Of a stretch of DNA of 64,000 nt, positions 1-64,000 are shown in pieces. The position numbers and the translations under genes are program-made. The notes under the pieces are model-generated. The model was not told the DNA's origin and made no database searches. It saw only the letters and a program-made list of their open reading frames with translations. The DNA comes from Comamonas sp. lk (GTDB lineage: Bacteria; Pseudomonadota; Gammaproteobacteria; Burkholderiales; Burkholderiaceae_C), in NCBI RefSeq assembly GCF_900564145.1, contig NZ_UOOB01000002.1, positions 310,001 to 374,000 on the forward strand, in the 5' to 3' direction. Numbering within the stretch: the first letter of the stretch is position 1; each line of letters starts with the position of its first letter.

Positions 1-313
1 GGCCAATGAAGGTAAAGCCGCTCTTTTCCACACGCTCGGCAAAGTCGGCATTCTCGGACAGGAAGCCATAGCCAGGGTGAATGGCTTCAGCGTCCGTCAC
101 CTCGGCAGCCGAAATAATCGCCGGCATATTGAGGTAGGAAAGCGACGACGGAGCGGGGCCGATGCAAACGGCCTCGTCGGCCAGCTTGACATACTTGGCA
201 TCACGGTCGGCTTCGGAATACACCATCACCGCCTTGATACCCAGCTCGCGGCAAGCGCGCTGGATGCGCAGGGCAATTTCGCCCCGATTGGCAACCAAAA
301 TTTTCTTAAACAT
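1..313 (-). CDS. accC: Biotin carboxylase subunit of acetyl-CoA carboxylase (N-terminal part only)
   Basis: The gene runs off the left edge, so only the first 104 codons are visible. They begin [17 protein letters not shown], the hallmark start of biotin carboxylases, and continue with the conserved [16 protein letters not shown] segment of the pre-ATP-grasp domain. AccC carboxylates the biotin on BCCP using ATP and bicarbonate, in the first step of fatty acid synthesis in the cytoplasm. It lies 123 bp downstream of accB on the same strand, the usual accBC arrangement. The ATG at 311-313 fits the family start exactly. Only the catalytic part beyond the window is unseen. Confidence 0.96.
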
Positions 314-436
314 GAAGTTCCTCGCAGCTTGTTGCCTGCACCTCGGCACAGACCACTGCCAATGACTCAGTCGCGCCGCCCTGGGCTGGCGCACCTTGGT
401 AGCGAAGCTTGTGCAGCATTCGTTACCCGAAGATCA

Positions 437-880
437 TCACTCGATCACAAACAGGGGTTGGCCGTATTCCACGGCCTGGCCGTTCTCGCCCAACACGCGC
501 ACCACCGTGCCGCTCTTGTCGGCTTCGATTTCGTTGAGGATCTTCATCGCTTCAACGATGCAGATGGTCTCGCCTTCCTTGACCTGGCTGCCCACATCCA
601 CAAAAGGCTTGGCGCCAGGGCTGGAAGCGCGGTAGAAGGTACCGACCATGGGAGACTTGACCACATGGCCTTCAACCGCTGCGGGAGCGGCAGCCACGGG
701 CGCTGCGGCCACAGGGGCAGCAGGCACGGCAGCTTGCATGGGGGCAGCGACAAACTGCTGCACCACGGCGCCTTCGCTCTTGACGATACGGACCTTGCCC
801 TCTGCTTCTGTGATTTCCAGTTCCGAAACGTTCGATTCGGACACCAGATCAATAAGGGTCTTGAGTTTTCGCAAATCCAT
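437..880 (-). CDS. accB: Biotin carboxyl carrier protein of acetyl-CoA carboxylase
   Basis: A 147-residue BCCP. The N-terminal helix ([13 protein letters not shown]) is followed by an Ala/Pro/Val-rich flexible linker at about residues 44-68 and a C-terminal biotinyl domain. That domain has SPMVGTFYR and the biotin attachment motif EAMKI, with the modified lysine at about K113. The protein carries carboxybiotin between AccC and the AccAD transferase. It is co-directional with accC. The length is slightly below the E. coli protein (156 residues). A palindrome lies about 30-50 bp upstream of the start. Confidence 0.97.
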
Positions 881-907
881 GAGAGCTCCAGCGGCTTAAA
901 ACTAAAC

Positions 908-935
908 AGGGCGCGAATTTACCTCAAATTCGCCC
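908..935. promoter_or_regulatory. Palindrome in the accB upstream region
   Basis: Perfect 7-bp arms CGAATTT and AAATTCG flank ACCTC at 914-932, and GGGC/GCCC extend the symmetry imperfectly. It lies about 30 bp upstream of the accB start, in the 142-bp gap after the thioredoxin gene. It could be an operator for the accBC operon or part of the promoter. No regulator can be named from the sequence. Confidence 0.35.
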
Positions 936-1022
936 TATTGCGTGCAATAGCCCATATTTTTCAGCAACGTCGCCATGGAATTAGCATTTCCTGCACTTTT
1001 CTGACGCCACGTTTTCGTCAAA

Positions 1023-1604
1023 TCAGCTCTTCTGACTCCAATTAGCAAGATCTTCGCCAGACAACTCACCTATTTTACGTTGTCGTACTTGCCCTTTGGC
1101 ATCAAATAACACCGTGAACGGCAGGCCTCCTTGCAGATTTCCCAAGGTACGGGTCAGGCCCAGACCGCCTTGCATGGCCATTGCCACGGGGTATTGCACT
1201 GGCTGACGCTGCAGGAATCTGAGCACCGCCTCATTCTTATCCACCGCCAAACCGATGACCTGTATGCCGTGGCGCGCCTGCTGCGCCGCAAACGCACTGA
1301 GCATGGGCATTTCCTTGACGCAGGGCGGGCACCAGGTGGCCCAGAAATTGAGCAAAACACTTTTGCCCTGCCAGTCAGCCATGGCAAAAGGCTTGCCATC
1401 CGCAGTTTCGAAAACCTGGCTCCATAGCTGCTGCTCGGCGCTTGGCCCCATGGCCTGAGGCTGGCTGCGCCACCAGGCCACACCGGCGCCGGCAGCCGCT
1501 GCAGCCACCGCCACGCCGCCCGTCAACCACAGGCGCCGGGAGCTGCGCGACCTGATCTGCTCGTGATCATCGACGGCCTGACTTTCTTTTGCGCCTTCAG
1601 GCAT
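1023..1604 (-). CDS. TlpA/ResA-like membrane-anchored thioredoxin-fold protein
   Basis: A 193-residue protein with an N-terminal hydrophobic Ala/Gly/Val segment (about residues 25-45) after a charged stretch (SRSSRRLW), so it is probably anchored in the inner membrane with the thioredoxin domain in the periplasm. The redox motif is WCPPC (Cys at about 92 and 95) in NFWATWCPPCVKEMPML, followed by a cis-proline LPFT segment. Such proteins reduce periplasmic disulfides, often for cytochrome c or other metalloprotein maturation; the partner here is unknown. The start is set by AGGAGG six bases before the ATG at 1602-1604. An in-frame ATG at 1610 directly abuts the AGGAGG and is less likely. The gene overlaps the upstream gene by 8 bp. 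Confidence 0.85.
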   Translation of the reverse strand: MPEGAKESQAVDDHEQIRSRSSRRLWLTGGVAVAAAAAGAGVAWWRSQPQAMGPSAEQQLWSQVFETADGKPFAMADWQGKSVLLNFWATWCPPCVKEMPMLSAFAAQQARHGIQVIGLAVDKNEAVLRFLQRQPVQYPVAMAMQGGLGLTRTLGNLQGGLPFTVLFDAKGQVRQRKIGELSGEDLANWSQKS

Positions 1605-2202
1605 TGCCATCCTCCTGTGCCAATAGCTTGCGCAGAGCCTGCACATCACCGCGCGGGCTGCGACCAGCGCTGTCGGGCTTGAGGGCACCACGCACATCAT
1701 CCCTGTCATAAACCATCAAATGTATACCCACGCGCTCATTGAGAGGTTTGCAAAGCGAATGGATGGACAGCGCCTCCACCGGCTGGCCGTGAAAACCAGT
1801 CACCGTGCTGGGTTCGTACTGCACATTGTTGTTGATCAAGGTGATTTCGGCCGACTTGGGATCATCGCAAAAAAGCTGCAGATAGATATCGGACAGCCGG
1901 GTTGCCGTGCCGCGCCAGACGGCACCCGCCAGATGCGGGCGAAACTCCGTGAGTCTCTCCATCCAGACCAGAGCCAGCTCGCGCAAAGCCAGCAGCTCCA
2001 CCGGCTGGGTGTCGGCACAAAACAGCTCTATATATTCACGCACCGCAGCTTCCAGCTGCTCGTTGTCAGGCAAGGCGGTACGGCTGGGCAGCCCCAGTTG
2101 GCGCACGGCCCGGTGTTTGGCAGGGCCCCATTCCAGTCCTTCTTCCACCACCATGCGGGCGGCCGTCTGGGCAATTTCATCGGTCACAGGATTCAGGCTC
2201 AT
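1597..2202 (-). CDS. Conserved protein of unknown function (201 residues)
   Basis: Not recognised with confidence. The 201-residue protein has no signal peptide or membrane segment and looks soluble. Its central part (AVWRGTATRLSDIYLQLFCDD, then an EITLINNN strand) resembles a compact alpha/beta domain, and the C-terminus is basic and probably flexible. It overlaps the downstream thioredoxin gene by 8 bp, so the two are likely co-translated. It is divergent from mpl across a 247-bp gap. I have seen homologues labelled as UDP-N-acetylmuramate-alanine ligase, but there is no Mur ligase P-loop here and that label should not be used. Confidence 0.7.
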   Translation of the reverse strand: MSLNPVTDEIAQTAARMVVEEGLEWGPAKHRAVRQLGLPSRTALPDNEQLEAAVREYIELFCADTQPVELLALRELALVWMERLTEFRPHLAGAVWRGTATRLSDIYLQLFCDDPKSAEITLINNNVQYEPSTVTGFHGQPVEALSIHSLCKPLNERVGIHLMVYDRDDVRGALKPDSAGRSPRGDVQALRKLLAQEDGNA

Positions 2203-2349
2203 AACAAGAGTAGGTATCTGGCGGCATCTGGCAGATGTCTTCAGGCATTGTGGCCCAAGCCTGAAGGTCCAGGCCTTTTGTGTTCATCGCTATAAGCCCT
2301 GTCTCGCCGGAGCAATCCGGCATTTAGCGTTCAAACCCCGTATCAATAT

Positions 2350-2375
2350 GCGCAAGCAGCTATCAATTTGATAAT
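2350..2375. repeat. Dispersed short repeat, copy in the gap upstream of mpl
   Basis: Reads GCGCAAGCAGCTATCAATTTGATAAT. Its reverse complement contains TTGATAGCTGCTTGCGC, the core shared with copies near 4011, 15071, 19691, 40355, 45107, 52531 and 57936. It lies in the divergent gap between the 201-residue gene and mpl. It is AT-richer than its surroundings. Confidence 0.6.
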
Positions 2376-2449
2376 AAAGGTTAACAGAGCGCTCATTGCG
2401 CCGACTGGCTTGCCCACATAGCGCATGCACAAACGTAGAATGCCCGCCC

Positions 2450-3874
2450 ATGCACATACATATTCTGGGCATTTGCGGCACCTTCATGGGAGGCCTGGCC
2501 GCTCTGGCACGCGAAGCCGGTCACAAGGTCACGGGTTGCGACTCGGGCGTCTATCCACCCATGAGCGATCAGCTACGTCAGCTGGGTATCGAGCTGATCG
2601 AAGGCTATGGCGCCGACCAGATCTCGCTACAGCCCGATATGTATGTGGTGGGCAATGTGGTCAGCCGCAAGCGCCTGCCCGACGGCTCGCCCAAATTCCC
2701 GCTGATGGAAGCGATTCTGGATACCGGCGCGGCCTATACCAGCGGACCGCAGTGGCTGGCAGAGCATGTTCTGCGCGGCCGCCACGTGCTGGCCGTGGCC
2801 GGCACCCATGGCAAGACCACGACCACCTCCATGCTGACCTGGGTGCTGGAATGCGCGGGGCTTCAGCCCGGCTTTCTGGTGGGCGGCGTGCCGCTGGACT
2901 TTGGCGTCTCTGCCCGCCTGGGCTCTGTTAAGCGTCCGACCAACGGGCCCGGCCCTGTGGGTGATGAGCCGCTGTTTGTGATCGAGGCCGACGAATACGA
3001 CACGGCCTTCTTCGACAAGCGCAGCAAATTTGTGCACTACCGCCCGCGTACGGCAGTGCTCAACAATCTGGAATTCGATCACGCCGACATCTTTGACGAT
3101 CTGGCCGCCATCGAGCGCCAGTTCCACCATCTGGTGCGCACAGTGCCTGCCACGGGCCGCGTCGTGGTCAACGGCCTGGAAGAAAGCCTGACCCGCGTAC
3201 TCAGCCAGGGCTGCTGGAGCGAAGAACGTACGTTTGGCACAGCCGTCAGCGATTTCAGCGCCGACGGCGATCCCAGCGACTTTGACGTGCTGCTGCGCGG
3301 CAAGAAAGTCGCTCATCTTTCCTGGTCGCTGACCGGTGTGCACAACCAGCTCAACGCCCTGGCAGCCATTGCTGCAGCCGACCATGTGGGCGTGAGCGCC
3401 CAGGTCGCCTGCGAAGCGCTGTCACGCTTTCAGAATGTGAAGCGCCGCATGGAACTGCGCGGCACGGTGGACGGCATCGAGGTCTATGACGACTTTGCCC
3501 ACCACCCCACGGCCATCCGCACCACGCTGGACGGCCTGCGCCGCAAGCTCGGCAGCGAGGCCCGCATCCTTGCCGTCTTCGAGCCTCGCAGCAACACCAT
3601 GAAACTGGGCACCATGAAAAGCCAGCTGCCCTGGTCGCTGGAAAGCGCCGATCTGGCTTTTTGCCATACGGCGGGCCTGGACTGGGACGCCGCCGAAGCG
3701 CTGACACCCATGGGCATCGGTCCGGGCCAGCGCGCTCAGGTCGCTGGCAATATTGATGAGCTGATTGCCCAGATCACGGCCGTGGCACGGCATGGCGACC
3801 ATATTGTCTGCATGAGCAATGGAGGCTTTGGCGGCATACACGCCAAGCTACTGGAAGCGCTGGTAACCCGGTAA
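2450..3874 (+). CDS. mpl: UDP-N-acetylmuramate:L-Ala-gamma-D-Glu-meso-DAP ligase (murein tripeptide ligase)
   Basis: A 474-residue Mur-ligase family protein. It starts MHIHILGICGTFMGGLA (glycine-rich UDP-binding fold), has the ATP-binding loop GTHGKTTTT at about 118-125, and the Mpl-type FVIEADEYDTAFFDKRSKFVHY and DDFAHHPTAI segments. Mpl joins recycled murein tripeptide to UDP-MurNAc, so salvaged wall peptide re-enters synthesis in the cytoplasm. The ATG at 2450 was chosen because it gives the canonical N-terminus; an upstream in-frame ATG would add 18 non-conserved residues. The gene stands apart from the dcw cluster and is followed by a rho-independent terminator. Confidence 0.96.
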   Translation: MHIHILGICGTFMGGLAALAREAGHKVTGCDSGVYPPMSDQLRQLGIELIEGYGADQISLQPDMYVVGNVVSRKRLPDGSPKFPLMEAILDTGAAYTSGPQWLAEHVLRGRHVLAVAGTHGKTTTTSMLTWVLECAGLQPGFLVGGVPLDFGVSARLGSVKRPTNGPGPVGDEPLFVIEADEYDTAFFDKRSKFVHYRPRTAVLNNLEFDHADIFDDLAAIERQFHHLVRTVPATGRVVVNGLEESLTRVLSQGCWSEERTFGTAVSDFSADGDPSDFDVLLRGKKVAHLSWSLTGVHNQLNALAAIAAADHVGVSAQVACEALSRFQNVKRRMELRGTVDGIEVYDDFAHHPTAIRTTLDGLRRKLGSEARILAVFEPRSNTMKLGTMKSQLPWSLESADLAFCHTAGLDWDAAEALTPMGIGPGQRAQVAGNIDELIAQITAVARHGDHIVCMSNGGFGGIHAKLLEALVTR

Positions 3875-3892
3875 GCAGCTGCCCCAGACAGC

Positions 3893-3927
3893 AAAAAGCC
3901 CGCGCCAATTGGTCGTGGGCTTTTTTT
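3893..3927 (+). terminator. Rho-independent terminator after mpl
   Basis: AAAAAGCCCGCGCC, loop AATT, GGTCGTGGGC, then seven T residues. The stem has one bulge. It lies 19 bp after the mpl stop and between convergent genes. The A-run on the left may give weak termination for the opposite strand too. Confidence 0.85.
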
Positions 3928-4010
3928 GATTGCCAAGATTCGCTGCGATCGCCTCGCAAGCTTCAGCAAGCCATCAAACAGTGCACAACCCTAAATAAAT
4001 CAAGAGCATG

Positions 4011-4040
4011 AAGCTACTTTATCGATAGCATCAATAGCTG
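4011..4040. repeat. Dispersed short repeat at the 3' end of the 105-residue gene
   Basis: On the minus strand it reads AGCTATTGATGCTATCGATAAAGTAGCTTCATGCTCTTG. The AAAGTAGCT part matches the copy inside aroE (ATAAAGTAGAGCTGCTTGCGCTTG). It overlaps the last codons and the stop of the 4031-4348 gene, so this copy may have set the present C-terminus (SISY) of that protein. Confidence 0.5.
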
Positions 4041-4348
4041 ATGGACATGGCCGGCACATCCACACGGATCAGCGGCTTGGACAGCACGGCCTGAGCGGCC
4101 ACGGCATAGTTGTTGCGCCAATCTTCGTTGTCAAACAGATCGGGGCGATTGCGGGCTTCCCGTGCCACGACGACCAGCTTGTCGGCCAGCAGCACTTTGC
4201 CAGTCGCGCGCAGGGGCTCGCAATCGAGCGCGATGAACTGCTGATCCAGCCACAGACGTCCCTGGTCCGAGCTCACCGGCGTCAAGGATTCGGTGTCCAC
4301 CCGGAATTCACGATCGGCCTCTAAAACCACTATCACTTCGCTACGCAT
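4031..4348 (-). CDS. Small conserved hypothetical protein (105 residues)
   Basis: Not recognised. The 105-residue soluble protein has no signal peptide, membrane segment or cysteine pair; visible segments are VIVVLEADREFRV and LLADKLVVVAREARNRPDLFDNEDWRNN. The start ATG at 4346-4348 has a good ribosome site (GAGAGGA, about 5 bp upstream). A perfect 14-bp palindrome lies 15 bp before the start. The gene is alone, convergent with mpl, and preceded by a 424-bp non-coding stretch. Codon use is like its neighbours. Confidence 0.7.
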   Translation of the reverse strand: MRSEVIVVLEADREFRVDTESLTPVSSDQGRLWLDQQFIALDCEPLRATGKVLLADKLVVVAREARNRPDLFDNEDWRNNYAVAAQAVLSKPLIRVDVPAMSISY

Positions 4349-4772
4349 GAATTTCCTCTCATCCTGTCATGACAGGCAGCCCACCCGCACACGCCGCAGA
4401 TATGCGGCAAGCGGGTCGCTACCGTAGTTGATGGGTACAGCTTAAGGGCTGTCTCGCATCCTGATTCCGGCCAAGCTGACGGTTGGCAGACAACTGCGCT
4501 ATTGAATTTGCAGCACTCAATGCTGTCAATGCATCACGGCAGTTACCAAAAATCGGCGGTTAACACCGGGTCAAGACAACGAATTTCATAGCACTTGGTG
4601 CAGATGATGTCTGAATATAGGGGCAAAAATGCATAGTTCAAGCCCAGGCGAGACTTTTGTAACCCTGTCGTCACCTCAGTTTTGACTTTTTGCAAGCATC
4701 AAGCCATGGTCGGCATCTGACAGCACACACTATTGAAAACTCTGGCTTTCGCCCTCAGCTTTGAGCATCACC
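4349..4772. other. Non-coding stretch with two palindromes between divergent genes
   Basis: No convincing gene is visible here. It must hold the promoters of the 105-residue gene (minus) and yqcC (plus). Near the minus-strand gene are the perfect palindrome CCTGTCATGACAGG (4363-4376) and a larger nested one (ACCCGC...GCCGCA-GATA-TGCGGC...GCGGGT, 4383-4416). The yqcC-proximal half is AT-richer and includes a TTGACT at 4682-4687 without a clear -10 partner. Confidence 0.5.
4363..4376. promoter_or_regulatory. Perfect 14-bp palindrome upstream of the 105-residue gene
   Basis: CCTGTCATGACAGG is self-complementary with no spacer. It is centred about 21 bp upstream of the start codon of the minus-strand gene, where a repressor site would block initiation. 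No regulator gene is adjacent. Confidence 0.35.
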
Positions 4773-5144
4773 ATGATTACCGCACATATGCACAACGAAC
4801 TGCTGGAACATCTGCAGCAACTGGAAGCTGAGCTGCAAGCCCAGCAACTATGGTCTGCCACTGCGCCCAACCCCAAGGCGCTGGAGTCGACCATGCCTTT
4901 TATGTACGACACCTTGCAGTTGCACGAATGGCTGCAATGGGTGTTTCTGCCACGCTTGCGTGCGCTGATCGATGCCAAGGGCCAGCTACCCCATCAAAGC
5001 CATATCCACCCTCTGGCCGAGCATGAGTGGGAAAAGCGCAGCGACTTTGACAAGCGCCAATTGCTGCTGGTCCTGTCGCGCATCGACGGCAGCATCAATG
5101 GCTGCGGCATGACGCCACCACCCGCCGAGGACACACGCCACTAA
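4773..5144 (+). CDS. yqcC: YqcC family protein (DUF446)
   Basis: A 123-residue protein with the family core YDTLQLHEWLQWVFLPRLRALID, mainly helical and soluble. In enterobacteria yqcC sits next to truC (tRNA pseudouridine 65 synthase), but the biochemical role is not established, and no truC is adjacent here. I start at the ATG at 4773. An in-frame TTG at 4761 and an ATG at 4788 are alternatives, and no strong ribosome site decides between them. The E. coli protein is about 109 residues. A strong terminator follows the gene and is shared with convergent aroG. Confidence 0.85.
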   Translation: MITAHMHNELLEHLQQLEAELQAQQLWSATAPNPKALESTMPFMYDTLQLHEWLQWVFLPRLRALIDAKGQLPHQSHIHPLAEHEWEKRSDFDKRQLLLVLSRIDGSINGCGMTPPPAEDTRH

Positions 5145-5182
5145 ACGGCCATCAAGCTGCATCAATCAGCGGATCCACAACG

Positions 5183-5218
5183 AAAAAGGCTGCAGAGCGC
5201 AAACTCTGCAGCCTTTTT
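5183..5218. terminator. Bidirectional terminator between yqcC and aroG
   Basis: A perfect 15-bp stem AAAAAGGCTGCAGAG / CTCTGCAGCCTTTTT with loop CGCAAA. The flanking A- and T-runs serve both strands. It lies 38 bp after the yqcC stop and 17 bp after the aroG stop. Confidence 0.95.
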
Positions 5219-5235
5219 CACGTCTAGGCCATCGA

Positions 5236-6393
5236 TCAGGCCGCGACTTCAGCCTCTGCCTTGGCACCCGCCATCACGCGGCGCTGCTTGACGGCCTGCG
5301 ACAGCTCTTGCAGCGTCGCCAGCGAATCCTCCCAGTTCAGGCAGGCATCGGTGATGCTCTGGCCATAGGTCAGCGCCGCCACATCGTCCTTGCCGGGAGT
5401 GAACTTCTGGGCGCCGCCAACGATGTGGCCTTCAATCATCACGCCGAACACGCTGTTGGAGCCGCTGGCAATCTGGCCGGCGATATCGCGGGCCACGTCC
5501 TTCTGACGCTCATGCTGCTTGGAGCTGTTGGCATGGCTGCAATCCACCATCAGCGTTGGATTCAGGCCTGCAGCCTCCAGATCCTTGCAGGCAGCGGCCA
5601 CATGGCCGGCATCGTAGTTGGGGGTCTTGCCGCCGCGCAAAATCACGTGGCAGTCCTGATTGCCGCCGGTGTGCACGATGGCGACCTGGCCATTCTTGTG
5701 CACCGACAGGAAGTGGTGACCACGGCTGGCCGACTGGATGGCGTCGGTGGCGATACGGATATTGCCGTCGGTGCCGTTCTTGAAGCCTATGGGCGCGGAA
5801 ATGCCGGAGGCCAGCTCGCGGTGCACCTGGCTTTCGGTCGTACGCGCGCCAATCGCACCCCAGCTGATCAGATCGCCTATGTACTGGGGCGAGATCACGT
5901 CCAGGAATTCACTGGCTGCAGGCACGCCCATGCGGTTGATGTCGATCAGCAACTGGCGGGCAATACGCAGACCTTCGTCGATGCGGTAGCTTTGATCCAG
6001 GTAGGGATCGTTGATCAGGCCCTTCCAGCCCACGGTGGTACGGGGCTTCTCGAAGTACACGCGCATCACCACCTCCAGCGTGTCCTTGTATTGCTCGCGC
6101 ACGGCTGCCAGACGGCGGGCGTAATCCAGAGCGGCCGCCGTATCGTGAATCGAGCAGGGACCGATGATGACCAGCAGGCGGTCGTCCTTGGCATTCATGA
6201 TGTTGTGAATGCTGCGGCGCGTGTCGCTGATCAGCGATTCCACGGGCGTGCCACAGATGGGGAAGAAGCGAATAAGGTGCTCTGGAGGGGGCAACACGGT
6301 AATGTCCTTGATACGTGCGTCATCGGTCTGGCCTGTTTTGGGAGAACCGTTGCGATACCAGGAATCGGCGGTGGATGCGTTCAGAGCAGTCAT
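5236..6393 (-). CDS. aroG: 3-deoxy-7-phosphoheptulonate (DAHP) synthase, class I
   Basis: A 385-residue class I alpha DAHP synthase, which condenses PEP and erythrose 4-phosphate in the first step of aromatic amino acid synthesis. Family segments include LLVIIGPCSIHD, VVMRVYFEKPRTTVGWKGLINDP, GARTTESQVHRELASG, HVILRGG and DCSHANSSK. About 30 N-terminal residues precede the barrel, as is usual for feedback-regulated enzymes. Which aromatic amino acid inhibits it cannot be read from the sequence. The 5' region carries an attenuator with a Tyr/Phe/Trp-rich leader peptide, so transcription probably responds to the charging of all three aromatic tRNAs. The gene is not in an operon with other aro genes. 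Confidence 0.96.
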   Translation of the reverse strand: MTALNASTADSWYRNGSPKTGQTDDARIKDITVLPPPEHLIRFFPICGTPVESLISDTRRSIHNIMNAKDDRLLVIIGPCSIHDTAAALDYARRLAAVREQYKDTLEVVMRVYFEKPRTTVGWKGLINDPYLDQSYRIDEGLRIARQLLIDINRMGVPAASEFLDVISPQYIGDLISWGAIGARTTESQVHRELASGISAPIGFKNGTDGNIRIATDAIQSASRGHHFLSVHKNGQVAIVHTGGNQDCHVILRGGKTPNYDAGHVAAACKDLEAAGLNPTLMVDCSHANSSKQHERQKDVARDIAGQIASGSNSVFGVMIEGHIVGGAQKFTPGKDDVAALTYGQSITDACLNWEDSLATLQELSQAVKQRRVMAGAKAEAEVAA

Positions 6394-6452
6394 TGCAAGC
6401 TTTCGTGAGGTCGTTGATCGATGTAAACCGGGAGCGCTAAAACGTAGGGGTG

Positions 6453-6487
6453 AAAAAAAACCGCCGGGCTTTACAGCTTCGGCGGTT
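6453..6487 (-). terminator. Attenuator terminator in the aroG leader
   Basis: On the minus strand, AACCGCCG, loop of 13 bases, CGGCGGTT, then a run of eight T residues in total. It lies 60 bp upstream of the aroG start and about 30 bp after the leader peptide stop, the typical attenuator position. The 5' arm (CCGCC, 6481-6485) can instead pair with GGCGG inside the leader peptide codons (6530-6534). Confidence 0.9.
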
Positions 6488-6534
6488 CTTTGGGAGGTTT
6501 GTTTGCAGGTGCGCGCGCTTACCTCTCAGCCGCC
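6481..6534 (-). promoter_or_regulatory. Antiterminator pairing of the aroG attenuator
   Basis: Two nested pairings are visible on the minus strand: GGCGG (6534-6530) with CCGCC (6485-6481), and inside it GAGGT (6525-6521) with ACCTC (6498-6494). Forming this helix sequesters the 5' arm of the terminator. A ribosome stalled on the aromatic codons (6543-6563) would leave the left arm free; a ribosome reaching the stop codon would cover it. This switching model is inferred from known pheA/trp-type attenuators; the base pairs themselves are in the sequence. Confidence 0.75.
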
Positions 6535-6581
6535 GGGGGCGAGAACCAAAAGTAAAAGTAATAGGCGCGTTGCGTTTGCAT
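6519..6581 (-). CDS. Aromatic leader peptide of the aroG attenuator (20 residues)
   Basis: An ATG-initiated 20-codon frame ending in TAA that encodes MQTQRA-YYFYFWF-SPPAAER. Codons 7-13 are Tyr-Tyr-Phe-Tyr-Phe-Trp-Phe, seven aromatic residues in a row covering all three aromatic amino acids. The ribosome site is weak (GAAAG about 3 bp upstream). The position, length, clustered regulatory codons and the following terminator/antiterminator pair are those of an attenuation leader such as pheL or trpL, here in front of DAHP synthase. The peptide itself is expected to have no function beyond being translated. Confidence 0.9.
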   Translation of the reverse strand: MQTQRAYYFYFWFSPPAAER

Positions 6582-6715
6582 GTCTTTCAATGTAGCACAG
6601 GCTTTGCGCACTGCAACATAGCGCTAGAACGCACAGGTAGGCATCCGACCTGGGAAAGCGAGCCCTTCAGAGGGGAACACCACAGTGCACACAATCAATA
6701 ATATTGCTTTATTTA

Positions 6716-6736
6716 CATTTTTATTGAATAAAAATG
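6716..6736. promoter_or_regulatory. AT-rich perfect palindrome downstream of the 6866-7477 gene
   Basis: CATTTTTATT, one central base, AATAAAAATG: 10-bp arms with a 1-bp centre, inside an AT-rich island in GC-rich DNA. It lies 130 bp after the stop of the minus-strand hypothetical gene and 135 bp upstream of the aroG leader peptide. It could be an operator or part of the aroG promoter region. It is a poor terminator because the stem has almost no GC. Confidence 0.3.
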
Positions 6737-6865
6737 CTAAAACAAAGAATTAAGACCGTCCATTCTGGATATTCCTGCGCATTGCGAAGAATGCCTGAAA
6801 TCTGACTCAGCACCATGAAAAAAGCCAGGATGAACCTGGCCAGACATGACGACAGACGGGCAAAA

Positions 6866-7477
6866 CTAGCGAAATGCACCCGAGAGCCATTGGTGGCAGC
6901 GCTGCAGCAGCCCCCTGACAAGCGACGGCGATTCTTCGACCCCATAGGGCAGCAAGTCATCCTCTGCATCGCAAAAGTTCATGCCTTGCACAAACATGTC
7001 CATCACGATGGCAGCCTCGCCCAACAGCGTCCAGCCCAGCTGCTCACACTGGCGAAAACAGGCAGATTCCTGCCCGTCATTCAAAAGCACGGCCTGTTGC
7101 CAGGTCTGAACCGCGCCATGAAAGTGACCCACCAGATGCCGGTAGGACACGAATTCACGCAAGCTGCGCCAGTCCGCTCCCAAAGTGTCAAGAAAAGCTT
7201 GATGCTGCTGTGCGACCCGCCGCAAAGCCTGGGCTTGCTCTTTCACGGCCACACGAGACGCACCTTGGCGGCGCAGGCAGATAGCGCCTTCCAGCGCATT
7301 GGACAGATGGGAGAGCTGCTCACGCATGGGCTGCAGATCGGCCTGCAGTACATCGTTGAGCCATAGCCGCCCCATTGAGCTATCCGAGCCCCTGGCTCGC
7401 CAGTGCGTAGGCCGGCTCAACATCAGCATCACCGATGTAGACAGGCTGGACGGCGAAGGACCGGATAGTTGGGACAT
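6866..7477 (-). CDS. Hypothetical protein, about 203 residues
   Basis: Not recognised. The frame is open well upstream of 7477; I chose the ATG giving MSQLSGPSPSS, but ribosome sites are weak, and starts near residue 17-19 (MLML) or 29 (MGRLW) are possible. The protein is mainly helical, with amphipathic segments (DLQPMREQLSHLSNALEGAICLR, VKEQAQALRRVAQQHQAFLD) and aromatic-rich patches (YRHLVGHFHGAVQTWQQ). There is no signal peptide or clear membrane segment. The opposite strand is also open, but its product has the His/Gln-rich look of an antisense artefact. It lies between tldD and aroG on the same strand. Confidence 0.55.
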   Translation of the reverse strand: MSQLSGPSPSSLSTSVMLMLSRPTHWRARGSDSSMGRLWLNDVLQADLQPMREQLSHLSNALEGAICLRRQGASRVAVKEQAQALRRVAQQHQAFLDTLGADWRSLREFVSYRHLVGHFHGAVQTWQQAVLLNDGQESACFRQCEQLGWTLLGEAAIVMDMFVQGMNFCDAEDDLLPYGVEESPSLVRGLLQRCHQWLSGAFR

Positions 7478-7648
7478 GGAAATGGGGGAAAACTCTGCAG
7501 ACAAGCGATGCCGCAAAGGTAACCGATTGTTAGCACGTTGTGAGCACCGGATTACCCGGGGGGGCCCTATCATTCATAGGCTAACAGGTCGACGCAAGCC
7601 GCAATCCTGACTGAAAAGGGCAGGCTCGCTGCCCTTTCAGGCTGCGGC

Positions 7649-9118
7649 TTATGCCGTGCCGCCGACCGTCAGACCGTCGATGCGCAGCGTAGGCTGACCC
7701 ACGCCCACGGGAACACTCTGGCCTTCCTTGCCGCAAGTGCCCACGCCCGAATCCAGACGCATGTCATTGCCAATCATGCTGATGTGCTTGAGTGACTCGG
7801 GACCGCTACCAATAATGGTTGCGCCCTTGACGGGGTACTGGATCTTGCCGTTTTCCACCCAATAGGCTTCGCTGGCGGAGAACACGAACTTGCCGCTGGT
7901 GATGTCCACCTGACCGCCACCGAAATTGGTGGCATACAAGCCCTTCTTGATGGAGGCCACGATTTCCTGCGGATCCTTGTCGCCACCCAACATATAAGTG
8001 TTGGTCATGCGCGGCATGGGAATGTGGGCATAGCTTTCGCGGCGGCCATTGCCTGTGGGCTTGACACCCATCAGGCGGGCATTCATGGAATCCTGGATAT
8101 AGCCCTTCAAAATGCCATCTTCGATCAGCACATTGCTCTGGCTGGCATGGCCTTCATCATCCACGTTGAGCGAGCCGCGGCGGTCGGCAATCGTGCCGTC
8201 GTCCAGTACCGTCACGCCCTTGGCGGCCACGCGCTGACCGATACGGCCGCTGAAGGCACTGGAGCCCTTGCGGTTGAAGTCACCTTCCAGGCCGTGCCCC
8301 ACGGCTTCGTGGAACAACACGCCCGGCCAGCCCGAGCCCAGCACCACGGTCATCACACCAGCCGGAGCGGGGCGCGATTCGAGGTTGACCAGGGCCGCGT
8401 GCACGGCTTCATCCACATACTGGCTGATCTGCTCATCGCTGAAATAGGCCAGACCGAAACGGCCGCCACCACCGGAAGAACCCACTTCACGACGACCTTT
8501 TTGTTCGGCGATCACGGTCACGGACAGACGCACCAGTGGGCGCACGTCAGCGGCCAGCGTGCCATCGGCACGGGCGACCAGCACCACGTCGTATTCGCTG
8601 GCCAGGCCGGCCATGACCTGAACCACACGTGGGTCCTTGGCGCGGGCCAGCTTTTCCACCTTGCCCAGCAGCTCGACCTTGGTCGTGCTGTCCAGCGTGC
8701 TGATGGGATCGAGACCCGGGTAAAGCGAACGGCTCTTGGCAATCTTGGGCGTGCCGGCCTTGACGCGGCGCGACTGGGTGGCTCCGGAGATGGAGCGCAC
8801 GGTACGTGCCGCATCCAGCAGCGAAGCTTCGGAAATATCGTCGGAATAGGCAAATGCCGTTTTCTCGCCGCTGACGGCGCGCACGCCAACACCCTGGTCG
8901 ATGGAGAACGAACCGGTCTTGACGATGCCCTCTTCCAGGCTCCAGCCTTCGGCACGCGTGTACTGGAAGTAAAGGTCTGCATCGTCAACCTGATGCGAGC
9001 GGATTTCAGCCAGCGCACGGAACAGATGGGATTCGTCCAGGCCAAAAGGCTCTAGCAGCAACTGACGGGCCGTAGCCAAGCGTTCGATGGTGGGTTCGCG
9101 GGAGATCATGGAAAGCAT
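7649..9118 (-). CDS. tldD: Metalloprotease TldD
   Basis: A 489-residue TldD, the partner of TldE/PmbA in a heterodimeric zinc protease that cuts unfolded peptides and matures microcin B17 or CcdA in E. coli. The active-site motif [11 protein letters not shown] is at about 270-280, followed by GRIGQRVA and the C-terminal [29 protein letters not shown] segment. The length matches the family (about 480). Two near starts exist (ATG at 9118 and 9109), neither with a strong ribosome site. No tldE/pmbA gene is nearby; the pair is usually unlinked. Confidence 0.96.
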
Positions 9119-9177
9119 TGTAGAGACTGGGGCATGACCTGTCCGGCTTCAGGCCGCAGCACAGCCGGCGCGCACAT

Positions 9178-9221
9178 AAAAAAACGGAATGCTGCTCCAC
9201 CAGGCTGAACAGCATTCCGTT
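9178..9221 (-). terminator. Terminator downstream of rodA
   Basis: A perfect 12-bp stem AACGGAATGCTG / CAGCATTCCGTT with a 15-base loop, followed on the minus strand by a run of seven T residues. It lies 268 bp after the rodA stop and 60 bp upstream of tldD, separating the two transcripts. Confidence 0.9.
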
Positions 9222-9489
9222 CCATTGCACTCACGCTTTGTTCCCGCGATTGCCGGGAACCCACCGGGCCCTGCCGCTCCCGCTTGAGTCGGTCTTCTGG
9301 CCCCTCAGTTGCTATTTTTAAACCTTGTTCAGGCCTTGGGCAAGAGCATGTTTGCCAAGCCAGCGCTTTTCAAAAAAGTAGCGGCGCACGCCTACACAGG
9401 GTCATATTGAAATCAAAACCTGCCAATCACCAATGTATTTAAGCGGTTGCCGCTCACATTTTTGTGAATTTCAACACGCCCTATTACAC
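9222..9489. other. Non-coding stretch after rodA
   Basis: This 268-bp stretch between the rodA stop and its terminator has no credible gene. It is AT-richer than its flanks. A GTTCCCGCGATTGCCGGGAAC hairpin without a T-run lies near 9240-9260. Confidence 0.5.
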
Positions 9490-10671
9490 TCAGGAATGAG
9501 GGATATGCCCATCGCTACCGGGCAGCTGTCGCTGCGCCCGTGAGACGGACATGAGAACGCCCAGGGCCAGACCCAGCGTCACCATGGCCGTGCCGCCATA
9601 GCTGATGAAGGGCAAGGGCACGCCCACCACGGGCAGGATGCCGCTGACCATGCCCATATTCACAAACGCATAGGTAAAGAAAATCATGGCCACGGCCGCG
9701 GCCATCAGGCGTCCAAACAAGGTGCTGGCATTCATGGCAATGGCCAGGCCGCGCCAGACCAACAGCAAAAAGCCGGTAATGATGAACAGATTGCCCACCA
9801 GACCGAACTCTTCCGAATAGGCGGCAAAGATGAAATCGGTGGTGCGTTCGGGAATGAATTCCAGATGGGTTTGCGTGCCCGCCATGAAACCCTTGCCCCA
9901 GACGCCACCCGAGCCGATGGCAATCATGCCCTGGATGATGTGAAAGCCTTTGCCCAGCGGATCGCGGGTCGGGTCCAGCAGCGTGCAAACCCGCGTGCGC
10001 TGGTAATCATGCAGAAAGTACCAGCTCACGCCGTCTGCGCATAATTGGGGCTCATACCAGATGATCAGAAAAATGCCGATCACCGCCAGCACCACCGGCG
10101 GCACGATGAGCTTCCAGGGCAGGCCCGCAAAAAAGATGACCGACAGGCCGGCTGCCATGACCAGCAGGGAGGTACCCAGATCGGGCTGCTTCATGATCAG
10201 CCCCACCGGCACCATCAGCAGCACAAAAGCAATCACAAAATCCGTGGCGCGCAAATTGCCTTCACGGCGCTGAAACCACCAGGCCAGCATCAGCGGAGTG
10301 GCAATCTTCAAAAGCTCAGAGGGCTGAATCACCACCCCCACATTCACCCAGCGGGTGGCCCCCTTCTTGGTAATGCCGAACAGCGCCACCATCACCAGCA
10401 AGGCCACGCCCAGGGTGTAGAGCGGCACCGCCACCTTGATCAGCTGTGCGGGCGGGATCTGGGCCACCACAAACAGCAGGGCGGCAGCAATCAGCATGTT
10501 GCGGCCGTGGTCCGTAAAGCGGGTGCCATGGTCAAAACCCGAGGAATACATGGCTAAAAGACCGATCCCGGCCAGAGCCAAGACCAACAAAAGCAGCATG
10601 AAATCAAAACCGCGAAACAGCGGGATGATGCGTTGCAAAAGCGAAGGCTTGTCGAATTCTCTGGCAGACAT
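9490..10671 (-). CDS. mrdB: Rod shape-determining SEDS glycosyltransferase RodA
   Basis: A 393-residue polytopic SEDS protein, the peptidoglycan polymerase of the elongasome that works with PBP2. Family segments visible are WVNVGVVIQPSELLKIATPLMLAWW, KQPDLGTSLLV, GFHIIQGMIAIGSGGVWGKGFMAGTQTHLEFIPERTTDFIFA and the C-terminal LPFISYGGTAM. It differs from the ftsW product in the dcw cluster. The ATG at 10671 is chosen; an upstream in-frame TTG would add three residues. The gene is divergent from yqiA. The usual partner mrdA is not in the window. Confidence 0.95.
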   Translation of the reverse strand: MSAREFDKPSLLQRIIPLFRGFDFMLLLLVLALAGIGLLAMYSSGFDHGTRFTDHGRNMLIAAALLFVVAQIPPAQLIKVAVPLYTLGVALLVMVALFGITKKGATRWVNVGVVIQPSELLKIATPLMLAWWFQRREGNLRATDFVIAFVLLMVPVGLIMKQPDLGTSLLVMAAGLSVIFFAGLPWKLIVPPVVLAVIGIFLIIWYEPQLCADGVSWYFLHDYQRTRVCTLLDPTRDPLGKGFHIIQGMIAIGSGGVWGKGFMAGTQTHLEFIPERTTDFIFAAYSEEFGLVGNLFIITGFLLLVWRGLAIAMNASTLFGRLMAAAVAMIFFTYAFVNMGMVSGILPVVGVPLPFISYGGTAMVTLGLALGVLMSVSRAQRQLPGSDGHIPHS

Positions 10672-10829
10672 GGGCGGCAATTATCGTGGGAGCGAGCCGC
10701 CGTGTTCGCTGCAGGGTTGAGCTTTGCTGACAAGCTGCCGCCATCGAACGCCGGAGCCGGGCCATTGCCGCCGACTCGGGGCCACAATGTCGTTGCTGTA
10801 ACCCATATCAACAAGAGGAGATTGCCGCC

Positions 10830-11414
10830 ATGACCACCACCCATTTGCTGTATCTGCACGGCTTTCGCTCCTCGCCGCAATCGAACAAGGCCCGCATCCT
10901 GGCCGATTACGTGGGCTCCCAGCACTCCCGCGTACGCTGGTGGTGCCCGCAGCTGCCGCCCTCTCCGCGCGAGGCAGCAGCCCTGATTGTCGAAGGCATT
11001 GCCAGCTGGCCGCGCGAGACCATGGCCGTGGTCGGCTCATCGCTGGGCGGCTACTACGCCAGCTGGGTGGCCCAGCTGGCGCGCTGCAAAAGCGTGATGA
11101 TCAACCCCGCCGTGAACCCCGCCCGGGACCTTGAGCGCTGCATAGGCGAACAAACCCAGTGGCATGACCCGGACGTCAGCTTTTTCTTTCGCCCCGAATA
11201 CATAGACGAGCTGCGCCAGCTCGATACCCGCGCCCTGACGCCGGCCGCCCCCGAAATGGTGCTGATCGCCGAAAACGACGAAGTGCTGGACTGGCGCGAG
11301 ATGAGCGAGCGTTATCCCCATGCCCTGCAGATCGTGCAGGAAGGCGGAGACCATGCCCTGTCCAATTTCGAGGAATACCTGACACGCGTGGACGAGTTTC
11401 TGGCCCTGGCCTGA
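10830..11414 (+). CDS. yqiA: YqiA-type alpha/beta-hydrolase esterase
   Basis: A 194-residue protein of the UPF0227/YqiA family. It opens with YLHGFRSSPQSNKA, has the nucleophile elbow GSSLGG with Ser at about 71, an Asp in IAENDEVLDW and a His in GGDHALSNFEEYL, giving a plausible Ser-Asp-His triad. E. coli YqiA hydrolyses short-chain acyl esters and CoA thioesters in vitro; its physiological role is unclear. The ATG has a good ribosome site (GAGGAG). It is followed by the RNB exonuclease on the same strand after 108 bp and is divergent from rodA. Confidence 0.9.
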   Translation: MTTTHLLYLHGFRSSPQSNKARILADYVGSQHSRVRWWCPQLPPSPREAAALIVEGIASWPRETMAVVGSSLGGYYASWVAQLARCKSVMINPAVNPARDLERCIGEQTQWHDPDVSFFFRPEYIDELRQLDTRALTPAAPEMVLIAENDEVLDWREMSERYPHALQIVQEGGDHALSNFEEYLTRVDEFLALA

Positions 11415-11522
11415 AAACCGCCTGCCCGGCCTCTGGTTACAGAGGCATGCAGGGCCACTGATTTCTGACGCGGAACCTGAGCACCATCGCACCCGGCCCG
11501 GCTCGTGGGAAAATGCCCGGCT

Positions 11523-13592
11523 ATGCACGCATTGTTTGAAGAAGCCGGCAAATTCCTCGCCGGGCGCATCCTCTCTGAAGCCGACACCTCTGCCCAAATC
11601 GAGCTGGACTCGGGCAAGCGGGTCAAGGTCAAGGCCGCCAATATCCTGCTCAAGTTCGAGAAGCCGGCTCCTGCCGAGCTGATCGCCCAGGGTCAGGCCA
11701 AGGCCGACGAGATCGAACTGGACCTGGCCTGGGAGTTCGCCCCCGAAGAAGAGTTCGGCTTTGCCGACCTGGCGCGCGACTACTTTTCCGCGTCGGCCAC
11801 GCTCATCGAGCAGGCCGCCGCGCTGTTTCGTCTCTATGAAGCACCGCATTACTTTCGCCGCGCAGGCAAGGGCCGCTTCAAGAAGGCGCCCGCCGAGATC
11901 GTGCAGCAGGCACTGGCGGCCATAGAGAAGAAAAAGCAGATTCAGGCCCAGATCGATGCCTGGGCCCAGGACCTGGGCCGCGGCGAATGCCCGCAGGCGA
12001 TTCGCGAGCAGCTCTACAAGATTCTGTTCAAGCCCGACAAGAACGCGCCCGAATACAAGGCCGTGGTCGAGGCCAGCCGCGCCACCAAGATGGCGCCCCT
12101 GGACTTGCTGCACCGCGCAGGAGCGATCGACTCCGCCTACCAGTTCCACTGGAAGCGCTTTCTGTTCGACAACTTCCCCAAGGGCACCCAGTTCCCCTCG
12201 GTTACCGCCCCCCTGCCGCCGGACGATCTGCCGCTGGCCGAGGTACAGGCTTTCTCCATCGACGATTCGGCCACGACGGAAATCGACGATGCCCTGTCGG
12301 TGCGCGGCCTGGGCAGCGGCACGGTCACCGTGGGCATTCACATTGCAGCTCCCGGCCTGGCCATCACGCCCGGTGGCGAGCTGGACAAGCTGGGCCGCGC
12401 CCGCCTGTCCACGGTGTACATGCCTGGCTACAAGATCACCATGCTGCCCGACGAGGTGGTGCACATCTACACCCTGGATGAAGGCCGCGCCAATCCTGCC
12501 GTGTCGCTGTATGTGACCATCAACGAAGAGACGCTGGAGATCACGGCCACCGAAACCCGCCTGGAGCGCGTGCCGGTGGAGGTCAACTTCCGCTACGACA
12601 AGCTCGACCACATCGTGACCGAGCAATGGCTGGCCGATCCATCGATTGAGGTTGAAAACACACCCCAGTCCTTGTTGAACAAGCGCCAGGAGCTCACATT
12701 TTTGCAGCGCTGGTCCAAGCATCTCAAAGCCGGCCGCGAAGTGGTGCGCGGCAAGCCCGAGAACTTCAACCGCCCGGACTACAACTTCCGCCTGATCGGC
12801 AACGACGGTGCCGAGCCCAAGGGCGACGAGCAGGTGCAGATCACCGTGCGCAAGCGCGGCGCACCGCTGGACCTGATCGTGGCCGAGGCCGCCATCGTGG
12901 CCAACAGCACCTGGGGCCTGATGCTGGCCGAGCACGGCGTGCCCGGCATTTACCGCAGCCAGGCCAGCCTGGCCCCCGGCGTGAAGGTGCGCATGAGCAC
13001 CAAGGCCCTGCCCCACGCAGGCATTGGCGTGAAGGCCTATTCATGGGCCACCTCGCCGCTGCGCCGCTATGTGGATCTGGTCAACCAGTGGCAGATCATT
13101 GCCTGCGCCCGCCACGGCAAGACAGCCGCTCTGGCTGCGCCTTTCAAGCCCAAGGATGCCGAGCTGTTCGGCATCATCAGCAGCTTTGATGGTGCCTACA
13201 GCGCCTACAACGGCTATCAGGCCGGCATGGAGCGTTTCTGGACGCTCAAATACCTGGAGCAGAACGGCATTACCGAACTGACGGCCAGCGTCTTCAAGGA
13301 AGGCCCCAACGGCTCCTTCCTGGTGCGCGCCGACAATCTGCCCCTGGTGCTGCCGGTGCTGGGTGCGCAGAATCTGCCGCGCGGCGCCCATGTGCGCATC
13401 AAGCTGGGCGAGATCGACGAAATATCGCTGGATATCTCCGGCACGTTGATCGAGCGCCTGGATACCGAAACACCGGCGCCCGCCGACGACGATGCCGGCG
13501 ATGACGACGAGGAAACCGTGGCCGGCCCGATTGCCATTGCGGTGGACATGAACGATGCGGATGCGCCGGCCGCCGACGCGCCCAAAGCCTGA
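11523..13592 (+). CDS. RNase II/RNase R family 3'-5' exoribonuclease
   Basis: A 689-residue RNB-domain protein. The catalytic Asp cluster lies in FSIDDSATTEIDDALSV at about residues 244-260, followed by VGIHIAAPGLAI and, near the C-terminus, SWATSPLRRYVDLVNQWQ, all diagnostic of RNB enzymes that degrade RNA 3' to 5'. The N-terminal 200 residues differ from the cold-shock domains of E. coli RNase II and RNase R, and the tail is very acidic. The size is nearer RNase II (644) than RNase R (813), but I leave the symbol open. The ATG at 11523 gives MHALFEEAGKFLAG; an ATG 18 bp earlier is in frame. Confidence 0.9.
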   Translation: MHALFEEAGKFLAGRILSEADTSAQIELDSGKRVKVKAANILLKFEKPAPAELIAQGQAKADEIELDLAWEFAPEEEFGFADLARDYFSASATLIEQAAALFRLYEAPHYFRRAGKGRFKKAPAEIVQQALAAIEKKKQIQAQIDAWAQDLGRGECPQAIREQLYKILFKPDKNAPEYKAVVEASRATKMAPLDLLHRAGAIDSAYQFHWKRFLFDNFPKGTQFPSVTAPLPPDDLPLAEVQAFSIDDSATTEIDDALSVRGLGSGTVTVGIHIAAPGLAITPGGELDKLGRARLSTVYMPGYKITMLPDEVVHIYTLDEGRANPAVSLYVTINEETLEITATETRLERVPVEVNFRYDKLDHIVTEQWLADPSIEVENTPQSLLNKRQELTFLQRWSKHLKAGREVVRGKPENFNRPDYNFRLIGNDGAEPKGDEQVQITVRKRGAPLDLIVAEAAIVANSTWGLMLAEHGVPGIYRSQASLAPGVKVRMSTKALPHAGIGVKAYSWATSPLRRYVDLVNQWQIIACARHGKTAALAAPFKPKDAELFGIISSFDGAYSAYNGYQAGMERFWTLKYLEQNGITELTASVFKEGPNGSFLVRADNLPLVLPVLGAQNLPRGAHVRIKLGEIDEISLDISGTLIERLDTETPAPADDDAGDDDEETVAGPIAIAVDMNDADAPAADAPKA

Positions 13593-13628
13593 GTCTGACC
13601 ATCGCCTTCCTTCGCCCAACGCGCTGCC

Positions 13629-14489
13629 GTGAACCCGCCCTCCACTCTCCGACGCTTTAGCACGCTGCAGATTGCGCTGGGCGTCTCCATTGCGCTCCAT
13701 GCAATTGCACTGACCGTCAGGTTTGTGGACCCGGAACGCTTTGACCGGGTGTTTCAGGACACGCCGCTGGAAGTCATTCTCGTCAACGCCCGTGCCAGCG
13801 AGTTGCCGGACAAGGCCCAGGCCATTGCCCAGACCTCGCTGGCCGGCGGCGGCGAGGCCGACAAAGGCCGGGCCACCAGCCCCATGCCTTATTCGGCTCT
13901 GACGGCCGTGGGCGATGACGTCGAGGAAAAGCAGCAGCAGATAGACGCCATGCAGGAACAGCAGAATCACTTGCTGACCCAGCTGCGCCAGCAGGTATCG
14001 GCCCTGCCGCCGCTGGACCCGCGCCTGTCGGCCGAAGCGCAGGAAAACGAGGCACAGGAAGAAAAGCGCCGCCAGCTGGTCAAGTTGCTGGCCGAGATCG
14101 AGCGCCGTATCAATACCGAAAACGCCCGCCCCAAAAAGCGCTACATCAGCCCGGCCACCAGGGAAGCGGTGTACGCCGTCTACTACGATGCGCTGCGCCG
14201 CAAGGTGGAAGACAAAGGCACGGAAAACTTCCCCAACAGCAAAGGCCAGAAGCTGTATGGCGAGCTGGTCATGATTTTGACCGTCAACCACGATGGCCGC
14301 GTGCTCTCGACCGACGTGGTGCAAAGCTCGGGCAACCCCTTGCTCGATGGCCGCGCCGAAAGCATTGCCCGCGCCGCCGGGCCTTACGGTCGCTTTGGCA
14401 AGGCCATGCGCGGCAAGGCCGATCAGATCGCCGTGGTCTCGCGCTTCAAATTCACCCGCGACAGCACTCTGGAAACCAGGGTGCAATAA
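13629..14489 (+). CDS. TonB-like energy transducer family protein
   Basis: A 286-residue protein with one N-terminal membrane helix (about 13-32), a Gln/Glu-rich coiled-coil-like middle (EEKQQQIDAMQEQQNHLLTQLRQQ and following) and a C-terminal TonB-like domain (LYGELVMILTVNHDGRVLSTDVVQSSGNPLLDG). This is a TonB layout without the usual Pro-rich spanning segment. It starts at GTG. It lies between the exonuclease and aroE, with no exbB/exbD nearby, so energising by ExbBD is unproven. It may instead be a periplasm-spanning scaffold. Confidence 0.8.
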   Translation: MNPPSTLRRFSTLQIALGVSIALHAIALTVRFVDPERFDRVFQDTPLEVILVNARASELPDKAQAIAQTSLAGGGEADKGRATSPMPYSALTAVGDDVEEKQQQIDAMQEQQNHLLTQLRQQVSALPPLDPRLSAEAQENEAQEEKRRQLVKLLAEIERRINTENARPKKRYISPATREAVYAVYYDALRRKVEDKGTENFPNSKGQKLYGELVMILTVNHDGRVLSTDVVQSSGNPLLDGRAESIARAAGPYGRFGKAMRGKADQIAVVSRFKFTRDSTLETRVQ

Positions 14490-14551
14490 ACCCAACGCGG
14501 CTGGCAGCTCCTCTGCCGGCCATCACACCCGGGCATTGCGCCCCACGCTAT

Positions 14552-15421
14552 ATGACTTTGTCTGCTGATCACTACTGCGTCATGGGCAACCCGGTGGCGC
14601 ACAGCCGCTCGCCCTGGATTCATGCCCGCTTTGCCGAGCTCACCGGCCAGGCCCTGAACTATGAGCGCGCCCTGGTGCCTCTCGATGGCTTTACGGCTTT
14701 CGCCCAGGACTTTGCCCGTCGCGGCGGCAAGGGCTGCAATGTGACCGTGCCCTTCAAGCTGCAGGCGGCCGAGCTGGCCAGCAGCGCCAGCGAGCGCGTG
14801 CGTCTGGCAGGGGCCGCCAACACCCTGGTGTTCAGTGCCGACGGCATTTACGCCGACAACACCGACGGTCTGGGCATAGTCGCCGACATCACCCGCAATG
14901 CCGGCGTGCAGATTGCCGGATGCGATGTGCTGCTGCTGGGCGCAGGCGGCGCGGCAGCCGGTGCCCTGGGCTCGCTGATCGAGCAAAAGCCCCGCCGCAT
15001 TGCCGTGGTCAACCGCACCCATGCCAGGGCCGAGGCTCTGGTGGAACAGCACGCGCCCATGGCTTCGCTACATAAAGTAGAGCTGCTTGCGCTTGAAAAA
15101 TCTGCGCTTGAGACCGATTTAACTCAGAATTTTGACATCATCATCAACGCCACGGCCAGCAGCCTGGCCGGGGCTGACGTGCCCGCGCCCGCCAGCGTGC
15201 TGCACGCACGCAGTCTGGCCTACGACATGATGTATGGCCCCGCTGCCCAGAATTTTCTGGACTGGGCCAGCAGCCATGGCGCGCTAGCGCGCGACGGCCT
15301 GGGCATGCTGGTCGAGCAAGCCGCCGAATCCTTTGCGCTGTGGCGCGGCGTTCGCCCGCCCTCGGCCCAGGTACTGGACGAGCTGCGTGCGCTGCTGCAG
15401 ACTGAAGCCCGCCACGCCTGA
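14552..15421 (+). CDS. aroE: Shikimate dehydrogenase
   Basis: A 289-residue NADP-dependent shikimate dehydrogenase (3-dehydroshikimate to shikimate). It has the substrate segment GNPVAHSRSPWIHARFAELTG, catalytic Lys in CNVTVPFKL, DNTDGLG, and the nucleotide fold LLLGAGGAAAGA. Residues around 170-195 (LHKVELLALEKSALETDLTQNFDI) are encoded by DNA matching the dispersed repeat (15071-15112) and are AT-richer than the rest, so the loop there was probably acquired by repeat insertion. The reading frame is intact. The gene is followed 10 bp later by mtgA. Confidence 0.96.
   Translation: MTLSADHYCVMGNPVAHSRSPWIHARFAELTGQALNYERALVPLDGFTAFAQDFARRGGKGCNVTVPFKLQAAELASSASERVRLAGAANTLVFSADGIYADNTDGLGIVADITRNAGVQIAGCDVLLLGAGGAAAGALGSLIEQKPRRIAVVNRTHARAEALVEQHAPMASLHKVELLALEKSALETDLTQNFDIIINATASSLAGADVPAPASVLHARSLAYDMMYGPAAQNFLDWASSHGALARDGLGMLVEQAAESFALWRGVRPPSAQVLDELRALLQTEARHA
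15071..15112. repeat. Dispersed short repeat inside aroE
   Basis: ATAAAGTAGAGCTGCTTGCGCTTGAAAAATCTGCGCTTGAG. It contains GCTGCTTGCGCTTGA, shared with the intergenic copies at 2350 and 52531, plus a second GCGCTTGA. It is translated in frame as part of AroE. Confidence 0.6.
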
Positions 15422-15431
15422 TTTCTCTCTC

Positions 15432-16142
15432 ATGAAAGCCTTCACCCGCCTGCTGGTTCTGGTGCTTTGCGCCTTTGTGCTGCTGCAGCTGTTTTTTGTG
15501 CTGCGTATTGCGCTGATGGCGGCCTGGGACCCGAAATCCACCACTTTTCAGCGCTCTGAAATCTGGCAGATGCTGCACAGCAAGGACGGTCTGCACTGGC
15601 GCCAGCAATGGGTGGGCTACGACCGCATTGCCGACAACCTCAAGCGCGCCGTCATTGCCTCGGAGGATGCGGGCTTCATGGAGCATGGCGGCGTACAGTG
15701 GGAAGCCATAGAGAAAGCCTACAAGCGCAATGTCCGCGCCGAAGCCCGTGCCGAGGCGACAGACCGCCCCGCCAAGATCTATGGCGGCTCCACCATCAGC
15801 CAGCAACTGGCCAAGAATCTGCTGCTGTCGGGGGAGCGCAATTTTCTGCGCAAAGGGCAGGAGCTGGTGCTGACCCAGCTGCTGGAGCTGTTTCTGAGCA
15901 AGCAGCGGATTCTGGAGATCTACCTCAACAACGTGGAATGGGGCCAGGGCATATTCGGCGCCGAAGCGGCCGCACAGCGCTACTTTCGCAAAAGCGCAGC
16001 CCAGCTCAGCCCCCTGGAAGCCGCTCGCCTGGCGGCCATGCTGCCCCAGCCCAAGCGCTTTGAAAAAATGCAGCAATCGGGGTATCTGGCGCAGCGCTCG
16101 CGCACGATTGCACGCTATATACCCATGGTGGCCATCCCCTGA
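15432..16142 (+). CDS. mtgA: Monofunctional biosynthetic peptidoglycan transglycosylase
   Basis: A 236-residue GT51 enzyme with one N-terminal membrane anchor (LLVLVLCAFVLLQLFFVL, about 7-24) and the lipid II polymerase motifs ASEDAGFMEHGGVQW, GGSTISQQLAKNLLLS, RKGQELVLTQLLELFLSKQRILEIYLNNVEWG and LEAARLAAMLP. It polymerises glycan strands at the outer face of the inner membrane and lacks a transpeptidase domain. The start ATG at 15432 directly precedes the anchor; no strong ribosome site is visible, so coupling to aroE translation is likely. Confidence 0.95.
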   Translation: MKAFTRLLVLVLCAFVLLQLFFVLRIALMAAWDPKSTTFQRSEIWQMLHSKDGLHWRQQWVGYDRIADNLKRAVIASEDAGFMEHGGVQWEAIEKAYKRNVRAEARAEATDRPAKIYGGSTISQQLAKNLLLSGERNFLRKGQELVLTQLLELFLSKQRILEIYLNNVEWGQGIFGAEAAAQRYFRKSAAQLSPLEAARLAAMLPQPKRFEKMQQSGYLAQRSRTIARYIPMVAIP

Positions 16143-16271
16143 CATGCCCTGCCGGCAGCGCCATGAATGAAGGGGCGCGCTCAAGCCCGGTTTTACAAGG
16201 TGACCTTGGCCCGGCACCGCCATCTTCGGCGCACAGCGGCCGGCCGGCGGCAATATGGATAATCAAACACC

Positions 16272-16820
16272 ATGCGTATTCTAGGAATCGACCCCGGCCT
16301 GCAAACCACGGGCTTCGGCGTCATCGACATGGACGGCCAGCGCCTGTCCTATGTGGCCAGCGGCACCATTCGCACCACCCAAATGGAGTTGGGCGACCTG
16401 CCAGGCCGCCTGAAAGTGCTGTTTGACGGCATCTCGGAAGTGACGCAGCGCTACCAACCCCAGACCTCGGCCGTTGAAATCGTCTTCGTCAACGTCAACC
16501 CGCAATCCACGCTGCTGCTGGGCCAGGCCCGCGGCGCGGCACTGACCGCCCTTGTCAATGCCAATCTGCCGGTTGCCGAATACACGGCCCTGCAGATGAA
16601 GAAGGCCGTGGTTGGCCATGGCCGCGCGGCCAAGAGCCAGATCCAGGAAATGGTCAAACGCCTGCTGCAGCTACCGGGCCTGCCCGGCACCGATGCCGCC
16701 GACGCCCTGGGGCTGGCCATTACCCATGCCCATGCCTCTGCAGCCCTGAGTCTGATGGCCAAGGCCACCGATCTGAACCGCAAGCAGCACGCCATGTACC
16801 GAGGCGGACGGGTGTACTGA
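16272..16820 (+). CDS. ruvC: Holliday junction resolvase RuvC
   Basis: A 182-residue RuvC with the catalytic acidic set visible: D7 in GIDPG, E69 in AVEIVF, and D141 and D144 in [14 protein letters not shown]. It cuts four-way junctions in the RuvABC resolvasome. The neighbours are mtgA and a GntR regulator; ruvA and ruvB are not beside it in this window. The C-terminus is short. Confidence 0.96.
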
Positions 16821-16837
16821 GCCTACCGTCACCAAAA

Positions 16838-16889
16838 GTCATGCAGACCGATGTCTTGCTGATTCAGACATCTCATCAATTTGCATGAC
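16838..16889. promoter_or_regulatory. Nested inverted repeat at the start of the GntR gene
   Basis: Inner arms GATGTCT and AGACATC (16850-16872, 9-bp spacer) lie inside outer arms GTCATGCA (16838-16845) and TGCATGAC (16882-16889). The outer right arm includes the start codon of the GntR gene. Such placement fits autoregulation by the regulator; it is not proven and the sequence differs from the classical FadR half-site. Confidence 0.45.
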
Positions 16890-17631
16890 AAACAAACCAT
16901 TGCCAGCCGGGAAAATGCCTCACACCCTCAACGCCCCACGCAGCCAGGGCAGTAGCAAAGTTCACACCCAGGTGGTCGACGCCATAGGCCAGCTCATCGT
17001 CGCACCTCCTTTCGGCCCCAACACCACCCTCCCTAACGAGGAGGAGCTGTGCACCCGCCTTTCCGTCAGCCGCACCGCCATTCGCGAAGCCATCAAGGTT
17101 CTGGGCGCCAAAGGCATGCTGGAGGCCAAACCACGTGCAGGCACCCGCGTGCGCCCATTCGAGCAATGGAATCTGTTCGACCCCGACGTGCTGCGCTGGA
17201 TCAACCAGCAGCACATGGGCCAGGCACTCATCCCCCACCTCACCACCATGCGCGAGATCGTGGAGCCCGCCGCTGCCGCCATCGCCGCCAGAATCCACAC
17301 CCCTTGCCAGATTGAACAACTGACACAAGCCTTCACCCTCATGGAATCCGCCCAGGACATCCATGAATGGGTCAGTGCAGACCTGCGCTTTCACCAAGCC
17401 ATTCTCAACGCCACCAACAACCCGTTGATCGCCTCACTGGGTGCCATGATTGCCTCCGCACTCGAGAGCCTGCTATCCACCAACGCCCAACAGGCACGCC
17501 ATTTCAACGAAGCTCTGCCACAGCACCGCAAGGTTTTTGAGGCCATACGCAACCGCAACAGCGAAGACGCCAGCCTCTGGATGCGCGCCATCCTGGCAGA
17601 CACCCGTGCCCTGTTTCCCCGCCCCAATTAA
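16885..17631 (+). CDS. FadR/GntR-family transcriptional regulator
   Basis: A 248-residue regulator. The N-terminal winged helix (about 25-98) contains LPNEEELCTRLSVSRTAIREAIKVLGAKGMLEAKPRAGTRVRP, and the C-terminal FCD-type helical ligand domain has REIVEPAAAAIAA, DLRFHQAIL and the late HRKVFEAI. Metal-binding Asp/His positions of FCD domains appear present. It lies directly upstream of an MFS transporter of the sugar-acid type, so it probably controls uptake of a hexonate or related acid. A nested palindrome covers its start. Confidence 0.88.
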   Translation: MTNKPLPAGKMPHTLNAPRSQGSSKVHTQVVDAIGQLIVAPPFGPNTTLPNEEELCTRLSVSRTAIREAIKVLGAKGMLEAKPRAGTRVRPFEQWNLFDPDVLRWINQQHMGQALIPHLTTMREIVEPAAAAIAARIHTPCQIEQLTQAFTLMESAQDIHEWVSADLRFHQAILNATNNPLIASLGAMIASALESLLSTNAQQARHFNEALPQHRKVFEAIRNRNSEDASLWMRAILADTRALFPRPN

Positions 17632-17691
17632 TCCTGCGCCCTGATCCTTGCAACGGGATTGCACCAGCCCATCTGCTCGGCGACAAGACCC

Positions 17692-19008
17692 ATGACAAGC
17701 GCCACTGTTCAAGGCATGGCCGGCCTCAACAAGCCGACCCGCAGCCGCTACCTGATCATGGTGATGCTGTTCATCACCGTGGTGATCAACTACCTGGACC
17801 GCAACAACCTCTCCATCGCCCTGCCCGCGCTCAAGGACGAATTTGGCCTGACGACCGTGCAGGAAGGCCTGATTCTTTCTGCCTTCGGCTGGACCTATGC
17901 GGCCATGCAGATCCCCGGCGGCTGGCTGGTTGACCGGGTTGCCCCGCGTCTGCTCTATGCGCTGGCACTGATCTTCTGGTCGGCCGCCACGCTGCTCATG
18001 GGTTTTGGCACCAGCTTTGCCGTGCTGGTGGGCCTGCGCCTGCTGGTGGGCGCGGTTGAGGCCCCCGCCTACCCCATCAACAACCGCGTGGTCACGGCCT
18101 GGTTTCCCGAGCGGGAACGCGCCACCGCCATTGGTTTTTGTACCTCGGGGCAGTTTGTCGGCCTGGCCTTTTTGACGCCGGTGCTCAGCTGGCTGCAACA
18201 CAGCCATGGCTGGCATATGGTGTTTGTCGTCACCGGGGCCACCGGCATTGCCTGGGGAGTGATCTGGTGGCTGATCTACCGTGAGCCACGTGACTTCAAG
18301 GGCGCCAACGCGGCCGAGATCGAGCACATCCGTGCCGGCGGCGGCCTGGTGGATCTGGGCAAGCAAAGTGCGGCCAAGACAAAGCAGGCATTCAACCGGA
18401 AGGACTTCCGTCTGGTGCTGTCGCGCCGCAAGCTCTGGGGCGTGTACCTGGGCCAGTTCTGCCTGACCTCCACCCTGTGGTTCTTCCTGACCTGGTTCCC
18501 CACCTACCTGGTGAAGTACCGCGGCCTGGACTACATCCAATCGGGCTTTCTGGCCTCTTTGCCGTTTCTGGCCGCCTTTGTCGGCGTGCTCTGCTCCGGC
18601 TTTCTTTCGGACTGGATGATTCGTCGCGGCGCAAGCCTGGGCGCCGCACGCAAGACACCCATCATCACCGGCCTGCTGATCTCGACCGCCATGATCGGCG
18701 CCAACTATGTGGAGTCCACCTCCTGGGTGATCTTCTTCCTGGCCCTGGCCTTTTTTGGCAACGGTCTGGCATCGATTACCTGGTCTCTGGTTTCGGCCCT
18801 GGCACCTACCCGCCTGCTGGGCCTGACCGGTGGCGTGTTCAATCTGATCGGCAATCTTTCGGCCATCGTGACGCCGCTGATCATCGGCATCCTGGTACAG
18901 GGCGGCAGCTTTGCCCCGGCCATCGCCTATGTCGCCATACTGGCGCTGCTGGGCGCACTTTCCTACATCCTGCTGGTCGGCAAGGTGGAGCGCGTGACCG
19001 AGGATTGA
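17692..19008 (+). CDS. MFS transporter, anion:cation symporter family (hexuronate/galactonate-like)
   Basis: A 438-residue protein with about 12 membrane segments. Family marks are VINYLDRNNLSIALPALKDEFGL after the first helix, GWTYAAMQIPGGWLVDR in helices 2-3, and NNRVVTAWFPERERATAIGFCTSGQF. These resemble the D-galactonate/glucarate/hexuronate branch of the major facilitator superfamily. Together with the preceding GntR regulator it suggests uptake of a sugar acid, but no catabolic enzyme for one is adjacent. The ATG at 17692 starts MTSATVQG; an upstream ATG would add 11 residues. Confidence 0.85.
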   Translation: MTSATVQGMAGLNKPTRSRYLIMVMLFITVVINYLDRNNLSIALPALKDEFGLTTVQEGLILSAFGWTYAAMQIPGGWLVDRVAPRLLYALALIFWSAATLLMGFGTSFAVLVGLRLLVGAVEAPAYPINNRVVTAWFPERERATAIGFCTSGQFVGLAFLTPVLSWLQHSHGWHMVFVVTGATGIAWGVIWWLIYREPRDFKGANAAEIEHIRAGGGLVDLGKQSAAKTKQAFNRKDFRLVLSRRKLWGVYLGQFCLTSTLWFFLTWFPTYLVKYRGLDYIQSGFLASLPFLAAFVGVLCSGFLSDWMIRRGASLGAARKTPIITGLLISTAMIGANYVESTSWVIFFLALAFFGNGLASITWSLVSALAPTRLLGLTGGVFNLIGNLSAIVTPLIIGILVQGGSFAPAIAYVAILALLGALSYILLVGKVERVTED

Positions 19009-19025
19009 GCCAGCCCCTGTCCTGC

Positions 19026-19058
19026 AAAAAAGCCGTGGCCCAGACCACGGCTTTTTTT
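19026..19058. terminator. Bidirectional terminator after the MFS gene
   Basis: AAAAAAGCCGTGG, loop CCCAGA, CCACGGCTTTTTTT. It lies 17 bp after the MFS stop and 23 bp after the stop of the convergent RcnB-like gene; the A- and T-runs serve both strands. Confidence 0.95.
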
Positions 19059-19081
19059 ATTTCTATCGGCGCAGCAGCCCG

Positions 19082-19501
19082 TCAATAGCTGCTGTTGAGC
19101 ACCATGGAGGCAATCACGCCCGTGGCAATCGCCACCAGCAGATAGTCGCTGCCGTTCTGAATCCAGTGGTGGCCGCGCGGTGGAGCCGGCAGGCGGTGAG
19201 CACGCCAGTCATTCACCACATAGTTGTGACCCCGGTACTGCGGCGGCACGCGTGTGCCCCGGGTCCAGCGGTGATCGGGACCTGCGCCGCGATGCTCGTC
19301 GCGACCCATATGGCGACCGTCATGGCGGTTGTCATAACGGTTTCGGTCCTGGTGCTGGTTGTCGTAGTGGCCACGATCATCCGCTCGCTCGCTGCCGCGG
19401 CCCTCACGCGGCGGGCCGGGCTGGGCATAAGCGGCCAAACTGCCAAGACCCAGGCAGGCGGCCATGGAAGCGCAAAGAATTCGGTGAGTCAGACGGGACA
19501 T
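19082..19501 (-). CDS. RcnB-like periplasmic protein
   Basis: A 139-residue protein with a Sec signal peptide (cleavage probably after AYA at about residue 26). A very charged Arg/Asp/His-rich low-complexity stretch follows at about 30-85, then a C-terminal RcnB-type domain (VPPQYRGHNYVVNDWRAHRLPAPPRGHHWIQNGSDYLLV) and a final hydrophobic turn. E. coli RcnB is a periplasmic protein of nickel/cobalt homeostasis; most homologues have no known role. No metal efflux gene is adjacent. It is alone, with a 245-bp upstream gap. Confidence 0.8.
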   Translation of the reverse strand: MSRLTHRILCASMAACLGLGSLAAYAQPGPPREGRGSERADDRGHYDNQHQDRNRYDNRHDGRHMGRDEHRGAGPDHRWTRGTRVPPQYRGHNYVVNDWRAHRLPAPPRGHHWIQNGSDYLLVAIATGVIASMVLNSSY

Positions 19502-19690
19502 GGCTTGTTTCCTTTCTCAAGAAATCTGGCGATCCGGCGTTCTTCAAACAGAAGCCCATGCGGATGCCACAAGCCCATGATCACGCGCTTTCACTCTGCT
19601 GTGACGTGAGAGAGTGCCGCTTTACCGGCATTTTTCGACAGGTTTACAAGGCAGAAACAGCCGTAACAGTGGCAGGCAACAACTGTGAAA

Positions 19691-19723
19691 TTGATAGCTA
19701 CAAGCGCATGTACATCAAGCACT
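19691..19723. repeat. Dispersed short repeat upstream of the RcnB-like gene
   Basis: TTGATAGCTACAAGCGCATGTACATCAAGCACT. It begins with TTGATAGCT and keeps the spacing of the family core, but is more diverged. It lies just after the stop of the 58-residue membrane protein gene. Confidence 0.5.
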
Positions 19724-19746
19724 AACTGCTTTTTTTGGCCTAAATC

Positions 19747-19923
19747 TCAAGCAATACGCCCGACAAACAGCACGACAAAAAAGGCCAGAGCGGCAACCAC
19801 CGTCCACTTGAGGATCAGAAAACCCAGCTTTTTATAGTGCGGCCGGCCTGTGCCCAGGTAAAAGATGAAAGCCAGCGCCGATGAGAGCACCAGCAAGGTG
19901 GCCAGCCAGCGAAAGATCAGCAT
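19747..19923 (-). CDS. Small membrane protein downstream of lpxC (58 residues)
   Basis: A 58-codon frame starting ATG at 19921-19923, only 15 bp after the lpxC stop on the same strand. The product has two hydrophobic stretches (about 6-22, LATLLVLSSALAFIFYL, and 41-55, TVVAALAFFVVLFVG) separated by GTGRPHYKKLGFLILKW. The length, two-helix hairpin layout and basic connecting loop look like a real inner-membrane protein, not noise. No family is recognised. Its place at the end of the division/lipid A cluster suggests co-transcription with lpxC. Confidence 0.7.
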   Translation of the reverse strand: MLIFRWLATLLVLSSALAFIFYLGTGRPHYKKLGFLILKWTVVAALAFFVVLFVGRIA

Positions 19924-19938
19924 GATCGTGTCTTGTGC

Positions 19939-20862
19939 TTACCAGGCCAGCGAGGACAGGACAAAGCCTTTGGGAGCCTGCTTCTCGTTGTCAAACGTCA
20001 CCACGTCCCAGGTCTCGGGCTGCTCCAGCATGGCGCGCAACAGCTTGTTGTTCAGGCCGTGGCCGGAACGAAATGCGCTGTAGGCACCCAGGATGGGCTT
20101 GCCTATCAGATACAGATCGCCGATCGCATCCAGGATCTTGTGCTTGGCAAACTCGTCGTCATAGCGCAGACCGTCGCTGTTGAGCACCTTGTAGTCGTCC
20201 ATGACGATGGCATTGTCCAGCCCGCCACCCAGCGCCAGGCCGTTGTTGCGCAGCATCTCCACATCCTTGGTAAAGCCAAAGGTGCGGGCACGGGCGATGT
20301 CGCGGGTGTAGTTGTCCAGACCCATGTCGAACTCCACGCACTGGCCGGTGGAATCCACGGCCGGATGGGCAAAGTCGATCTCGAAGCGCAGCTTGAAGCC
20401 GTGGTAGGGATCAAAACGCGCCCATTTGAGGTTGTTGCCCTCGCCTTCGCGCACTTCCACCGGGCTTTTCACGCGGATGAAGCGCTTGGGCGCTTTTTGT
20501 AGCTCCACGCCCGCGCTTTGCAGCAAAAATACAAAAGAGGACGAGGAGCCGTCGAGAATCGGCACCTCTTCGGCCGTGATGTCCACATAGAGGTTGTCGA
20601 TACCCAGGCCGGCGATGGCCGACATCAGATGCTCCACCGTGTGCACCTTGGCGCCACCGCTGCCTATGGTCGAGGCCATGCGCGTATCAGTCACCGCGTC
20701 GGCGGAAATCGGAATCTCCACCGGCTCCGGCAGATCCACTCGACGGAACACGATGCCGGTATCAGGCTGGGCAGGGCGCAGCGTCAACTCGACGCGCTGA
20801 CCGCTGTGCAGGCCCACACCTACGGCACGGGAAATGGTCTTGATGGTTCGTTGTTGGAGCAT
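19939..20862 (-). CDS. lpxC: UDP-3-O-acyl-N-acetylglucosamine deacetylase
   Basis: A 307-residue LpxC, the committed zinc enzyme of lipid A synthesis. It begins [21 protein letters not shown] and has the zinc site segment HTVEHLMSA (about 74-82), the [11 protein letters not shown] motif and the C-terminal [11 protein letters not shown]. It lies 160 bp downstream of ftsZ, the usual end of the dcw cluster. A possible terminator sits between ftsZ and lpxC, so lpxC may have its own promoter. Its turnover by FtsH, known in E. coli, cannot be judged here. Confidence 0.97.
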
Positions 20863-20880
20863 GGCGCTATTTTAAATGGG

Positions 20881-20916
20881 ACAACCCCGTGGCGGCTTAC
20901 GTCGACACAGGGTTGT
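20881..20916 (-). terminator. Possible terminator between ftsZ and lpxC
   Basis: On the minus strand ACAACCCTGTG and CACGGGGTTGT form a nearly perfect 11-bp stem with a 14-base loop. Only a short CCCATTT follows, so the T-tract is weak. It may attenuate read-through from ftsZ into lpxC. Confidence 0.45.
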
Positions 20917-21022
20917 GTTAATCGCTGCGATACAGCGAACTGATGAAGGCCTTAGTCCTTAACGGAACCAGGGCCATGGCAGCTGACTGCGTGGGCAGCG
21001 CCGCTCTCCTCAGGGGCTTGGC

Positions 21023-22219
21023 TTAGTCCGCCTGCTTGCGCAGGAAAGCGGGGATTTCCACGTCGTCCATGCCGCCGGAAGACAGAGCGCTCACACGCTC
21101 CGAAGCCTGGGCACGGTTGGTACGCCACACGCTGGGCACATTGGTGTTGGCCGTGCCAAAGTCCACGCCGGCACCCAGAGGAGGCATGCTCACCGTCATA
21201 TTGTCGGTACCGGTGCGCAAACCGCCTTGCACCACCTGGATGTTCTGACGGCGCATGCTGGGGCGCGACAGGCCGGTGGCCACCACCGTCACGCGGATAT
21301 CGTCACCCAGGGTGTCGTCATAAGCAGCGCCGTAGATCACGTGGGCATCGGGCGAGGCATAGGCATTGATGGTGCTCATGGCCAGACGCGACTCGGACAG
21401 CTTCAGGCTGCCCTTGGCGGCAGTCACCAGCACCAGCACGCCCTTGGCGCCGGACAGGTCGATGCCTTCCAGCAGCGGGCAGGCCACGGCCTGTTCGGCG
21501 GCAATGCGGGCGCGGTCGGGGCCGGAGGCCTTGGCCGTACCCATCATGGCCTTGCCGGGCTCGCCCATCACGGTGCGCACGTCTTCAAAGTCGACGTTCA
21601 CATGGCCGTACTCGTTGATGATTTCCGCAATACCGCCCACGGCGTTCTTCAGAACATCGTTGGCATGAGCAAAAGCCTCGTCTTGCGAGATATCGTCACC
21701 CAGCACGTCCAGCAGCTTTTCGTTGAGCACAACGATCAGCGAGTCCACATTGGCTTCCAACTCAGCCAGGCCGTTGTCAGCGTTCTGCATGCGGCGGCCG
21801 CCTTCCCATTCGAAGGGCTTGGTCACCACGCCCACCGTCAGGATGCCCATATCCTTGGCCACGCGCGCAATCACAGGAGCTGCGCCCGTACCCGTACCAC
21901 CACCCATGCCGGCCGTAATAAAGAGCATGTGCGCCCCTTCGATGGCGGCGCGAATGTCTTCCACAGCAACTTCCGCAGCCTCACGACCCTTGTCTGGCTT
22001 GCTGCCAGCGCCCAGGCCGCTACCACCGAGCTGAATGGTGCTGTGAGCACGGCTGCGCAGCAAAGCTTGCGCATCGGTGTTGGCGCAGATGAACTCCACG
22101 CCCTGCACTCCGCGTTCAATCATGTGGTCGACGGCGTTGCCGCCGCCGCCGCCAACACCGATCACTTTGATCTGCGTGCCTTGGTTGAACTCTTCAACTT
22201 CAATCATGTCGATGGGCAT
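21023..22219 (-). CDS. ftsZ: Cell division GTPase FtsZ
   Basis: A 398-residue tubulin homologue that forms the Z-ring. Visible are IKVIGVGGGGGNAVDHMI, the tubulin signature GGGTGTGAAPVIARVAK, the T7-loop region NVDFEDVRTVM and the C-terminal peptide DDVEIPAFLRKQAD that binds FtsA and ZipA. The start at 22219 has AGGAG seven bases upstream; a longer in-frame start is not supported. It is the penultimate gene of the cluster, with a 146-bp gap after ftsA that may hold an ftsZ promoter. Confidence 0.97.
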   Translation of the reverse strand: MPIDMIEVEEFNQGTQIKVIGVGGGGGNAVDHMIERGVQGVEFICANTDAQALLRSRAHSTIQLGGSGLGAGSKPDKGREAAEVAVEDIRAAIEGAHMLFITAGMGGGTGTGAAPVIARVAKDMGILTVGVVTKPFEWEGGRRMQNADNGLAELEANVDSLIVVLNEKLLDVLGDDISQDEAFAHANDVLKNAVGGIAEIINEYGHVNVDFEDVRTVMGEPGKAMMGTAKASGPDRARIAAEQAVACPLLEGIDLSGAKGVLVLVTAAKGSLKLSESRLAMSTINAYASPDAHVIYGAAYDDTLGDDIRVTVVATGLSRPSMRRQNIQVVQGGLRTGTDNMTVSMPPLGAGVDFGTANTNVPSVWRTNRAQASERVSALSSGGMDDVEIPAFLRKQAD

Positions 22220-22365
22220 GGTGGTGCTCCTGTTCTTTAGTGGTGGATAGTCGCTGCTGTGGAAAAACAATCATTGATTCGTCAGGTGTTCGTCGTCTTC
22301 GTCGCCGAAAACGCGAAAAGTCCATCTGGGGCGGACCGGTGATAAACAAGCGATGGCTGCGCATA

Positions 22366-23595
22366 TCAGAAGTTCCCCACGATGAAGTCCTTGAACCGGC
22401 CGAAAGCGGTCTTCATGGTTCCGCTTTTCTGGGCTACCTTGAAACCGCGCAAGCGCGCCAGGCGTGCTTCTTCCAGCAGGCCCATGACGGTGGCGGCACG
22501 TGGCTGGGCGACCATGTCGGCCAGCGCACTTGAATACTTGGGAATGCCGCGGCGAACGGGCTTGAGGAAGATGTCCTCGCCCAGTTCGATCATTCCGGGC
22601 ATGACGGCACTGCCGCCGGTCAGCACGATGCCCGAGGACAGCACTTCCTCGTAGCCGGACTCGCGAATCACCTGCTGCACCAGCGAGAAGATTTCCTCGA
22701 CGCGGGGCTCGATCACGCCGGCCAGCGCCTGCTTGCTGATCATGCGGGGGCTGCGGTCGCCCAGGCCCGGCACTTCCACCTGGGCATCAGGGTCGGCCAG
22801 CAGCTGCTTGGCATAGCCGCTTTCAACCTTGATGTCTTCAGCATCCTTGGTCGGCGTGCGCAGCGCCATGGCGATATCGCTGGTGATCAGGTCGCCGGCA
22901 ATCGGGATCACGGCCGTGTGGCGAATCGCGCCGCCGGTGAAGATGGCCACGTCGGTGGCGCCGGCACCGATATCGACCACGGCCACGCCCAGCTCGCGCT
23001 CGTCATCGGTCAGCACGGCCTGCGCCGACGCCAGGGGGTTGAGCAGCAGCTGCTCCACTTCCAGGCCGCAGCGGCGCACGCATTTGATGATGTTCTCGGC
23101 CGCGCTCTGCGCACCGGTCACGATATGAATCTTGGCTTCCAGACGGATGCCGCTCATGCCGATAGGCTCGCGCACCTCCTGGCCGTCGATCACGAATTCC
23201 TGGGCCTCCACCAGCAGCAGACGCTGGTCGGACGAGATGTTGATGGCCTTGGCGGTTTCCATCACGCGGGCCAGATCGGTGGGCGAGACTTCCTTGTCCT
23301 TGATGGCCACCATGCCGCTGGAGTTGAGACCACGGATGTGACTGCCCGTGATGCCTGTGCATACGCGCTGGATCTTGCAGTCGGCCATCAGCTCGGCTTC
23401 CTTCAAAGCCTGCTGAATGCTTTGCACCGTGGCATCGATATTGACCACCACGCCGCGCTTCAAGCCGTTGCTGGGAGCCACGCCCAGCCCTGCCAGCTTG
23501 AGCTCGCCGTTGTACCCGACCTCGGCCACCACCGCCATCACCTTGGCCGTGCCGATGTCCAGTCCAACGATCACATCCTTGTATTCTCTTGCCAT
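22366..23595 (-). CDS. ftsA: Cell division protein FtsA
   Basis: A 409-residue actin-like ATPase that tethers FtsZ to the membrane. It starts MAREYKDVIVGLDIGTAKVMAVVAEV and has the phosphate-loop segments VVDIGAGATDVAIF and GIVLTGGSAVMPGM. The C-terminal amphipathic anchor is visible (TAFGRFKDFIVGNF). It follows ftsQ after 79 bp and precedes ftsZ. Confidence 0.97.
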   Translation of the reverse strand: MAREYKDVIVGLDIGTAKVMAVVAEVGYNGELKLAGLGVAPSNGLKRGVVVNIDATVQSIQQALKEAELMADCKIQRVCTGITGSHIRGLNSSGMVAIKDKEVSPTDLARVMETAKAINISSDQRLLLVEAQEFVIDGQEVREPIGMSGIRLEAKIHIVTGAQSAAENIIKCVRRCGLEVEQLLLNPLASAQAVLTDDERELGVAVVDIGAGATDVAIFTGGAIRHTAVIPIAGDLITSDIAMALRTPTKDAEDIKVESGYAKQLLADPDAQVEVPGLGDRSPRMISKQALAGVIEPRVEEIFSLVQQVIRESGYEEVLSSGIVLTGGSAVMPGMIELGEDIFLKPVRRGIPKYSSALADMVAQPRAATVMGLLEEARLARLRGFKVAQKSGTMKTAFGRFKDFIVGNF

Positions 23596-23674
23596 ATCAG
23601 CATCCGCCCCCGGTAGGTTCTGTCTTGTCTTTGTCTGTCTGTTGACTGCCTTGCATCTGCGCCCCCGACTCCTG

Positions 23675-24481
23675 TCAGCGCCGCGCCCGCGCTGCAGCCG
23701 CAGCGGGACCGGAGCCCGTGGTCACACCCTTGAGACGCAAGGCATAGCCTTCTTCGTAACGCAAATCGGCGGACTCCAGCGCTTCGGCCGTGCGCCGGTA
23801 CTGGGAGGTGATCTGCGGCAGCGTGCGCACAAAGCGCTGCACGCGCTGCATCACGTCTTCATGCGTGCCGCCGCCAAGCTCCAGGGCCGCGCCGTTGTCC
23901 AGCGTCATCTGCCAGCTGCCGCGCGCGTTGAGCACCAGGCCATCCACGCTTACATCCAGCGGCTTCAAGGCCGGAACCATCTGGCGGTACATCTTCAGCA
24001 TGCGGGGCGCCGAGCCTTCAGGCCCTTGCAGACGCGGCAGGCCTTCGCGATCGAGCTCGCCCAGATTGGCTTCAAACACTTCGCCCGCGTTGTCCACCAG
24101 ACCCGAGCCGGTCTCGGGACCCCAGAAGGCCTCGGCCGTGTGCTCCTTGAGGATCACGCGCAGACCGTTGGGGTACTCGCGGCGCACCTGCGCCTCCCTC
24201 ACCCACGGCACTTGCTCGAAGGTTTCCTTGGCGGACTTGAGGTTGACCGTAAAGAAGTTGCCCTTGAGCACCGGCGCCACATTGGCACGCAACGTCACGG
24301 CGTTGTTGTGCTGCAGCTCACCCTCGACCACGATGCGCCCGATGTTGAAAGCCGGCGTTCGCATCAGCCACCAGCCCAGCGCAGCCACCAGCAACGCCAG
24401 ACAACCCATGAACAGCACCGTGGCGGTGATATTCATGAGTCTGACGTCAAAGGGAACGGCTGAGGGCTGGCTGCGATTCAT
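23675..24481 (-). CDS. ftsQ: Cell division protein FtsQ
   Basis: A 268-residue bitopic protein with a short cytoplasmic N-terminus, one membrane helix (about 16-38, [21 protein letters not shown]), a POTRA domain ([26 protein letters not shown]) and a beta domain. It links FtsB/FtsL in the divisome. The ATG overlaps the ddlB stop by 4 bp (ATGA), which fixes the start. The C-terminal tail is Ala/Arg-rich and not conserved. Confidence 0.95.
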
Positions 24482-25452
24482 ACGTGCTCCGCTTCTCCGT
24501 CGTCCAGTGCGCTGCTGGCCAACAGGCCCAGGCACAGGTTTTCATAGCTCACGCCGGTGGCACGCGCAGCCATGGGGACGAGAGAATGCCCGGTCATGCC
24601 CGGCGAGGTATTGATCTCCAGCAAGAAAGGCTTGCGATCGCTGGCGCGGATCATGATGTCGGCACGCGCCCAGCCCCGGCAGCCCAGGGTGCGAAAGGAC
24701 TTTTCCACCAGTTCCTGAATGGCTTTTTCTTCTTGCTCGGGCAGTCCGCTGGGGCAGTGGTACTGGGTGGTGTCCGTGAAGTACTTGTTCTGATAGTCGT
24801 AATTGCCTTCGGGCGCCACGATGCGGATCACGGGCAAGGCATGGGCAGCAGCACCGCTACCAATCACCGGGCAGGTGGTCTCGTCGCCGGCAATGAATTC
24901 CTCGCACAGCACTTCGGCGTCGTATTGGGCCGCCAGCGCATAGGCCTGGGCGCATTGATCGGCCGTCATCACCTTGGTCAGGCCCATGCTGGAGCCATCG
25001 CGTGCCGGCTTGACGATCATGGGCGCACCCAGAGCCTGAAACGCGGCCAGCGTGTCTTCGGCGCTGGCGACCATGCGCCAGTCGGGCGTGGACAGACCCT
25101 CAAAGCGCCAGATGCGCTTGGTCATGATCTTGTCCATGGCAATGCTGGAAGCCATGACGCCAGAACCGGTGTAGGGGATCCCCAGCAACTCCAGCGCACC
25201 CTGCACCGTGCCGTCTTCGCCAAAGCGGCCGTGCAAGGCGATAAAGCAGCGGTCAAAGCCTTGCGCCTTGAGCTGGTCCAGCCCCTGCTCTGCCGGGTCG
25301 AACTTGTGGGCATCCACACCCTTGGACTGCAACGCCGCCAGCACGCCGGTGCCGGACATCAGCGAGACTTCGCGCTCGGACGAGCGACCGCCCATGAGCA
25401 CGGCCACCTTGCCCAGGGCCTTGACATCAATACTGGTACCGAATGTGCTCAT
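24478..25452 (-). CDS. ddlB: D-alanine-D-alanine ligase
   Basis: A 324-residue ATP-grasp enzyme making D-Ala-D-Ala for the stem peptide. Segments visible are [58 protein letters not shown], and [22 protein letters not shown]. It is coupled to murC and ftsQ by 4-bp overlaps. The C-terminus is slightly extended ([13 protein letters not shown]). Confidence 0.97.
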
Positions 25453-26882
25453 TGCGCGCTCCCTTGCTGCGCGTCCAGCTCATTTTTTTGAAGCATCTCA
25501 ACCAACTTTCCGGGCACGGCACCAATGGAGCCCGCACCCATGCACAGCAACACATCACCGCCGAGCGCATTGGCCGCGATGGCGGCTGGCAGATCGGCAA
25601 TGTTTTCCACAAACACCGGCTCCACCTTGCCGGCCACACGCAGAGCGCGTGCCAAGGAGCGGCCGTCAGCGGCCACGATGGGCGTTTCGCCGGCGGCATA
25701 CACCTCGCCCAGCAGCACGGAATCCGCGCTACCTATGACTTTCACAAAATCTTCAAAACAGTCGCGCGTGCGGCTGTAGCGGTGCGGCTGAAAGGCCAGC
25801 ACCAGGCGCTGACCGGGGAAGGCACCACGGGCCGCAGCCAGGGTGGCAGCCATTTCCACCGGGTGGTGGCCGTAGTCGTCGATGACGGTGAAGGTGCCGC
25901 CATTGCTGGCAGGCAGATCGCCGTAGCGCTGAAAGCGGCGGCCCACGCCCTTGAAACCATCGAGAGCACGCAGCAGGGCTTCGTCCGAGATTTCCAGCTC
26001 CATGGCCACAGCCACGGCCGACAGGGCGTTGAGCACGTTGTGCTCGCCGGGCAGGCTCAGCACGACTTCGATATCGGGGTAGCTCTGGCCGTTCTGGCGA
26101 CGCACGGTAAAGCGCATGCGGCCGGCTTCGGCGCGCACATTGACGGCGCGCACCTGGGCATCTTCGGCAAAACCGTAAGTGGTCACGGGACGCGCCACCT
26201 GGGGCAGGATCTCGCGCACGGCCGGGCTGTCTATGCAGACGATGGCACGGCCATAAAAAGGCATGCGGTGCAGAAAATCGACGAAAGCGCCCTTGAGACG
26301 GCCGAAGTCATGGCCGTAGGTTTCCATGTGGTCGGCGTCGATGTTCGTGACCACGGCCATCACCGGCAACAGGTTCAGGAAGGAGGCATCGGACTCGTCG
26401 GCCTCGACCACGATGTAGTCGCCCTGGCCCAGCTTGGCATTGGCGCCGGCGCTGTTGAGCTTGCCGCCGATCACGAAAGTGGGGTCCAGCCCCGCCTCGG
26501 CCAGCACGCTGGTGACCAGGCTGGTGGTGGTGGTCTTGCCGTGGGCGCCGGCAATCGCAATGCCCTGCTTGAAGCGCATCAGCTCGGCCAGCATCAGCGC
26601 GCGGGGCACGACGGGAATCTTTTTCTCGCGGGCGGCGATGACCTCGGGGTTGTCGGCCTGCACGGCCGTGGACGTGACCACGGCTTCGACGCCGGCCACA
26701 TTCTCGGCAGCGTGGCCCACAAAGGTCTTGATGCCCAGGCTGGCCAGGCGGCGCAGCGTGGCGCTATCGGACAGATCCGAGCCCGAAATCACGTAGCCCA
26801 GGTTGTGCAAGACTTCGGCAATGCCGCTCATTCCGGCGCCGCCAATACCGACGAAGTGAATGTGATGAATGGCGTGTTTCAT
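25449..26882 (-). CDS. murC: UDP-N-acetylmuramate-L-alanine ligase
   Basis: A 477-residue Mur ligase adding L-Ala to UDP-MurNAc. It has [17 protein letters not shown] at the N-terminus, the P-loop [25 protein letters not shown] and the [10 protein letters not shown] segment. Start and stop overlap murG and ddlB by 4 bp each. The length and all ligase motifs are normal. Confidence 0.97.
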
Positions 26883-27964
26883 GCGGCCAACTCCTCACAA
26901 GCGGCGACCACTTGTTCAGTGGCATGGATTTTTTGCATTTTTTTAGCTTGTTCTGCGCGCTCCAGCAGCGTCGCACGCTGCATATTTTGTAGCATTTCAG
27001 CCATCCCTTGTGCAGTCAGCGTGCTTTGCGGCATCAGCCAGCCAGCACCTTGGTCGACAAGAAAGCGCGCATTGGTCGTCTGGTGGTCATCCACCGCGGC
27101 CGGGAAGGGAACATAAATCGCCGCCGCACCCACGGCAGCGATCTCGGTCACGGTGCTGGCCCCGGCACGGCAGACGATAATGTCTGCATCGGCAAAGGCC
27201 TGGGCCGTTTCCTCGATAAAAGGCGTCAGCTCGGCGGCCACGCCGGCAGCGGCGTAGTTGGCGCGCAGCGCATCAATCTGGGCGGCGCCGCTTTGATGGG
27301 TCACCGTAGGGCGAAGACCCGCAGGAATCAGGGCCAGCGCCTGCGGCACGATGTCGTTCAAGGCCCTGGCGCCCAGGCTGCCGCCCACCACCAACAGCTT
27401 GAGCGGACCGGAGCGACCGGCAAAGCGCTCTGCCGGCGTCGGCTGAGCGATAAAAGCCTTGCGCAGCGGATTGCCCACCCATTCGCCCTTGGCAAATACC
27501 TGAGGGAAGGCCGTGAACACGCGCTTGGCCACGGCAGCCACCACCTTGTTGGCCATGCCGGCCACGGAGTTTTGTTCGTGCAAGACCACGGGCTTGCCGG
27601 CCATGGCCGCCATCAGCCCGCCGGGCACCGTGAGGTAACCGCCCAGGCCAATGACCACATCGGGCTGCACGCGGCGCATCACGCCACGGGCTTGCGAGAA
27701 AGCCTTGAGCAGCTTGAACGGCAGTTGCACCAGCGTCTTGGCACCCTTGCCGCGCACACCGCCGAACTCAATGGTTTCCAGCACAAAGCCGTGGGGCGGC
27801 ACGATGCGCGACTCCATGGAGCCCGGCGCACCCAGCCAGTGCACATTCCAGCCGCGCGCGCGCAGCTCCTGCGCCACGGCCAGACCGGGGAAGATATGGC
27901 CGCCCGTTCCGCCCGCCATTACCAGGGCGGTGCGTTGCTTGTTTTTCGAGATGGGGAGGCTCAT
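26879..27964 (-). CDS. murG: UDP-GlcNAc:lipid I N-acetylglucosaminyltransferase
   Basis: A 361-residue GT28 glycosyltransferase that converts lipid I to lipid II at the cytoplasmic face of the membrane. Motifs are [59 protein letters not shown] and the nucleotide-sugar segment [33 protein letters not shown]. The last 35 residues are encoded by an AT-richer patch. It is coupled by 4-bp overlaps to ftsW and murC. Confidence 0.97.
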
Positions 27965-29232
27965 GCGTGACCTCCCTTCATCAGCAGCTTGTTTTCGTAA
28001 TCGACTCTGAGCACCACGGCTATCGCTATCAAATTCATCAAAATGGCGGAACCGCCAAAACTCATTAACGGCAGAGTCAGGCCTTTGGTTGGCAAGGCGC
28101 CCAAATTAACGCCCATGTTGATAAAGGCCTGAAAGCCCATCCAGATGGCAATGCCCTCGGCCACCAGACCGGCAAACACCCGGTCAAGTGCAATCGCGCG
28201 GCGGCCGATGAGCATGATGCGGCGGGTCAGCCACAGAAAAGTCACGGCAATCAGGAGCACGCCTACCAGGCCGAACTCTTCACCGATCACGGCCAGCAAG
28301 AAGTCGGTATGCGCTTCGGGCAGCCAGTGCAGCTTTTCCACGCTGCGGCCCAGACCCACGCCAAAGATCTCGCCCCGCCCAATGGCAATCAGCGCGTGCG
28401 AGAGCTGGTAGCCCTTGCCCAGCGCATGCTTTTCGTCCCAGGGATCGAGATAGGCAAAAATGCGTTCGCGGCGCCACTCGGAGGTGGCGATGATCATCAC
28501 AAAGGCCAGCACCACCAGCAAGGCGATGATGAAGAACATGCGGGCGTTCACGCCGCCCAGAAACAGAATGCCCATGGAGATCACCACGATCACCATGAAG
28601 GCGCCCATGTCGGGCTCGGCCAGTAGCAGCACACCCACCACCAGCACCGCCAGCCCCATGGGCAGCACGGCACGGAAGAAGCGCTCCTTGACCTCCATCT
28701 TGCGCACCATGTAGTCGGCGGCATAGATCAGCGTCGCGAACTTGGCCAGCTCCGAGGGCTGGAAGTTCATGATGCCCAGCGACAGCCAGCGTCGCGCGCC
28801 GTTGACCACCGTTCCCACATGCGGTATCAGCACCAGCACCAGCAGGAAAATGGATAACAGAAACAGCTTGCGCGCCACTTTCTCCCAGATGGCAATCGGC
28901 ACCTGAAAGGCCAGCAAGGCCGCCACGAACGCCATGCCTATGGACATCGTATGGCGCAGCAGGAAGTGATAGGGCTCGATCTTGCCGAAGCGCGGGTTGT
29001 CCGGCATCGCAATCGATGCCGAATACACCATGACCAGACTCCAGGCCAGCAGGCCGATCACCACCCAGATCAAAGCCAGATCCAGACCCAGCACACTGGC
29101 CGGGGTTTGAGTGGGACGGTCGTATTGCGGCCCGCCCACGCGCACGGGCAGCACGTCAATGGGCTTGTCCACGGCGCTCGTAAACCATGAGCGCACGCGG
29201 CTGGTGATGCTGGTCAGGGCTGCGGCTGTCAT
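27961..29232 (-). CDS. ftsW: Division SEDS peptidoglycan polymerase FtsW
   Basis: A 423-residue, about 10-helix SEDS glycosyltransferase partnered by FtsI at the septum. Visible are [88 protein letters not shown] and [24 protein letters not shown]. About 50 extra residues precede the first helix. The start overlaps the murD stop by 4 bp. Confidence 0.96.
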
Positions 29233-31109
29233 GCGCCCTCCTCCAGTTGCTGGCCGGCATCCAGTGCCAGATTGCGCACCGCATCCACAAACTGGTGGGC
29301 GCGATCGGCATAGTCCTTGAACATGTCCATGCTGGCGCAGGCGGGCGAGAGCAGCACGGCGTCATTGGCATGAGCCAGCTGGGCGCACTTTTGCACCGCA
29401 TCGGCCATGGTGGTGGCGTCCTGCAGCGTGACGCCGCAATCGGCCAGCGCTTCGCGGATCAGCGGCGCATCCTGGCCTATCAGCACGGCGGCACGCACAT
29501 AGCGCGATACCGGTGCAGCCAGCGGCGCAAAATCCTGGCCCTTGCCCAGGCCGCCAAGAATCACCACGATGCGGTGGTCCGGCCCCAGGCCCATGAGAGC
29601 CGCGACCGTGGCTCCCACATTCGTGCCCTTGCTGTCGTCGAAATACTCCACATCGCTGACCCGGCCCAGAGGCTGGACGCGGTGGGGCTCGCCCCGGTAT
29701 TCACGCAGGCCGAACAGCAGCGGAGCCAGCGTGCAGCCGGTGGCCGTGGCCAGAGCCAGGGCCGACAGCGCGTTGATGGCGTTGTGACGACCGCGAATGC
29801 GCAGCGCATCCGCAGGCATCAGGCGCTGAATGTGCAGATCGTCCACATGCTTGCCCTTGGAGGTCTCGTCGGCCTCGTGGGCGCGCACCAGCCAGGTCAT
29901 GCCGTTGACCACTTCCAGGCCAAAGTCGCCGGGGCGGCGCGGCATGTCGCCACCAAAGGTGACATGGGCGCGCTGGAAAGTCTTGCCGCGCTTGCCGGGA
30001 ATCGCCACCGGCGCAGCCAGCATGGCCATCACCATGGCGTCTTCGCGATTCAGCACCATCAGGCCCTGCTCGCCAAAGATGCGGGCCTTGGCATCGGCAT
30101 AAGCCTGCAGGCTGCCATGCCAGTCCAGATGGTCTTGCGAGATATTGAGCACGGCACCGGCCGTGGGTTCGAAACCATGGCAGTCGTCGAGCTGAAAGCT
30201 GGACAGCTCCAGCACCCAGGCTTGGGGCAGGCTCTCGCCATCAATGCGCGAGGCCAGCGTATCGAGCAGCGTCGGGCCGATATTCCCCGCCACGCCCACG
30301 CTGATGCCGGCATGCTCGAGCAGCTGACCGGTCAGCGAAGTCACCGTGGTCTTGCCATTGGTGCCGGTAATGCCCAGCACCTTGGGCGCGTAGCCATGGG
30401 CCTCTTTCAAGCCCTTGAGCGCCATGGCGAACAAATCCAGCTCGCCGCCCACGGGCAGACCGATGCTGCGCGCGGCATTGAACACGGCGGCCACGCTGGC
30501 AGGGCTCAGGCCCGGCGAGCGGTAGACAGCGCTCAGGCTCTGGCCGTCGACCAGATCGGCGCCAAAGTTGCCGGCCACAAAGCGCACGCCCGGCAACTCG
30601 GCCTGCAAGGTCGTCAGATGCGGCGGCGCTTCACGGGTGTCGGCCACGGTCACCTCGGCACCGGCACGCACGCACCAGCGTGCCATGGCGATGCCGGAAA
30701 TGCCCAGGCCCAGAATCAGCACGCGCTGGCCCTGCAGATGTTGCTGGGCAGCCTGCGGCCAGAGCTGGGGCACTGGTGGCAACTCCACCACGGGCTCGGC
30801 CGCTTCTTCCACCGCCGTGGTCACCTCGACATCGGCCGCGTCGGAGACGCTGGGATCGGCAAAGATCTGGGCCACAAAAGCCTCGGCATCCCGGGCGGCC
30901 GTCAGCGTGGAGATATCGGGAATGGTTTCAGGAGTGGTTGCGGCAGGCGCTACGCTTTCAGAAGCAGCTTGCGCATCAATCACCTGAATTTCAGGAATTT
31001 CTTGCTCTGCAACCGCCACATCATCAGCGGTTGATGCTTGCAATTGCATAGCATCCACTGGCGTGTCCTGCAGCGCCTGATCCTGGGTCTTGAAGTCTTC
31101 GTCTTGCAT
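29229..31109 (-). CDS. murD: UDP-N-acetylmuramoyl-L-alanine-D-glutamate ligase with long N-terminal extension
   Basis: A 626-residue protein against 438 in E. coli. The ligase proper begins only at about residue 120 ([24 protein letters not shown]), followed by the P-loop [14 protein letters not shown] and [11 protein letters not shown]. The first 115 residues are acidic and Ala/Glu/Val-rich with no predicted fold, signal or membrane segment. Part of their DNA (30957-31053) resembles the dispersed repeat family. The frame is open from the mraY stop; the ATG at 31109 lies 5 bp after it and is the natural coupled start. An internal start near the ligase domain cannot be excluded, but no conserved Met is obvious there. 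Confidence 0.93.
30957..31053. repeat. Repeat-like sequence within the murD N-terminal extension
   Basis: On the minus strand it contains ATTGATGCGCAAGCTGCTTCT, close to the reverse complement of the 52531 copy (GCGCAAGCAGCTTCTAAAA), and a preceding GATGCTATGCAATTGCAAGC. Both are translated within the non-conserved extension of MurD. The match is partial and could be chance. Confidence 0.35.
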
Positions 31110-31114
31110 GGCGA

Positions 31115-32293
31115 CTACCTCAGCTTCAGGGTGGACAGGCCCAGCAGGCACAGCAGCATGGTGATGATCCAGAAGCGGGTCACCACCTGGGTTTCCTTCC
31201 AGCCGCTCTTTTCAAAGTGGTGGTGCAGCGGTGCCATCTTCAAGAGGCGGCGGCCTTCGCCATAGCGCTTCTTGGTGTACTTGAAGTAAGTCACCTGCAG
31301 CATCACGGACACGGCCTCGGCCACAAAGATGCCGCCCATCACGGCCAGCACGATTTCCTGGCGCACGATCACGGCAATCGTGCCCAGGGCCGCGCCCAGA
31401 GCCAGCGCGCCCACGTCGCCCATGAACACCTGCGCCGGGTGGGCATTGAACCAGAGGAAGGCCAGACCGGCACCGGCCATGGCACCGCAGAACACCATCA
31501 ACTCGCCGGAGCCGGGAATGCTGGGGAACAGCAGGTATTTGGCGTAAGTGGTGTTGCCGGTCACATAGGCAAAAATGCCCAGTGCCGTGCCCACCATGAT
31601 GACGGGCATGATGGCCAGGCCGTCCAGCCCGTCGGTCAGATTGACAGCGTTGCTGGCGCCCACGATCACGAGGTAGGTCATGATCACAAAGCCCAGCACG
31701 CCCAGCGGATAGTTGACTTCCTTGAAGAAGGGAACAATCAGACCGGCCTTGGGCGGCAGATCCATGGAAAAGCCCGACTGAATCCAGGAGATGAACAGCT
31801 CGAACACCTGGGCATTGCTGTTCTCGGAAATGCAGAACACCAGATACAGCGCCGCCAGCAGGCCGATCACCGACTGCCAGAAGTACTTCTCGCCCGAGCG
31901 CATGCCTTCGGGGTCTTTGTTGACCACTTTGCGCCAGTCATCTACCCAGCCAATGGCACCAAAGCCCAGGGTGACCAGCAGCACGATCCAGACAAAGCGG
32001 TTGGACAGGTCGAACCACAGCAAGGTGGAGACGGCGATGGAAAACAGAATCAGCACCCCGCCCATGGTGGGCGTGCCGTTCTTGGCCAGATGGGTTTCCA
32101 TGGCGTAGCCGCGCACGGGCTGACCGATCTTGAGCGCGGTCAGCATGCGTATGGCCTTGGGGCCTATGAACAGGCCCAGCAGCAAGGCGGTGACGGCGGC
32201 CATCACGGCACGCAGCGTCAGGTACTGGAAGACGCGCAGAAAGCCGAATTCGGGCGACAGGCCTTGCAGCCATTGGGCAAGCATCAGCAGCAT
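31115..32293 (-). CDS. mraY: Phospho-N-acetylmuramoyl-pentapeptide transferase
   Basis: A 392-residue, 10-helix transferase making lipid I from UDP-MurNAc-pentapeptide and undecaprenyl phosphate. Motifs: [57 protein letters not shown] and the HHH segment [14 protein letters not shown]. The start at 32293 has AGGAGG four bases upstream and gives [11 protein letters not shown], as in the family; the ORF is open further upstream but not conserved. It overlaps murF by 10 bp. Confidence 0.97.
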
Positions 32294-33702
32294 GCGGCCT
32301 CCTTGGAGTTGCCCTGCACCTTGCTTGCGCAGGCTTCGATCGCCTGCACCACTTGCTCCATCTTCATGAACCGCGAACCTTTGACCAACACGCTGCCCAC
32401 CTGGGGCAATACCTTGCACACAGCCTCTTGAAGCGCCTGCATGCTATCGAAATGAGTAGCCCCGGCGCCAAAGGCGGCCACGGCGAAAGCGCTTTGCTCA
32501 CCCAGAGCAAAGAACTGGTGAATGCCTTGTTGCTGCGCCAGCGCACCGGCTTCGGCATGGAACTGCGGGCCGTTGTCGCCCACCTCGCCCATATCGCCCA
32601 GCACCAGCAATTGCGGCGCCGGCAGCTCGCTGAGCACCTCGATGGCGGCAGCCACGGAATCGGGGTTGGCGTTATAGCTGTCGTCCACCACGGTCACGCT
32701 CTTGCCGCCAACCGTTACCGACAGCGCACGCGAGCGACCCGTCACCGGCTCGAACGCCGTCAGCCCCTGTGCAATGGCCGCCAGCGGCACACCGGCCGCA
32801 TGGGCACAGGCCGCTGCGGCCAGGGCATTGCGCACGTTGTGGCGACCGGCGATATGCAGCTGCACGCCAGCCTTGCCTTGCGGCGTATGCAGCTCGAAAG
32901 CCCAGGCACCGTTGCTCCAGACCACATCGCTGGCAAACACCTGGGCACCGTCTTCGGCTTGCCCAAACATCAGGCTGGGGCGGCCTGCCGCCAGCTCGGT
33001 CCATAGCGCGGTGTAGGTATCACCGGCAGGAAAGATGGCCGTGCCGTTCTGGGGCAGAAAGCTCAGCACCGAACCGTTCTCACGCGCCACGGCTTCCACC
33101 GTGTGCATGAACTCCTGGTGCTCGCGCTGGGCGTTGTTCACCAAGGCCACCGTGGGCTGGCCGATAGCGGCCAGCTCGGCAATTTCGCCGGGGTGGTTCA
33201 TGCCCATCTCCAGCACGGCAATGCGGTGCTCGCCGCTCATGCGCAGCAGGTTCAGCGGCATGCCAATGGAGTTGTTGAAGTTGCCGCGGGTGGCCAGAGC
33301 GGCCTCACCAGCATGGGTGCGCAGTATGGAAGCAACCATCTGCGTCACCGTGGTCTTGCCATTGCTGCCGGTCACGGCAATCAAAGGCAGATCGAACTGG
33401 GCGCGCCAGGCACGGGCCAGTGCGCCCAGGGCCAGCAAGGTGTCCGGCACTTCGATGCCGCTGATGCCTGCTTCGCTCAGCCCATGGCTGGCAATGGCGG
33501 CGGCAGCGCCAGCCGCTTGCGCCTGAGGCAGAAAGCTGTGGGCGTCAAAACGCTCGCCCTTCAAGGCCACAAACAGGTCGCCGGGCTGCAGCGTACGGGT
33601 ATCGGTGTGCACCCGCGCAAGCACGGTCTGACCGTCACCGATCAAACGGGCTGCGGGGATATGCGTCTGGATCAGCTCCAGCGCTTTTGCCAAGGTCATC
33701 AT
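32284..33702 (-). CDS. murF: UDP-MurNAc-tripeptide D-Ala-D-Ala ligase
   Basis: A 472-residue ligase adding D-Ala-D-Ala to the UDP-MurNAc tripeptide. It shows QTDTRTL-type substrate contacts ([25 protein letters not shown]), the P-loop [26 protein letters not shown] and [12 protein letters not shown]. The start overlaps the murE stop by 4 bp. The C-terminal segment ends KEAACC within the mraY ribosome site. Confidence 0.97.
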
Positions 33703-35216
33703 GACCGTTTCTTTCCTTCGCGGGCTGCAAGCGCCAGCTGCGCCTGAGCCATGTCGGAGAACGGCTGGCGCACGCCATTCGTCTCCTGATAATCCTCATG
33801 TCCCTTGCCAGCAATCAGCACCACATCGCGTGCATCGGCATGGGCAAGCGCCTGGGCAATGGCCGCCGCGCGGTCGGCCTGGACATGCAGGTTTTCACCC
33901 GGCTGCATGCCGGCCAGAATCTGGTCGATGATGCGGTCAGGCACTTCGCTGCGCGGGTTGTCACTGGTGACGAGCACGCAGTCGGCATAGGTTTGGGCAG
34001 CCTGTCCCATGAGCGGACGCTTGGTGTTGTCGCGGTCGCCGCCACAGCCAAACACGCACCACAGCTTGCCGCCGCGTTGCTGAGCCGCAGGTTGCAAGGC
34101 GCGCAGGGCTTTTTCCAGCGCATCGGGCGTATGGGCATAATCCACAGCCACCAGCGGCTGATCGGCCTGCACGATTTGCTGCATGCGACCGGGCACGGGC
34201 TCCAGATCGGCACAGGCAGCCACGGCCTCATCCAGACTCAGACCCAGGCTGCGCAAGGCTGCCAGCACGCCCAGCAGATTGGAAACGTTGTACTGGCCGA
34301 CCAGGCGCGTATTCATGCGCAGGCTGTGGCCGGCTTCCAGCACCGTAAAGCACAGACCTTGCTCGCCCAGGCGGATGTCCTTGGCCTGCAGGCGGGCCGG
34401 GCCTTGAATGGAAACACTCCAGACATCCAGCGCCCCTGCCTGCAGCTTGGCCCAGAGCCTGGCGCCATGCGCGTCATCGATATTGATCACTGCCGCCTGC
34501 AAGCCGGGCCAGGAAAACAGCTGGGCCTTGGCTTGCCAATAGGCATCCATGCTGCCGTGGTAGTCCAGATGGTCTTGCGTGAAATTGGTGAACAAGGCCA
34601 CGCGGATCTTCGTGCCGTCCATGCGGTGCTCGACGATACCTATGGACGAGGCTTCGATGGCACAGGCTGCCAGCCCGGCATCGGCATACTCACGGAAGGC
34701 CCGCTGCAGGCGCACGGGATCGGGCGTGGTCAGCCCCGTATATTCCAGATCCGGCGGAACACCCACACCCAAAGTGCCTACCAGCGCACAACCCATGCGC
34801 GCTTTCAGCTTCACTTTGGATAGTGCGTAAGCCAGCCACCAGGCGGTCGTCGTCTTGCCGTTGGTGCCGGTCACGGCCAGCACATCCAGCTCGCCGCTGG
34901 GATGGACAAACCACTGGTCGGCAATCGGGCCGGTGGCGGCCTTGAGTCCCGGCAAAGCGGCAATCCTGTCGCCTTGCAGCGCAAAAGCTTCCAGACCTTG
35001 CGCCTCGACCAGCACGGCAGCCGCACCCTGCTCCAGCGCGCGAGCCACAAAGGCCCGACCATCGGTGGCCGCGCCGGGCCAGGCAATGAAGGCATCGCCA
35101 GTCTTGACCTTGCGGCTGTCGGTCTGCAGATCACCCGGTACGCGTGCGCGCAGCCAGGCCACGGCGTCAGCAGCCGTGTTCAGATGTTGAATGGGGAAAT
35201 GTTGGGAAGTACTCAT
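33699..35216 (-). CDS. murE: UDP-MurNAc-L-Ala-D-Glu:meso-diaminopimelate ligase
   Basis: A 505-residue ligase. The P-loop [14 protein letters not shown] and the DNPRSE motif (about residue 419 on) are visible; DNPR marks meso-diaminopimelate rather than lysine as substrate, as expected for a Gram-negative. Other segments are DSRKVKTGDAFIAWPG and VDYAHTPDALEKAL. Both ends overlap neighbouring genes by 4 bp. Confidence 0.97.
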   Translation of the reverse strand: MSTSQHFPIQHLNTAADAVAWLRARVPGDLQTDSRKVKTGDAFIAWPGAATDGRAFVARALEQGAAAVLVEAQGLEAFALQGDRIAALPGLKAATGPIADQWFVHPSGELDVLAVTGTNGKTTTAWWLAYALSKVKLKARMGCALVGTLGVGVPPDLEYTGLTTPDPVRLQRAFREYADAGLAACAIEASSIGIVEHRMDGTKIRVALFTNFTQDHLDYHGSMDAYWQAKAQLFSWPGLQAAVINIDDAHGARLWAKLQAGALDVWSVSIQGPARLQAKDIRLGEQGLCFTVLEAGHSLRMNTRLVGQYNVSNLLGVLAALRSLGLSLDEAVAACADLEPVPGRMQQIVQADQPLVAVDYAHTPDALEKALRALQPAAQQRGGKLWCVFGCGGDRDNTKRPLMGQAAQTYADCVLVTSDNPRSEVPDRIIDQILAGMQPGENLHVQADRAAAIAQALAHADARDVVLIAGKGHEDYQETNGVRQPFSDMAQAQLALAAREGKKRS

Positions 35217-36961
35217 AGCACAGGCTCCTCAGCCGGGGCGGCCACAATCTGAGGCTTGACTTCCTTGTCGGGCTGAACGCCCATTAATCGCAGCGACTGC
35301 TGCACCACATCGGCAAAGACGGGACCGGCAACGGTACCGCCGTAGTAGGACCCCACCGTGGGTTCATCCACCATGACGGCGACGATGATGCGCGGCTTGT
35401 CTATGGGAGCCATGCCGGTGAACCAGGCGCGGTATTTGCCGGCGGCATAGTTCTTGCCCACCTGTTTACGGGCCGTACCCGACTTGCCACCAATGGTGTA
35501 GCCCTCTGCCTGCGCCTTTTGCCCGGTACCACCGGGGCCGGCAGCCAGCCACAGCATGTGGCGCACCTCGGCGGCGTTCTCGGCCGAGAACACGCGCACG
35601 CCCACCGGAGGTTCGTTGACCTTCAGGATGGTGCCTGGAATGATGTTGCCGTCATTGGAGAACACGGTATAGGAGCGCGCCATCTGGAACAGCGACGCCG
35701 ACAGGCCGTAGCCGTAGGACATGGTGGCTTGCTCGATAGGCTTCCAGGTCTTCCAGGCACGCAAACGCCCGGAAACTGCACCGGGGAACTGGATCTGCGG
35801 CTTCTGGCCGAAACCCACGGCGCTGAAGAATTCCCACATTTCCTGAGGCGACAGCTTTTGCGCCACCTTGGTCGCACCCACGTTGCTGGACTTCTGGATC
35901 ACGCCTTCGACCGACAGCGCGCCGTAGTTGTGCGTGTCGGTAATGGTGGAGCCAGTCACGGTATAGCGGCCGGGTGCGGTATCGATGATGGTCGAGGGCT
36001 TGACGCGCTTGAGCTCCAGCGCCGTGGCGATGGTCAAAGGCTTCATGGTCGAGCCCGGCTCGAACGTGTCGGTCAGCGCGCGGTTGCGCAGCTGCTCGCC
36101 GGTCAGATTCTTGCGATGACCGGGGTCGTAACTGGGATAGTTGGCCAGGGCCAGCAATTCGCCGGTATGCGCATCCATGACCACCACGCTGCCGGCCTTG
36201 GCCTTGAAGGTCTCGACCTGCTGCTTGAGCTTCTGGTAGGCGTAGTACTGGATCTTGCTGTCCACAGACAGCTGGATGTCCTGCCCGTCCTGCGGCGGCA
36301 CTTCCTCGCCCACGCCTTCCACCACGCGGCCCAAACGGTCCTTGATCACGCGGCGCGAACCGGGCTTGCCGGCCAGCTCCTTGTCGAAGCCCAGCTCCAT
36401 GCCTTCCTGGCCGTGGTCTTCCACATTGGTAAAGCCCACGATGTGGGCGGCAGACTCGCCTTCGGGGTACTGGCGCTTGTATTCCTTGCGGTTGTAGATG
36501 CCCTTGATGTTGAGCGCCACAATCTTCTGACCCACTTCCCAGTCCAGCTGACGCTTGATCCAGACAAAAGTCTTGTCCTCGTCATCCAGCTTGTCTATCA
36601 GCGTGGCCAGCGGCACGTCCATCAGCTTGGCCGCTTGCTGCAGCTTTTGCTTGATCTCGGGGTCGTTCAAATCCACGTCTTCGGGAATCGCCCAGATGCT
36701 GGCGGCGGGAACGCTGGAGGCCAGAATCAGTCCGTTGCGATCCAGCAGGCGGCCGCGATTGGCGGGCAGCTCCAGCGTGCGCGCAAAGCGCACCAGGCCC
36801 TGGCGCTTGAAGAAGTCATTGCCAAACACCTGCACATAGGCCGCGCGAGCGCCCAGGCCCACAAAGCCCAGGGCAAGCATGGCCACAATCATCTTGCTGC
36901 GCCAAAGCGGCGTCTTGGACGCCAGCAAAGGGCTGGTGGTGTAGAGCACGCTGCGTGTCAT
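35213..36961 (-). CDS. ftsI: Peptidoglycan D,D-transpeptidase FtsI (PBP3)
   Basis: A 582-residue class B penicillin-binding protein. One N-terminal anchor (about 25-42) is followed by RGRLLDRNGLILASS, the nucleophile motif STMK with Ser at about 304, SSN (in VIQKSSNVGATKVA) and KSGTA near 510. It cross-links septal murein and is the main target of division-blocking beta-lactams. It is coupled to ftsL and murE by 4-bp overlaps. Confidence 0.97.
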   Translation of the reverse strand: MTRSVLYTTSPLLASKTPLWRSKMIVAMLALGFVGLGARAAYVQVFGNDFFKRQGLVRFARTLELPANRGRLLDRNGLILASSVPAASIWAIPEDVDLNDPEIKQKLQQAAKLMDVPLATLIDKLDDEDKTFVWIKRQLDWEVGQKIVALNIKGIYNRKEYKRQYPEGESAAHIVGFTNVEDHGQEGMELGFDKELAGKPGSRRVIKDRLGRVVEGVGEEVPPQDGQDIQLSVDSKIQYYAYQKLKQQVETFKAKAGSVVVMDAHTGELLALANYPSYDPGHRKNLTGEQLRNRALTDTFEPGSTMKPLTIATALELKRVKPSTIIDTAPGRYTVTGSTITDTHNYGALSVEGVIQKSSNVGATKVAQKLSPQEMWEFFSAVGFGQKPQIQFPGAVSGRLRAWKTWKPIEQATMSYGYGLSASLFQMARSYTVFSNDGNIIPGTILKVNEPPVGVRVFSAENAAEVRHMLWLAAGPGGTGQKAQAEGYTIGGKSGTARKQVGKNYAAGKYRAWFTGMAPIDKPRIIVAVMVDEPTVGSYYGGTVAGPVFADVVQQSLRLMGVQPDKEVKPQIVAAPAEEPVL

Positions 36962-37245
36962 CGCACCGCTCCCGCACTGGCCAGACCATCCTTCACGTAT
37001 TGCGAGATGCCCGGCGAAGCGGGCTTCATCTGCAGCTTCTCGCGCGCCAGCGTCTCTATACGCTGAGGCGTGGCCTGGGCACGCTTTTCCACCTGCAGGC
37101 GCAGCTGGTCCGTGGCCAGGCGGCGCGCCTCGGCTTCGGCACGGTCCAGCTCGGTGAACAGCTTGCGCGACTCATACTGGGTTTGCACCAGAAAGATGGC
37201 GCTGGCCATCACGGTCACGAGCAGCAACAGGTTCAGGCGCAGCAT
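36958..37245 (-). CDS. ftsL: Cell division protein FtsL
   Basis: A 95-residue bitopic protein with an N-terminal helix (LRLNLLLLVTVMASAIFLVQTQYESRKLF) and a heptad-rich periplasmic coiled coil (ELDRAEAEARRLATDQLRLQVEKRAQA). It forms FtsQLB. The ATG at 37245 has AGGAAGGG upstream. An ATG 72 bp further up would add residues reaching almost back to the rsmH stop and is not supported by the fold. The stop overlaps the ftsI start. Confidence 0.9.
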   Translation of the reverse strand: MLRLNLLLLVTVMASAIFLVQTQYESRKLFTELDRAEAEARRLATDQLRLQVEKRAQATPQRIETLAREKLQMKPASPGISQYVKDGLASAGAVR

Positions 37246-37288
37246 GGCAGCCCTTCCTGTGGTGTGAGCTTGGGGGCCCACTGATATG

Positions 37289-38224
37289 TCATGCAGGCAC
37301 CTCTGTGCGCTCGGCAACGCGCATCACGGCAGAGCGTGAACGCGGATTGCCGTCGACTTCAGCCACGCTGGGCTTGATGCGGTCCAGCGCCTTCAGGCGC
37401 ATGGGCGTAGGCAAGGCAAAGGGCGCGCGGCGGTCGTACACCTCTTTGGAATGCTTGGCGATGAACTGCTTGACGATGCGGTCTTCCAGCGAGTGAAAGC
37501 TGATGACCACCAGTCGACCGCCCGGAGCCAGCACACGCAGGCTGGCCTCTAGTGCCTGTTCGAGCTCCTGAAGCTCGGCATTGATGAAAATCCGAAGAGC
37601 CTGGAAGGTGCGTGTTGCCGGATTTTGCCCAGCCTCGCGGGTCTTGACTGCGCCAGCCACGAGCTGGGCAAGCTCGGCGGTGGTGCGAAGTGCCCCCTGG
37701 CTCTCGCGCCTCGCAACAATCGCCTTTGCAATGGGGCCAGCAAACCGTTCTTCACCGTAGTCACGTATCACCTCCGCAATCTGCTGCACTTCCGCATCTT
37801 CGAGCCACTCGGCCACGCTCTGACCACGCGTGGTGTCCATGCGCATATCCAGTGGTCCGTCAAAACGGAAGCTGAAGCCTCGGTCCGGGTTGTCGATCTG
37901 GGGCGAGCTCACCCCCAGGTCCATCAGCACGCCTTGCACGCTGGCCTCTGGCAACTCGCCCAGGTGCTTGAACCCTTCGTGCCGAATCGAAAAACGCGCA
38001 TCGGTGATGCGCGCCGCTTCAGCGATTGCGTCCAAATCCTTGTCGAACGCAATCAGTCTTGCGTCCGGCCCCAACCTCTGCAGGAGCAGGCGGGAATGGC
38101 CTCCGCGCCCGAACGTTGCATCCACCCACTGACCTGCGGGTTGCGCGGACACGCCACCCAGCATTGCGTCCACGGCCTCATTGAGCAAAACGGTGATGTG
38201 TTGCAACGGCTGATTCACAAGCAC
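37289..38224 (-). CDS. rsmH: 16S rRNA m4C1402 methyltransferase
   Basis: A 311-residue SAM-dependent methyltransferase (formerly MraW) acting on C1402 of 16S rRNA. Visible: [62 protein letters not shown] and [12 protein letters not shown]. It starts 8 bp after the mraZ stop, the normal second gene of the cluster. Confidence 0.97.
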
Positions 38225-38232
38225 GTCTCTTC

Positions 38233-38661
38233 CTAAAAAACAAAATCCTGGAAAGCCGCAGGCATTTCTTCCTGCATGGCTTGCGCTTCACGTGCCTCAT
38301 AAGTGGCCTTGTCCCACAGCTCGAAATGGTTGCCCATTCCCAGCAGCACGACTTCCTTGGTCAGGCCTGCGGCCTGGCGCAATTCGGGCGAAACCAGCAA
38401 ACGGCCGGTTCCATCCATTTCAGCGTCCATGGCATTGCCCAGAAAAATGCGTTTCCACCACTGGGCGTTCATGGGCATCTGGGCAATACGTTCGCGAAAC
38501 TCCAGCCACTCAGGGCGGGGGAACAACATCAGGCAACCGTGGGGGTGCTTGGTGAAGGTCACCTGACCTTCGGCCATGGACATCAGGGCGTCACGATGCC
38601 GGGTCGGCACTGAAAGCCGCCCCTTTCCATCGAGATGCAGAGAAGACGCCCCTTGAAACAC
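38233..38661 (-). CDS. mraZ: Transcriptional regulator MraZ
   Basis: A 142-residue protein with two AbrB-like SpoVT folds: [25 protein letters not shown] and [40 protein letters not shown]. In E. coli MraZ represses its own operon by binding direct repeats upstream. Degenerate repeats of that type lie at 38721-38750. It is the first gene of the dcw cluster. Confidence 0.97.
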
Positions 38662-38720
38662 GGTGAGCTACCTCGGTTGGTCTAGCCATTCATATCCGCC
38701 AAATAGGGCGATGAAGGCAG

Positions 38721-38750
38721 TTTTCACCACTTAATTGCACTTTTTTCCAC
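38721..38750 (-). promoter_or_regulatory. MraZ boxes upstream of mraZ
   Basis: On the minus strand three units repeat with exact 10-bp spacing: GTGGAAAAAA, GTGCAATTAA, GTGGTGAAAA. Known MraZ operators are TGGGN direct repeats with 5-bp spacers, that is a 10-bp period. The middle unit here is degenerate (GTGC). The position, 60-90 bp before the mraZ start, fits autoregulation. Confidence 0.65.
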
Positions 38751-38964
38751 TGTAGCAGTTATTTGATGTGAGACCAACCAGCCATACAGAATTATTTTCA
38801 ATGAAATCAATAACTTAGAAATAAAACGTATCCGAGATTTTTCAAAAAGTTATTCAACTACAAGCACTTAGCAAAATCTGTGCATGTTGACTCTCAATAG
38901 AAACTCTCAATTGCAACCATTCACTTCCGCGCGACAGGCGTGGAGTTGAGATTCCTTCCTACAA
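38751..38964. other. AT-rich non-coding stretch upstream of mraZ
   Basis: About 210 bp with distinctly low GC, lying between the hslU terminator and the MraZ boxes. It has no open frame of interest. It probably holds the main promoter of the dcw cluster; several TTGAAA/TATTTC-like pairs exist but none stands out. Confidence 0.5.
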
Positions 38965-38991
38965 ATGCAAACTGCCCGACTAAGCGGGCAG
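38965..38991 (-). terminator. Terminator after hslU
   Basis: On the minus strand CTGCCCG, loop CTTAGT, CGGGCAG, followed by TTTGCATTTG. The 7-bp GC-rich stem lies 25 bp after the hslU stop; the T-tract is interrupted. Confidence 0.65.
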
Positions 38992-39015
38992 ATGGCTCTG
39001 AGTTGGATAAACGGC

Positions 39016-40335
39016 TTACAAAATGAAACGCGACAAATCCTCGTCCTGGCTCAGCACTTGCAGGCGCTGATTCACATAGGCCGCATCGATCACCACGGAC
39101 TGACCGGAAAGCTTGACGGCATCGAAGCTGACTTCGTCAAGCAGACGCTCCATCACGGTGGCCAGACGGCGCGCGCCGATGTTCTCGGTGCGCTCGTTGA
39201 CGTCGAAAGCAATCGTCGCCAGGCGGGTGATGGCCTCAGGCTTGAACTCCAGCGTCACGCCTTCGGTCGCCAGCAGCGCCTGGTACTGCTTGACCAGGGA
39301 GGCGTGAGTTTGCATGAGGATGGCCTCGAAGTCCTGGACCGACAGCGAATCCAATTCCACGCGAATGGGAAAGCGGCCCTGCAGCTCGGGGATCAGATCG
39401 CTGGGCTTGGACAGGTGGAACGCGCCCGAGGCGATGAAGAGGATGTGATCGGTCTTGACTACACCGTACTTGGTGGAGACGCTGGTGCCTTCCACCAGCG
39501 GCAGCAGATCGCGCTGCACGCCCTGGCGGGAAACATCGGAGCCGCTGCTTTCCTGGCGGGTGGCGACCTTGTCGATCTCGTCGATGAAGACAATGCCGTT
39601 TTGCTCGGCGTTCGCAATGGCACGGGTCTTGACGTCTTCCTCGTTGACCATCTTGGCTGCTTCTTCGTCGGTCAGAAGCTTCAGGGCCTCGGCAATCTTG
39701 AGCTTGCGCGTCTTGCGCTTTTCCTGGCCCATCTGACTGAACATGCCGCGCAGCTGCTCGGCCATCTCGTCCATGCCTTGCGGACCCATGATCTGCACCT
39801 GGGGCAGCGCCTCGGCAATGTCGATCTCGATTTCCTTATCGCTCAGCTGGCCTTCGCGCAGCTTTTTGCGGAACACCTGACGCGCCGTATTGTCTGCCGC
39901 CGCTTCGCCGGTACGCGCCTGGGGCACCAGCACATCGAGAATGCGATCCTCGGCCGCATCTTCGGCACGGGCACGCATTTTCTTCATGTCCGCTTCGCGG
40001 GTCTGCTTGACGGCGATTTCGGCCAGATCACGGATGATGGCGTCCACATCCTTGCCCACATAGCCCACCTCGGTGAACTTGGTGGCTTCGACCTTGATGA
40101 AAGGCGCATCGGCCAACTTGGCCAGGCGGCGCGCAATCTCGGTCTTGCCCACGCCGGTGGGGCCAATCATCAAAATGTTCTTGGGCGTGATTTCCTGGCG
40201 CAGGCCGTCCGCGACCTGCTGGCGACGCCAGCGGTTGCGCAACGCAATCGCCACGGCGCGCTTGGCGCCGGACTGGCCCACGATATGGTTGTCCAGCTCG
40301 GAGACGATCTCCTGAGGAGTCATGGCAGAAGACAT
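39016..40335 (-). CDS. hslU: ATP-dependent protease ATPase subunit HslU
   Basis: A 439-residue AAA+ unfoldase that feeds HslV. It has the N-terminal [34 protein letters not shown], Walker [17 protein letters not shown], Walker [11 protein letters not shown], the variable I domain, and a C-terminal LSRFIL tail of the kind that inserts into HslV. It is 79 bp downstream of hslV. A dispersed repeat lies in the gap. A terminator follows. Confidence 0.97.
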
Positions 40336-40354
40336 GGAGGATTCTCAGTCAAAC

Positions 40355-40406
40355 AAGCCGCTAGCGCATATGTGAAAAGCGCCACCAGCTATCAATTCAG
40401 GAATAG
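40355..40406. repeat. Dispersed short repeat between hslV and hslU
   Basis: GCCGCTAGCGCATATGTGAAAAGCGCCACCAGCTATCAATTCAGGAATAG; its right half CAGCTATCAATTCAGGA is shared with the 45107 copy (AAGCTATCAATTCAGGA). It fills most of the hslV-hslU intercistronic gap and may affect hslU expression. Confidence 0.55.
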
Positions 40407-40414
40407 AAGTCCGC

Positions 40415-40960
40415 TTACAGCGTTTCTATGGTGTGATTCATATTGGTGTAGATGCACAGTTCGCCGGCAATGCCCAGCGATTTGCGCACCACGTCCTCGG
40501 CCGACAGCTCGGTGTTGTTGAGCAGCGCCTTGGCGGCCGAGTGCGCATAAGCACCACCGGAGCCTATGGACACAATGCCTTGCTCGGGCTCCAGCACATC
40601 GCCATTGCCGGTAATGATGAGAGACGTGGTGGCATCGGCCACGGCCAGCATGGCCTCGAGGCGGCGCAGCACACGGTCGGTACGCCAGTCCTTGGTGAGT
40701 TCGATGGCGGCGCGGGTCAGATGGCCCTGGTGCTTTTCCAGCTTGGCTTCAAAGCGCTCAAACAGGGTGAAGGCATCGGCGGTGGCGCCGGCAAAGCCGG
40801 CCAGCACCTTGCCGTGGTAGAGCTTGCGCACCTTGCGCGCTGTGCCCTTGACGACGATGTTGCCCAATGTGACCTGACCATCGCCACCGATGGCGACTTG
40901 CACGCCTTCGGGGGTCTGGCGGCGCACGCTCAAAATGGTGGTGCCGTGAAACTGTTCCAT
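40415..40960 (-). CDS. hslV: ATP-dependent protease peptidase subunit HslV
   Basis: A 181-residue proteasome-like peptidase. It begins [14 protein letters not shown]; removal of the first residues exposes the catalytic N-terminal Thr of [33 protein letters not shown] and [16 protein letters not shown] are family segments. It forms the HslUV complex with the next gene. It follows the STAS-like gene after 58 bp; no clear heat-shock promoter is seen in that gap. Confidence 0.97.
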
Positions 40961-41018
40961 AGTGAGAGCAAGTGGGGGCGCCTGTAGCGAGCCTCAAGAG
41001 GCTGCCGGAAAATTCTTT

Positions 41019-42806
41019 TCAGTCGTGGCGAGGCTGCACCTGAGCGTGCTCCTGTATGCCGACCACGTTGAAGAACACCGCCACCAGCTGGTGCAACTGG
41101 CTGAACTGCAGCACATGGCCCAGCGCCTGCATGGACGAGGTCCAGTTGAGCACCGAACCGGCGGCCGCAAAATCCATGCGCACCAGACGGGCGCAATTGA
41201 TGGAAATGGTCTCGCCCAGATGGGCCTGCTCCTGGATTGAAGTCAGCCACGGCAGGGCATCGCCCTCGATCACGCCTTGCAGCGCAAATCGATGCGGCAG
41301 ATCGCGCCCCAACATCGGCGGTACCAAGGTATCGGGTATCAGCATGCGGCTGTCCAGCGCGAACACATCCTGCACCGCGCCGTCATGCGAGAAAGCACAT
41401 ACCGGGTCCACCCAGGGCGGCGGCGAGACTTCATAGGTCACGCAATAGTCCAGTGCGGTCAGCTCGAAGTCGTCCTGCATGTGCATGAGGCGCAACAAGG
41501 CCAGACGCAAATGCCACCAGCCGGTGTCCACCTCGCGCGCGCCGGAAGGCGTCAGCGCCCGCAGCACCGCCTGCAACTGTTCTACGCCGGTAAACGCCAG
41601 CGCGCCGCCCTCATCGGCCCATTGCATCACCAGGGCGTGCATGGGCCGCATCACACCGGCATCCAGGGATTGCAGCGCACTCCAGTCCAGCGCCCAGGGG
41701 GCCGGACTGCGGGATTTGGCCACGTGCAAGGCCTGCAGACCGGAGAGCGTCAGTTGCGCAGGCGCCGTCCAGTTCAAGCCGGATGCTGCCGGATTCGCAT
41801 CGCCCTCAAGCTCTGCCACGGCGCTCAGACCGCCATGCTCCTGCGGCATGGCAAACCATTGCGGAGCCGAACGACCAAAGCGCGAGGCGAAATCCACGGC
41901 GCTCTCGTCAAACTCGGCCTGCCAGCCTGCCGCACGGTACAGATCCAGCAGCGCCAGCCAGACCGGCAACTGCCTGGGCAGATCGGCGCTGCGGCTGTCC
42001 AGCAAGGCCTGCAACAAGGCCTGGGCCATTTTCGCGTCGCCATTGGCAAAGACAATGGCAGCTTCTTCCAGCTCCCAGTCGTGCTCGAAGCGCACAAACG
42101 AAGGCGGAATCATATTATCCGGTGCAGGGCCCGAGACCTCGGTCGGGGCAAAGCCCGCTGCGAATTCGGTTTCGCCAAGCAAAGCACCACGACCCAGAAT
42201 GGAAGCCGGCGCAGAGGCTGCCAGATCCATGGGTCTTGTGGGCTCGAATCCGCTACCGGCCTGACCGGGTAAAGGCAACTCACCGGGCACCACATTGTTG
42301 AGCAAGGGCACGGTAGCCCCTGGCGGCGGCGCTCTGAACGAGGCGGGTGTGGGATTGCCCCCTGCAGGCAAAGGCATGGGCATGGTGGTGGCATCCGAGG
42401 CTTGTTTGCCGCGCCACCACTGCTGGGACATCTGAGCCTCGATCTCGTCGATCTTCTTGAGCGTCACCGCCCGCTCACCCATATTGCTATTCAATGTCTG
42501 CAAGACCGAACTGGGTGCTCCAGGCATGGTGGAGCCCAGCGAGGGCATCAGCTTTGGCTGGTTGCCCTGGGCCTGCTGAGCCAGTTGAGATGCCCGCAAT
42601 TTGCGCAGCTGCTCGAACTCACGCTTGCGCACAAAATCGTTCTGGCGCTTGCGCTCAATCATTTCCTTGAGCGCCTGCTTGCTGTACTGGCTTTCCGGCT
42701 CTTCCTGGTTCAGATTGTCCAGATCGGACCAATTGACCGTGGGGTGGCGCACAAAGCGCGCCACCTTGGATAGCAATCCGTTCAACTTGGTCTCATCTAT
42801 AGCCAT
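41019..42806 (-). CDS. Large protein with C-terminal STAS-like domain, function unknown
   Basis: A 595-residue soluble protein. The N-terminal 90 residues are charged and coiled-coil-like (YSKQALKEMIERKRQNDFVRKREFEQLRKLRA), then a Pro/Gly/Ser-rich linker to about 240. A tetratricopeptide-like stretch (EEAAIVFANGDAKMAQALLQALLDSRSADLPRQLPVWLALLDLYRAAGWQAEFDESAVDFASRFG) follows. Two STAS-like halves come last, the final one LPWLTSIQEQAHLGETISINCARLVRMDFAAAGSVLNWTSSMQ. STAS domains act in anti-sigma antagonists and in MlaB lipid transport. It is set between dksA and hslV, 45 and 58 bp from each, so likely co-transcribed. No specific role is known to me. Confidence 0.8.
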   Translation of the reverse strand: MAIDETKLNGLLSKVARFVRHPTVNWSDLDNLNQEEPESQYSKQALKEMIERKRQNDFVRKREFEQLRKLRASQLAQQAQGNQPKLMPSLGSTMPGAPSSVLQTLNSNMGERAVTLKKIDEIEAQMSQQWWRGKQASDATTMPMPLPAGGNPTPASFRAPPPGATVPLLNNVVPGELPLPGQAGSGFEPTRPMDLAASAPASILGRGALLGETEFAAGFAPTEVSGPAPDNMIPPSFVRFEHDWELEEAAIVFANGDAKMAQALLQALLDSRSADLPRQLPVWLALLDLYRAAGWQAEFDESAVDFASRFGRSAPQWFAMPQEHGGLSAVAELEGDANPAASGLNWTAPAQLTLSGLQALHVAKSRSPAPWALDWSALQSLDAGVMRPMHALVMQWADEGGALAFTGVEQLQAVLRALTPSGAREVDTGWWHLRLALLRLMHMQDDFELTALDYCVTYEVSPPPWVDPVCAFSHDGAVQDVFALDSRMLIPDTLVPPMLGRDLPHRFALQGVIEGDALPWLTSIQEQAHLGETISINCARLVRMDFAAAGSVLNWTSSMQALGHVLQFSQLHQLVAVFFNVVGIQEHAQVQPRHD

Positions 42807-42851
42807 GATTCGTACTTTGGTACGCAAGAGCCGAGTCGAATTTGACCCGGA

Positions 42852-43352
42852 TCAATCACCGTACATTTTTTGCTTGAGTTCACGGCGCTGCTGGGCTTCC
42901 AGCGACAAAGTGGCCGTGGGACGGGCCAGCAGGCGGCCCACACCAATGGGTTCACCGGTTTCGTCGCAATAGCCGTAATCGCCTGCGTCGATGCGCGCAA
43001 TGGACTGATCGATCTTCTTGAGCAGTTTGCGCTCGCGATCGCGAGTGCGCAACTCCAGCGCATGCTCTTCTTCGATGGTGGCACGGTCTGCGGGATCGGG
43101 CACGACCGCCGTGTCTTCACGCAGGTTCTCAGCCGTTTCACCGGCGTTGTTATGCATGTCGGTCTTGAGAGTCACCAGCTTGCGACGGAAAAATGCCATC
43201 TGGGCATCGTTCATATAGTCGTCGTCGTTCATGGCCAACACGTCGGCATCGGTCAATTCTTCCACCGATTTGGTCTTCCAGGCATTGGCCAGCTTGGGAT
43301 CTTTTTTTGTCGCAGCTTGCTTTGTGATGGGCATGGTATTCGTATCGCTCAT
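42852..43352 (-). CDS. dksA: RNA polymerase-binding transcription factor DksA
   Basis: A 166-residue DksA, which binds the RNA polymerase secondary channel with ppGpp. The coiled coil with acidic tip (VVPDPADRATIEEEHALELRTRDRERKLLKKID) carries the DxxDxA motif. The C-terminal finger keeps only one Cys (C129 in GYCDETGEPIG); the other zinc ligands are Thr, Ser and Ala, as I recall for other alpha- and beta-proteobacterial DksA. About 20 extra residues precede the family start. The ATG at 43352 is the most plausible; the ribosome site is weak. Confidence 0.95.
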   Translation of the reverse strand: MSDTNTMPITKQAATKKDPKLANAWKTKSVEELTDADVLAMNDDDYMNDAQMAFFRRKLVTLKTDMHNNAGETAENLREDTAVVPDPADRATIEEEHALELRTRDRERKLLKKIDQSIARIDAGDYGYCDETGEPIGVGRLLARPTATLSLEAQQRRELKQKMYGD

Positions 43353-43396
43353 GGTGTCTGGCCCGACGATTAGCGCCGGTGCCATGGATGGTACTG

Positions 43397-43594
43397 TCAA
43401 TCTGGGCTGCTGCGCCAAAGGCGTGGCAGGGCGTTGGGGAAAATAGGGACCCAGGAGTTCCGTGATGCAGCGGCGACCATGACAGACGCAAGGACTCGCC
43501 AACCCGTCGAAACTGCGGGCTTGAAGCGAACTGGACTCTCAGACATCGCCTTGCCGGCGAAGGCCTTGTACAGACTTCGTTTTTCTGCGTTCAC
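43397..43594 (-). CDS. Possible small leader ORF upstream of dksA (65 residues)
   Basis: A GTG-initiated 65-codon frame with a good ribosome site (AGGAG, 7 bp upstream). It lies between a plausible promoter at 43663-43690 and dksA, ending 44 bp before the dksA start. The product (starting NAEKRSLYKAFAGKAM) is basic with no recognised family and no membrane segment. It may be a translated leader rather than a functional protein. Codon bias is weak evidence either way. Confidence 0.3.
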   Translation of the reverse strand: MNAEKRSLYKAFAGKAMSESPVRFKPAVSTGWRVLASVMVAAASRNSWVPIFPNALPRLWRSSPD

Positions 43595-43662
43595 GTCCTG
43601 TCTCCTCACAGCACGTTGATCCATCGGGGCCGGATCACTCCAGCCCTCTCTTTAGGGGCGGC

Positions 43663-43690
43663 ATTGTATCGACGCATGCCGCCTCGTCAG
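43663..43690 (-). promoter_or_regulatory. Probable sigma-70 promoter of dksA
   Basis: On the minus strand CTGACG (43690-43685), 16 bp, TACAAT (43668-43663). The expected start is about 305 bp upstream of the dksA ATG, giving a long leader that includes the small GTG frame. Confidence 0.5.
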
Positions 43691-43770
43691 CCATCCGTTG
43701 CACTATCCCCACAAAACCTGCGGTATGGGAGAGCGTAAACACGCGCTCAAAAGACGCAGCAGTGTGCACC

Positions 43771-43798
43771 AAACAAAACGGCCTGCAAGGCAGGCCGT
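43771..43798 (-). terminator. Terminator after the COG0523 GTPase gene
   Basis: On the minus strand ACGGCCTG, loop CCTTG, CAGGCCGT followed by TTTGTTT. It lies 45 bp after the stop of the gene at 43843. Confidence 0.85.
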
Positions 43799-43842
43799 CA
43801 GAGTGTGTCAGAAAACACCCTACACCAGATAAGACCTAGGGT

Positions 43843-44940
43843 TTATACCAGACACTGATCCAGGCCCTGGCGGAAGATATCTTGCGGCAGATCAATGCCG
43901 ATGAAGACCATGCGGCTTTCGCGCTTTTCGTCCGCCGCCCATTCCGGCCCCAGATCGCTGCCCATGAGCTGGTGCACGCCCTGGAAGATGACCTTGCGCT
44001 CGGTACCGTTCATGTTCAGCACGCCTTTGTAGCGCAGCATCTTGGGGCCGTAGATGTTCACGATGGCGCCCAGGAAGTCTTCCAGCTTGGCAGGATCGAA
44101 CGCCCGCTCGGCACGAAAGACAAAGCTCTTCACATCGTCATCGTGGTGATGATGGTGGGGGTGATTGCAGTGCTCACCATGCTCGTGATCATGGTGGTCG
44201 TGGCCGCAGTGCTCGTCATGCACATGGCCGTGCTCATGCTCACACTGGCCGTGATCGTGGTCATGTCCATGGTCGTGATCGTCTTCCTTGAGGAAGTCGG
44301 GATCGATGTCCAGCTTGGCATTGAGATTGAAGCCACGCAGATCGAACACGTCCTTGAGGGACACCTCGCCAAAATGCACGGCCGTGATGGGCGCGCGCGG
44401 GTTCATGTGCTTGAGGCGGTGGGTCAGCTCATCCTTGTCGGCCTCGCTCACCAGATCGGTCTTGGACAGGAAGATCTGATCGGCAAAGCCCACCTGGCGG
44501 CGCGCTTCCTGGCGGTCGTCCAGCTGCTGGTTGGCATGCTTGGCATCGACCAGGGTGATGATGGAGTCGATCAGATAGGTCTCGGCGATCTCGTCATCCA
44601 TGAAGAAGGTCTGGGCCACGGGGCCGGGATCGGCCAAGCCGGTGGTCTCGATGACGATGCGGTCAAAGTCCACCAGGCCTTTGCGGCGCTTGGCGGCCAG
44701 TAGCTGCAAGGCCTCGCGCAGGTCTTCGCGAATGGTGCAGCAGATGCAGCCATTGCTCATCTGCAGGATCTGCTCCTTGGACTCGGTCTTGAGAATGTCG
44801 GTGTCGATGTTTTCCTCACCGAATTCGTTCTCGATCACGGCAATCTTCATGCCGTGCGACTCGTGCAGCACGCGCTTGAGCAGCGTGGTTTTGCCCGAAC
44901 CCAGAAAGCCCGTGAGGATGGTGACAGGAATGAGAGACAT
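43843..44940 (-). CDS. COG0523/CobW-family GTPase (putative metallochaperone) with His-rich loop
   Basis: A 365-residue G3E GTPase. The P-loop GFLGSGKTT is at 11-19, the metal-binding CXCC motif GCICC at 64-68, and the base-recognition SKTD at about 159-162. The middle carries a 48-residue stretch (about 222-269) almost wholly of His, Asp, Glu and Gly with three Cys, including HHHHH. A conserved C-terminal CobW_C domain follows. Members move Zn, Co or Ni to client enzymes; which metal applies here is not evident, and no Zur-type operator or cobalamin riboswitch was recognised upstream. The ATG at 44940 starts the canonical MSLIPVTILTGFLGSGKTT. Confidence 0.9.
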   Translation of the reverse strand: MSLIPVTILTGFLGSGKTTLLKRVLHESHGMKIAVIENEFGEENIDTDILKTESKEQILQMSNGCICCTIREDLREALQLLAAKRRKGLVDFDRIVIETTGLADPGPVAQTFFMDDEIAETYLIDSIITLVDAKHANQQLDDRQEARRQVGFADQIFLSKTDLVSEADKDELTHRLKHMNPRAPITAVHFGEVSLKDVFDLRGFNLNAKLDIDPDFLKEDDHDHGHDHDHGQCEHEHGHVHDEHCGHDHHDHEHGEHCNHPHHHHHDDDVKSFVFRAERAFDPAKLEDFLGAIVNIYGPKMLRYKGVLNMNGTERKVIFQGVHQLMGSDLGPEWAADEKRESRMVFIGIDLPQDIFRQGLDQCLV

Positions 44941-45106
44941 GCGTTGGAACCTCTTGCTGCAGCCAGCCACCTTGCGCGGCCAGCCAAAAAACACGCAGGA
45001 CCGCTCTGACAGAGCCGCCCTTGGGAGTAAACAGCTGGGGAGTGTAGCGGTGCTTTCAAGCGCACACGGGCGCAAGGGCTGCCACCAAATCAGGAAAAAA
45101 TCGAAC

Positions 45107-45150
45107 GCAAGCGCTTATCCATCAAGAGCTACAAGCTATCAATTCAGGAT
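45107..45150. repeat. Dispersed short repeat after xerC
   Basis: GCAAGCGCTTATCCATCAAGAGCTACAAGCTATCAATTCAGGAT. It combines AAGCGCTTATC-ATCAAG and AGCTATCAATTCAGGA, both found in other copies (57936, 40355). It starts 3 bp after the xerC stop on the minus strand. Confidence 0.6.
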
Positions 45151-45153
45151 GGA

Positions 45154-46221
45154 TCAATCATCAGACTCCAGGTCTGACTTGCGAGCAGACGGCGGCTGAT
45201 CCACCCTACCCTCCGCCCCGTCCTGGCGTCTGGCACGCGGATGGGCGTTTTCATAGGCCTGGGCCAGATGCTGAAAATCCAGCCGCGTATAGATTTGCGT
45301 GGTGGCAATACTGGAATGCCCCAGCAGCTCCTGCACGGCGCGTAAATCACCGCTGGACTGCAGCAGATGGCTGGCAAACGAATGGCGCAGCACATGGGGA
45401 TGCACGCCGGCCGCCAACCCGGCCTGCTGGCCGCGCTGCTTGAGACGCGCCCAGACGGATTGGCCCGTCAGCCGCTCGCCCCGGCGGCCTATGAAGAGCG
45501 CCACCTCATCCCGGGCTCTGGCCTGTGCCGCACCGGCCAGACCCGCCGTGCGCTGCGCCAACCAGGCTTGCAAGGCCTTGGTGGCCATGGCCCCCACGGG
45601 CACGATGCGACGCTTGCTGCCTTTGCCCTGCACATGGGCATCACCCGCTTGCAGGTCGATCCAGCCCCGACCCTCGGCCTGGGTGCGCTGATCGGCTTTG
45701 ACATCCAGCCCCACCAGTTCGCCCACGCGCAGGCCGCAGCTGTAAAGCAGCTCGGTCATGGCGGCATCGCGCGCCTCTATCCAGGGATCGGCCTCGGTGT
45801 TTTGAAAGCTGGCCAGCTGCACGGCGTCATCCACGCCCAGGGCTTTGGGCAAGGGCTTGGGCGCCTTGGGGCCGCGCACGCCTTCCACGGGATTGAAGGG
45901 CACCAGTTCCTGCCGGGCAGCCCAGCGGAAAAAACTACGCCAACCCGAGAGAATCAGCGCAATACCGCGCGCGCTGCGGCCGGCGCTATGCATTTGGGCA
46001 GCAAAGCGGCGGATATGGGTCGGCTGCAAAGCCAACAGCGACACGCCGGCCTCGCTGGCGAAATCCTGCAGCTTGAGCAAATCCAGGCTGTACAGCGTAT
46101 GGGTGCGCTCGGCCAGGCGCTTTTGCACCCGCACATGCTCCAGATAAGCCACAACGACGGTCGGCAGCTGCGCAATTTGCTCCTCCAATGAGAGCATCTC
46201 GCGCACATCTTTATTGGGCAT
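45154..46221 (-). CDS. xerC: Tyrosine recombinase XerC
   Basis: A 355-residue recombinase that with XerD resolves chromosome dimers at dif. The catalytic set is visible: R165 (SCGLRVGEL), K200 (QGKGSKRR), H276 and R279 (HPHVLRHSFASHLL), H302 (LLGHSS) and nucleophile Y311 (TTQIYTRLD). It has an insertion near 178-190 and a charged C-terminal tail of about 35 residues absent from E. coli XerC (298). It follows dapF and the DUF484 gene, the classical dapF-yigA-xerC order. Confidence 0.95.
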   Translation of the reverse strand: MPNKDVREMLSLEEQIAQLPTVVVAYLEHVRVQKRLAERTHTLYSLDLLKLQDFASEAGVSLLALQPTHIRRFAAQMHSAGRSARGIALILSGWRSFFRWAARQELVPFNPVEGVRGPKAPKPLPKALGVDDAVQLASFQNTEADPWIEARDAAMTELLYSCGLRVGELVGLDVKADQRTQAEGRGWIDLQAGDAHVQGKGSKRRIVPVGAMATKALQAWLAQRTAGLAGAAQARARDEVALFIGRRGERLTGQSVWARLKQRGQQAGLAAGVHPHVLRHSFASHLLQSSGDLRAVQELLGHSSIATTQIYTRLDFQHLAQAYENAHPRARRQDGAEGRVDQPPSARKSDLESDD

Positions 46222-46240
46222 TCTGCCTATTTGACTGCAA

Positions 46241-46954
46241 TCAGCCGCGTGCCAGACTCAACGGCGACAAACGCATGCGCGATAGCGAAGCACTGGCCAG
46301 CTGGGCGATGCGCGACAGGAATTCCGTCCCCATGGTGGCATCAAAGCGCGCGGCATCGGGCGAGCCCAGCACCAGCATGCCAAAGACGTTGGCAGTACTC
46401 TCCATGGCGCCATCGTGCAGCGGCAGCAAGGCCATGGATTGAATGGCATCGGGCTGGGCCAACCAGTGGGCGGGCTCAAACCCCATATTGGGACCGCAGA
46501 ACGGCATGGTCAGCGAGGCGGCAAAGGCCTTGGCATCCTCGCTCACGCCCATGGTGTAGATGCTGCCGCTGTGCGCACCCGACACGTTCCACAGGCGCAG
46601 CGCCACCTGAGGCACCTCGAAGATGTGCTGCAGGCTGGCGGTCACCACATGGGGCAGCTCGCGCAAATCCTGCACCTTGGACATGGCGCAAGTCCACTGG
46701 TGGATCTTGTTGGCAATCGAGGTGTTCTCGCTGCCGTGGCGCACCATGTCCATGATGCGGTGCTCCAGCCCCTTGATCTTCTCGCGCAGCATCTGCGCCT
46801 GGCGCTCCTGCAGGCTCACGGCACGCGGGCCATGGCCGCTGATCAATTGCACGCCGGTCAGCATTTCGGCATGGCGCTCGAAGAACTCCGGGGTTTGCTG
46901 GAGATAGTCGGCAATGGCTTCTTCGGTCACGGCGTTGTCGGTCATGCTGTTCAT
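46241..46954 (-). CDS. DUF484 family protein (YigA-like)
   Basis: A 237-residue GAF-like protein. The N-terminal helix [29 protein letters not shown] and [42 protein letters not shown] are DUF484 signatures. The C-terminal part ([47 protein letters not shown]) is GAF-like. Function is unknown. It overlaps dapF by 4 bp and precedes xerC by 19 bp, so it is translationally coupled within this operon. Confidence 0.92.
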
Positions 46955-47829
46955 AGCGTCTCGGGAATGTCGATCTGTCCTTCAAACACAAACTCTGCGG
47001 GGCCGGTCATGCGCACGCGGTCCTCGGCGCCACCGGCCCATTCAATGGTCAGCAGGCCACCGCGGGTATGCACGTCCACCCGGCTGTCCAGCAAGCCCCA
47101 GCCAATGCCGGCCACCACGGCCGCGCAGGCTCCGGTGCCGCAGGCCAGGGTCTCGCCCGCTCCGCGCTCGTACACGCGCAGCTTCACTGCGCTGCGGTCG
47201 ACGATCTGCATGAAACCGGCATTCACCCGCTGCGGAAAGCGTTTGTGGTTTTCGATCAGCGGGCCGTGGACTTCGACGGGCGCCGCATCCACATCGGCCA
47301 CCAGCTGCACCGCATGCGGATTGCCCATGGAGACTGGTGCTATCCAAACCGTAGCATTTTTCGCAGATACATCAAGGGATAGAGGCCATTTTTGTGCAGA
47401 ACCCAACTTTTGAACCTGCAAACCGTCGCCGTCGAACGGCACCTTGACCGGGTCCAGCTGAGGGGCGCCCATGTCCACGGTCACGCGGCCGTCGGCATGC
47501 AGCTCGGGGGCGATCACGCCAGAGAGCGTCTGCACGCTAATCACGCGCTTGTTCGTCAAGCCCTTGTCGTGCACATAGCGGGCAAAGCAGCGCGCACCGT
47601 TGCCGCACTGCTCGACTTCGCTGCCGTCAGCGTTATGGATGACGTACTCGAAATCCACGCCTTCGGCGGGCGAGGGGCGCACGGTGAGAATCTGGTCGGC
47701 ACCCACGCCAAAGTGGCGGTTGCCCAGATAGCGGTAGTGAGCCGGCGTCAGGCCCAGGCGGCCCCGGGTTTCGTCGAGCACGACAAAATCGTTGCCCGCA
47801 CCCTGCATCTTGGTAAAGCGAATCTGCAT
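46951..47829 (-). CDS. dapF: Diaminopimelate epimerase
   Basis: A 292-residue enzyme converting LL- to meso-diaminopimelate for lysine and murein. Catalytic Cys pair: [14 protein letters not shown] and [14 protein letters not shown]. It begins [24 protein letters not shown] short stretch ([17 protein letters not shown]) in the middle is encoded by AT-richer DNA and may be an acquired loop; it does not touch the active-site motifs. The ATG at 47829 is preferred to one 12 bp earlier. Confidence 0.96.
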
Positions 47830-47910
47830 GATGCCGCCCATTATCCTACCGGGCGCCGGTTTGCAGCCAGCACAGGAGACAAGCGTTGCGCCTACGCGAA
47901 CAACAGGCCC

Positions 47911-48477
47911 TCAGCGGTAAAGCTTTTGCAGCAGCTGCAGCAGCTGAATCTGCTCGGCCGCACTCAGGTGGGAGACTGCGCTTTGCTCGCTGGACTTGAG
48001 TTCGGGCTCGGCCGCATCCAGCAGCTCGCGCCCCTGCACCGTGAGATACAGGCCAGTGGCACGGCCATCACGCGGATGCGGGCGGCGCTCCAGCAGACCG
48101 CGTGCGGACAGCGCATCGATCATGCCCACCATATTGGGCGGTAGCATGTCCAGCTGCTGACATAGCTGGCGCGAGGTGATGCCGGGATTGCCGCCCACCA
48201 GCGAGAGCACGGAAAACTCCACGATCTTGAGATCGAAGCGCACCATGCATTCCATGAACACGCCCACCAACGACAGCGAGGCGCGGCGCACGTTATAGCC
48301 GACCAAGGACTCCAGAAAACCGGCATCCACCCTGTCCACCGCCACTGACTCGACGGCATCCACCTGCGCTGCAGCCGCCAGCGGCAGCGCATTTTTCTTG
48401 CCACGCGCGGCAGACGGCTGGCCGTGGCCCGCACGGGTCGAACGGGAAGTGGCGTTGGCGGTTTTGGTTACAGGCAT
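47911..48477 (-). CDS. MarR-family transcriptional regulator
   Basis: A 188-residue regulator with a low-complexity N-terminus (about 1-45) and a winged-helix domain: GYNVRRASLSLVGVFMECMVRFDLKIVEFSVLSLVGGNPGITSRQLCQQLDMLPPNMVGMIDALSARGLLERRPHPRDGRA. It is the last gene of the CoA-pathway set on this strand. MarR proteins next to hydroxycinnamoyl-CoA genes (CouR, FerC type) are repressors released by the CoA thioester; that role here is inferred. The ATG at 48477 was chosen over a far upstream ATG that would reach into the preceding gene. Confidence 0.85.
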   Translation of the reverse strand: MPVTKTANATSRSTRAGHGQPSAARGKKNALPLAAAAQVDAVESVAVDRVDAGFLESLVGYNVRRASLSLVGVFMECMVRFDLKIVEFSVLSLVGGNPGITSRQLCQQLDMLPPNMVGMIDALSARGLLERRPHPRDGRATGLYLTVQGRELLDAAEPELKSSEQSAVSHLSAAEQIQLLQLLQKLYR

Positions 48478-48605
48478 GGTGTCAGTCAGTCTCTGGCAGA
48501 TCAGCGGGGGGCGGCGGACGCAATGCGCCAAATTTTGCCTGTTTTGCGGCATGACCGCTGCGAATTGCAGCGGGATGCCCGGAGCGCCGTGCAGGCCAAG
48601 CCGTT

Positions 48606-50369
48606 CTAGGCACTCTGCGCTGCAGCCTGCACCCCATGCACCATCGAGGTCTGGCGCCACTGGGCTTTCATCAGTTGCAGCCGCCAATCCATCTCGGGCA
48701 GCACGCGCTGGGTCACGGCCTGTAGCGGGCCTTGCCAGCGCTGGCCTTCGGTGCCCGGCGTGACCGCAATGCGGGCCCAGGCCCAGCCCATGAGCAGCAC
48801 GGCCACACAGCGCAGAAAATCATCGGCCACGCGCCTGGCCAGGGTCTCATCTTCCTTGCAGCCCTGTACCAGCAAGGTGCTGAAGTAGCGCAGTTCGGCC
48901 AGACGGCGCAGCACCTCGGCATCCAGCGCGCGCGAGGCATCCAGGCTTTTGCGCAAAAACAGCAGCCATTGGCCGAAAGCCTGGCCCTCATCGGGCAGCA
49001 GCTTGCGCACCAGCAGGTCTATGGCCTGGATTTCGTTGGTACCCTCGTAAATCATGGCCACGCGGGCATCTCGCACGATTTGCTCCACGCCCCATTCGCG
49101 CATATAGCCATGGCCGCCAAAGACTTGCAAGCAGGCGCTGGCACCGTCAAAGGCCTGCTGCGTCCAGGCCGCCTTGAGCACGGGCGTGACCAGGCTGCAC
49201 CATTGCTGAGCCTGTTCGCGCTCCTTGGCTGCCTCGGCATGGCGGGCCTGATCGAGATAGATACCGGTTTGGTAGGCCAGCACACGGCCGCCATCCACCC
49301 AGGCCCGCTGCACATCGAGCGTGCGGGCAATGGCCGGGTGCTCAATGATGAGATCTGCTGCATCGCCAGACCCGCGCGACGCGGGAACGGAGCCAGGAGC
49401 GCGCATCTGGCGGCGCTCCAGCGCATAGGCCCGGGCTTTTTGCCAGGCCGCATCCAGCAAGCCCACGCCTTGCAAGGCCACATGCAAACGGGCGGCATTC
49501 ATCATCACAAACATGGCGTTCAGACCCGCGCCTTCGCGGCCTATCAGCCAGCCAGTGGCGGCTTCAAAGCGCATCACGCAGGTGGGGCTGCCGTGCAGGC
49601 CCATTTTTTCTTCGATGCGTTCGCAGACCACGGCATTGCGCTGGCCCTCAGGCTGGATCTTGGGCACCAGAAACAGGGACAAGCCCCGGGGCCCGGCGGG
49701 TGCACCAGGCAGACGGGCCAGTACCAGGTGCACGATGTTGTCCGTCAGATCATGCTCGCCGCCGGAGATGAAAATCTTGGTGCCGCTGATAGCATAGCTC
49801 GCTCCCAAAGCCGTATCGCCAATCGGCTGGGCCTGCGTGCGCACCAGGCCCAGATCGCTGCCTGCGTGGGCTTCCGTCAAGCACATGGTGGCCAGCCATT
49901 CACCGCTGGCGATCTTGCCCAGATACTGCGCCTTGAGGGCCTCGCTGCCATGGTGCTTGAGGCATTCATAAGCGCCGTGCAACAGACCGGGCGCCATGGT
50001 CCAGCCATGGTTGGCGGCGCTCAGCCACTCGTAGAGCACGCCCTCCAGCACCCAGGGTAGGCCCTGACCGCCATCCTCGGGATCGCAAGCCAGTGCGGGC
50101 CAGCCGGCCTGCCAGAAGTCCTGATAAGCCTGGGCAAAACCCGGCGGCGTAGTCACAGTGCCCACCTCAAAACGGCAGCCCAGCTCATCGCCCTCACGCG
50201 AAAGCGGCGCCACCACCTCGCCCACCCACTTTCCCGCCTCCTCCAGCACCTGCTGCATCAGTGCCCGGTCCGTGGCCGCATGGGCCGGCAGGCGCTGCAA
50301 CTGCTCGTCGGCCTTGAGCACATCGAAAAGAAGAAACGCGTTATCGGCGCTGACGGGCAAATAGGACAT
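48606..50369 (-). CDS. Acyl-CoA dehydrogenase (DmdC-like, about 590 residues)
   Basis: A 587-residue FAD-dependent acyl-CoA dehydrogenase. Flavin and substrate segments MCLTEAHAGSDLGLVRT, SGTKIFISGGEHDLTDNIVHLVLAR and MIYEGTNEIQAIDLLVRKLL (the last placing the likely catalytic Glu) are present. It belongs to the longer branch with an extra C-terminal domain, like DmdC. In this setting it may desaturate an aryl-propionyl- or other acyl-CoA before hydration by the neighbouring hydratase. Substrate is not identifiable. Confidence 0.88.
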   Translation of the reverse strand: MSYLPVSADNAFLLFDVLKADEQLQRLPAHAATDRALMQQVLEEAGKWVGEVVAPLSREGDELGCRFEVGTVTTPPGFAQAYQDFWQAGWPALACDPEDGGQGLPWVLEGVLYEWLSAANHGWTMAPGLLHGAYECLKHHGSEALKAQYLGKIASGEWLATMCLTEAHAGSDLGLVRTQAQPIGDTALGASYAISGTKIFISGGEHDLTDNIVHLVLARLPGAPAGPRGLSLFLVPKIQPEGQRNAVVCERIEEKMGLHGSPTCVMRFEAATGWLIGREGAGLNAMFVMMNAARLHVALQGVGLLDAAWQKARAYALERRQMRAPGSVPASRGSGDAADLIIEHPAIARTLDVQRAWVDGGRVLAYQTGIYLDQARHAEAAKEREQAQQWCSLVTPVLKAAWTQQAFDGASACLQVFGGHGYMREWGVEQIVRDARVAMIYEGTNEIQAIDLLVRKLLPDEGQAFGQWLLFLRKSLDASRALDAEVLRRLAELRYFSTLLVQGCKEDETLARRVADDFLRCVAVLLMGWAWARIAVTPGTEGQRWQGPLQAVTQRVLPEMDWRLQLMKAQWRQTSMVHGVQAAAQSA

Positions 50370-50452
50370 AAGAAAGCAGCTGCCAAGCAGCAAATGGGAA
50401 TCTCAAAACAACAGCCCATTCACGCCAAAGCACGGCCCAAGCCAGGGATGCC

Positions 50453-50570
50453 AAGCAAGGGCCAGGCTGGCCGCGCCGCCCCGCAGCGAGGGCATCGCCC
50501 CCCTCCCGCATTGCGAAGCAAAGCGAGAGAGGGGGAAGCCGCAAAGCGGCTCAGGGGGTGCGATCAGGTA
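50453..50570. repeat. REP-like palindromic element, copy 1
   Basis: GCAAGGGCCAGGCTGGCCGC...CGCAGCGAGGGCATCG...GGGGGAAGCCGCAAAGCGGCTCAGGGGG. It contains the hairpins GCCAGGCTGGC and GCCGCAAAGCGGC. It begins right at the stop of the Bug-receptor gene. A second copy is at 51668-51754. Confidence 0.7.
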
Positions 50571-51562
50571 TCAGCCGTAAACCCAATCTGCTTGACCAGC
50601 GGGCCCCAGCGCTCGAACTCGGCCTGCTGGGAGCGGGCCATTTCTTCGGGCGTGGAGCTGGTGGCGATCAGGCCGACCACGCCCAGGCTTTCCTTGAGCG
50701 AATCGCTCTTGAGCGCTGCGATGATGGCCGCATGGGCGCGGGCGCGCACATCGGCCGGGGTCTTGGCATTGGCGTAGAAGCCAAACCATTCCTCGGCCGT
50801 CAGATCGCCAAAGCCCTGCTCGGCAAACGTGGGCACATTGGGCAGATAGGGATTGCGCTGCGGGCCGCTGGTAGCCAGCACGCGCAGCTTGCCGGCCTTG
50901 TAATAGCTGAGGAAGTCGCCGCTGGGGCCCATGACCGCCGCAATCTGCCCGCCAGCCAGATCGGACACGGCGGGCGCCGTGCCGCGATAAGGCACATGGC
51001 TGATCTTGATGCCCGAGCGCAGGCTGAGCAGCGAACCGATCAGATGCGGCTGCGTGCCGGCACCGGGGCTGCCGAAACTGGCTTTGTCGGGGTTGTTCTT
51101 GCACCAGGCCAGAAAGTCCTTGAGCGTCTTGACCTCGGCCGGTACGGCAGGACCTATGGCCAGGCCGTGGTGCATGATGGCACCAATGGAAATTGGCTCG
51201 AAGTCCTTGGCCTGATAGCTTAGCTTGCTATAGATATGCGGGTAAATCGAGAAAGCCGAGACCTGGGACAGGGCGATCACCGAGCCATCGCCCACGGCAT
51301 TGCGCAGACTCTCCAGCGCAATGCGGCCGCCGGCACCGGGCTTGTTTTCCACCACACCCATATTCTTGGTGTAGCTGCTGCCCCCCATCTTCTCGCCCAC
51401 GCGGCGGGCCACGGAGTCACCCGCGCTGCCGGCCGGAAAGCCGTAAAGAATACGGACTTGCTCGATAGGCCCACTGCCCTGGGCACGGGCCGCCATAGGG
51501 CCCAGCGCCGCCAGCGCGGCCGTGGCGCTCAGGCTTTTGACGAAATTGCGTCGATCTTGCAT
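50564..51562 (-). CDS. Bug/TctC-type periplasmic tripartite tricarboxylate-type solute receptor
   Basis: A 332-residue secreted binding protein with a Tat-like or Sec signal (MQDRRNFVKSLSATAALAALGPMAARAQ; cleavage about 28). Bug-family segments are ILYGFPAGSAGDSVARRVGEKM, NKPGAGGRIALESLRN, GSPGAGTQPHLIGSLL and HVPYRGTAPAVSDLAGGQIA. Bug proteins capture carboxylates for TctAB permeases, but no tctAB is adjacent; orphan Bug genes are typical of Comamonadaceae and Bordetella. Position inside the aryl-CoA gene set suggests an aromatic or acyl acid ligand. AGGAGA lies 6 bp before the ATG at 51562. Confidence 0.9.
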   Translation of the reverse strand: MQDRRNFVKSLSATAALAALGPMAARAQGSGPIEQVRILYGFPAGSAGDSVARRVGEKMGGSSYTKNMGVVENKPGAGGRIALESLRNAVGDGSVIALSQVSAFSIYPHIYSKLSYQAKDFEPISIGAIMHHGLAIGPAVPAEVKTLKDFLAWCKNNPDKASFGSPGAGTQPHLIGSLLSLRSGIKISHVPYRGTAPAVSDLAGGQIAAVMGPSGDFLSYYKAGKLRVLATSGPQRNPYLPNVPTFAEQGFGDLTAEEWFGFYANAKTPADVRARAHAAIIAALKSDSLKESLGVVGLIATSSTPEEMARSQQAEFERWGPLVKQIGFTADT

Positions 51563-51667
51563 GGTTTGTCTCCTGCTAGTAATAAACGGACTCTGCGGTC
51601 CTGTGAAATCAATATCTGTCTCAATCTTTGGCTCTGCGCTGGCTCTAGCACTCTCCAAGCCAGAGAC

Positions 51668-51754
51668 ACCGGGCAAGGGCCTAGGCCGGCCGCACCGCCT
51701 CGCCGCGAGGGTGTCGTCCCCTTTGGGGAAGGCGCTCAGCGCCTCAGGGGGATC
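51668..51754. repeat. REP-like palindromic element, copy 2
   Basis: GGGCAAGGGCCTAGGCCGGCCGCACCGCCTCGCCGCGAGGG...GGGGAAGGCGCTCAGCGCCTCAGGGGGATCA. It aligns along its length with copy 1 (50453-50570), which has a longer central hairpin. It ends beside the SDR gene stop. Confidence 0.7.
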
Positions 51755-51760
51755 AAAAAA

Positions 51761-52525
51761 TCAGCGCGGCGCCATGCGCAAAGCCCCGTCGAGGCGAATC
51801 ACTTCACCGTTCAGGTGGCCGTTGCTCACGATATGGCAGGCCAGATCGGCAAACTCCGAAGGCTTGCCCAGACGTGAGGGAAAGGGAATCGAGGCGGCCA
51901 GCGATTGCTGCACGGGCTCGGGCAGCTCCTGCATCAACGGCGTGGCAAACAGGCCGGGAGCGATGGTACAGACACGGATGCCATGCTGGGCCAGATCGCG
52001 CGCCATGGGCAGCGTCATGCCCACCAGCCCGCCCTTGGAGGCGCTATAGGCCTGCTGGCCCACCTGCCCGTCAAAAGCCGCCACCGAAGCGGTGTAGACG
52101 ATGACGCCACGCGCCCCATCTTCCAGCGCGCTCAGCTGGGCGCAGCGTGCCGCAAACAGCCGCGTCATGTTGTAGCTGCCGATCAGGTTGACGCGCACCA
52201 CTCGCTCGAAATCGTCCAGCGGCGCAGGCTGGCCGTCGCGGCCGATCACGCGCTTGGCCGTGCCTATGCCGGCCACGTTCATGAGAATACGGGCCTCACC
52301 CCACTGCGCCTGGATCTGGTCCAGCGCCGCCGTCACGCTGGCCGTGTCCGTGATATCGCAGGCCAATGCCAGCCCGCCGATATCGGCCGCCACGGCTTTG
52401 GCCTTGTCCAGCTGGCGGTCCAGCACGGCCACGCGGGCACCGGCCGCGGCCAAGGCCCGCGCCGTCGCTTCGCCCAGGCCTGAGGCGCCGCCGGTCACGA
52501 TGGCAATTTGATCCTGAATCTGCAT
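51761..52525 (-). CDS. SDR-family 3-hydroxyacyl-CoA dehydrogenase-like oxidoreductase
   Basis: A 254-residue Rossmann enzyme. It has the NAD loop VTGGASGLGEATARAL, NVAGIG and the catalytic Tyr-Lys in QQAYSASKGGLVGMTL with Ser in VYTASVAA. The TGGASGLG start and overall shape resemble type II 3-hydroxyacyl-CoA dehydrogenases. With the neighbouring ligase and hydratase it would oxidise the beta-hydroxyacyl-CoA intermediate. A dispersed repeat separates it from the ligase gene. Confidence 0.87.
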   Translation of the reverse strand: MQIQDQIAIVTGGASGLGEATARALAAAGARVAVLDRQLDKAKAVAADIGGLALACDITDTASVTAALDQIQAQWGEARILMNVAGIGTAKRVIGRDGQPAPLDDFERVVRVNLIGSYNMTRLFAARCAQLSALEDGARGVIVYTASVAAFDGQVGQQAYSASKGGLVGMTLPMARDLAQHGIRVCTIAPGLFATPLMQELPEPVQQSLAASIPFPSRLGKPSEFADLACHIVSNGHLNGEVIRLDGALRMAPR

Positions 52526-52530
52526 TTCAC

Positions 52531-52573
52531 TATCCTTTTAGAAGCTGCTTGCGCTTATTGGTATTAGGCTCAA
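52531..52573. repeat. Dispersed short repeat between ligase and SDR genes
   Basis: TATCCTTTTAGAAGCTGCTTGCGCTTATTGGTATTAGGCTCAA. It holds the core GCTGCTTGCGCTT. It overlaps the last codons of the ligase gene. Confidence 0.65.
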
Positions 52574-54447
52574 GCCTGGTTTGGCTTCAAGATATGAGCC
52601 AGCGTCTCTTCATACAAACCCAGCACCACGTCTGCCCTATGGGTCAGCACGGCACGCTGGTTGATGGAGCCTTTGTCCGTCACCTCGCCCAGATCCAGCG
52701 AAGGCGCACGGGTGGAAGCCACGGCCCGTGCAATGCGGGTGGCGCTGCCGGTGGCCGTCTGCGCCAGCTGGTTCAGCACGGCTTGCAGATGCTGCTGCAC
52801 GCCGGTGCTGTGCATGATCTGTTCCAGCGTGGCGCCCGCTTCCAGCCCGCTCAGGGCCAGGCAGGCCGGCGAGCCAAAGACGATGGCGCCGACCTCCTTG
52901 CGATCCAGCCCGGTGAGCACCACATCCTGGATAAAAGGTGCGCCCGCGTGAATGATGCGAGCGCGCAGCGGCCCCACATTGACGAAAGTGCCGGTGGCCA
53001 GCTTGAAGTCTTCAGCAATGCGGCCGTCAAAACGCAGACCCTGGTTGGGGTCCTGCAGATCGCGCCACTGCACGGCATCGCCGGTGCGAAAAAAGCCTTG
53101 ATCGTCGAAAGCCTCGGCCGTGGCTTCGGGTGCACGCCAGTAGCCGGGCGTGACATTGGGGCCGCGGTAACGCACTTCCAGCTTGCCGTCCACAGGCGCC
53201 AACTTGAGTTCCAGCCCCGGCACGGGCACACCCAGATCGCCGGAGCGCACATCGGGCCGGTTGATGAACAGGGCCGAAGGCGAGGACTCCGTCATGCCCA
53301 GACCGGTGCTCATCACAATGCGCTCGCCAAACTCCTGCTCCTGCACCCGGTGCAGGCTGTCCCACACCGGCTGGGCCAGCGAGGCACCGGCATAGAAAAA
53401 CATCTTCACCCGCTTGAGCAGGCTGGCGCGCAGCAGGCCATCGCTTTCCATGGCACGGGCAATGTATTCAAAGCCCGTGGGCACGTTGAAGTACACGGTG
53501 GGCGAGATCTCGCGCAGATTGCGCAGCGTCTCAGCAATGCCGGCCGGCGTGGGCTTGCCTTCGTCGATATAGACCGTGCCGCCGTGGTAGAGCGCCAGGC
53601 CTATGTTCTTGTTGCCGCCAAAGGTGTGGTTCCACGGCAGCCAGTCCACCAGCACCGGCGGGCCTTTGACCATATCGGGCATGGTCTGGGCAATCTGCTG
53701 CTGGTTGGCGCACCACATGCGGTGGGTGTTGATCACCGCCTTGGGCAGCTTGGTCGAACCCGAGGTAAACAAGAACTTGGTGATGGTGTCCGGCCCCGTG
53801 GCCTGCATGGCGGCATCCACCGCCGCCGTGGCCTCGGTGGTCAGCAGCTCGGCAAACCGCGTATGCGGCGCGGCACCGTCAGAAGCCGTGCGGTACACCA
53901 CCTCGCAATCTGCCGGCACCACGGCGCGCACTGCCTTGTCGTAGCGCGCGGCATCGCTGGCAAAGATCAGGCCGGGGGTCAGCGTCTCGACCACATGGCG
54001 CAGCTTGGCGTAGTCGGTGCTGACCAGGGAATACGGTGTGGACACCGAGCAATACGGCACGCCGGCATACAGACAGGCCATGGCCAGCATGGCGTGGTCC
54101 AGATCGTTTTCGCTGAGGATGATGACGGGCTTTTCGGCCGAGAGCCGGCGATCCACCAGCGCCTGGCCTATGCGGCGCGCATGCTCCAGCGTCTGCGCAA
54201 AGCTGATGGAACGCCAGTTGCCGGTGCTGCCGTCCGCCAGGCGCTCGCGCTGGGCGATGAAGGGCTGATCCGGCGTGTGCTTCGCCCAATGCAGCAGCCG
54301 GTCCGTCATGCGGCTGGCATAGGGCGCCAGATCCTGCTCGGCGCGCACATGGCTGCTGCCATCGGGCTGCGCCTGTACCAGAATGCTTTGCACGCCAAAC
54401 TCCAGGGGGCGGTAGCGCGGCGGCGCAATGATCTCTGCCTGCTGCAT
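52570..54447 (-). CDS. Feruloyl-CoA synthase-like acyl-CoA ligase
   Basis: A 625-residue ANL-superfamily ligase. The ATP loop is KFLFTSGSTKLPKAV, followed by WNHTFGGNKNIGLALYHGGTVYIDEGKP, TGLGMTESSP and FDDQGFFRTGDAVQWRD. This pattern, including PLEFGVQSILVQAQPDGSSHVRAEQDLAPY at the N-terminus, is that of feruloyl-CoA synthases, which activate hydroxycinnamates with ATP and CoA. Exact substrate is unproven. The ATG at 54447 has GGAGA 9 bp upstream; an ATG 15 bp earlier has none. It lies between the hydratase and SDR genes. Confidence 0.88.
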   Translation of the reverse strand: MQQAEIIAPPRYRPLEFGVQSILVQAQPDGSSHVRAEQDLAPYASRMTDRLLHWAKHTPDQPFIAQRERLADGSTGNWRSISFAQTLEHARRIGQALVDRRLSAEKPVIILSENDLDHAMLAMACLYAGVPYCSVSTPYSLVSTDYAKLRHVVETLTPGLIFASDAARYDKAVRAVVPADCEVVYRTASDGAAPHTRFAELLTTEATAAVDAAMQATGPDTITKFLFTSGSTKLPKAVINTHRMWCANQQQIAQTMPDMVKGPPVLVDWLPWNHTFGGNKNIGLALYHGGTVYIDEGKPTPAGIAETLRNLREISPTVYFNVPTGFEYIARAMESDGLLRASLLKRVKMFFYAGASLAQPVWDSLHRVQEQEFGERIVMSTGLGMTESSPSALFINRPDVRSGDLGVPVPGLELKLAPVDGKLEVRYRGPNVTPGYWRAPEATAEAFDDQGFFRTGDAVQWRDLQDPNQGLRFDGRIAEDFKLATGTFVNVGPLRARIIHAGAPFIQDVVLTGLDRKEVGAIVFGSPACLALSGLEAGATLEQIMHSTGVQQHLQAVLNQLAQTATGSATRIARAVASTRAPSLDLGEVTDKGSINQRAVLTHRADVVLGLYEETLAHILKPNQA

Positions 54448-54487
54448 AGCGGTTGTCTCCATTTTTTTATGTTTGTGTATGGCGGCT

Positions 54488-55270
54488 TCAGCCCTTGCTG
54501 ACCTTGGCGGCCCGCCCGGCCAGGAAATCCTGCAGGCGATGCTTGGCCTCGGGCGCGCTCTGGGCCACGGCGGCCATCAGCGCCTCGGTCATCAAGCCTT
54601 GGTCGGCAGGCTGCTCCGCAATGCGCGGCAGCGCATGCATGAGGGCGTAATTGGTCATGGGCGCGTTCTCGGCAATGCGCAGCGCCAGCTCCACGGCCTT
54701 GGCCAGGGCCTGGCCTTCGGGCACCACATACTGGGCCAGACCGATGCGCTCACCGTCTTCGGCGTTGTAGACGCGACCGGTGAACATCATGTCGGCCATG
54801 CGCGAGGCGCCGATCAGGCGCGGAATGCGCACCGAGCCGCCGCCGCCCACGAAAATGCCGCGCGAGCCTTCGGGCAAGGCAAAGAAGGTGCTGCTGTCGG
54901 CCACACGGATATGGCAGGCACTGGCCAGCTCCAGGCCGCCGCCCACCACGGCACCATGCAGAGCCGCCACCACGGGCACGGCGCCAAACTGCACCTGCTG
55001 CAGCGCGTCATGCCACATGCGCGAATGCAGCACGCCTTGCGAGGCATCGCGTTCGCTCAGCTCGCTCAGATCCAACCCGGCGCAGAAATGCGGGCCGTCG
55101 CCATCGACCACGGCCGCGCGCACGCTGGCGGGCAAATTCTGAAAAACATCGCGCAAACCCAGAATCAGACCATCCGACAAAGCATTGCGCTTGGCTGCGC
55201 GCTGCAAGCGAATGATGGCCACCTGCTGGTCGTCGCCAGCGAAATCGACTGCAATTTCTTTATGAGACAT
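54488..55270 (-). CDS. Enoyl-CoA hydratase/isomerase family protein
   Basis: A 260-residue crotonase. Oxyanion-hole segments FCAGLDLSEL and GAVVGGGLELASACHIRVA are present, with a catalytic-type Glu in FALPEGSRGIFVGGG. It is probably the hydratase of the CoA pathway; it does not look like the lyase Ech/HCHL that directly releases vanillin, which suggests a beta-oxidation route with the SDR enzyme. It is first of the minus-strand set. AAAGGA lies 8 bp before the chosen ATG at 55270. Confidence 0.87.
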   Translation of the reverse strand: MSHKEIAVDFAGDDQQVAIIRLQRAAKRNALSDGLILGLRDVFQNLPASVRAAVVDGDGPHFCAGLDLSELSERDASQGVLHSRMWHDALQQVQFGAVPVVAALHGAVVGGGLELASACHIRVADSSTFFALPEGSRGIFVGGGGSVRIPRLIGASRMADMMFTGRVYNAEDGERIGLAQYVVPEGQALAKAVELALRIAENAPMTNYALMHALPRIAEQPADQGLMTEALMAAVAQSAPEAKHRLQDFLAGRAAKVSKG

Positions 55271-55417
55271 AACCATTCCTTTTCACCATTATTGTTATAT
55301 TAAATAATTAAATGCAATGAGATTTGCCCCAATCCAATCCTAGTGATTTCCCCAGTCCCGACCCCATGAGAGCCCGGTTTGACAACCTTCGGCCGGCCGG
55401 CTTCGCATAATGCAGGC
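55271..55417. promoter_or_regulatory. Divergent regulatory gap with AT-rich direct repeat
   Basis: The gap separates the hydratase gene (minus) from the Nudix fusion gene (plus). An AT-only stretch ATTAAAT-A-ATTAAAT (55299-55313) stands out in GC-rich DNA, about 30-45 bp before the hydratase start. It is a candidate promoter/operator for the CoA-pathway genes, perhaps bound by the MarR protein. Confidence 0.4.
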
Positions 55418-57097
55418 ATGACTCGCCCCAGCCAGCTTTTGCATGCCCAGCGCATGCCCGTCGCCACCCGTGATGCCTCCACCGTTTTGCTGCTGCGCGA
55501 CTGCGCCGACGGCCAAGGCTATGAAGTGCTGATGACAAGACGCGCCGACCAGGGCAATTTCGCCAACGCCTATGTGTTTCCGGGCGGCGGCTTAGAAGCG
55601 CAGGACGGCGATCCCGCCAACCATGACCTGGCCCGCGTGCGCAGCACCATGGTCGAGGCCAGCGGCGAGGCCCGCATCACCCAGGCCCTGGCCGGCATAC
55701 GCGAAACCTTTGAAGAGCTGGGCATCTTGCTGGCCTATGACGCGCAAGGCCTGCCGGTTTCGGCCGCGCAAGTGGCACAGCTTGATCGCCACGCCTCGCT
55801 TTATGCCCAGTGTCGCGAGCACGGCTGGACGCTGGCGGTGGACCAGCTCTGGTATCTGGCCCACTGGACGGCGGCCCGCGATCTGCCCAAACGCTTTGAC
55901 GTGCCGTTTTTCGTGGCCCGCATGCCCGAGGGCCAGACACCCGAGGCCGACGAAACCGAGCAGTTCGAGCCCACCTGGATTCGCCCGCAGGAAGCACTGC
56001 AGCGTTTTGCGGAAAAAAGCCTGTTCATCGTCTTTCCCACCGAGCGCACGCTGCAGCGCTTGGCGACGTTTGCCAGCACCCAGGCCGTGCTGGATGCGCT
56101 CCAAGGCGAGAAGCTGCTGTGGAAATCCTGCCCGCGCACGGGTTTCATCCAGGGCCAGGACACGCGGCACATGGAAACCGACATGGCTTTTGGCGAGCTG
56201 GAGATGGTCCATCCCGACGGCCAGGCCGGCCACCATCTGGACTGGCAATCCGAGACTGCCGTACCGCTGCGCAAAAACCTGCTGCGCCTGACAGCACCCA
56301 ACCCCGGCGTCATGACCGGCCCGGGCACCAATACCTATCTGGTGGGCGATGCCGCCACCGGCTATATCGTCATCGACCCCGGCCCGAATGAGACCGTCCA
56401 TCTGCAGCGCCTGGTGCAGACCACGGGCGGCGATATCCGCTTCATCGTCTGCACCCATTCCCACCCCGACCACTCACCGGGTGCGGCACCGCTGCAGGCC
56501 ATGGTGGAGCAAGCCGGCCGGGCCAGGCCGCCCATCATGGGCCTGCCCTCGGCGCCCACAGCCCGCTCCTACAGCCGCTTCAAGCCCGAGGTCACGCTAC
56601 AGGATGGAGAGCAGGTCACGCTCACCGGCAATGGGCCTGAAGGCGAAATCACCCATACGCTGCAAGCCATCTTCACGCCCGGCCACGCGGCCAACCACCT
56701 GTGTTTTCTGCTGGTCGAAGACGCTTTGCTCTTCAGCGGCGATCACATCCTCAACGGCAGCACCACGGTGATCGGCCCGCCGGACGGCAACATGATCGAC
56801 TATCTGGATTCGCTGGACAAACTCGACGAGATCTGCGCCGAGCACGCGGTGCGCTACATACTGCCGGCCCACGGCCATGTGCTGGGTTTTGCACGCCAGC
56901 AGATTGCCAAGCTCAAGGCCCACCGCCTGGCACGCGAAGCCAAGGTCCACGCTGCCATGCGCGCCAAGCCCGACGGCAGCATTGCCGACTGGGTGGCCCT
57001 GGCCTATGCCGATACGCCCCAGGCCTTGTGGCCGGTGGCCGAGCGCTCGCTGCTGGCCCATGTGGAGCGCATCCAGAAAATGTGCCTGGGTCGCTAG
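55418..57097 (+). CDS. Nudix hydrolase-metallo-beta-lactamase fold fusion protein
   Basis: A 559-residue fusion. Residues about 15-220 are Nudix-like: VFPGGGLE (54-60) and RETFEELGI (95-103), with an insertion splitting the usual box, as in NUDT19-type proteins. From about 300 on comes a metallo-beta-lactamase domain with THSHPDHSPG (346-355), FTPGHAANHLCFLLVEDALLFSGDHIL and LPAHGHVLG supplying the zinc ligands. The Nudix part would cleave a nucleoside diphosphate-linked compound or CoA ester, the MBL part a thioester, lactone or phosphate ester. It is divergent from the aryl-CoA genes. The ATG at 55418 is preferred over one 39 bp upstream. Confidence 0.85.
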   Translation: MTRPSQLLHAQRMPVATRDASTVLLLRDCADGQGYEVLMTRRADQGNFANAYVFPGGGLEAQDGDPANHDLARVRSTMVEASGEARITQALAGIRETFEELGILLAYDAQGLPVSAAQVAQLDRHASLYAQCREHGWTLAVDQLWYLAHWTAARDLPKRFDVPFFVARMPEGQTPEADETEQFEPTWIRPQEALQRFAEKSLFIVFPTERTLQRLATFASTQAVLDALQGEKLLWKSCPRTGFIQGQDTRHMETDMAFGELEMVHPDGQAGHHLDWQSETAVPLRKNLLRLTAPNPGVMTGPGTNTYLVGDAATGYIVIDPGPNETVHLQRLVQTTGGDIRFIVCTHSHPDHSPGAAPLQAMVEQAGRARPPIMGLPSAPTARSYSRFKPEVTLQDGEQVTLTGNGPEGEITHTLQAIFTPGHAANHLCFLLVEDALLFSGDHILNGSTTVIGPPDGNMIDYLDSLDKLDEICAEHAVRYILPAHGHVLGFARQQIAKLKAHRLAREAKVHAAMRAKPDGSIADWVALAYADTPQALWPVAERSLLAHVERIQKMCLGR

Positions 57098-57150
57098 GCC
57101 AGCTAGACCTGTGGACAACTAGGACATGGCTGGCGCATTAAGCTCTCGCC

Positions 57151-57918
57151 ATGTCTGAAAACCTGCCTGAAAAAGAAAGCATCCGCCTGGCCAAGCGCCT
57201 GGCGGAGCAAGAACAATGCTCACGCCGCGAGGCCGAGCTCCATATTGAAGCGGGCAACGTCCAGGTAGACGGCAAACTGGTGCTGGTGCCCGAGACCCGC
57301 GTGCACGCCGACCAGGTGGTCACCCTGCGCCACGGCGCCAAGCCCGAGGCAATTCCTCCGGTCACCATCCTGATGAACAAGCCTGCGGGCTACACCCAGG
57401 GCATGGCCTACGGCCGCGTGCGCAGCGCGCATTCGCTGATCAGCGAAGCCACGCTGGCCGCCATTGATACGCCCATGCCCTTGCTGGTGCTGCCCCAGCA
57501 CTTCAAGAACCTGGAATCCTTTCTCACCATTCCCCTGCCCGCCAGCGGCTTGATCGTCTACACCCAGGACAAGCGGATAGCGCGCAAGCTCAAGGAAGAA
57601 GGTGCCTGGCTGGAGCAGGAACTGATTGTGGGCGTTGAGGGCCAGATCGATGAAGGCGGCCTGGAGCTTCTGCAGCAAGGTCTGCCCATTCCTGGCGGCA
57701 ATGGCCAGCGCCGCATGCCACCCTGCCATGTCAGCTGGCAAAACGAAAGCCATCTGCGCTTTGCCCTCAAAGGCATTGCGCCCGAGGAAATCGAAACCAT
57801 GTGTGCAGCCGTGGGCCTGACCGTCACCAGCCTGCGCCGCTTGCGCATAGGCCGGGTCTCGCTGGCCAAGGTGCCCGAGGGCCAGTGGCGCTACCTCATG
57901 CCCTGGGAAAAGTTCTAA
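57151..57918 (+). CDS. RsuA/RluF-family pseudouridine synthase homologue lacking catalytic residues
   Basis: A 255-residue protein with an N-terminal S4 RNA-binding domain (ESIRLAKRLAEQEQCSRREAELHIEAGNVQVDG) and a pseudouridine synthase fold starting at VTILMNKPAGYTQG. Aligned on the family motif GRLDxxxxGL, the protein reads TIPLPASGL: the catalytic Asp is Pro128 and the preceding Arg is Thr. The conserved Tyr of the KEYLV motif is Leu158 (QELIV). Catalysis is therefore unlikely. The fold and C-terminal LRRLRIGRVSLAKVPEGQWRYL are intact, suggesting an RNA-binding role. It is followed by the hairpin shared with rnpB. Confidence 0.85.
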   Translation: MSENLPEKESIRLAKRLAEQEQCSRREAELHIEAGNVQVDGKLVLVPETRVHADQVVTLRHGAKPEAIPPVTILMNKPAGYTQGMAYGRVRSAHSLISEATLAAIDTPMPLLVLPQHFKNLESFLTIPLPASGLIVYTQDKRIARKLKEEGAWLEQELIVGVEGQIDEGGLELLQQGLPIPGGNGQRRMPPCHVSWQNESHLRFALKGIAPEEIETMCAAVGLTVTSLRRLRIGRVSLAKVPEGQWRYLMPWEKF

Positions 57919-57935
57919 ACTTTTCACTCATAAAA

Positions 57936-57980
57936 AAAAGAGCTGCTGGCGCTTGATAGATAAGCACCAGCAGCTCTTTT
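57936..57980. terminator. Repeat-derived bidirectional terminator of rnpB and the S4 gene
   Basis: A perfect 14-bp stem AAAAGAGCTGCTGG / CCAGCAGCTCTTTT with a 17-base interior (CGCTTGATAGATAAGCA). Minus-strand transcripts meet an eight-T tract, so it terminates rnpB well; the plus strand has only four T. Its interior matches the dispersed repeat (GCTGCTGGCGCTTGATAGATAAGC). Confidence 0.85.
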
Positions 57981-57992
57981 AACTTGTCAAAG

Positions 57993-58354
57993 TGTGAAGT
58001 GCGCCGATAAGCCGGATTCTGTGCACAGCGGTTGCCCGCTGCGTGACCGCCATTAATCTGGGCCGTCAGTCGCCTGACGGCTCGGTGCTACCTACCCGCA
58101 CACTCCGGGGGCCCCGTCAACGTGTGCCTACTTGGTATTGCTGCGCGTAGAGATTGCCCGTTTCACCCCCGGTGGTCTACCTTGCGGCACTCCCCCGGGA
58201 CTCGTCTCTGTTGCTCTGATCCTCACCTCACGGTGGACAGCTGTTAGCTGCTACGCTGCCCTGTGCAGTCCGGACGTTCCTCCAGTACGGTCTTTCGACC
58301 CAACGCAAGCGTTGGCCTTACGGCTTGTACCAGCGACGGTCTGGCGCACTTCAC
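57993..58354 (-). ncRNA. rnpB: RNase P RNA (class A)
   Basis: On the minus strand the conserved core GAGGAACGTCCGGACTGCACAGGGCAG, the GTGAGGTGAGGATCAGAGCAACAGA region, the GTAGACCACCGGGGGTGAAACGG region and the 3' ACAGAATCCGGCTTATCGGCGC are all present. The ends pair as helix P1 (GAAGTGCGCC with GGCGCACTTC), giving about 362 nt. It is the catalytic RNA that matures tRNA 5' ends. A -10 box GATAAT (58367-58362) lies about 8 bp before the 5' end, inside the end of the AraC gene. Exact ends are approximate. Confidence 0.96.
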
Positions 58355-58373
58355 GGCGAGCATTATCTCCCGT

Positions 58374-59186
58374 TCACAAAGAGCCTGCACAGAACTCACG
58401 TCTAAACTGCTCAGGCGGCAGGCCTGACTCGCGCTGAAACATGGCAATAAAGGCCGAAGGCGTGCTGTAACCCAGGTCATAAGCAATGCTTTGCACCGTG
58501 TGGCCGGCCTCCAGCGCATCGATGGCGCGCAGATAGCGCATACGCTGGCGCCACTCCCCCAGACTCATGCCCAGCTCGCTCTGGCAATGGCGCGCCAGCG
58601 TGCGCTCCGTCATGTGCACGGTGGCCGCCCAGGCGGCCAGACTGCGGTGATCGTCGGGCTGCGCCTGCATGGCATCGAGCACCTGCACCAGGGCCGGGTG
58701 ACGGGCCACGGGCAAAAAGCTCAGCTCCAGCGGCGTGGCTTTCAGTTGGTCGTGCACCACCTGGGCCAGCCGCAGATCGGCCTCGGCCACTGGAATCTGC
58801 ACATCACGCAGGCCGAAGTCGGCCAGAACGGCCTTGACTATGGGCCCTATGCGCATGCAGCCCGCCGCGCTGGGCAGGCTCTCGCACAGCTGGGGCGCCA
58901 GATAGACCGAGCGGTACTGCACGGCATGCTGCAGATAGCAGCTGTGCACCACACCGGGCGGAATCCACACCCCATGCTGCGGCGGGCACAGAATCAGGCC
59001 CGAAGGCACTTCCATGCTCAGGCTGCCATGGGAGGCGTAGTTCAGATGCCCCCAGCGATGGCTGTGCGGCGGCGCTTCGCTATGGGCGCCGAACTCGTCG
59101 TAGCGAAAGTAGTAGCTGCCTTCCACCTTCTCCGTATCCAGAATCGCCACCGTATGGCGTTGCACGGCATGAGTCGCTGAAGTCAT
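58374..59186 (-). CDS. AraC-family transcriptional regulator
   Basis: A 270-residue regulator with an N-terminal cupin-like sensor (PPHSHRWGHLNYASHGSLSMEV, IPPGVVHSCYL) and two C-terminal helix-turn-helix units: SLAAWAATVHMTERTLARHCQSELGMSLGEWRQRMRYLRAIDAL and TVQSIAYDLGYSTPSAFIAMFQRESGLPPEQFRREF. It is divergent from an EamA transporter, with a direct repeat of TGCGTTATG in between, so it probably controls that exporter. The ATG at 59186 was chosen; an upstream ATG would run into the operator region. Confidence 0.9.
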   Translation of the reverse strand: MTSATHAVQRHTVAILDTEKVEGSYYFRYDEFGAHSEAPPHSHRWGHLNYASHGSLSMEVPSGLILCPPQHGVWIPPGVVHSCYLQHAVQYRSVYLAPQLCESLPSAAGCMRIGPIVKAVLADFGLRDVQIPVAEADLRLAQVVHDQLKATPLELSFLPVARHPALVQVLDAMQAQPDDHRSLAAWAATVHMTERTLARHCQSELGMSLGEWRQRMRYLRAIDALEAGHTVQSIAYDLGYSTPSAFIAMFQRESGLPPEQFRREFCAGSL

Positions 59187-59201
59187 GGCATTCGTCCGGC
59201 T

Positions 59202-59231
59202 TGCGTTATGGTTTGTCTCAAATGCGTTATG
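59202..59231. promoter_or_regulatory. Candidate AraC-family operator (direct repeat)
   Basis: TGCGTTATG occurs twice, at 59202-59210 and 59223-59231, exactly 21 bp apart, two helical turns. Tandem half-sites with this spacing are typical of AraC regulators. They lie between the araC-type gene and the EamA gene. Confidence 0.6.
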
Positions 59232-59281
59232 CACTTTAAAACCGTCAAGCGCATGATAAGCCTCCACAAGGAGTCTTCATC

Positions 59282-60184
59282 ATGGGTGCATATGCATTAC
59301 CGCTGGGCGCGGTGCTGATCTGGTCGATCAACACCGTGGTCAGCAAGCTGGCTGCCGACAGCATCAGCGCCGCCGAGATCGGCTTTTTCCGCTGGCTGGT
59401 GGCCGCAGTGTTGTTCACACCGTTTCTGCTGCCGTCCATCTGGCGCCAGCGCGCCGATATCAAACCGCAACTGCCCAAAATCATCGCCCTGGGCGTGCTG
59501 GGCATGGTGATCTACCAGACCATGGCCTATTACGCGGCCCACTACACCACGGCCACGCACATGGGCATCATCGGCTCACTGACACCCATGCTGGTGCTGG
59601 CTCTGGCCACGGTGATGCTGGGTCAGCAACTGACCCGCGGCGCCATCTGGGGCTCGCTGCTAGCCATTGCCGGCGTGGCCCTGGTGGTGTCTTCCGGCAA
59701 GCCCGCGCAGCTGCTGTCCGAAGGACTGAATCTGGGCGATGCCATGATGTTTCTGGCCATGTTGTCCTACGCGGTCTACAACATCTTGCTCAAGCGCTGG
59801 CCCATGCCGCGCCTGTCAACGCTGCAACTGCTGTATCTGCAAATACTGGTGGCCGTGGCCGTGCAGCTGCCGCTGTATCTGATCTCGCCCAAGACGGGGC
59901 TGAACGCCAGCAATCTGCCGCTGGTGGGCTTTGCCGGCATCATGGCCTCGATTGCCGCGCCGCTGCTGTGGATGAAGGCCGTGCAAAGCATAGGCCCGGG
60001 CCGCTCCAGCATGTTCTTCAACCTCATCCCCATCTTCACGGCCATCATGGCCTATGGCGTGCTCCAGGAACCGCTGGCCGGCTACCACGCCATCGGCGGC
60101 GTCATGACGGTGGGCGGCCTGCTGCTGGCCGAGCTGTGGAAGCAACCGCTGCGCGCACCGCGCACGAGCATCGCTCAGGCATAG
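59282..60184 (+). CDS. EamA/DMT-family transporter
   Basis: A 300-residue membrane protein with about 10 helices in two EamA repeats: LPLGAVLIWSINTVVSKLAADSISAAEIGFFRWLVAAVLF and LGDAMMFLAMLSYAVYNILLKRW. The drug/metabolite superfamily exports amino acids, nucleotides or toxic compounds; substrate here is unknown. AAGGAG lies 8 bp before the ATG. The divergent AraC regulator is its likely controller. Confidence 0.9.
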   Translation: MGAYALPLGAVLIWSINTVVSKLAADSISAAEIGFFRWLVAAVLFTPFLLPSIWRQRADIKPQLPKIIALGVLGMVIYQTMAYYAAHYTTATHMGIIGSLTPMLVLALATVMLGQQLTRGAIWGSLLAIAGVALVVSSGKPAQLLSEGLNLGDAMMFLAMLSYAVYNILLKRWPMPRLSTLQLLYLQILVAVAVQLPLYLISPKTGLNASNLPLVGFAGIMASIAAPLLWMKAVQSIGPGRSSMFFNLIPIFTAIMAYGVLQEPLAGYHAIGGVMTVGGLLLAELWKQPLRAPRTSIAQA

Positions 60185-60446
60185 AGGCCCTCCCCCTCGT
60201 GGTGCATAGACGCTGCATGCCGGTGCAGCCCCCGCACCAAGGCTGCCCATAAGAATTTGCATTCGCCAATGCTCATAATTTCTTGTTGGACAGGCCAGTC
60301 GCAGATTTCGATACTGCCGTCACTGGAACACCGAGGTGCGCCGGTGACCCGCGCAGTCCTCTGCCCCGTCTCCCGCACCCGGTTTTCCGCTGACACACAG
60401 GCTACAGCCCGTGTGCCCGCTGCAATTTCGGAAACTGGAGACAAAT

Positions 60447-61766
60447 ATGAGCAGCCCGGCTTCTGCCACCCACCCCCCCGCCCACGATGCCGGCAGTGCC
60501 GCGCACCCCGATATGGACGCCACCTATCGCAAGATCGCCTGGCGCCTGATCCCCTTTCTGGTCTTTCTGTTCATCCTGGCCTGGATAGACCGCGTCAACG
60601 TCGGCTTCGCCAAGCTGCAGATGCTGCAGGACCTGCAGTTCAGTGAGGCCATCTACGGTCTGGGCGCCGGCATCTTCTTCATCGGCTACTTCCTGTTCGA
60701 GGTGCCCAGCAACCTGCTGCTGGAGAAGATAGGCGCGCGCAAGACGTTGGCGCGCATCACCATTCTGTGGGGCGGTGCGTCCATGGCCATGGCCTATGTG
60801 ACCACACCCACCATGTTCTACGTGCTGCGCTTCATTCTGGGCGTAGTCGAGGCTGGCTTCTTCCCCGGCGTGGTGCTGTATCTGACCTACTGGTTCCCGG
60901 CCCATCACCGGGCACGCGTCAACGGTCTGTTCATGACCTCGTTCGCCATCGCCGGTGCCGTGGGCGGCCCTATCGCGGGCGCCATCATGAACGGCATGCA
61001 AGGCGTGGGCCATCTGGCCAACTGGCAGTGGCTGTTCATCCTCGAAGGCATCCCTTCGGTGATCGCCGGCTTCTTTGTACTCAAGTTCCTGCCCGAAAAA
61101 CCCGAGAACGCCCGCTGGCTGACAAAGGCCGAGCAACAGGCCGTGAGCCATGCCGTGGCCGCCGAGAACCAGCAAGGCCACAAGCATGTATCGCTGCTGT
61201 CCGCCTGCCGTGACTACCGCGTCTGGCTGTGCGCTGCCGTGTACTTTTGTATCGTCAGCGGCAACGCCACCATCGCCTTCTGGTCGCCATCCATCATCAA
61301 GGAAATCGGCATCCAGAACACTCTGCAGATCGGCCTGATCTCGGCCATTCCCTTTCTCGCCGGCACGCTGGCCATGGTCTGGAACGGCCTGCATTCGGAC
61401 AAGACCGGCGAGCGCCGCATGCACTGCGCCATCGCCGCCCTGATCGCCGCGGCCGGCCTGATCCTGACTGGCCTGTTCCTGCACAGCGCAGTGCTCGCCC
61501 TGTGTGCGCTGACGCTGGCTTCCATCGGCATCCTGGCCGCCTTCCCGGTGTTCTGGTCCATCCCTTCCGCCTTCCTGGCCGGCACGGCGGCTGCCGGCGG
61601 CATTGCCCTGATCAACTCCATAGGCAACCTGGCCGGCTTTGTGGCGCCTTACATGATTGGCGCGCTCAAGACCCGCACGGGATCGCTGTCCTCCGGGCTG
61701 TATTTCGTGGCCGCACTCGAATTCGCTGCCGCCTTCCTGGTCGTGGTCTTCGTCAAGAAGCAGTGA
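60447..61766 (+). CDS. MFS transporter, anion:cation symporter family (phthalate/tartrate-like)
   Basis: A 439-residue, 12-helix transporter. The first helix RLIPFLVFLFILAWIDRVNVGFAKLQM and GIFFIGYFLFEVPSNLLLEKIGAR are the marks of the tartrate/phthalate/4-hydroxyphenylacetate branch. It is followed by a DUF2848 gene and an amidase gene on the same strand. Together they suggest uptake and hydrolysis of an amide-bearing organic acid. GGAGA lies 7 bp before the ATG at 60447. The 262-bp gap before it holds no visible gene. Confidence 0.9.
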   Translation: MSSPASATHPPAHDAGSAAHPDMDATYRKIAWRLIPFLVFLFILAWIDRVNVGFAKLQMLQDLQFSEAIYGLGAGIFFIGYFLFEVPSNLLLEKIGARKTLARITILWGGASMAMAYVTTPTMFYVLRFILGVVEAGFFPGVVLYLTYWFPAHHRARVNGLFMTSFAIAGAVGGPIAGAIMNGMQGVGHLANWQWLFILEGIPSVIAGFFVLKFLPEKPENARWLTKAEQQAVSHAVAAENQQGHKHVSLLSACRDYRVWLCAAVYFCIVSGNATIAFWSPSIIKEIGIQNTLQIGLISAIPFLAGTLAMVWNGLHSDKTGERRMHCAIAALIAAAGLILTGLFLHSAVLALCALTLASIGILAAFPVFWSIPSAFLAGTAAAGGIALINSIGNLAGFVAPYMIGALKTRTGSLSSGLYFVAALEFAAAFLVVVFVKKQ

Positions 61767-61858
61767 CGGCCCGGCGCGCCTGCCTCCCCAGGCAGCGCAC
61801 GCCCTTCCCCCCTTTCCCCAGGGGCCGAACGCCCCGCCTTTCCTTCGGAATCCCTGCC

Positions 61859-62536
61859 ATGCATTTGCAGTTCACCACCCCCGAGGGCCAGACCCTCGCC
61901 CCCGATTTCCACACCCTCATCGTCGCCGGCTGGGCTGGCCGCGACCGCGAAGCCATCGAGCACCATATCGAGGAGCTGGCCGCCATCGGCATCCCGCGCC
62001 CCAGCGCCGTGCCCCTGTACTACCGCATCTCCAGCAACCAGCTGAGCCAAAGCAGCGCACTGCAGGTGCTGGGCCCGGACTCCTCGGGCGAGGTCGAGGT
62101 GTTTGTGTTCACCCACGACGGCGAAATGTTCGTAAGCCTGGCCTCAGACCACACGGACCGCAAGCTCGAAGCCTATAGCGTGGCTTTTTCCAAGCAGGCC
62201 TGCGTCAAGCCCGTGGCCACCCAGACCTGGCGCTTTGCCGATGTGGCCGGCCACTGGGACGAACTGATCGTGCGCTCATGGATCGAAGAAGAGGGCCGTG
62301 AGGTGCTGTACCAGGAAGGCACATTGGCCAGCCTGCGCACGCCCCAGGACCTGATCGAGGGCTACACCGGCGGCAAGGACCTGCTGCCCGAGGGCTGCGG
62401 CATGACCTGCGGCACCGTAGGCGCAATCGGCGGCATCCGTCCCGCTACGCTGTTCGCCATGGAGCTGTACGATCCCCGCAGCCAGCGCACCATCCGTCAC
62501 CGCTACCGCAGCGAGCTGCTCGACATCGTGGCCTGA
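61859..62536 (+). CDS. DUF2848 family protein
   Basis: A 225-residue soluble protein starting MHLQFTTPEGQTLAPDFHTLIVAGWAGRD, with conserved FADVAGHWDELIVRSWIEEEGREVLYQEGTLASLRTPQDLI and GMTCGTVGAIGGIRPATLFAMELYDP. DUF2848 has no assigned function; the last segment recalls fumarylacetoacetase-like or other C-C lyase folds only loosely. The frame is open far upstream, overlapping the transporter gene out of phase; the ATG at 61859 gives the family start. It sits between a transporter and an amidase. Confidence 0.88.
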   Translation: MHLQFTTPEGQTLAPDFHTLIVAGWAGRDREAIEHHIEELAAIGIPRPSAVPLYYRISSNQLSQSSALQVLGPDSSGEVEVFVFTHDGEMFVSLASDHTDRKLEAYSVAFSKQACVKPVATQTWRFADVAGHWDELIVRSWIEEEGREVLYQEGTLASLRTPQDLIEGYTGGKDLLPEGCGMTCGTVGAIGGIRPATLFAMELYDPRSQRTIRHRYRSELLDIVA

Positions 62537-62584
62537 GCCACTTTGCCCCGCTTGCGGCCGTTTTCAGACAGACAGGACTCCCAG

Positions 62585-63949
62585 ATGACACCAGCCTTCC
62601 CTCTCCCCCGCCTGGATCAGGCATCCCAACGCCTGGACCAGGGCGACACCACAGCCGTTCAACTGACCGAGCAGGCTCTGGCCCGCACCCAGCAGGGAGA
62701 AGGTACCAAGGTGTTCGCACGCGTCTTTCAGGAATCGGCTCTGGCCGAAGCGCGGGCCAGCGACGGCCTGCGTGCCGCAGGTCTGGCACGCTCGCCCATC
62801 GAGGGCTTGCCGATCTCGGTCAAGGACTTGTTCGATATCGCCGGCCTGCCCACGCTGGGCGGCTCGCGCCTGCTGGCCGATGCGCCGGCGGCCACGCGCA
62901 CGGCTGAGGTGGTGCAGCGCCTGCGCCGGGCTGGAGCCGTCATCGTGGGCACGACCAATATGACCGAGTTTGCCTACTCGGGCCTGGGTCTGAATCCGCA
63001 CTACGGCACGCCGCGCAACCCCTGGCTGCGCGATGAAGACGGCGGCCGCATTCCCGGTGGCTCGTCCTCGGGCGCTGCCATCTCCGTCACTGATGGCATG
63101 GCCATGGCCGGCATTGGCTCGGACACGGGCGGATCGGTGCGCATTCCTTCCGCCTTTTGCGGCCTGACGGGCTTCAAGCCCACGGCGCGGCGCGTGTCCA
63201 TGCAAGGCGTGCTGCCACTGTCCGCCAATCTGGACTCCATCGGCCCGCTGGCGCCCAGCGTGCGCTGCTGCGCCACGCTGGATGCCATTCTCTCGGATGA
63301 GCCTCAGTGGGATTTGCAGGCCACACCGCTACAGGGTCTCCGCCTGCTGGCGCCCAGCAATGTGGTGCTGGACGGCATGGATGCCACCGTGGCCGCTGCC
63401 TGGGAACGCGCACTGTCTCTGCTGTCCCAGGCCGGCGTGCGCATCAGCCATGCCGTGGTTGCGCCTTTCAACGAACTGGCCGAGATCAATGCCAAGGGCG
63501 GTTTCACGGCGGCCGAGGCCTGGGCCTGGCACCGGGAATATCTGGCCTCGCGTCTGAACGAGTACGACCCCCGCGTGGGCACGCGCATTCTGCGCGGCAA
63601 GGACATCAGCGCGGCCGACTACATTGACCTGCTGGCACGCCGCAAGCAATGGATCGCCCAGGTCGAGGCACAAATGGCCGACCATGACCTGCTCATCCTG
63701 CCCACCGTGCCCGTGGTCGCACCCAAGATTGCCGACTTGTCCCAGAGCGACGAGGCCTACTTCCGCGCCAACGGCCTGATCCTGCGCAACCCCACGCTGA
63801 TCAACTTCCTGGACGGCTGCGCCATCTCCCTGCCCTGCCATCGCGCGGGCGAAGCACCGGTGGGCCTGAGCCTGGCCGGCACAGGCGGCCAGGACCGCCG
63901 CCTGCTGTCCGTGGCCCTGGCCGTGGAACAGCTGTTGGCCGAGGCCTGA
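62585..63949 (+). CDS. Amidase signature family hydrolase
   Basis: A 454-residue amidase of the Ser-cisSer-Lys type. Lys80 in LPISVKDLF, the Ser-rich loop PGGSSSGAA (158-164) and the nucleophile Ser184 in GSDTGGSVRIP are visible. The family includes GatA, indole-acetamide, malonamidate and aryl-amide hydrolases; no gatB/gatC is near, so it is not the tRNA enzyme. It ends the transporter-DUF2848-amidase set. AGGA lies 8 bp before the ATG at 62585. Confidence 0.92.
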   Translation: MTPAFPLPRLDQASQRLDQGDTTAVQLTEQALARTQQGEGTKVFARVFQESALAEARASDGLRAAGLARSPIEGLPISVKDLFDIAGLPTLGGSRLLADAPAATRTAEVVQRLRRAGAVIVGTTNMTEFAYSGLGLNPHYGTPRNPWLRDEDGGRIPGGSSSGAAISVTDGMAMAGIGSDTGGSVRIPSAFCGLTGFKPTARRVSMQGVLPLSANLDSIGPLAPSVRCCATLDAILSDEPQWDLQATPLQGLRLLAPSNVVLDGMDATVAAAWERALSLLSQAGVRISHAVVAPFNELAEINAKGGFTAAEAWAWHREYLASRLNEYDPRVGTRILRGKDISAADYIDLLARRKQWIAQVEAQMADHDLLILPTVPVVAPKIADLSQSDEAYFRANGLILRNPTLINFLDGCAISLPCHRAGEAPVGLSLAGTGGQDRRLLSVALAVEQLLAEA

Positions 63950-63950
63950 T

Positions 63951-64000
63951 TCAGGCGACCGGGGGCAGGCGCGCCACGGCCTGGCCGTGGTTCAGCGCGA
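63951..64000 (-). CDS. C-terminal end of a gene running off the right edge
   Basis: On the minus strand an open frame ends ALNHGQAVARLPPVA followed by TGA at 63951-63953, two bases beyond the amidase stop. Only about 15 residues are visible. Convergence with the amidase gene and the GC-rich codon use make a real gene plausible. Nothing can be said about its function. Confidence 0.35.
   Translation of the reverse strand, partial: ALNHGQAVARLPPVA

Follow-up and report, generated by a model that had tools for sequence, protein, structure and literature searches.

A very probable attenuator with aromatic control codons, probably leaderless in Comamonas and its close relatives, precedes the DAHP synthase gene aroG in many Burkholderiales

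Attenuation of transcription by a translating ribosome is textbook knowledge for trp and pheA. In the enterobacterial leaders trpL and pheL, control codons in segment 1 are followed by the alternative pairings 1:2, 2:3 and 3:4 and by a terminator with a U-run, and each leader reads one regulatory amino acid and governs genes of an end branch. Leaders whose codons cover more than one end product of a branching pathway are known from the ilvGMEDA and thr operons of E. coli, where the products are the branched-chain amino acids or Thr and Ile. At DAHP synthase, the original study of an attenuator is said to be that of Neshat et al. (2014) on aroR-aroF of C. glutamicum. According to the accessible portions of two accounts of that system, the aroR leader contains Phe-Tyr-Phe, lies before the DAHP synthase gene aroF and responds to Phe and not to Tyr (PMC11802643, PMC4046766). 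Leaderless attenuator leaders, which start at or beside the leader ATG, are described in the available text for trpL of S. meliloti (PMC7298713) and for several cases in Streptomyces lividans (PMC8079986), and TyrR and TrpR are stated in the part of PMC5343134 at hand to be conserved in gammaproteobacteria and absent from other classes. A survey of Actinobacteria, as far as its accessible text goes, reports that phenylalanine and tyrosine operons lack conserved upstream RNA structures (PMC1262725). In the open-licence literature, a scope outside which most subscription papers lie, we found no report of attenuation at aroG in Burkholderiales; the available portions of PMC2965389, PMC1262725 and PMC11878033 contain none, and aroG goes unmentioned in the accessible main texts of transcriptome papers on B. 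cenocepacia (two) and C. metallidurans.

The locus described here lies in the window, by which we mean the whole 64-kb stretch of Comamonas sp. lk DNA that was analysed. On its minus strand, aroG (5236..6393) encodes a class I DAHP synthase of 385 aa, which matches PF00793 (305 bits) and TIGR00034 (533 bits) above both cut-offs and scores 548.1 bits against the NCBI AroG-specific model NF006723, under the cut-off of 568 for that model. Before this biosynthetic gene, on the same strand, stands a short ORF in which codons for the pathway's end products are clustered: the leader MQTQRAYYFYFWFSPPAAER with its stop (6519..6581) has 20 codons, from the ATG at 6581 to the TAA at 6521-6519, and its codons 7-13 (6543..6563) read Tyr-Tyr-Phe-Tyr-Phe-Trp-Phe. 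Between the leader ORF and aroG lies an intrinsic terminator, AACCGCCG...CGGCGGTT followed by T8 (segments 3:4, 6453..6487, minus strand; T8 at 6460-6453), with a predicted hairpin energy of -17.9 kcal/mol. A preliminary description of this DNA had reported a 20-codon leader with seven consecutive aromatic codons and a terminator with eight T about 30 nt past the leader stop; re-reading the sequence reproduces the former exactly and the latter is present. The consensus scan missed this terminator because it limits loops to 8 bases and the actual loop is longer. In six frames, no other run of at least six aromatic codons occurs in the 64 kb. A run of five, Phe-Phe-Tyr-Phe-Tyr, is found in a single frame on the plus strand at 19052.

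The locus resembles aroR-aroF in placing aromatic leader codons before a DAHP synthase gene and in the mode of action that we propose, in which stalling raises transcription, as it does there. It differs in that C. glutamicum belongs to another phylum and has Phe-Tyr-Phe only, with Phe limitation counting and Tyr limitation not, as the accessible accounts have it, whereas the leaders of the window and its close relatives mostly carry six to eight aromatic codons and usually include Trp, and leaders occur in 14 families of the order samples. Drawn from published descriptions, the kinship with aroR would be a likeness of function only. The segment-1 control codons, the 1:2, 2:3 and 3:4 layout and the U-run terminator are shared with pheL and trpL; in contrast to those leaders, the control codons are mixed and the gene encodes the common first step. 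With ilvGMEDA and thr the locus shares a leader for several products, but the amino acids, the gene and the lineage are different.

The leader is conserved throughout the closest relatives. Our near set consists of the window and the best 80 of 247 aroG-relative loci, mostly from Comamonadaceae to judge by record titles, in a collection with one genome per species; one locus with 20 nt of upstream DNA (L054) was not assessable and was left out, giving 79 relatives and the window, or 80 sequences. The preliminary description had named conservation among relatives as a check on its reading, and the leader frame, a short ORF with at least five aromatic codons in eight before aroG, is indeed kept in the window and in every one of the 79 relatives that could be assessed, ending in each case shortly before a T-run. 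Two members of this set, L075 (a MAG in a record titled Akkermansia muciniphila) and L017 (Pantoea sp. 18069), have a Comamonadaceae-type aroG and leader, and their names seem wrong or their bins contaminated.

Within the leader ORF lies GGCGG (segment 2, 6530..6534), the 5' arm of an antiterminator that pairs with CCGCC (segment 3, 6481..6485), an element that is invariant in alignment A1 and belongs also to the 5' arm of the terminator. Antiterminator and terminator share this arm and are mutually exclusive, as the sequence, the reading frames and the energies all indicate. A second antiterminator helix can form between GAGGT (6521..6525) and ACCTC (6494..6498; 55.9% of alignment cells paired), and both pairings are possible as the preliminary description wrote them. 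With a selection pattern that required CCGCC and GGCGG-T(n) and only preferred the leader GGCGG, and with L092 excluded for its broken T-run, the leader GGCGG is exact in 108 of 111 sequences, the other three having entered through a one-mismatch fallback. Among 69 non-redundant representatives it stands in frame 0 in 37 cases, in frame 2 in 28 and in frame 1 in 4, and is read accordingly, for instance as Gly-Gly, as Ala-Ala/Glu/Asp/Val or as Arg-Arg. Since the motif occurs in all three frames, conservation of the peptide cannot account for it, while RNA pairing can.

Covariation, which the preliminary description had put forward as a check on both helices, is seen at one terminator pair and not in the antiterminator. 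At the sixth terminator pair (alignment columns 192-208), 49 of the 69 representatives have G-C and 16 have A-U, and none of 500 shuffles produced as many two-sided changes; this pair is the only one of eight pairs to vary on both sides, the others being all but invariant and hence without covariation signal. The antiterminator pair that matches it is C-G in 32, U-A in 11, U-G in 3 and unpaired in 23. For the antiterminator as a whole, in the MAFFT alignment, the number of paired cells was reached by 39 of 500 shuffles and the covariation score by 64 of 500, possibly owing to the invariance of the core and to a second helix that falls out of register. The cognate duplex of the second helix is better than non-cognate ones in the near set (P = 3.6e-5) and not better in the wider set defined below (P = 0.28), both values being without correction for phylogeny. 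The nested antiterminator claimed earlier stands for GGCGG/CCGCC, by its exact arms, three frames and energies, whereas GAGGT/ACCTC is favoured in the near set and unsupported in the wider one.

A further structure, absent from the preliminary description, is a 1:2 hairpin (6523..6552, minus strand) in which the last control codons pair with GGCGGCTGAGAGG. In the predicted minimum free energy structure the ribosome-free leader folds in this way and hides GGCGG and GAGAGG, which suggests a putative protector or pause hairpin. Cognate 1:2 pairing in the 69 representatives was equalled by 5 of 2000 permutations, with a Wilcoxon P of 0.047 (without phylogeny correction), and no single subset was significant (0.26, 0.75 and 0.07); we consider the protector hairpin likely to exist on these models. 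A stall simulation for the window, which assumes a ribosome footprint extending 12 nt past the A-site, leaves all five arm pairs available at codons 7-12, three at codon 13 and none from codon 14 onward. As long as the far arm of the terminator is unmade, the antiterminator intermediate for stalls at codons 7-12 has an energy of -21.1 to -22.6 kcal/mol, against that of the terminator hairpin alone given above; in the full-length RNA the terminator fold is best for every stall position. Since the terminator wins once its far arm has been made, antitermination must be kinetic. Among the representatives, 61 of 69 have their last aromatic codon 11-15 nt ahead of the arm. The distance from the start of the arm to the stop codon is at least 21 nt in 27 of the 69, and masking of the arm by a ribosome at the stop would be incomplete there.

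Upstream of the leader we found a promoter that abuts its ATG, an element that is new in this analysis and that the preliminary description lacked. An extended -10, TGC-TACATT (6589..6597, minus strand, from the T at 6597 to the last T at 6589), ends 7 nt before the ATG, a spacing from which the transcription start is predicted at 6581..6583, 0-2 nt before the ATG. In all 80 near sequences the distance from the end of TAnnnT to the leader ATG is 6 nt (9 sequences), 7 nt (46) or 8 nt (25), and TG stands one base before TAnnnT in every one. In four of them (L024, L026, L029 and L032) the first of two in-frame ATGs was chosen because a -10 precedes it; if the last is taken instead, the spacing holds in 76 of 80. 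Across the near set the -35 region shows no match above that of shuffled DNA, and for want of a good -35 the consensus scan listed no promoter before the leader. A Shine-Dalgarno-like motif precedes the leader in none of the 80 near sequences, compared with 12% of random windows, and precedes aroG itself in 37 of 80 (with the start placed at the start of the match). The extended -10 at 6-8 nt together with the missing Shine-Dalgarno motif indicates that the leader mRNA is probably leaderless in the near set, its start being predicted from sequence. In this the leaders resemble those of S. meliloti and S. lividans, which, in the available text, belong to other classes or phyla, concern other amino acids and have starts taken from RNA data, whereas ours are predicted. 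In the wider samples, the families whose leaders show a spacing of 6-9 nt are f4 (9/10), f9 (8/12), f11 (1/1), f12 (4/4), f22 (12/12), f39 (1/1) and f43 (4/7), and TAnnnT at this distance was found in no leader of f3 (0/3), f7 (0/13), f10 (0/9), f19 (0/8), f29 (0/1) or f31 (0/6). Most leaders of these last six families also have no Shine-Dalgarno-like motif. Such a motif precedes 8 of 72 second-sample leaders; four of these belong to f4, where it stands beside a -10 at 6-8 nt, and f4 may for that reason not be leaderless.

Taken together, conservation, position, geometry and a competing arm that is kept independently of reading frame strongly support the attenuator of aroG that the preliminary description had proposed, and we conclude that the element very probably is a ribosome-mediated transcription attenuator that controls aroG from the extended -10 promoter, with a leader that is probably leaderless. 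Transcription would begin from this promoter, at the leader AUG or no more than about 2 nt from it, and the leader peptide would probably be translated from a leaderless mRNA. When charged tRNA-Phe, tRNA-Tyr and tRNA-Trp are ample, the ribosome would reach the stop codon and cover GGCGG and GAGAGG; with GGCGG covered, CCGCC would pair with the GGCGG of the terminator's far arm, RNA polymerase would halt in the U-run and the transcript would measure about 129 nt. If one of the aromatic aminoacyl-tRNAs runs short, we infer that the ribosome would stall on codons 7-12 and in part on codon 13, in which case the free GGCGG could pair with CCGCC and aroG would be transcribed in the cell. If the leader is not translated at all, the 1:2 hairpin would sequester GGCGG and termination would be favoured.

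Beyond the near set the element is widespread in the order. An aroG homologue is present in 126 of 160 sampled Burkholderiales genomes, and the order-sample reading comprised 28 loci new to the counts (one being the second DAHP synthase of the window genome) and 80 fetched regions, in which 35 of 108 loci have at least five aromatic codons in eight upstream. The wider set consists of 32 of these 35, with L133, L188 and L189 set aside for want of a matching terminator; the start of L171 was shifted by one codon manually. In the 80 fetched regions, which were taken from in front of more distantly related DAHP synthase genes, include a few second copies and in one case comprise 279 nt only, at least six aromatic codons in eight occur on the coding strand in 14 and on the opposite strand in none. 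A covariance model, R1, built from the 69 representatives gave a single strong full-length match in the window genome (1.1e-26) and 21 further weak ones (best 0.0035), all but one of which start at model position 63 or later and span the terminator side only. Across the order, with an E-value limit of 1e-5, R1 finds a single match in each of 109 of 399 genomes, a count that may be low since the R1 filters were the stricter ones. Thirty-seven matches fall in genomes already searched for aroG, many of them part of R1's own alignment, and every one is located 28-149 nt upstream of the aroG match. By tblastn, 70 of the remaining 72 stand before aroG, and at least five aromatic codons in eight are present in 66 of those 70; four of the 72 repeat earlier sequences (three in the R1 alignment), so that the independent part is 68, of which 66 precede aroG. 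Overall, 107 of 109 matches lie just before aroG, and the two that do not are the two weakest. In a sample of the class, 77 of 104 genomes had a match and one of 28 newly read loci has a leader. This locus, L204, lies outside the order in the same class and carries FYRWYYF with the same GGCGG/CCGCC/GGCGG switch before aroG, which may reflect either transfer or deep inheritance. Genome G149 has two DAHP synthase genes (L087, L113), of which the copy nearer to Comamonas (76% identity) has at most four aromatic codons in eight upstream and the other has an aromatic leader.

Elsewhere in the window genome, the second DAHP synthase gene (L002) has at most two aromatic codons in eight upstream, and no leader was found near the starts of trpE (L296) and pheA (L297) at thresholds (at least three Trp or six aromatic codons in eight) that would miss weaker leaders. 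One short ORF rich in Trp is located some 1 kb upstream of trpE. In the whole window, Rfam 15 at gathering score yields RNase P alone (class A RNA gene, 57992-58352, minus strand), and the leader region matches no family. A permissive Rfam search of 6380-6720 returned P9, ohsC and CRISPR-DR22, sub-threshold matches to unrelated families that we take as chance.

If the attenuator is accepted, the question is which tRNAs it reads. In the near set, every one of the 80 leaders contains Phe and Tyr and 74 contain Trp, and it is plausible that the leader reads all three aromatic tRNAs. In 98 wider leaders from 14 families in two order samples (L295 excluded from the family counts of residue use), all 98 contain Phe, 93 contain Tyr, 44 contain Trp and 43 contain the three together. 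Trp varies by lineage, being present in 12 of 12 leaders of f22, 3 of 3 of f3 and 0 of 8 of f19, on a constant switch, so that mixed sensing, if real, would be a lineage trait. One reading is that a single leaderless leader acts as an OR gate for the three aromatic tRNAs in the role of TyrR/TrpR, with Trp sensing gained and lost by lineage while GGCGG/CCGCC/GGCGG stays fixed and its frame drifts, in Comamonadaceae and some other families; we give it a little less than an even chance. The same attenuator might instead be read mainly through Phe, together with Tyr, the other aromatic codons being minor. The preponderance of Phe in the wider leaders and in the codon totals of the 69 representatives (302 Phe, 129 Tyr and 59 Trp) points this way, as does the C. 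glutamicum leader, which in the accessible text of PMC11802643 responded to Phe and not to Tyr. Against it stand the near-universal Tyr and Trp of the near set and the placement of Trp, since 47 of the 58 Trp codons counted sit 14-18 nt before the arm and the Trp codon of the window is, in the simulation, the last whose stall leaves the arm wholly free. We regard a mainly Phe-read attenuator as a tentative alternative, clearly below even probability though substantial.

Three further explanations are less likely. The terminated leader RNA and the leaderless layout resemble rnTrpL, whose 5' end coincides with the trpL ATG in the available text of PMC7298713, and the leader might similarly yield a functional small peptide, as peTrpL, or a trans-acting RNA, with attenuation possibly in addition; the length and both ends of the peptide vary, however, and 107 of 109 R1 matches are tied to aroG, and we think this unlikely. 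In the manner of TnaC, the nascent peptide might itself arrest the ribosome in response to a small molecule, rather than to a lack of charged tRNA. The aromatic-rich product, with YFWF in 64 of 80 near leaders, would suit such an arrest, but in the wider samples positions outside the aromatic class are free, aromatic residues interchange and the peptide end varies with the frame, making peptide arrest very improbable. The least credible account takes the hairpin for an ordinary terminator serving the upstream gene, the ORF before it being there by chance. A hairpin with T8 does exist; the upstream ORF (6866-7573, minus strand, 235 aa, without Pfam or NCBIfam match) nevertheless ends at 6866 and is followed, in the consensus scan, by its own terminator-like site (6841-6823). 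The leader recurs in all assessable near relatives and has no counterpart run elsewhere in the window, a conservation that already contradicts this account and leaves it a negligible probability.

The attenuator of aroG is very probably genuine, and the element is widespread in the order. The preliminary description had called such a leader unusual compared with TyrR/TrpR control, which fits the class-level distribution in the accessible part of PMC5343134; attenuation of DAHP synthase itself is already known in C. glutamicum, and the claim of interest is the proposed sensing of three tRNAs. The analysis yields an RNA element that can be searched for and that corresponds to no Rfam 15 family at threshold, and the promoter abutting the AUG, if the leader is leaderless, would offer a model of attenuation in which ribosomes load directly onto a leaderless mRNA. 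Codon variation over 14 families on the same switch provides a series for testing how many tRNAs a single attenuator can read and how codon position determines sensitivity. The finding suggests a route by which many members of the order may control the first committed aromatic step without TyrR/TrpR, whose absence outside gammaproteobacteria is a published statement at the level of classes, in the available text of PMC5343134, and is not derived from this genome.
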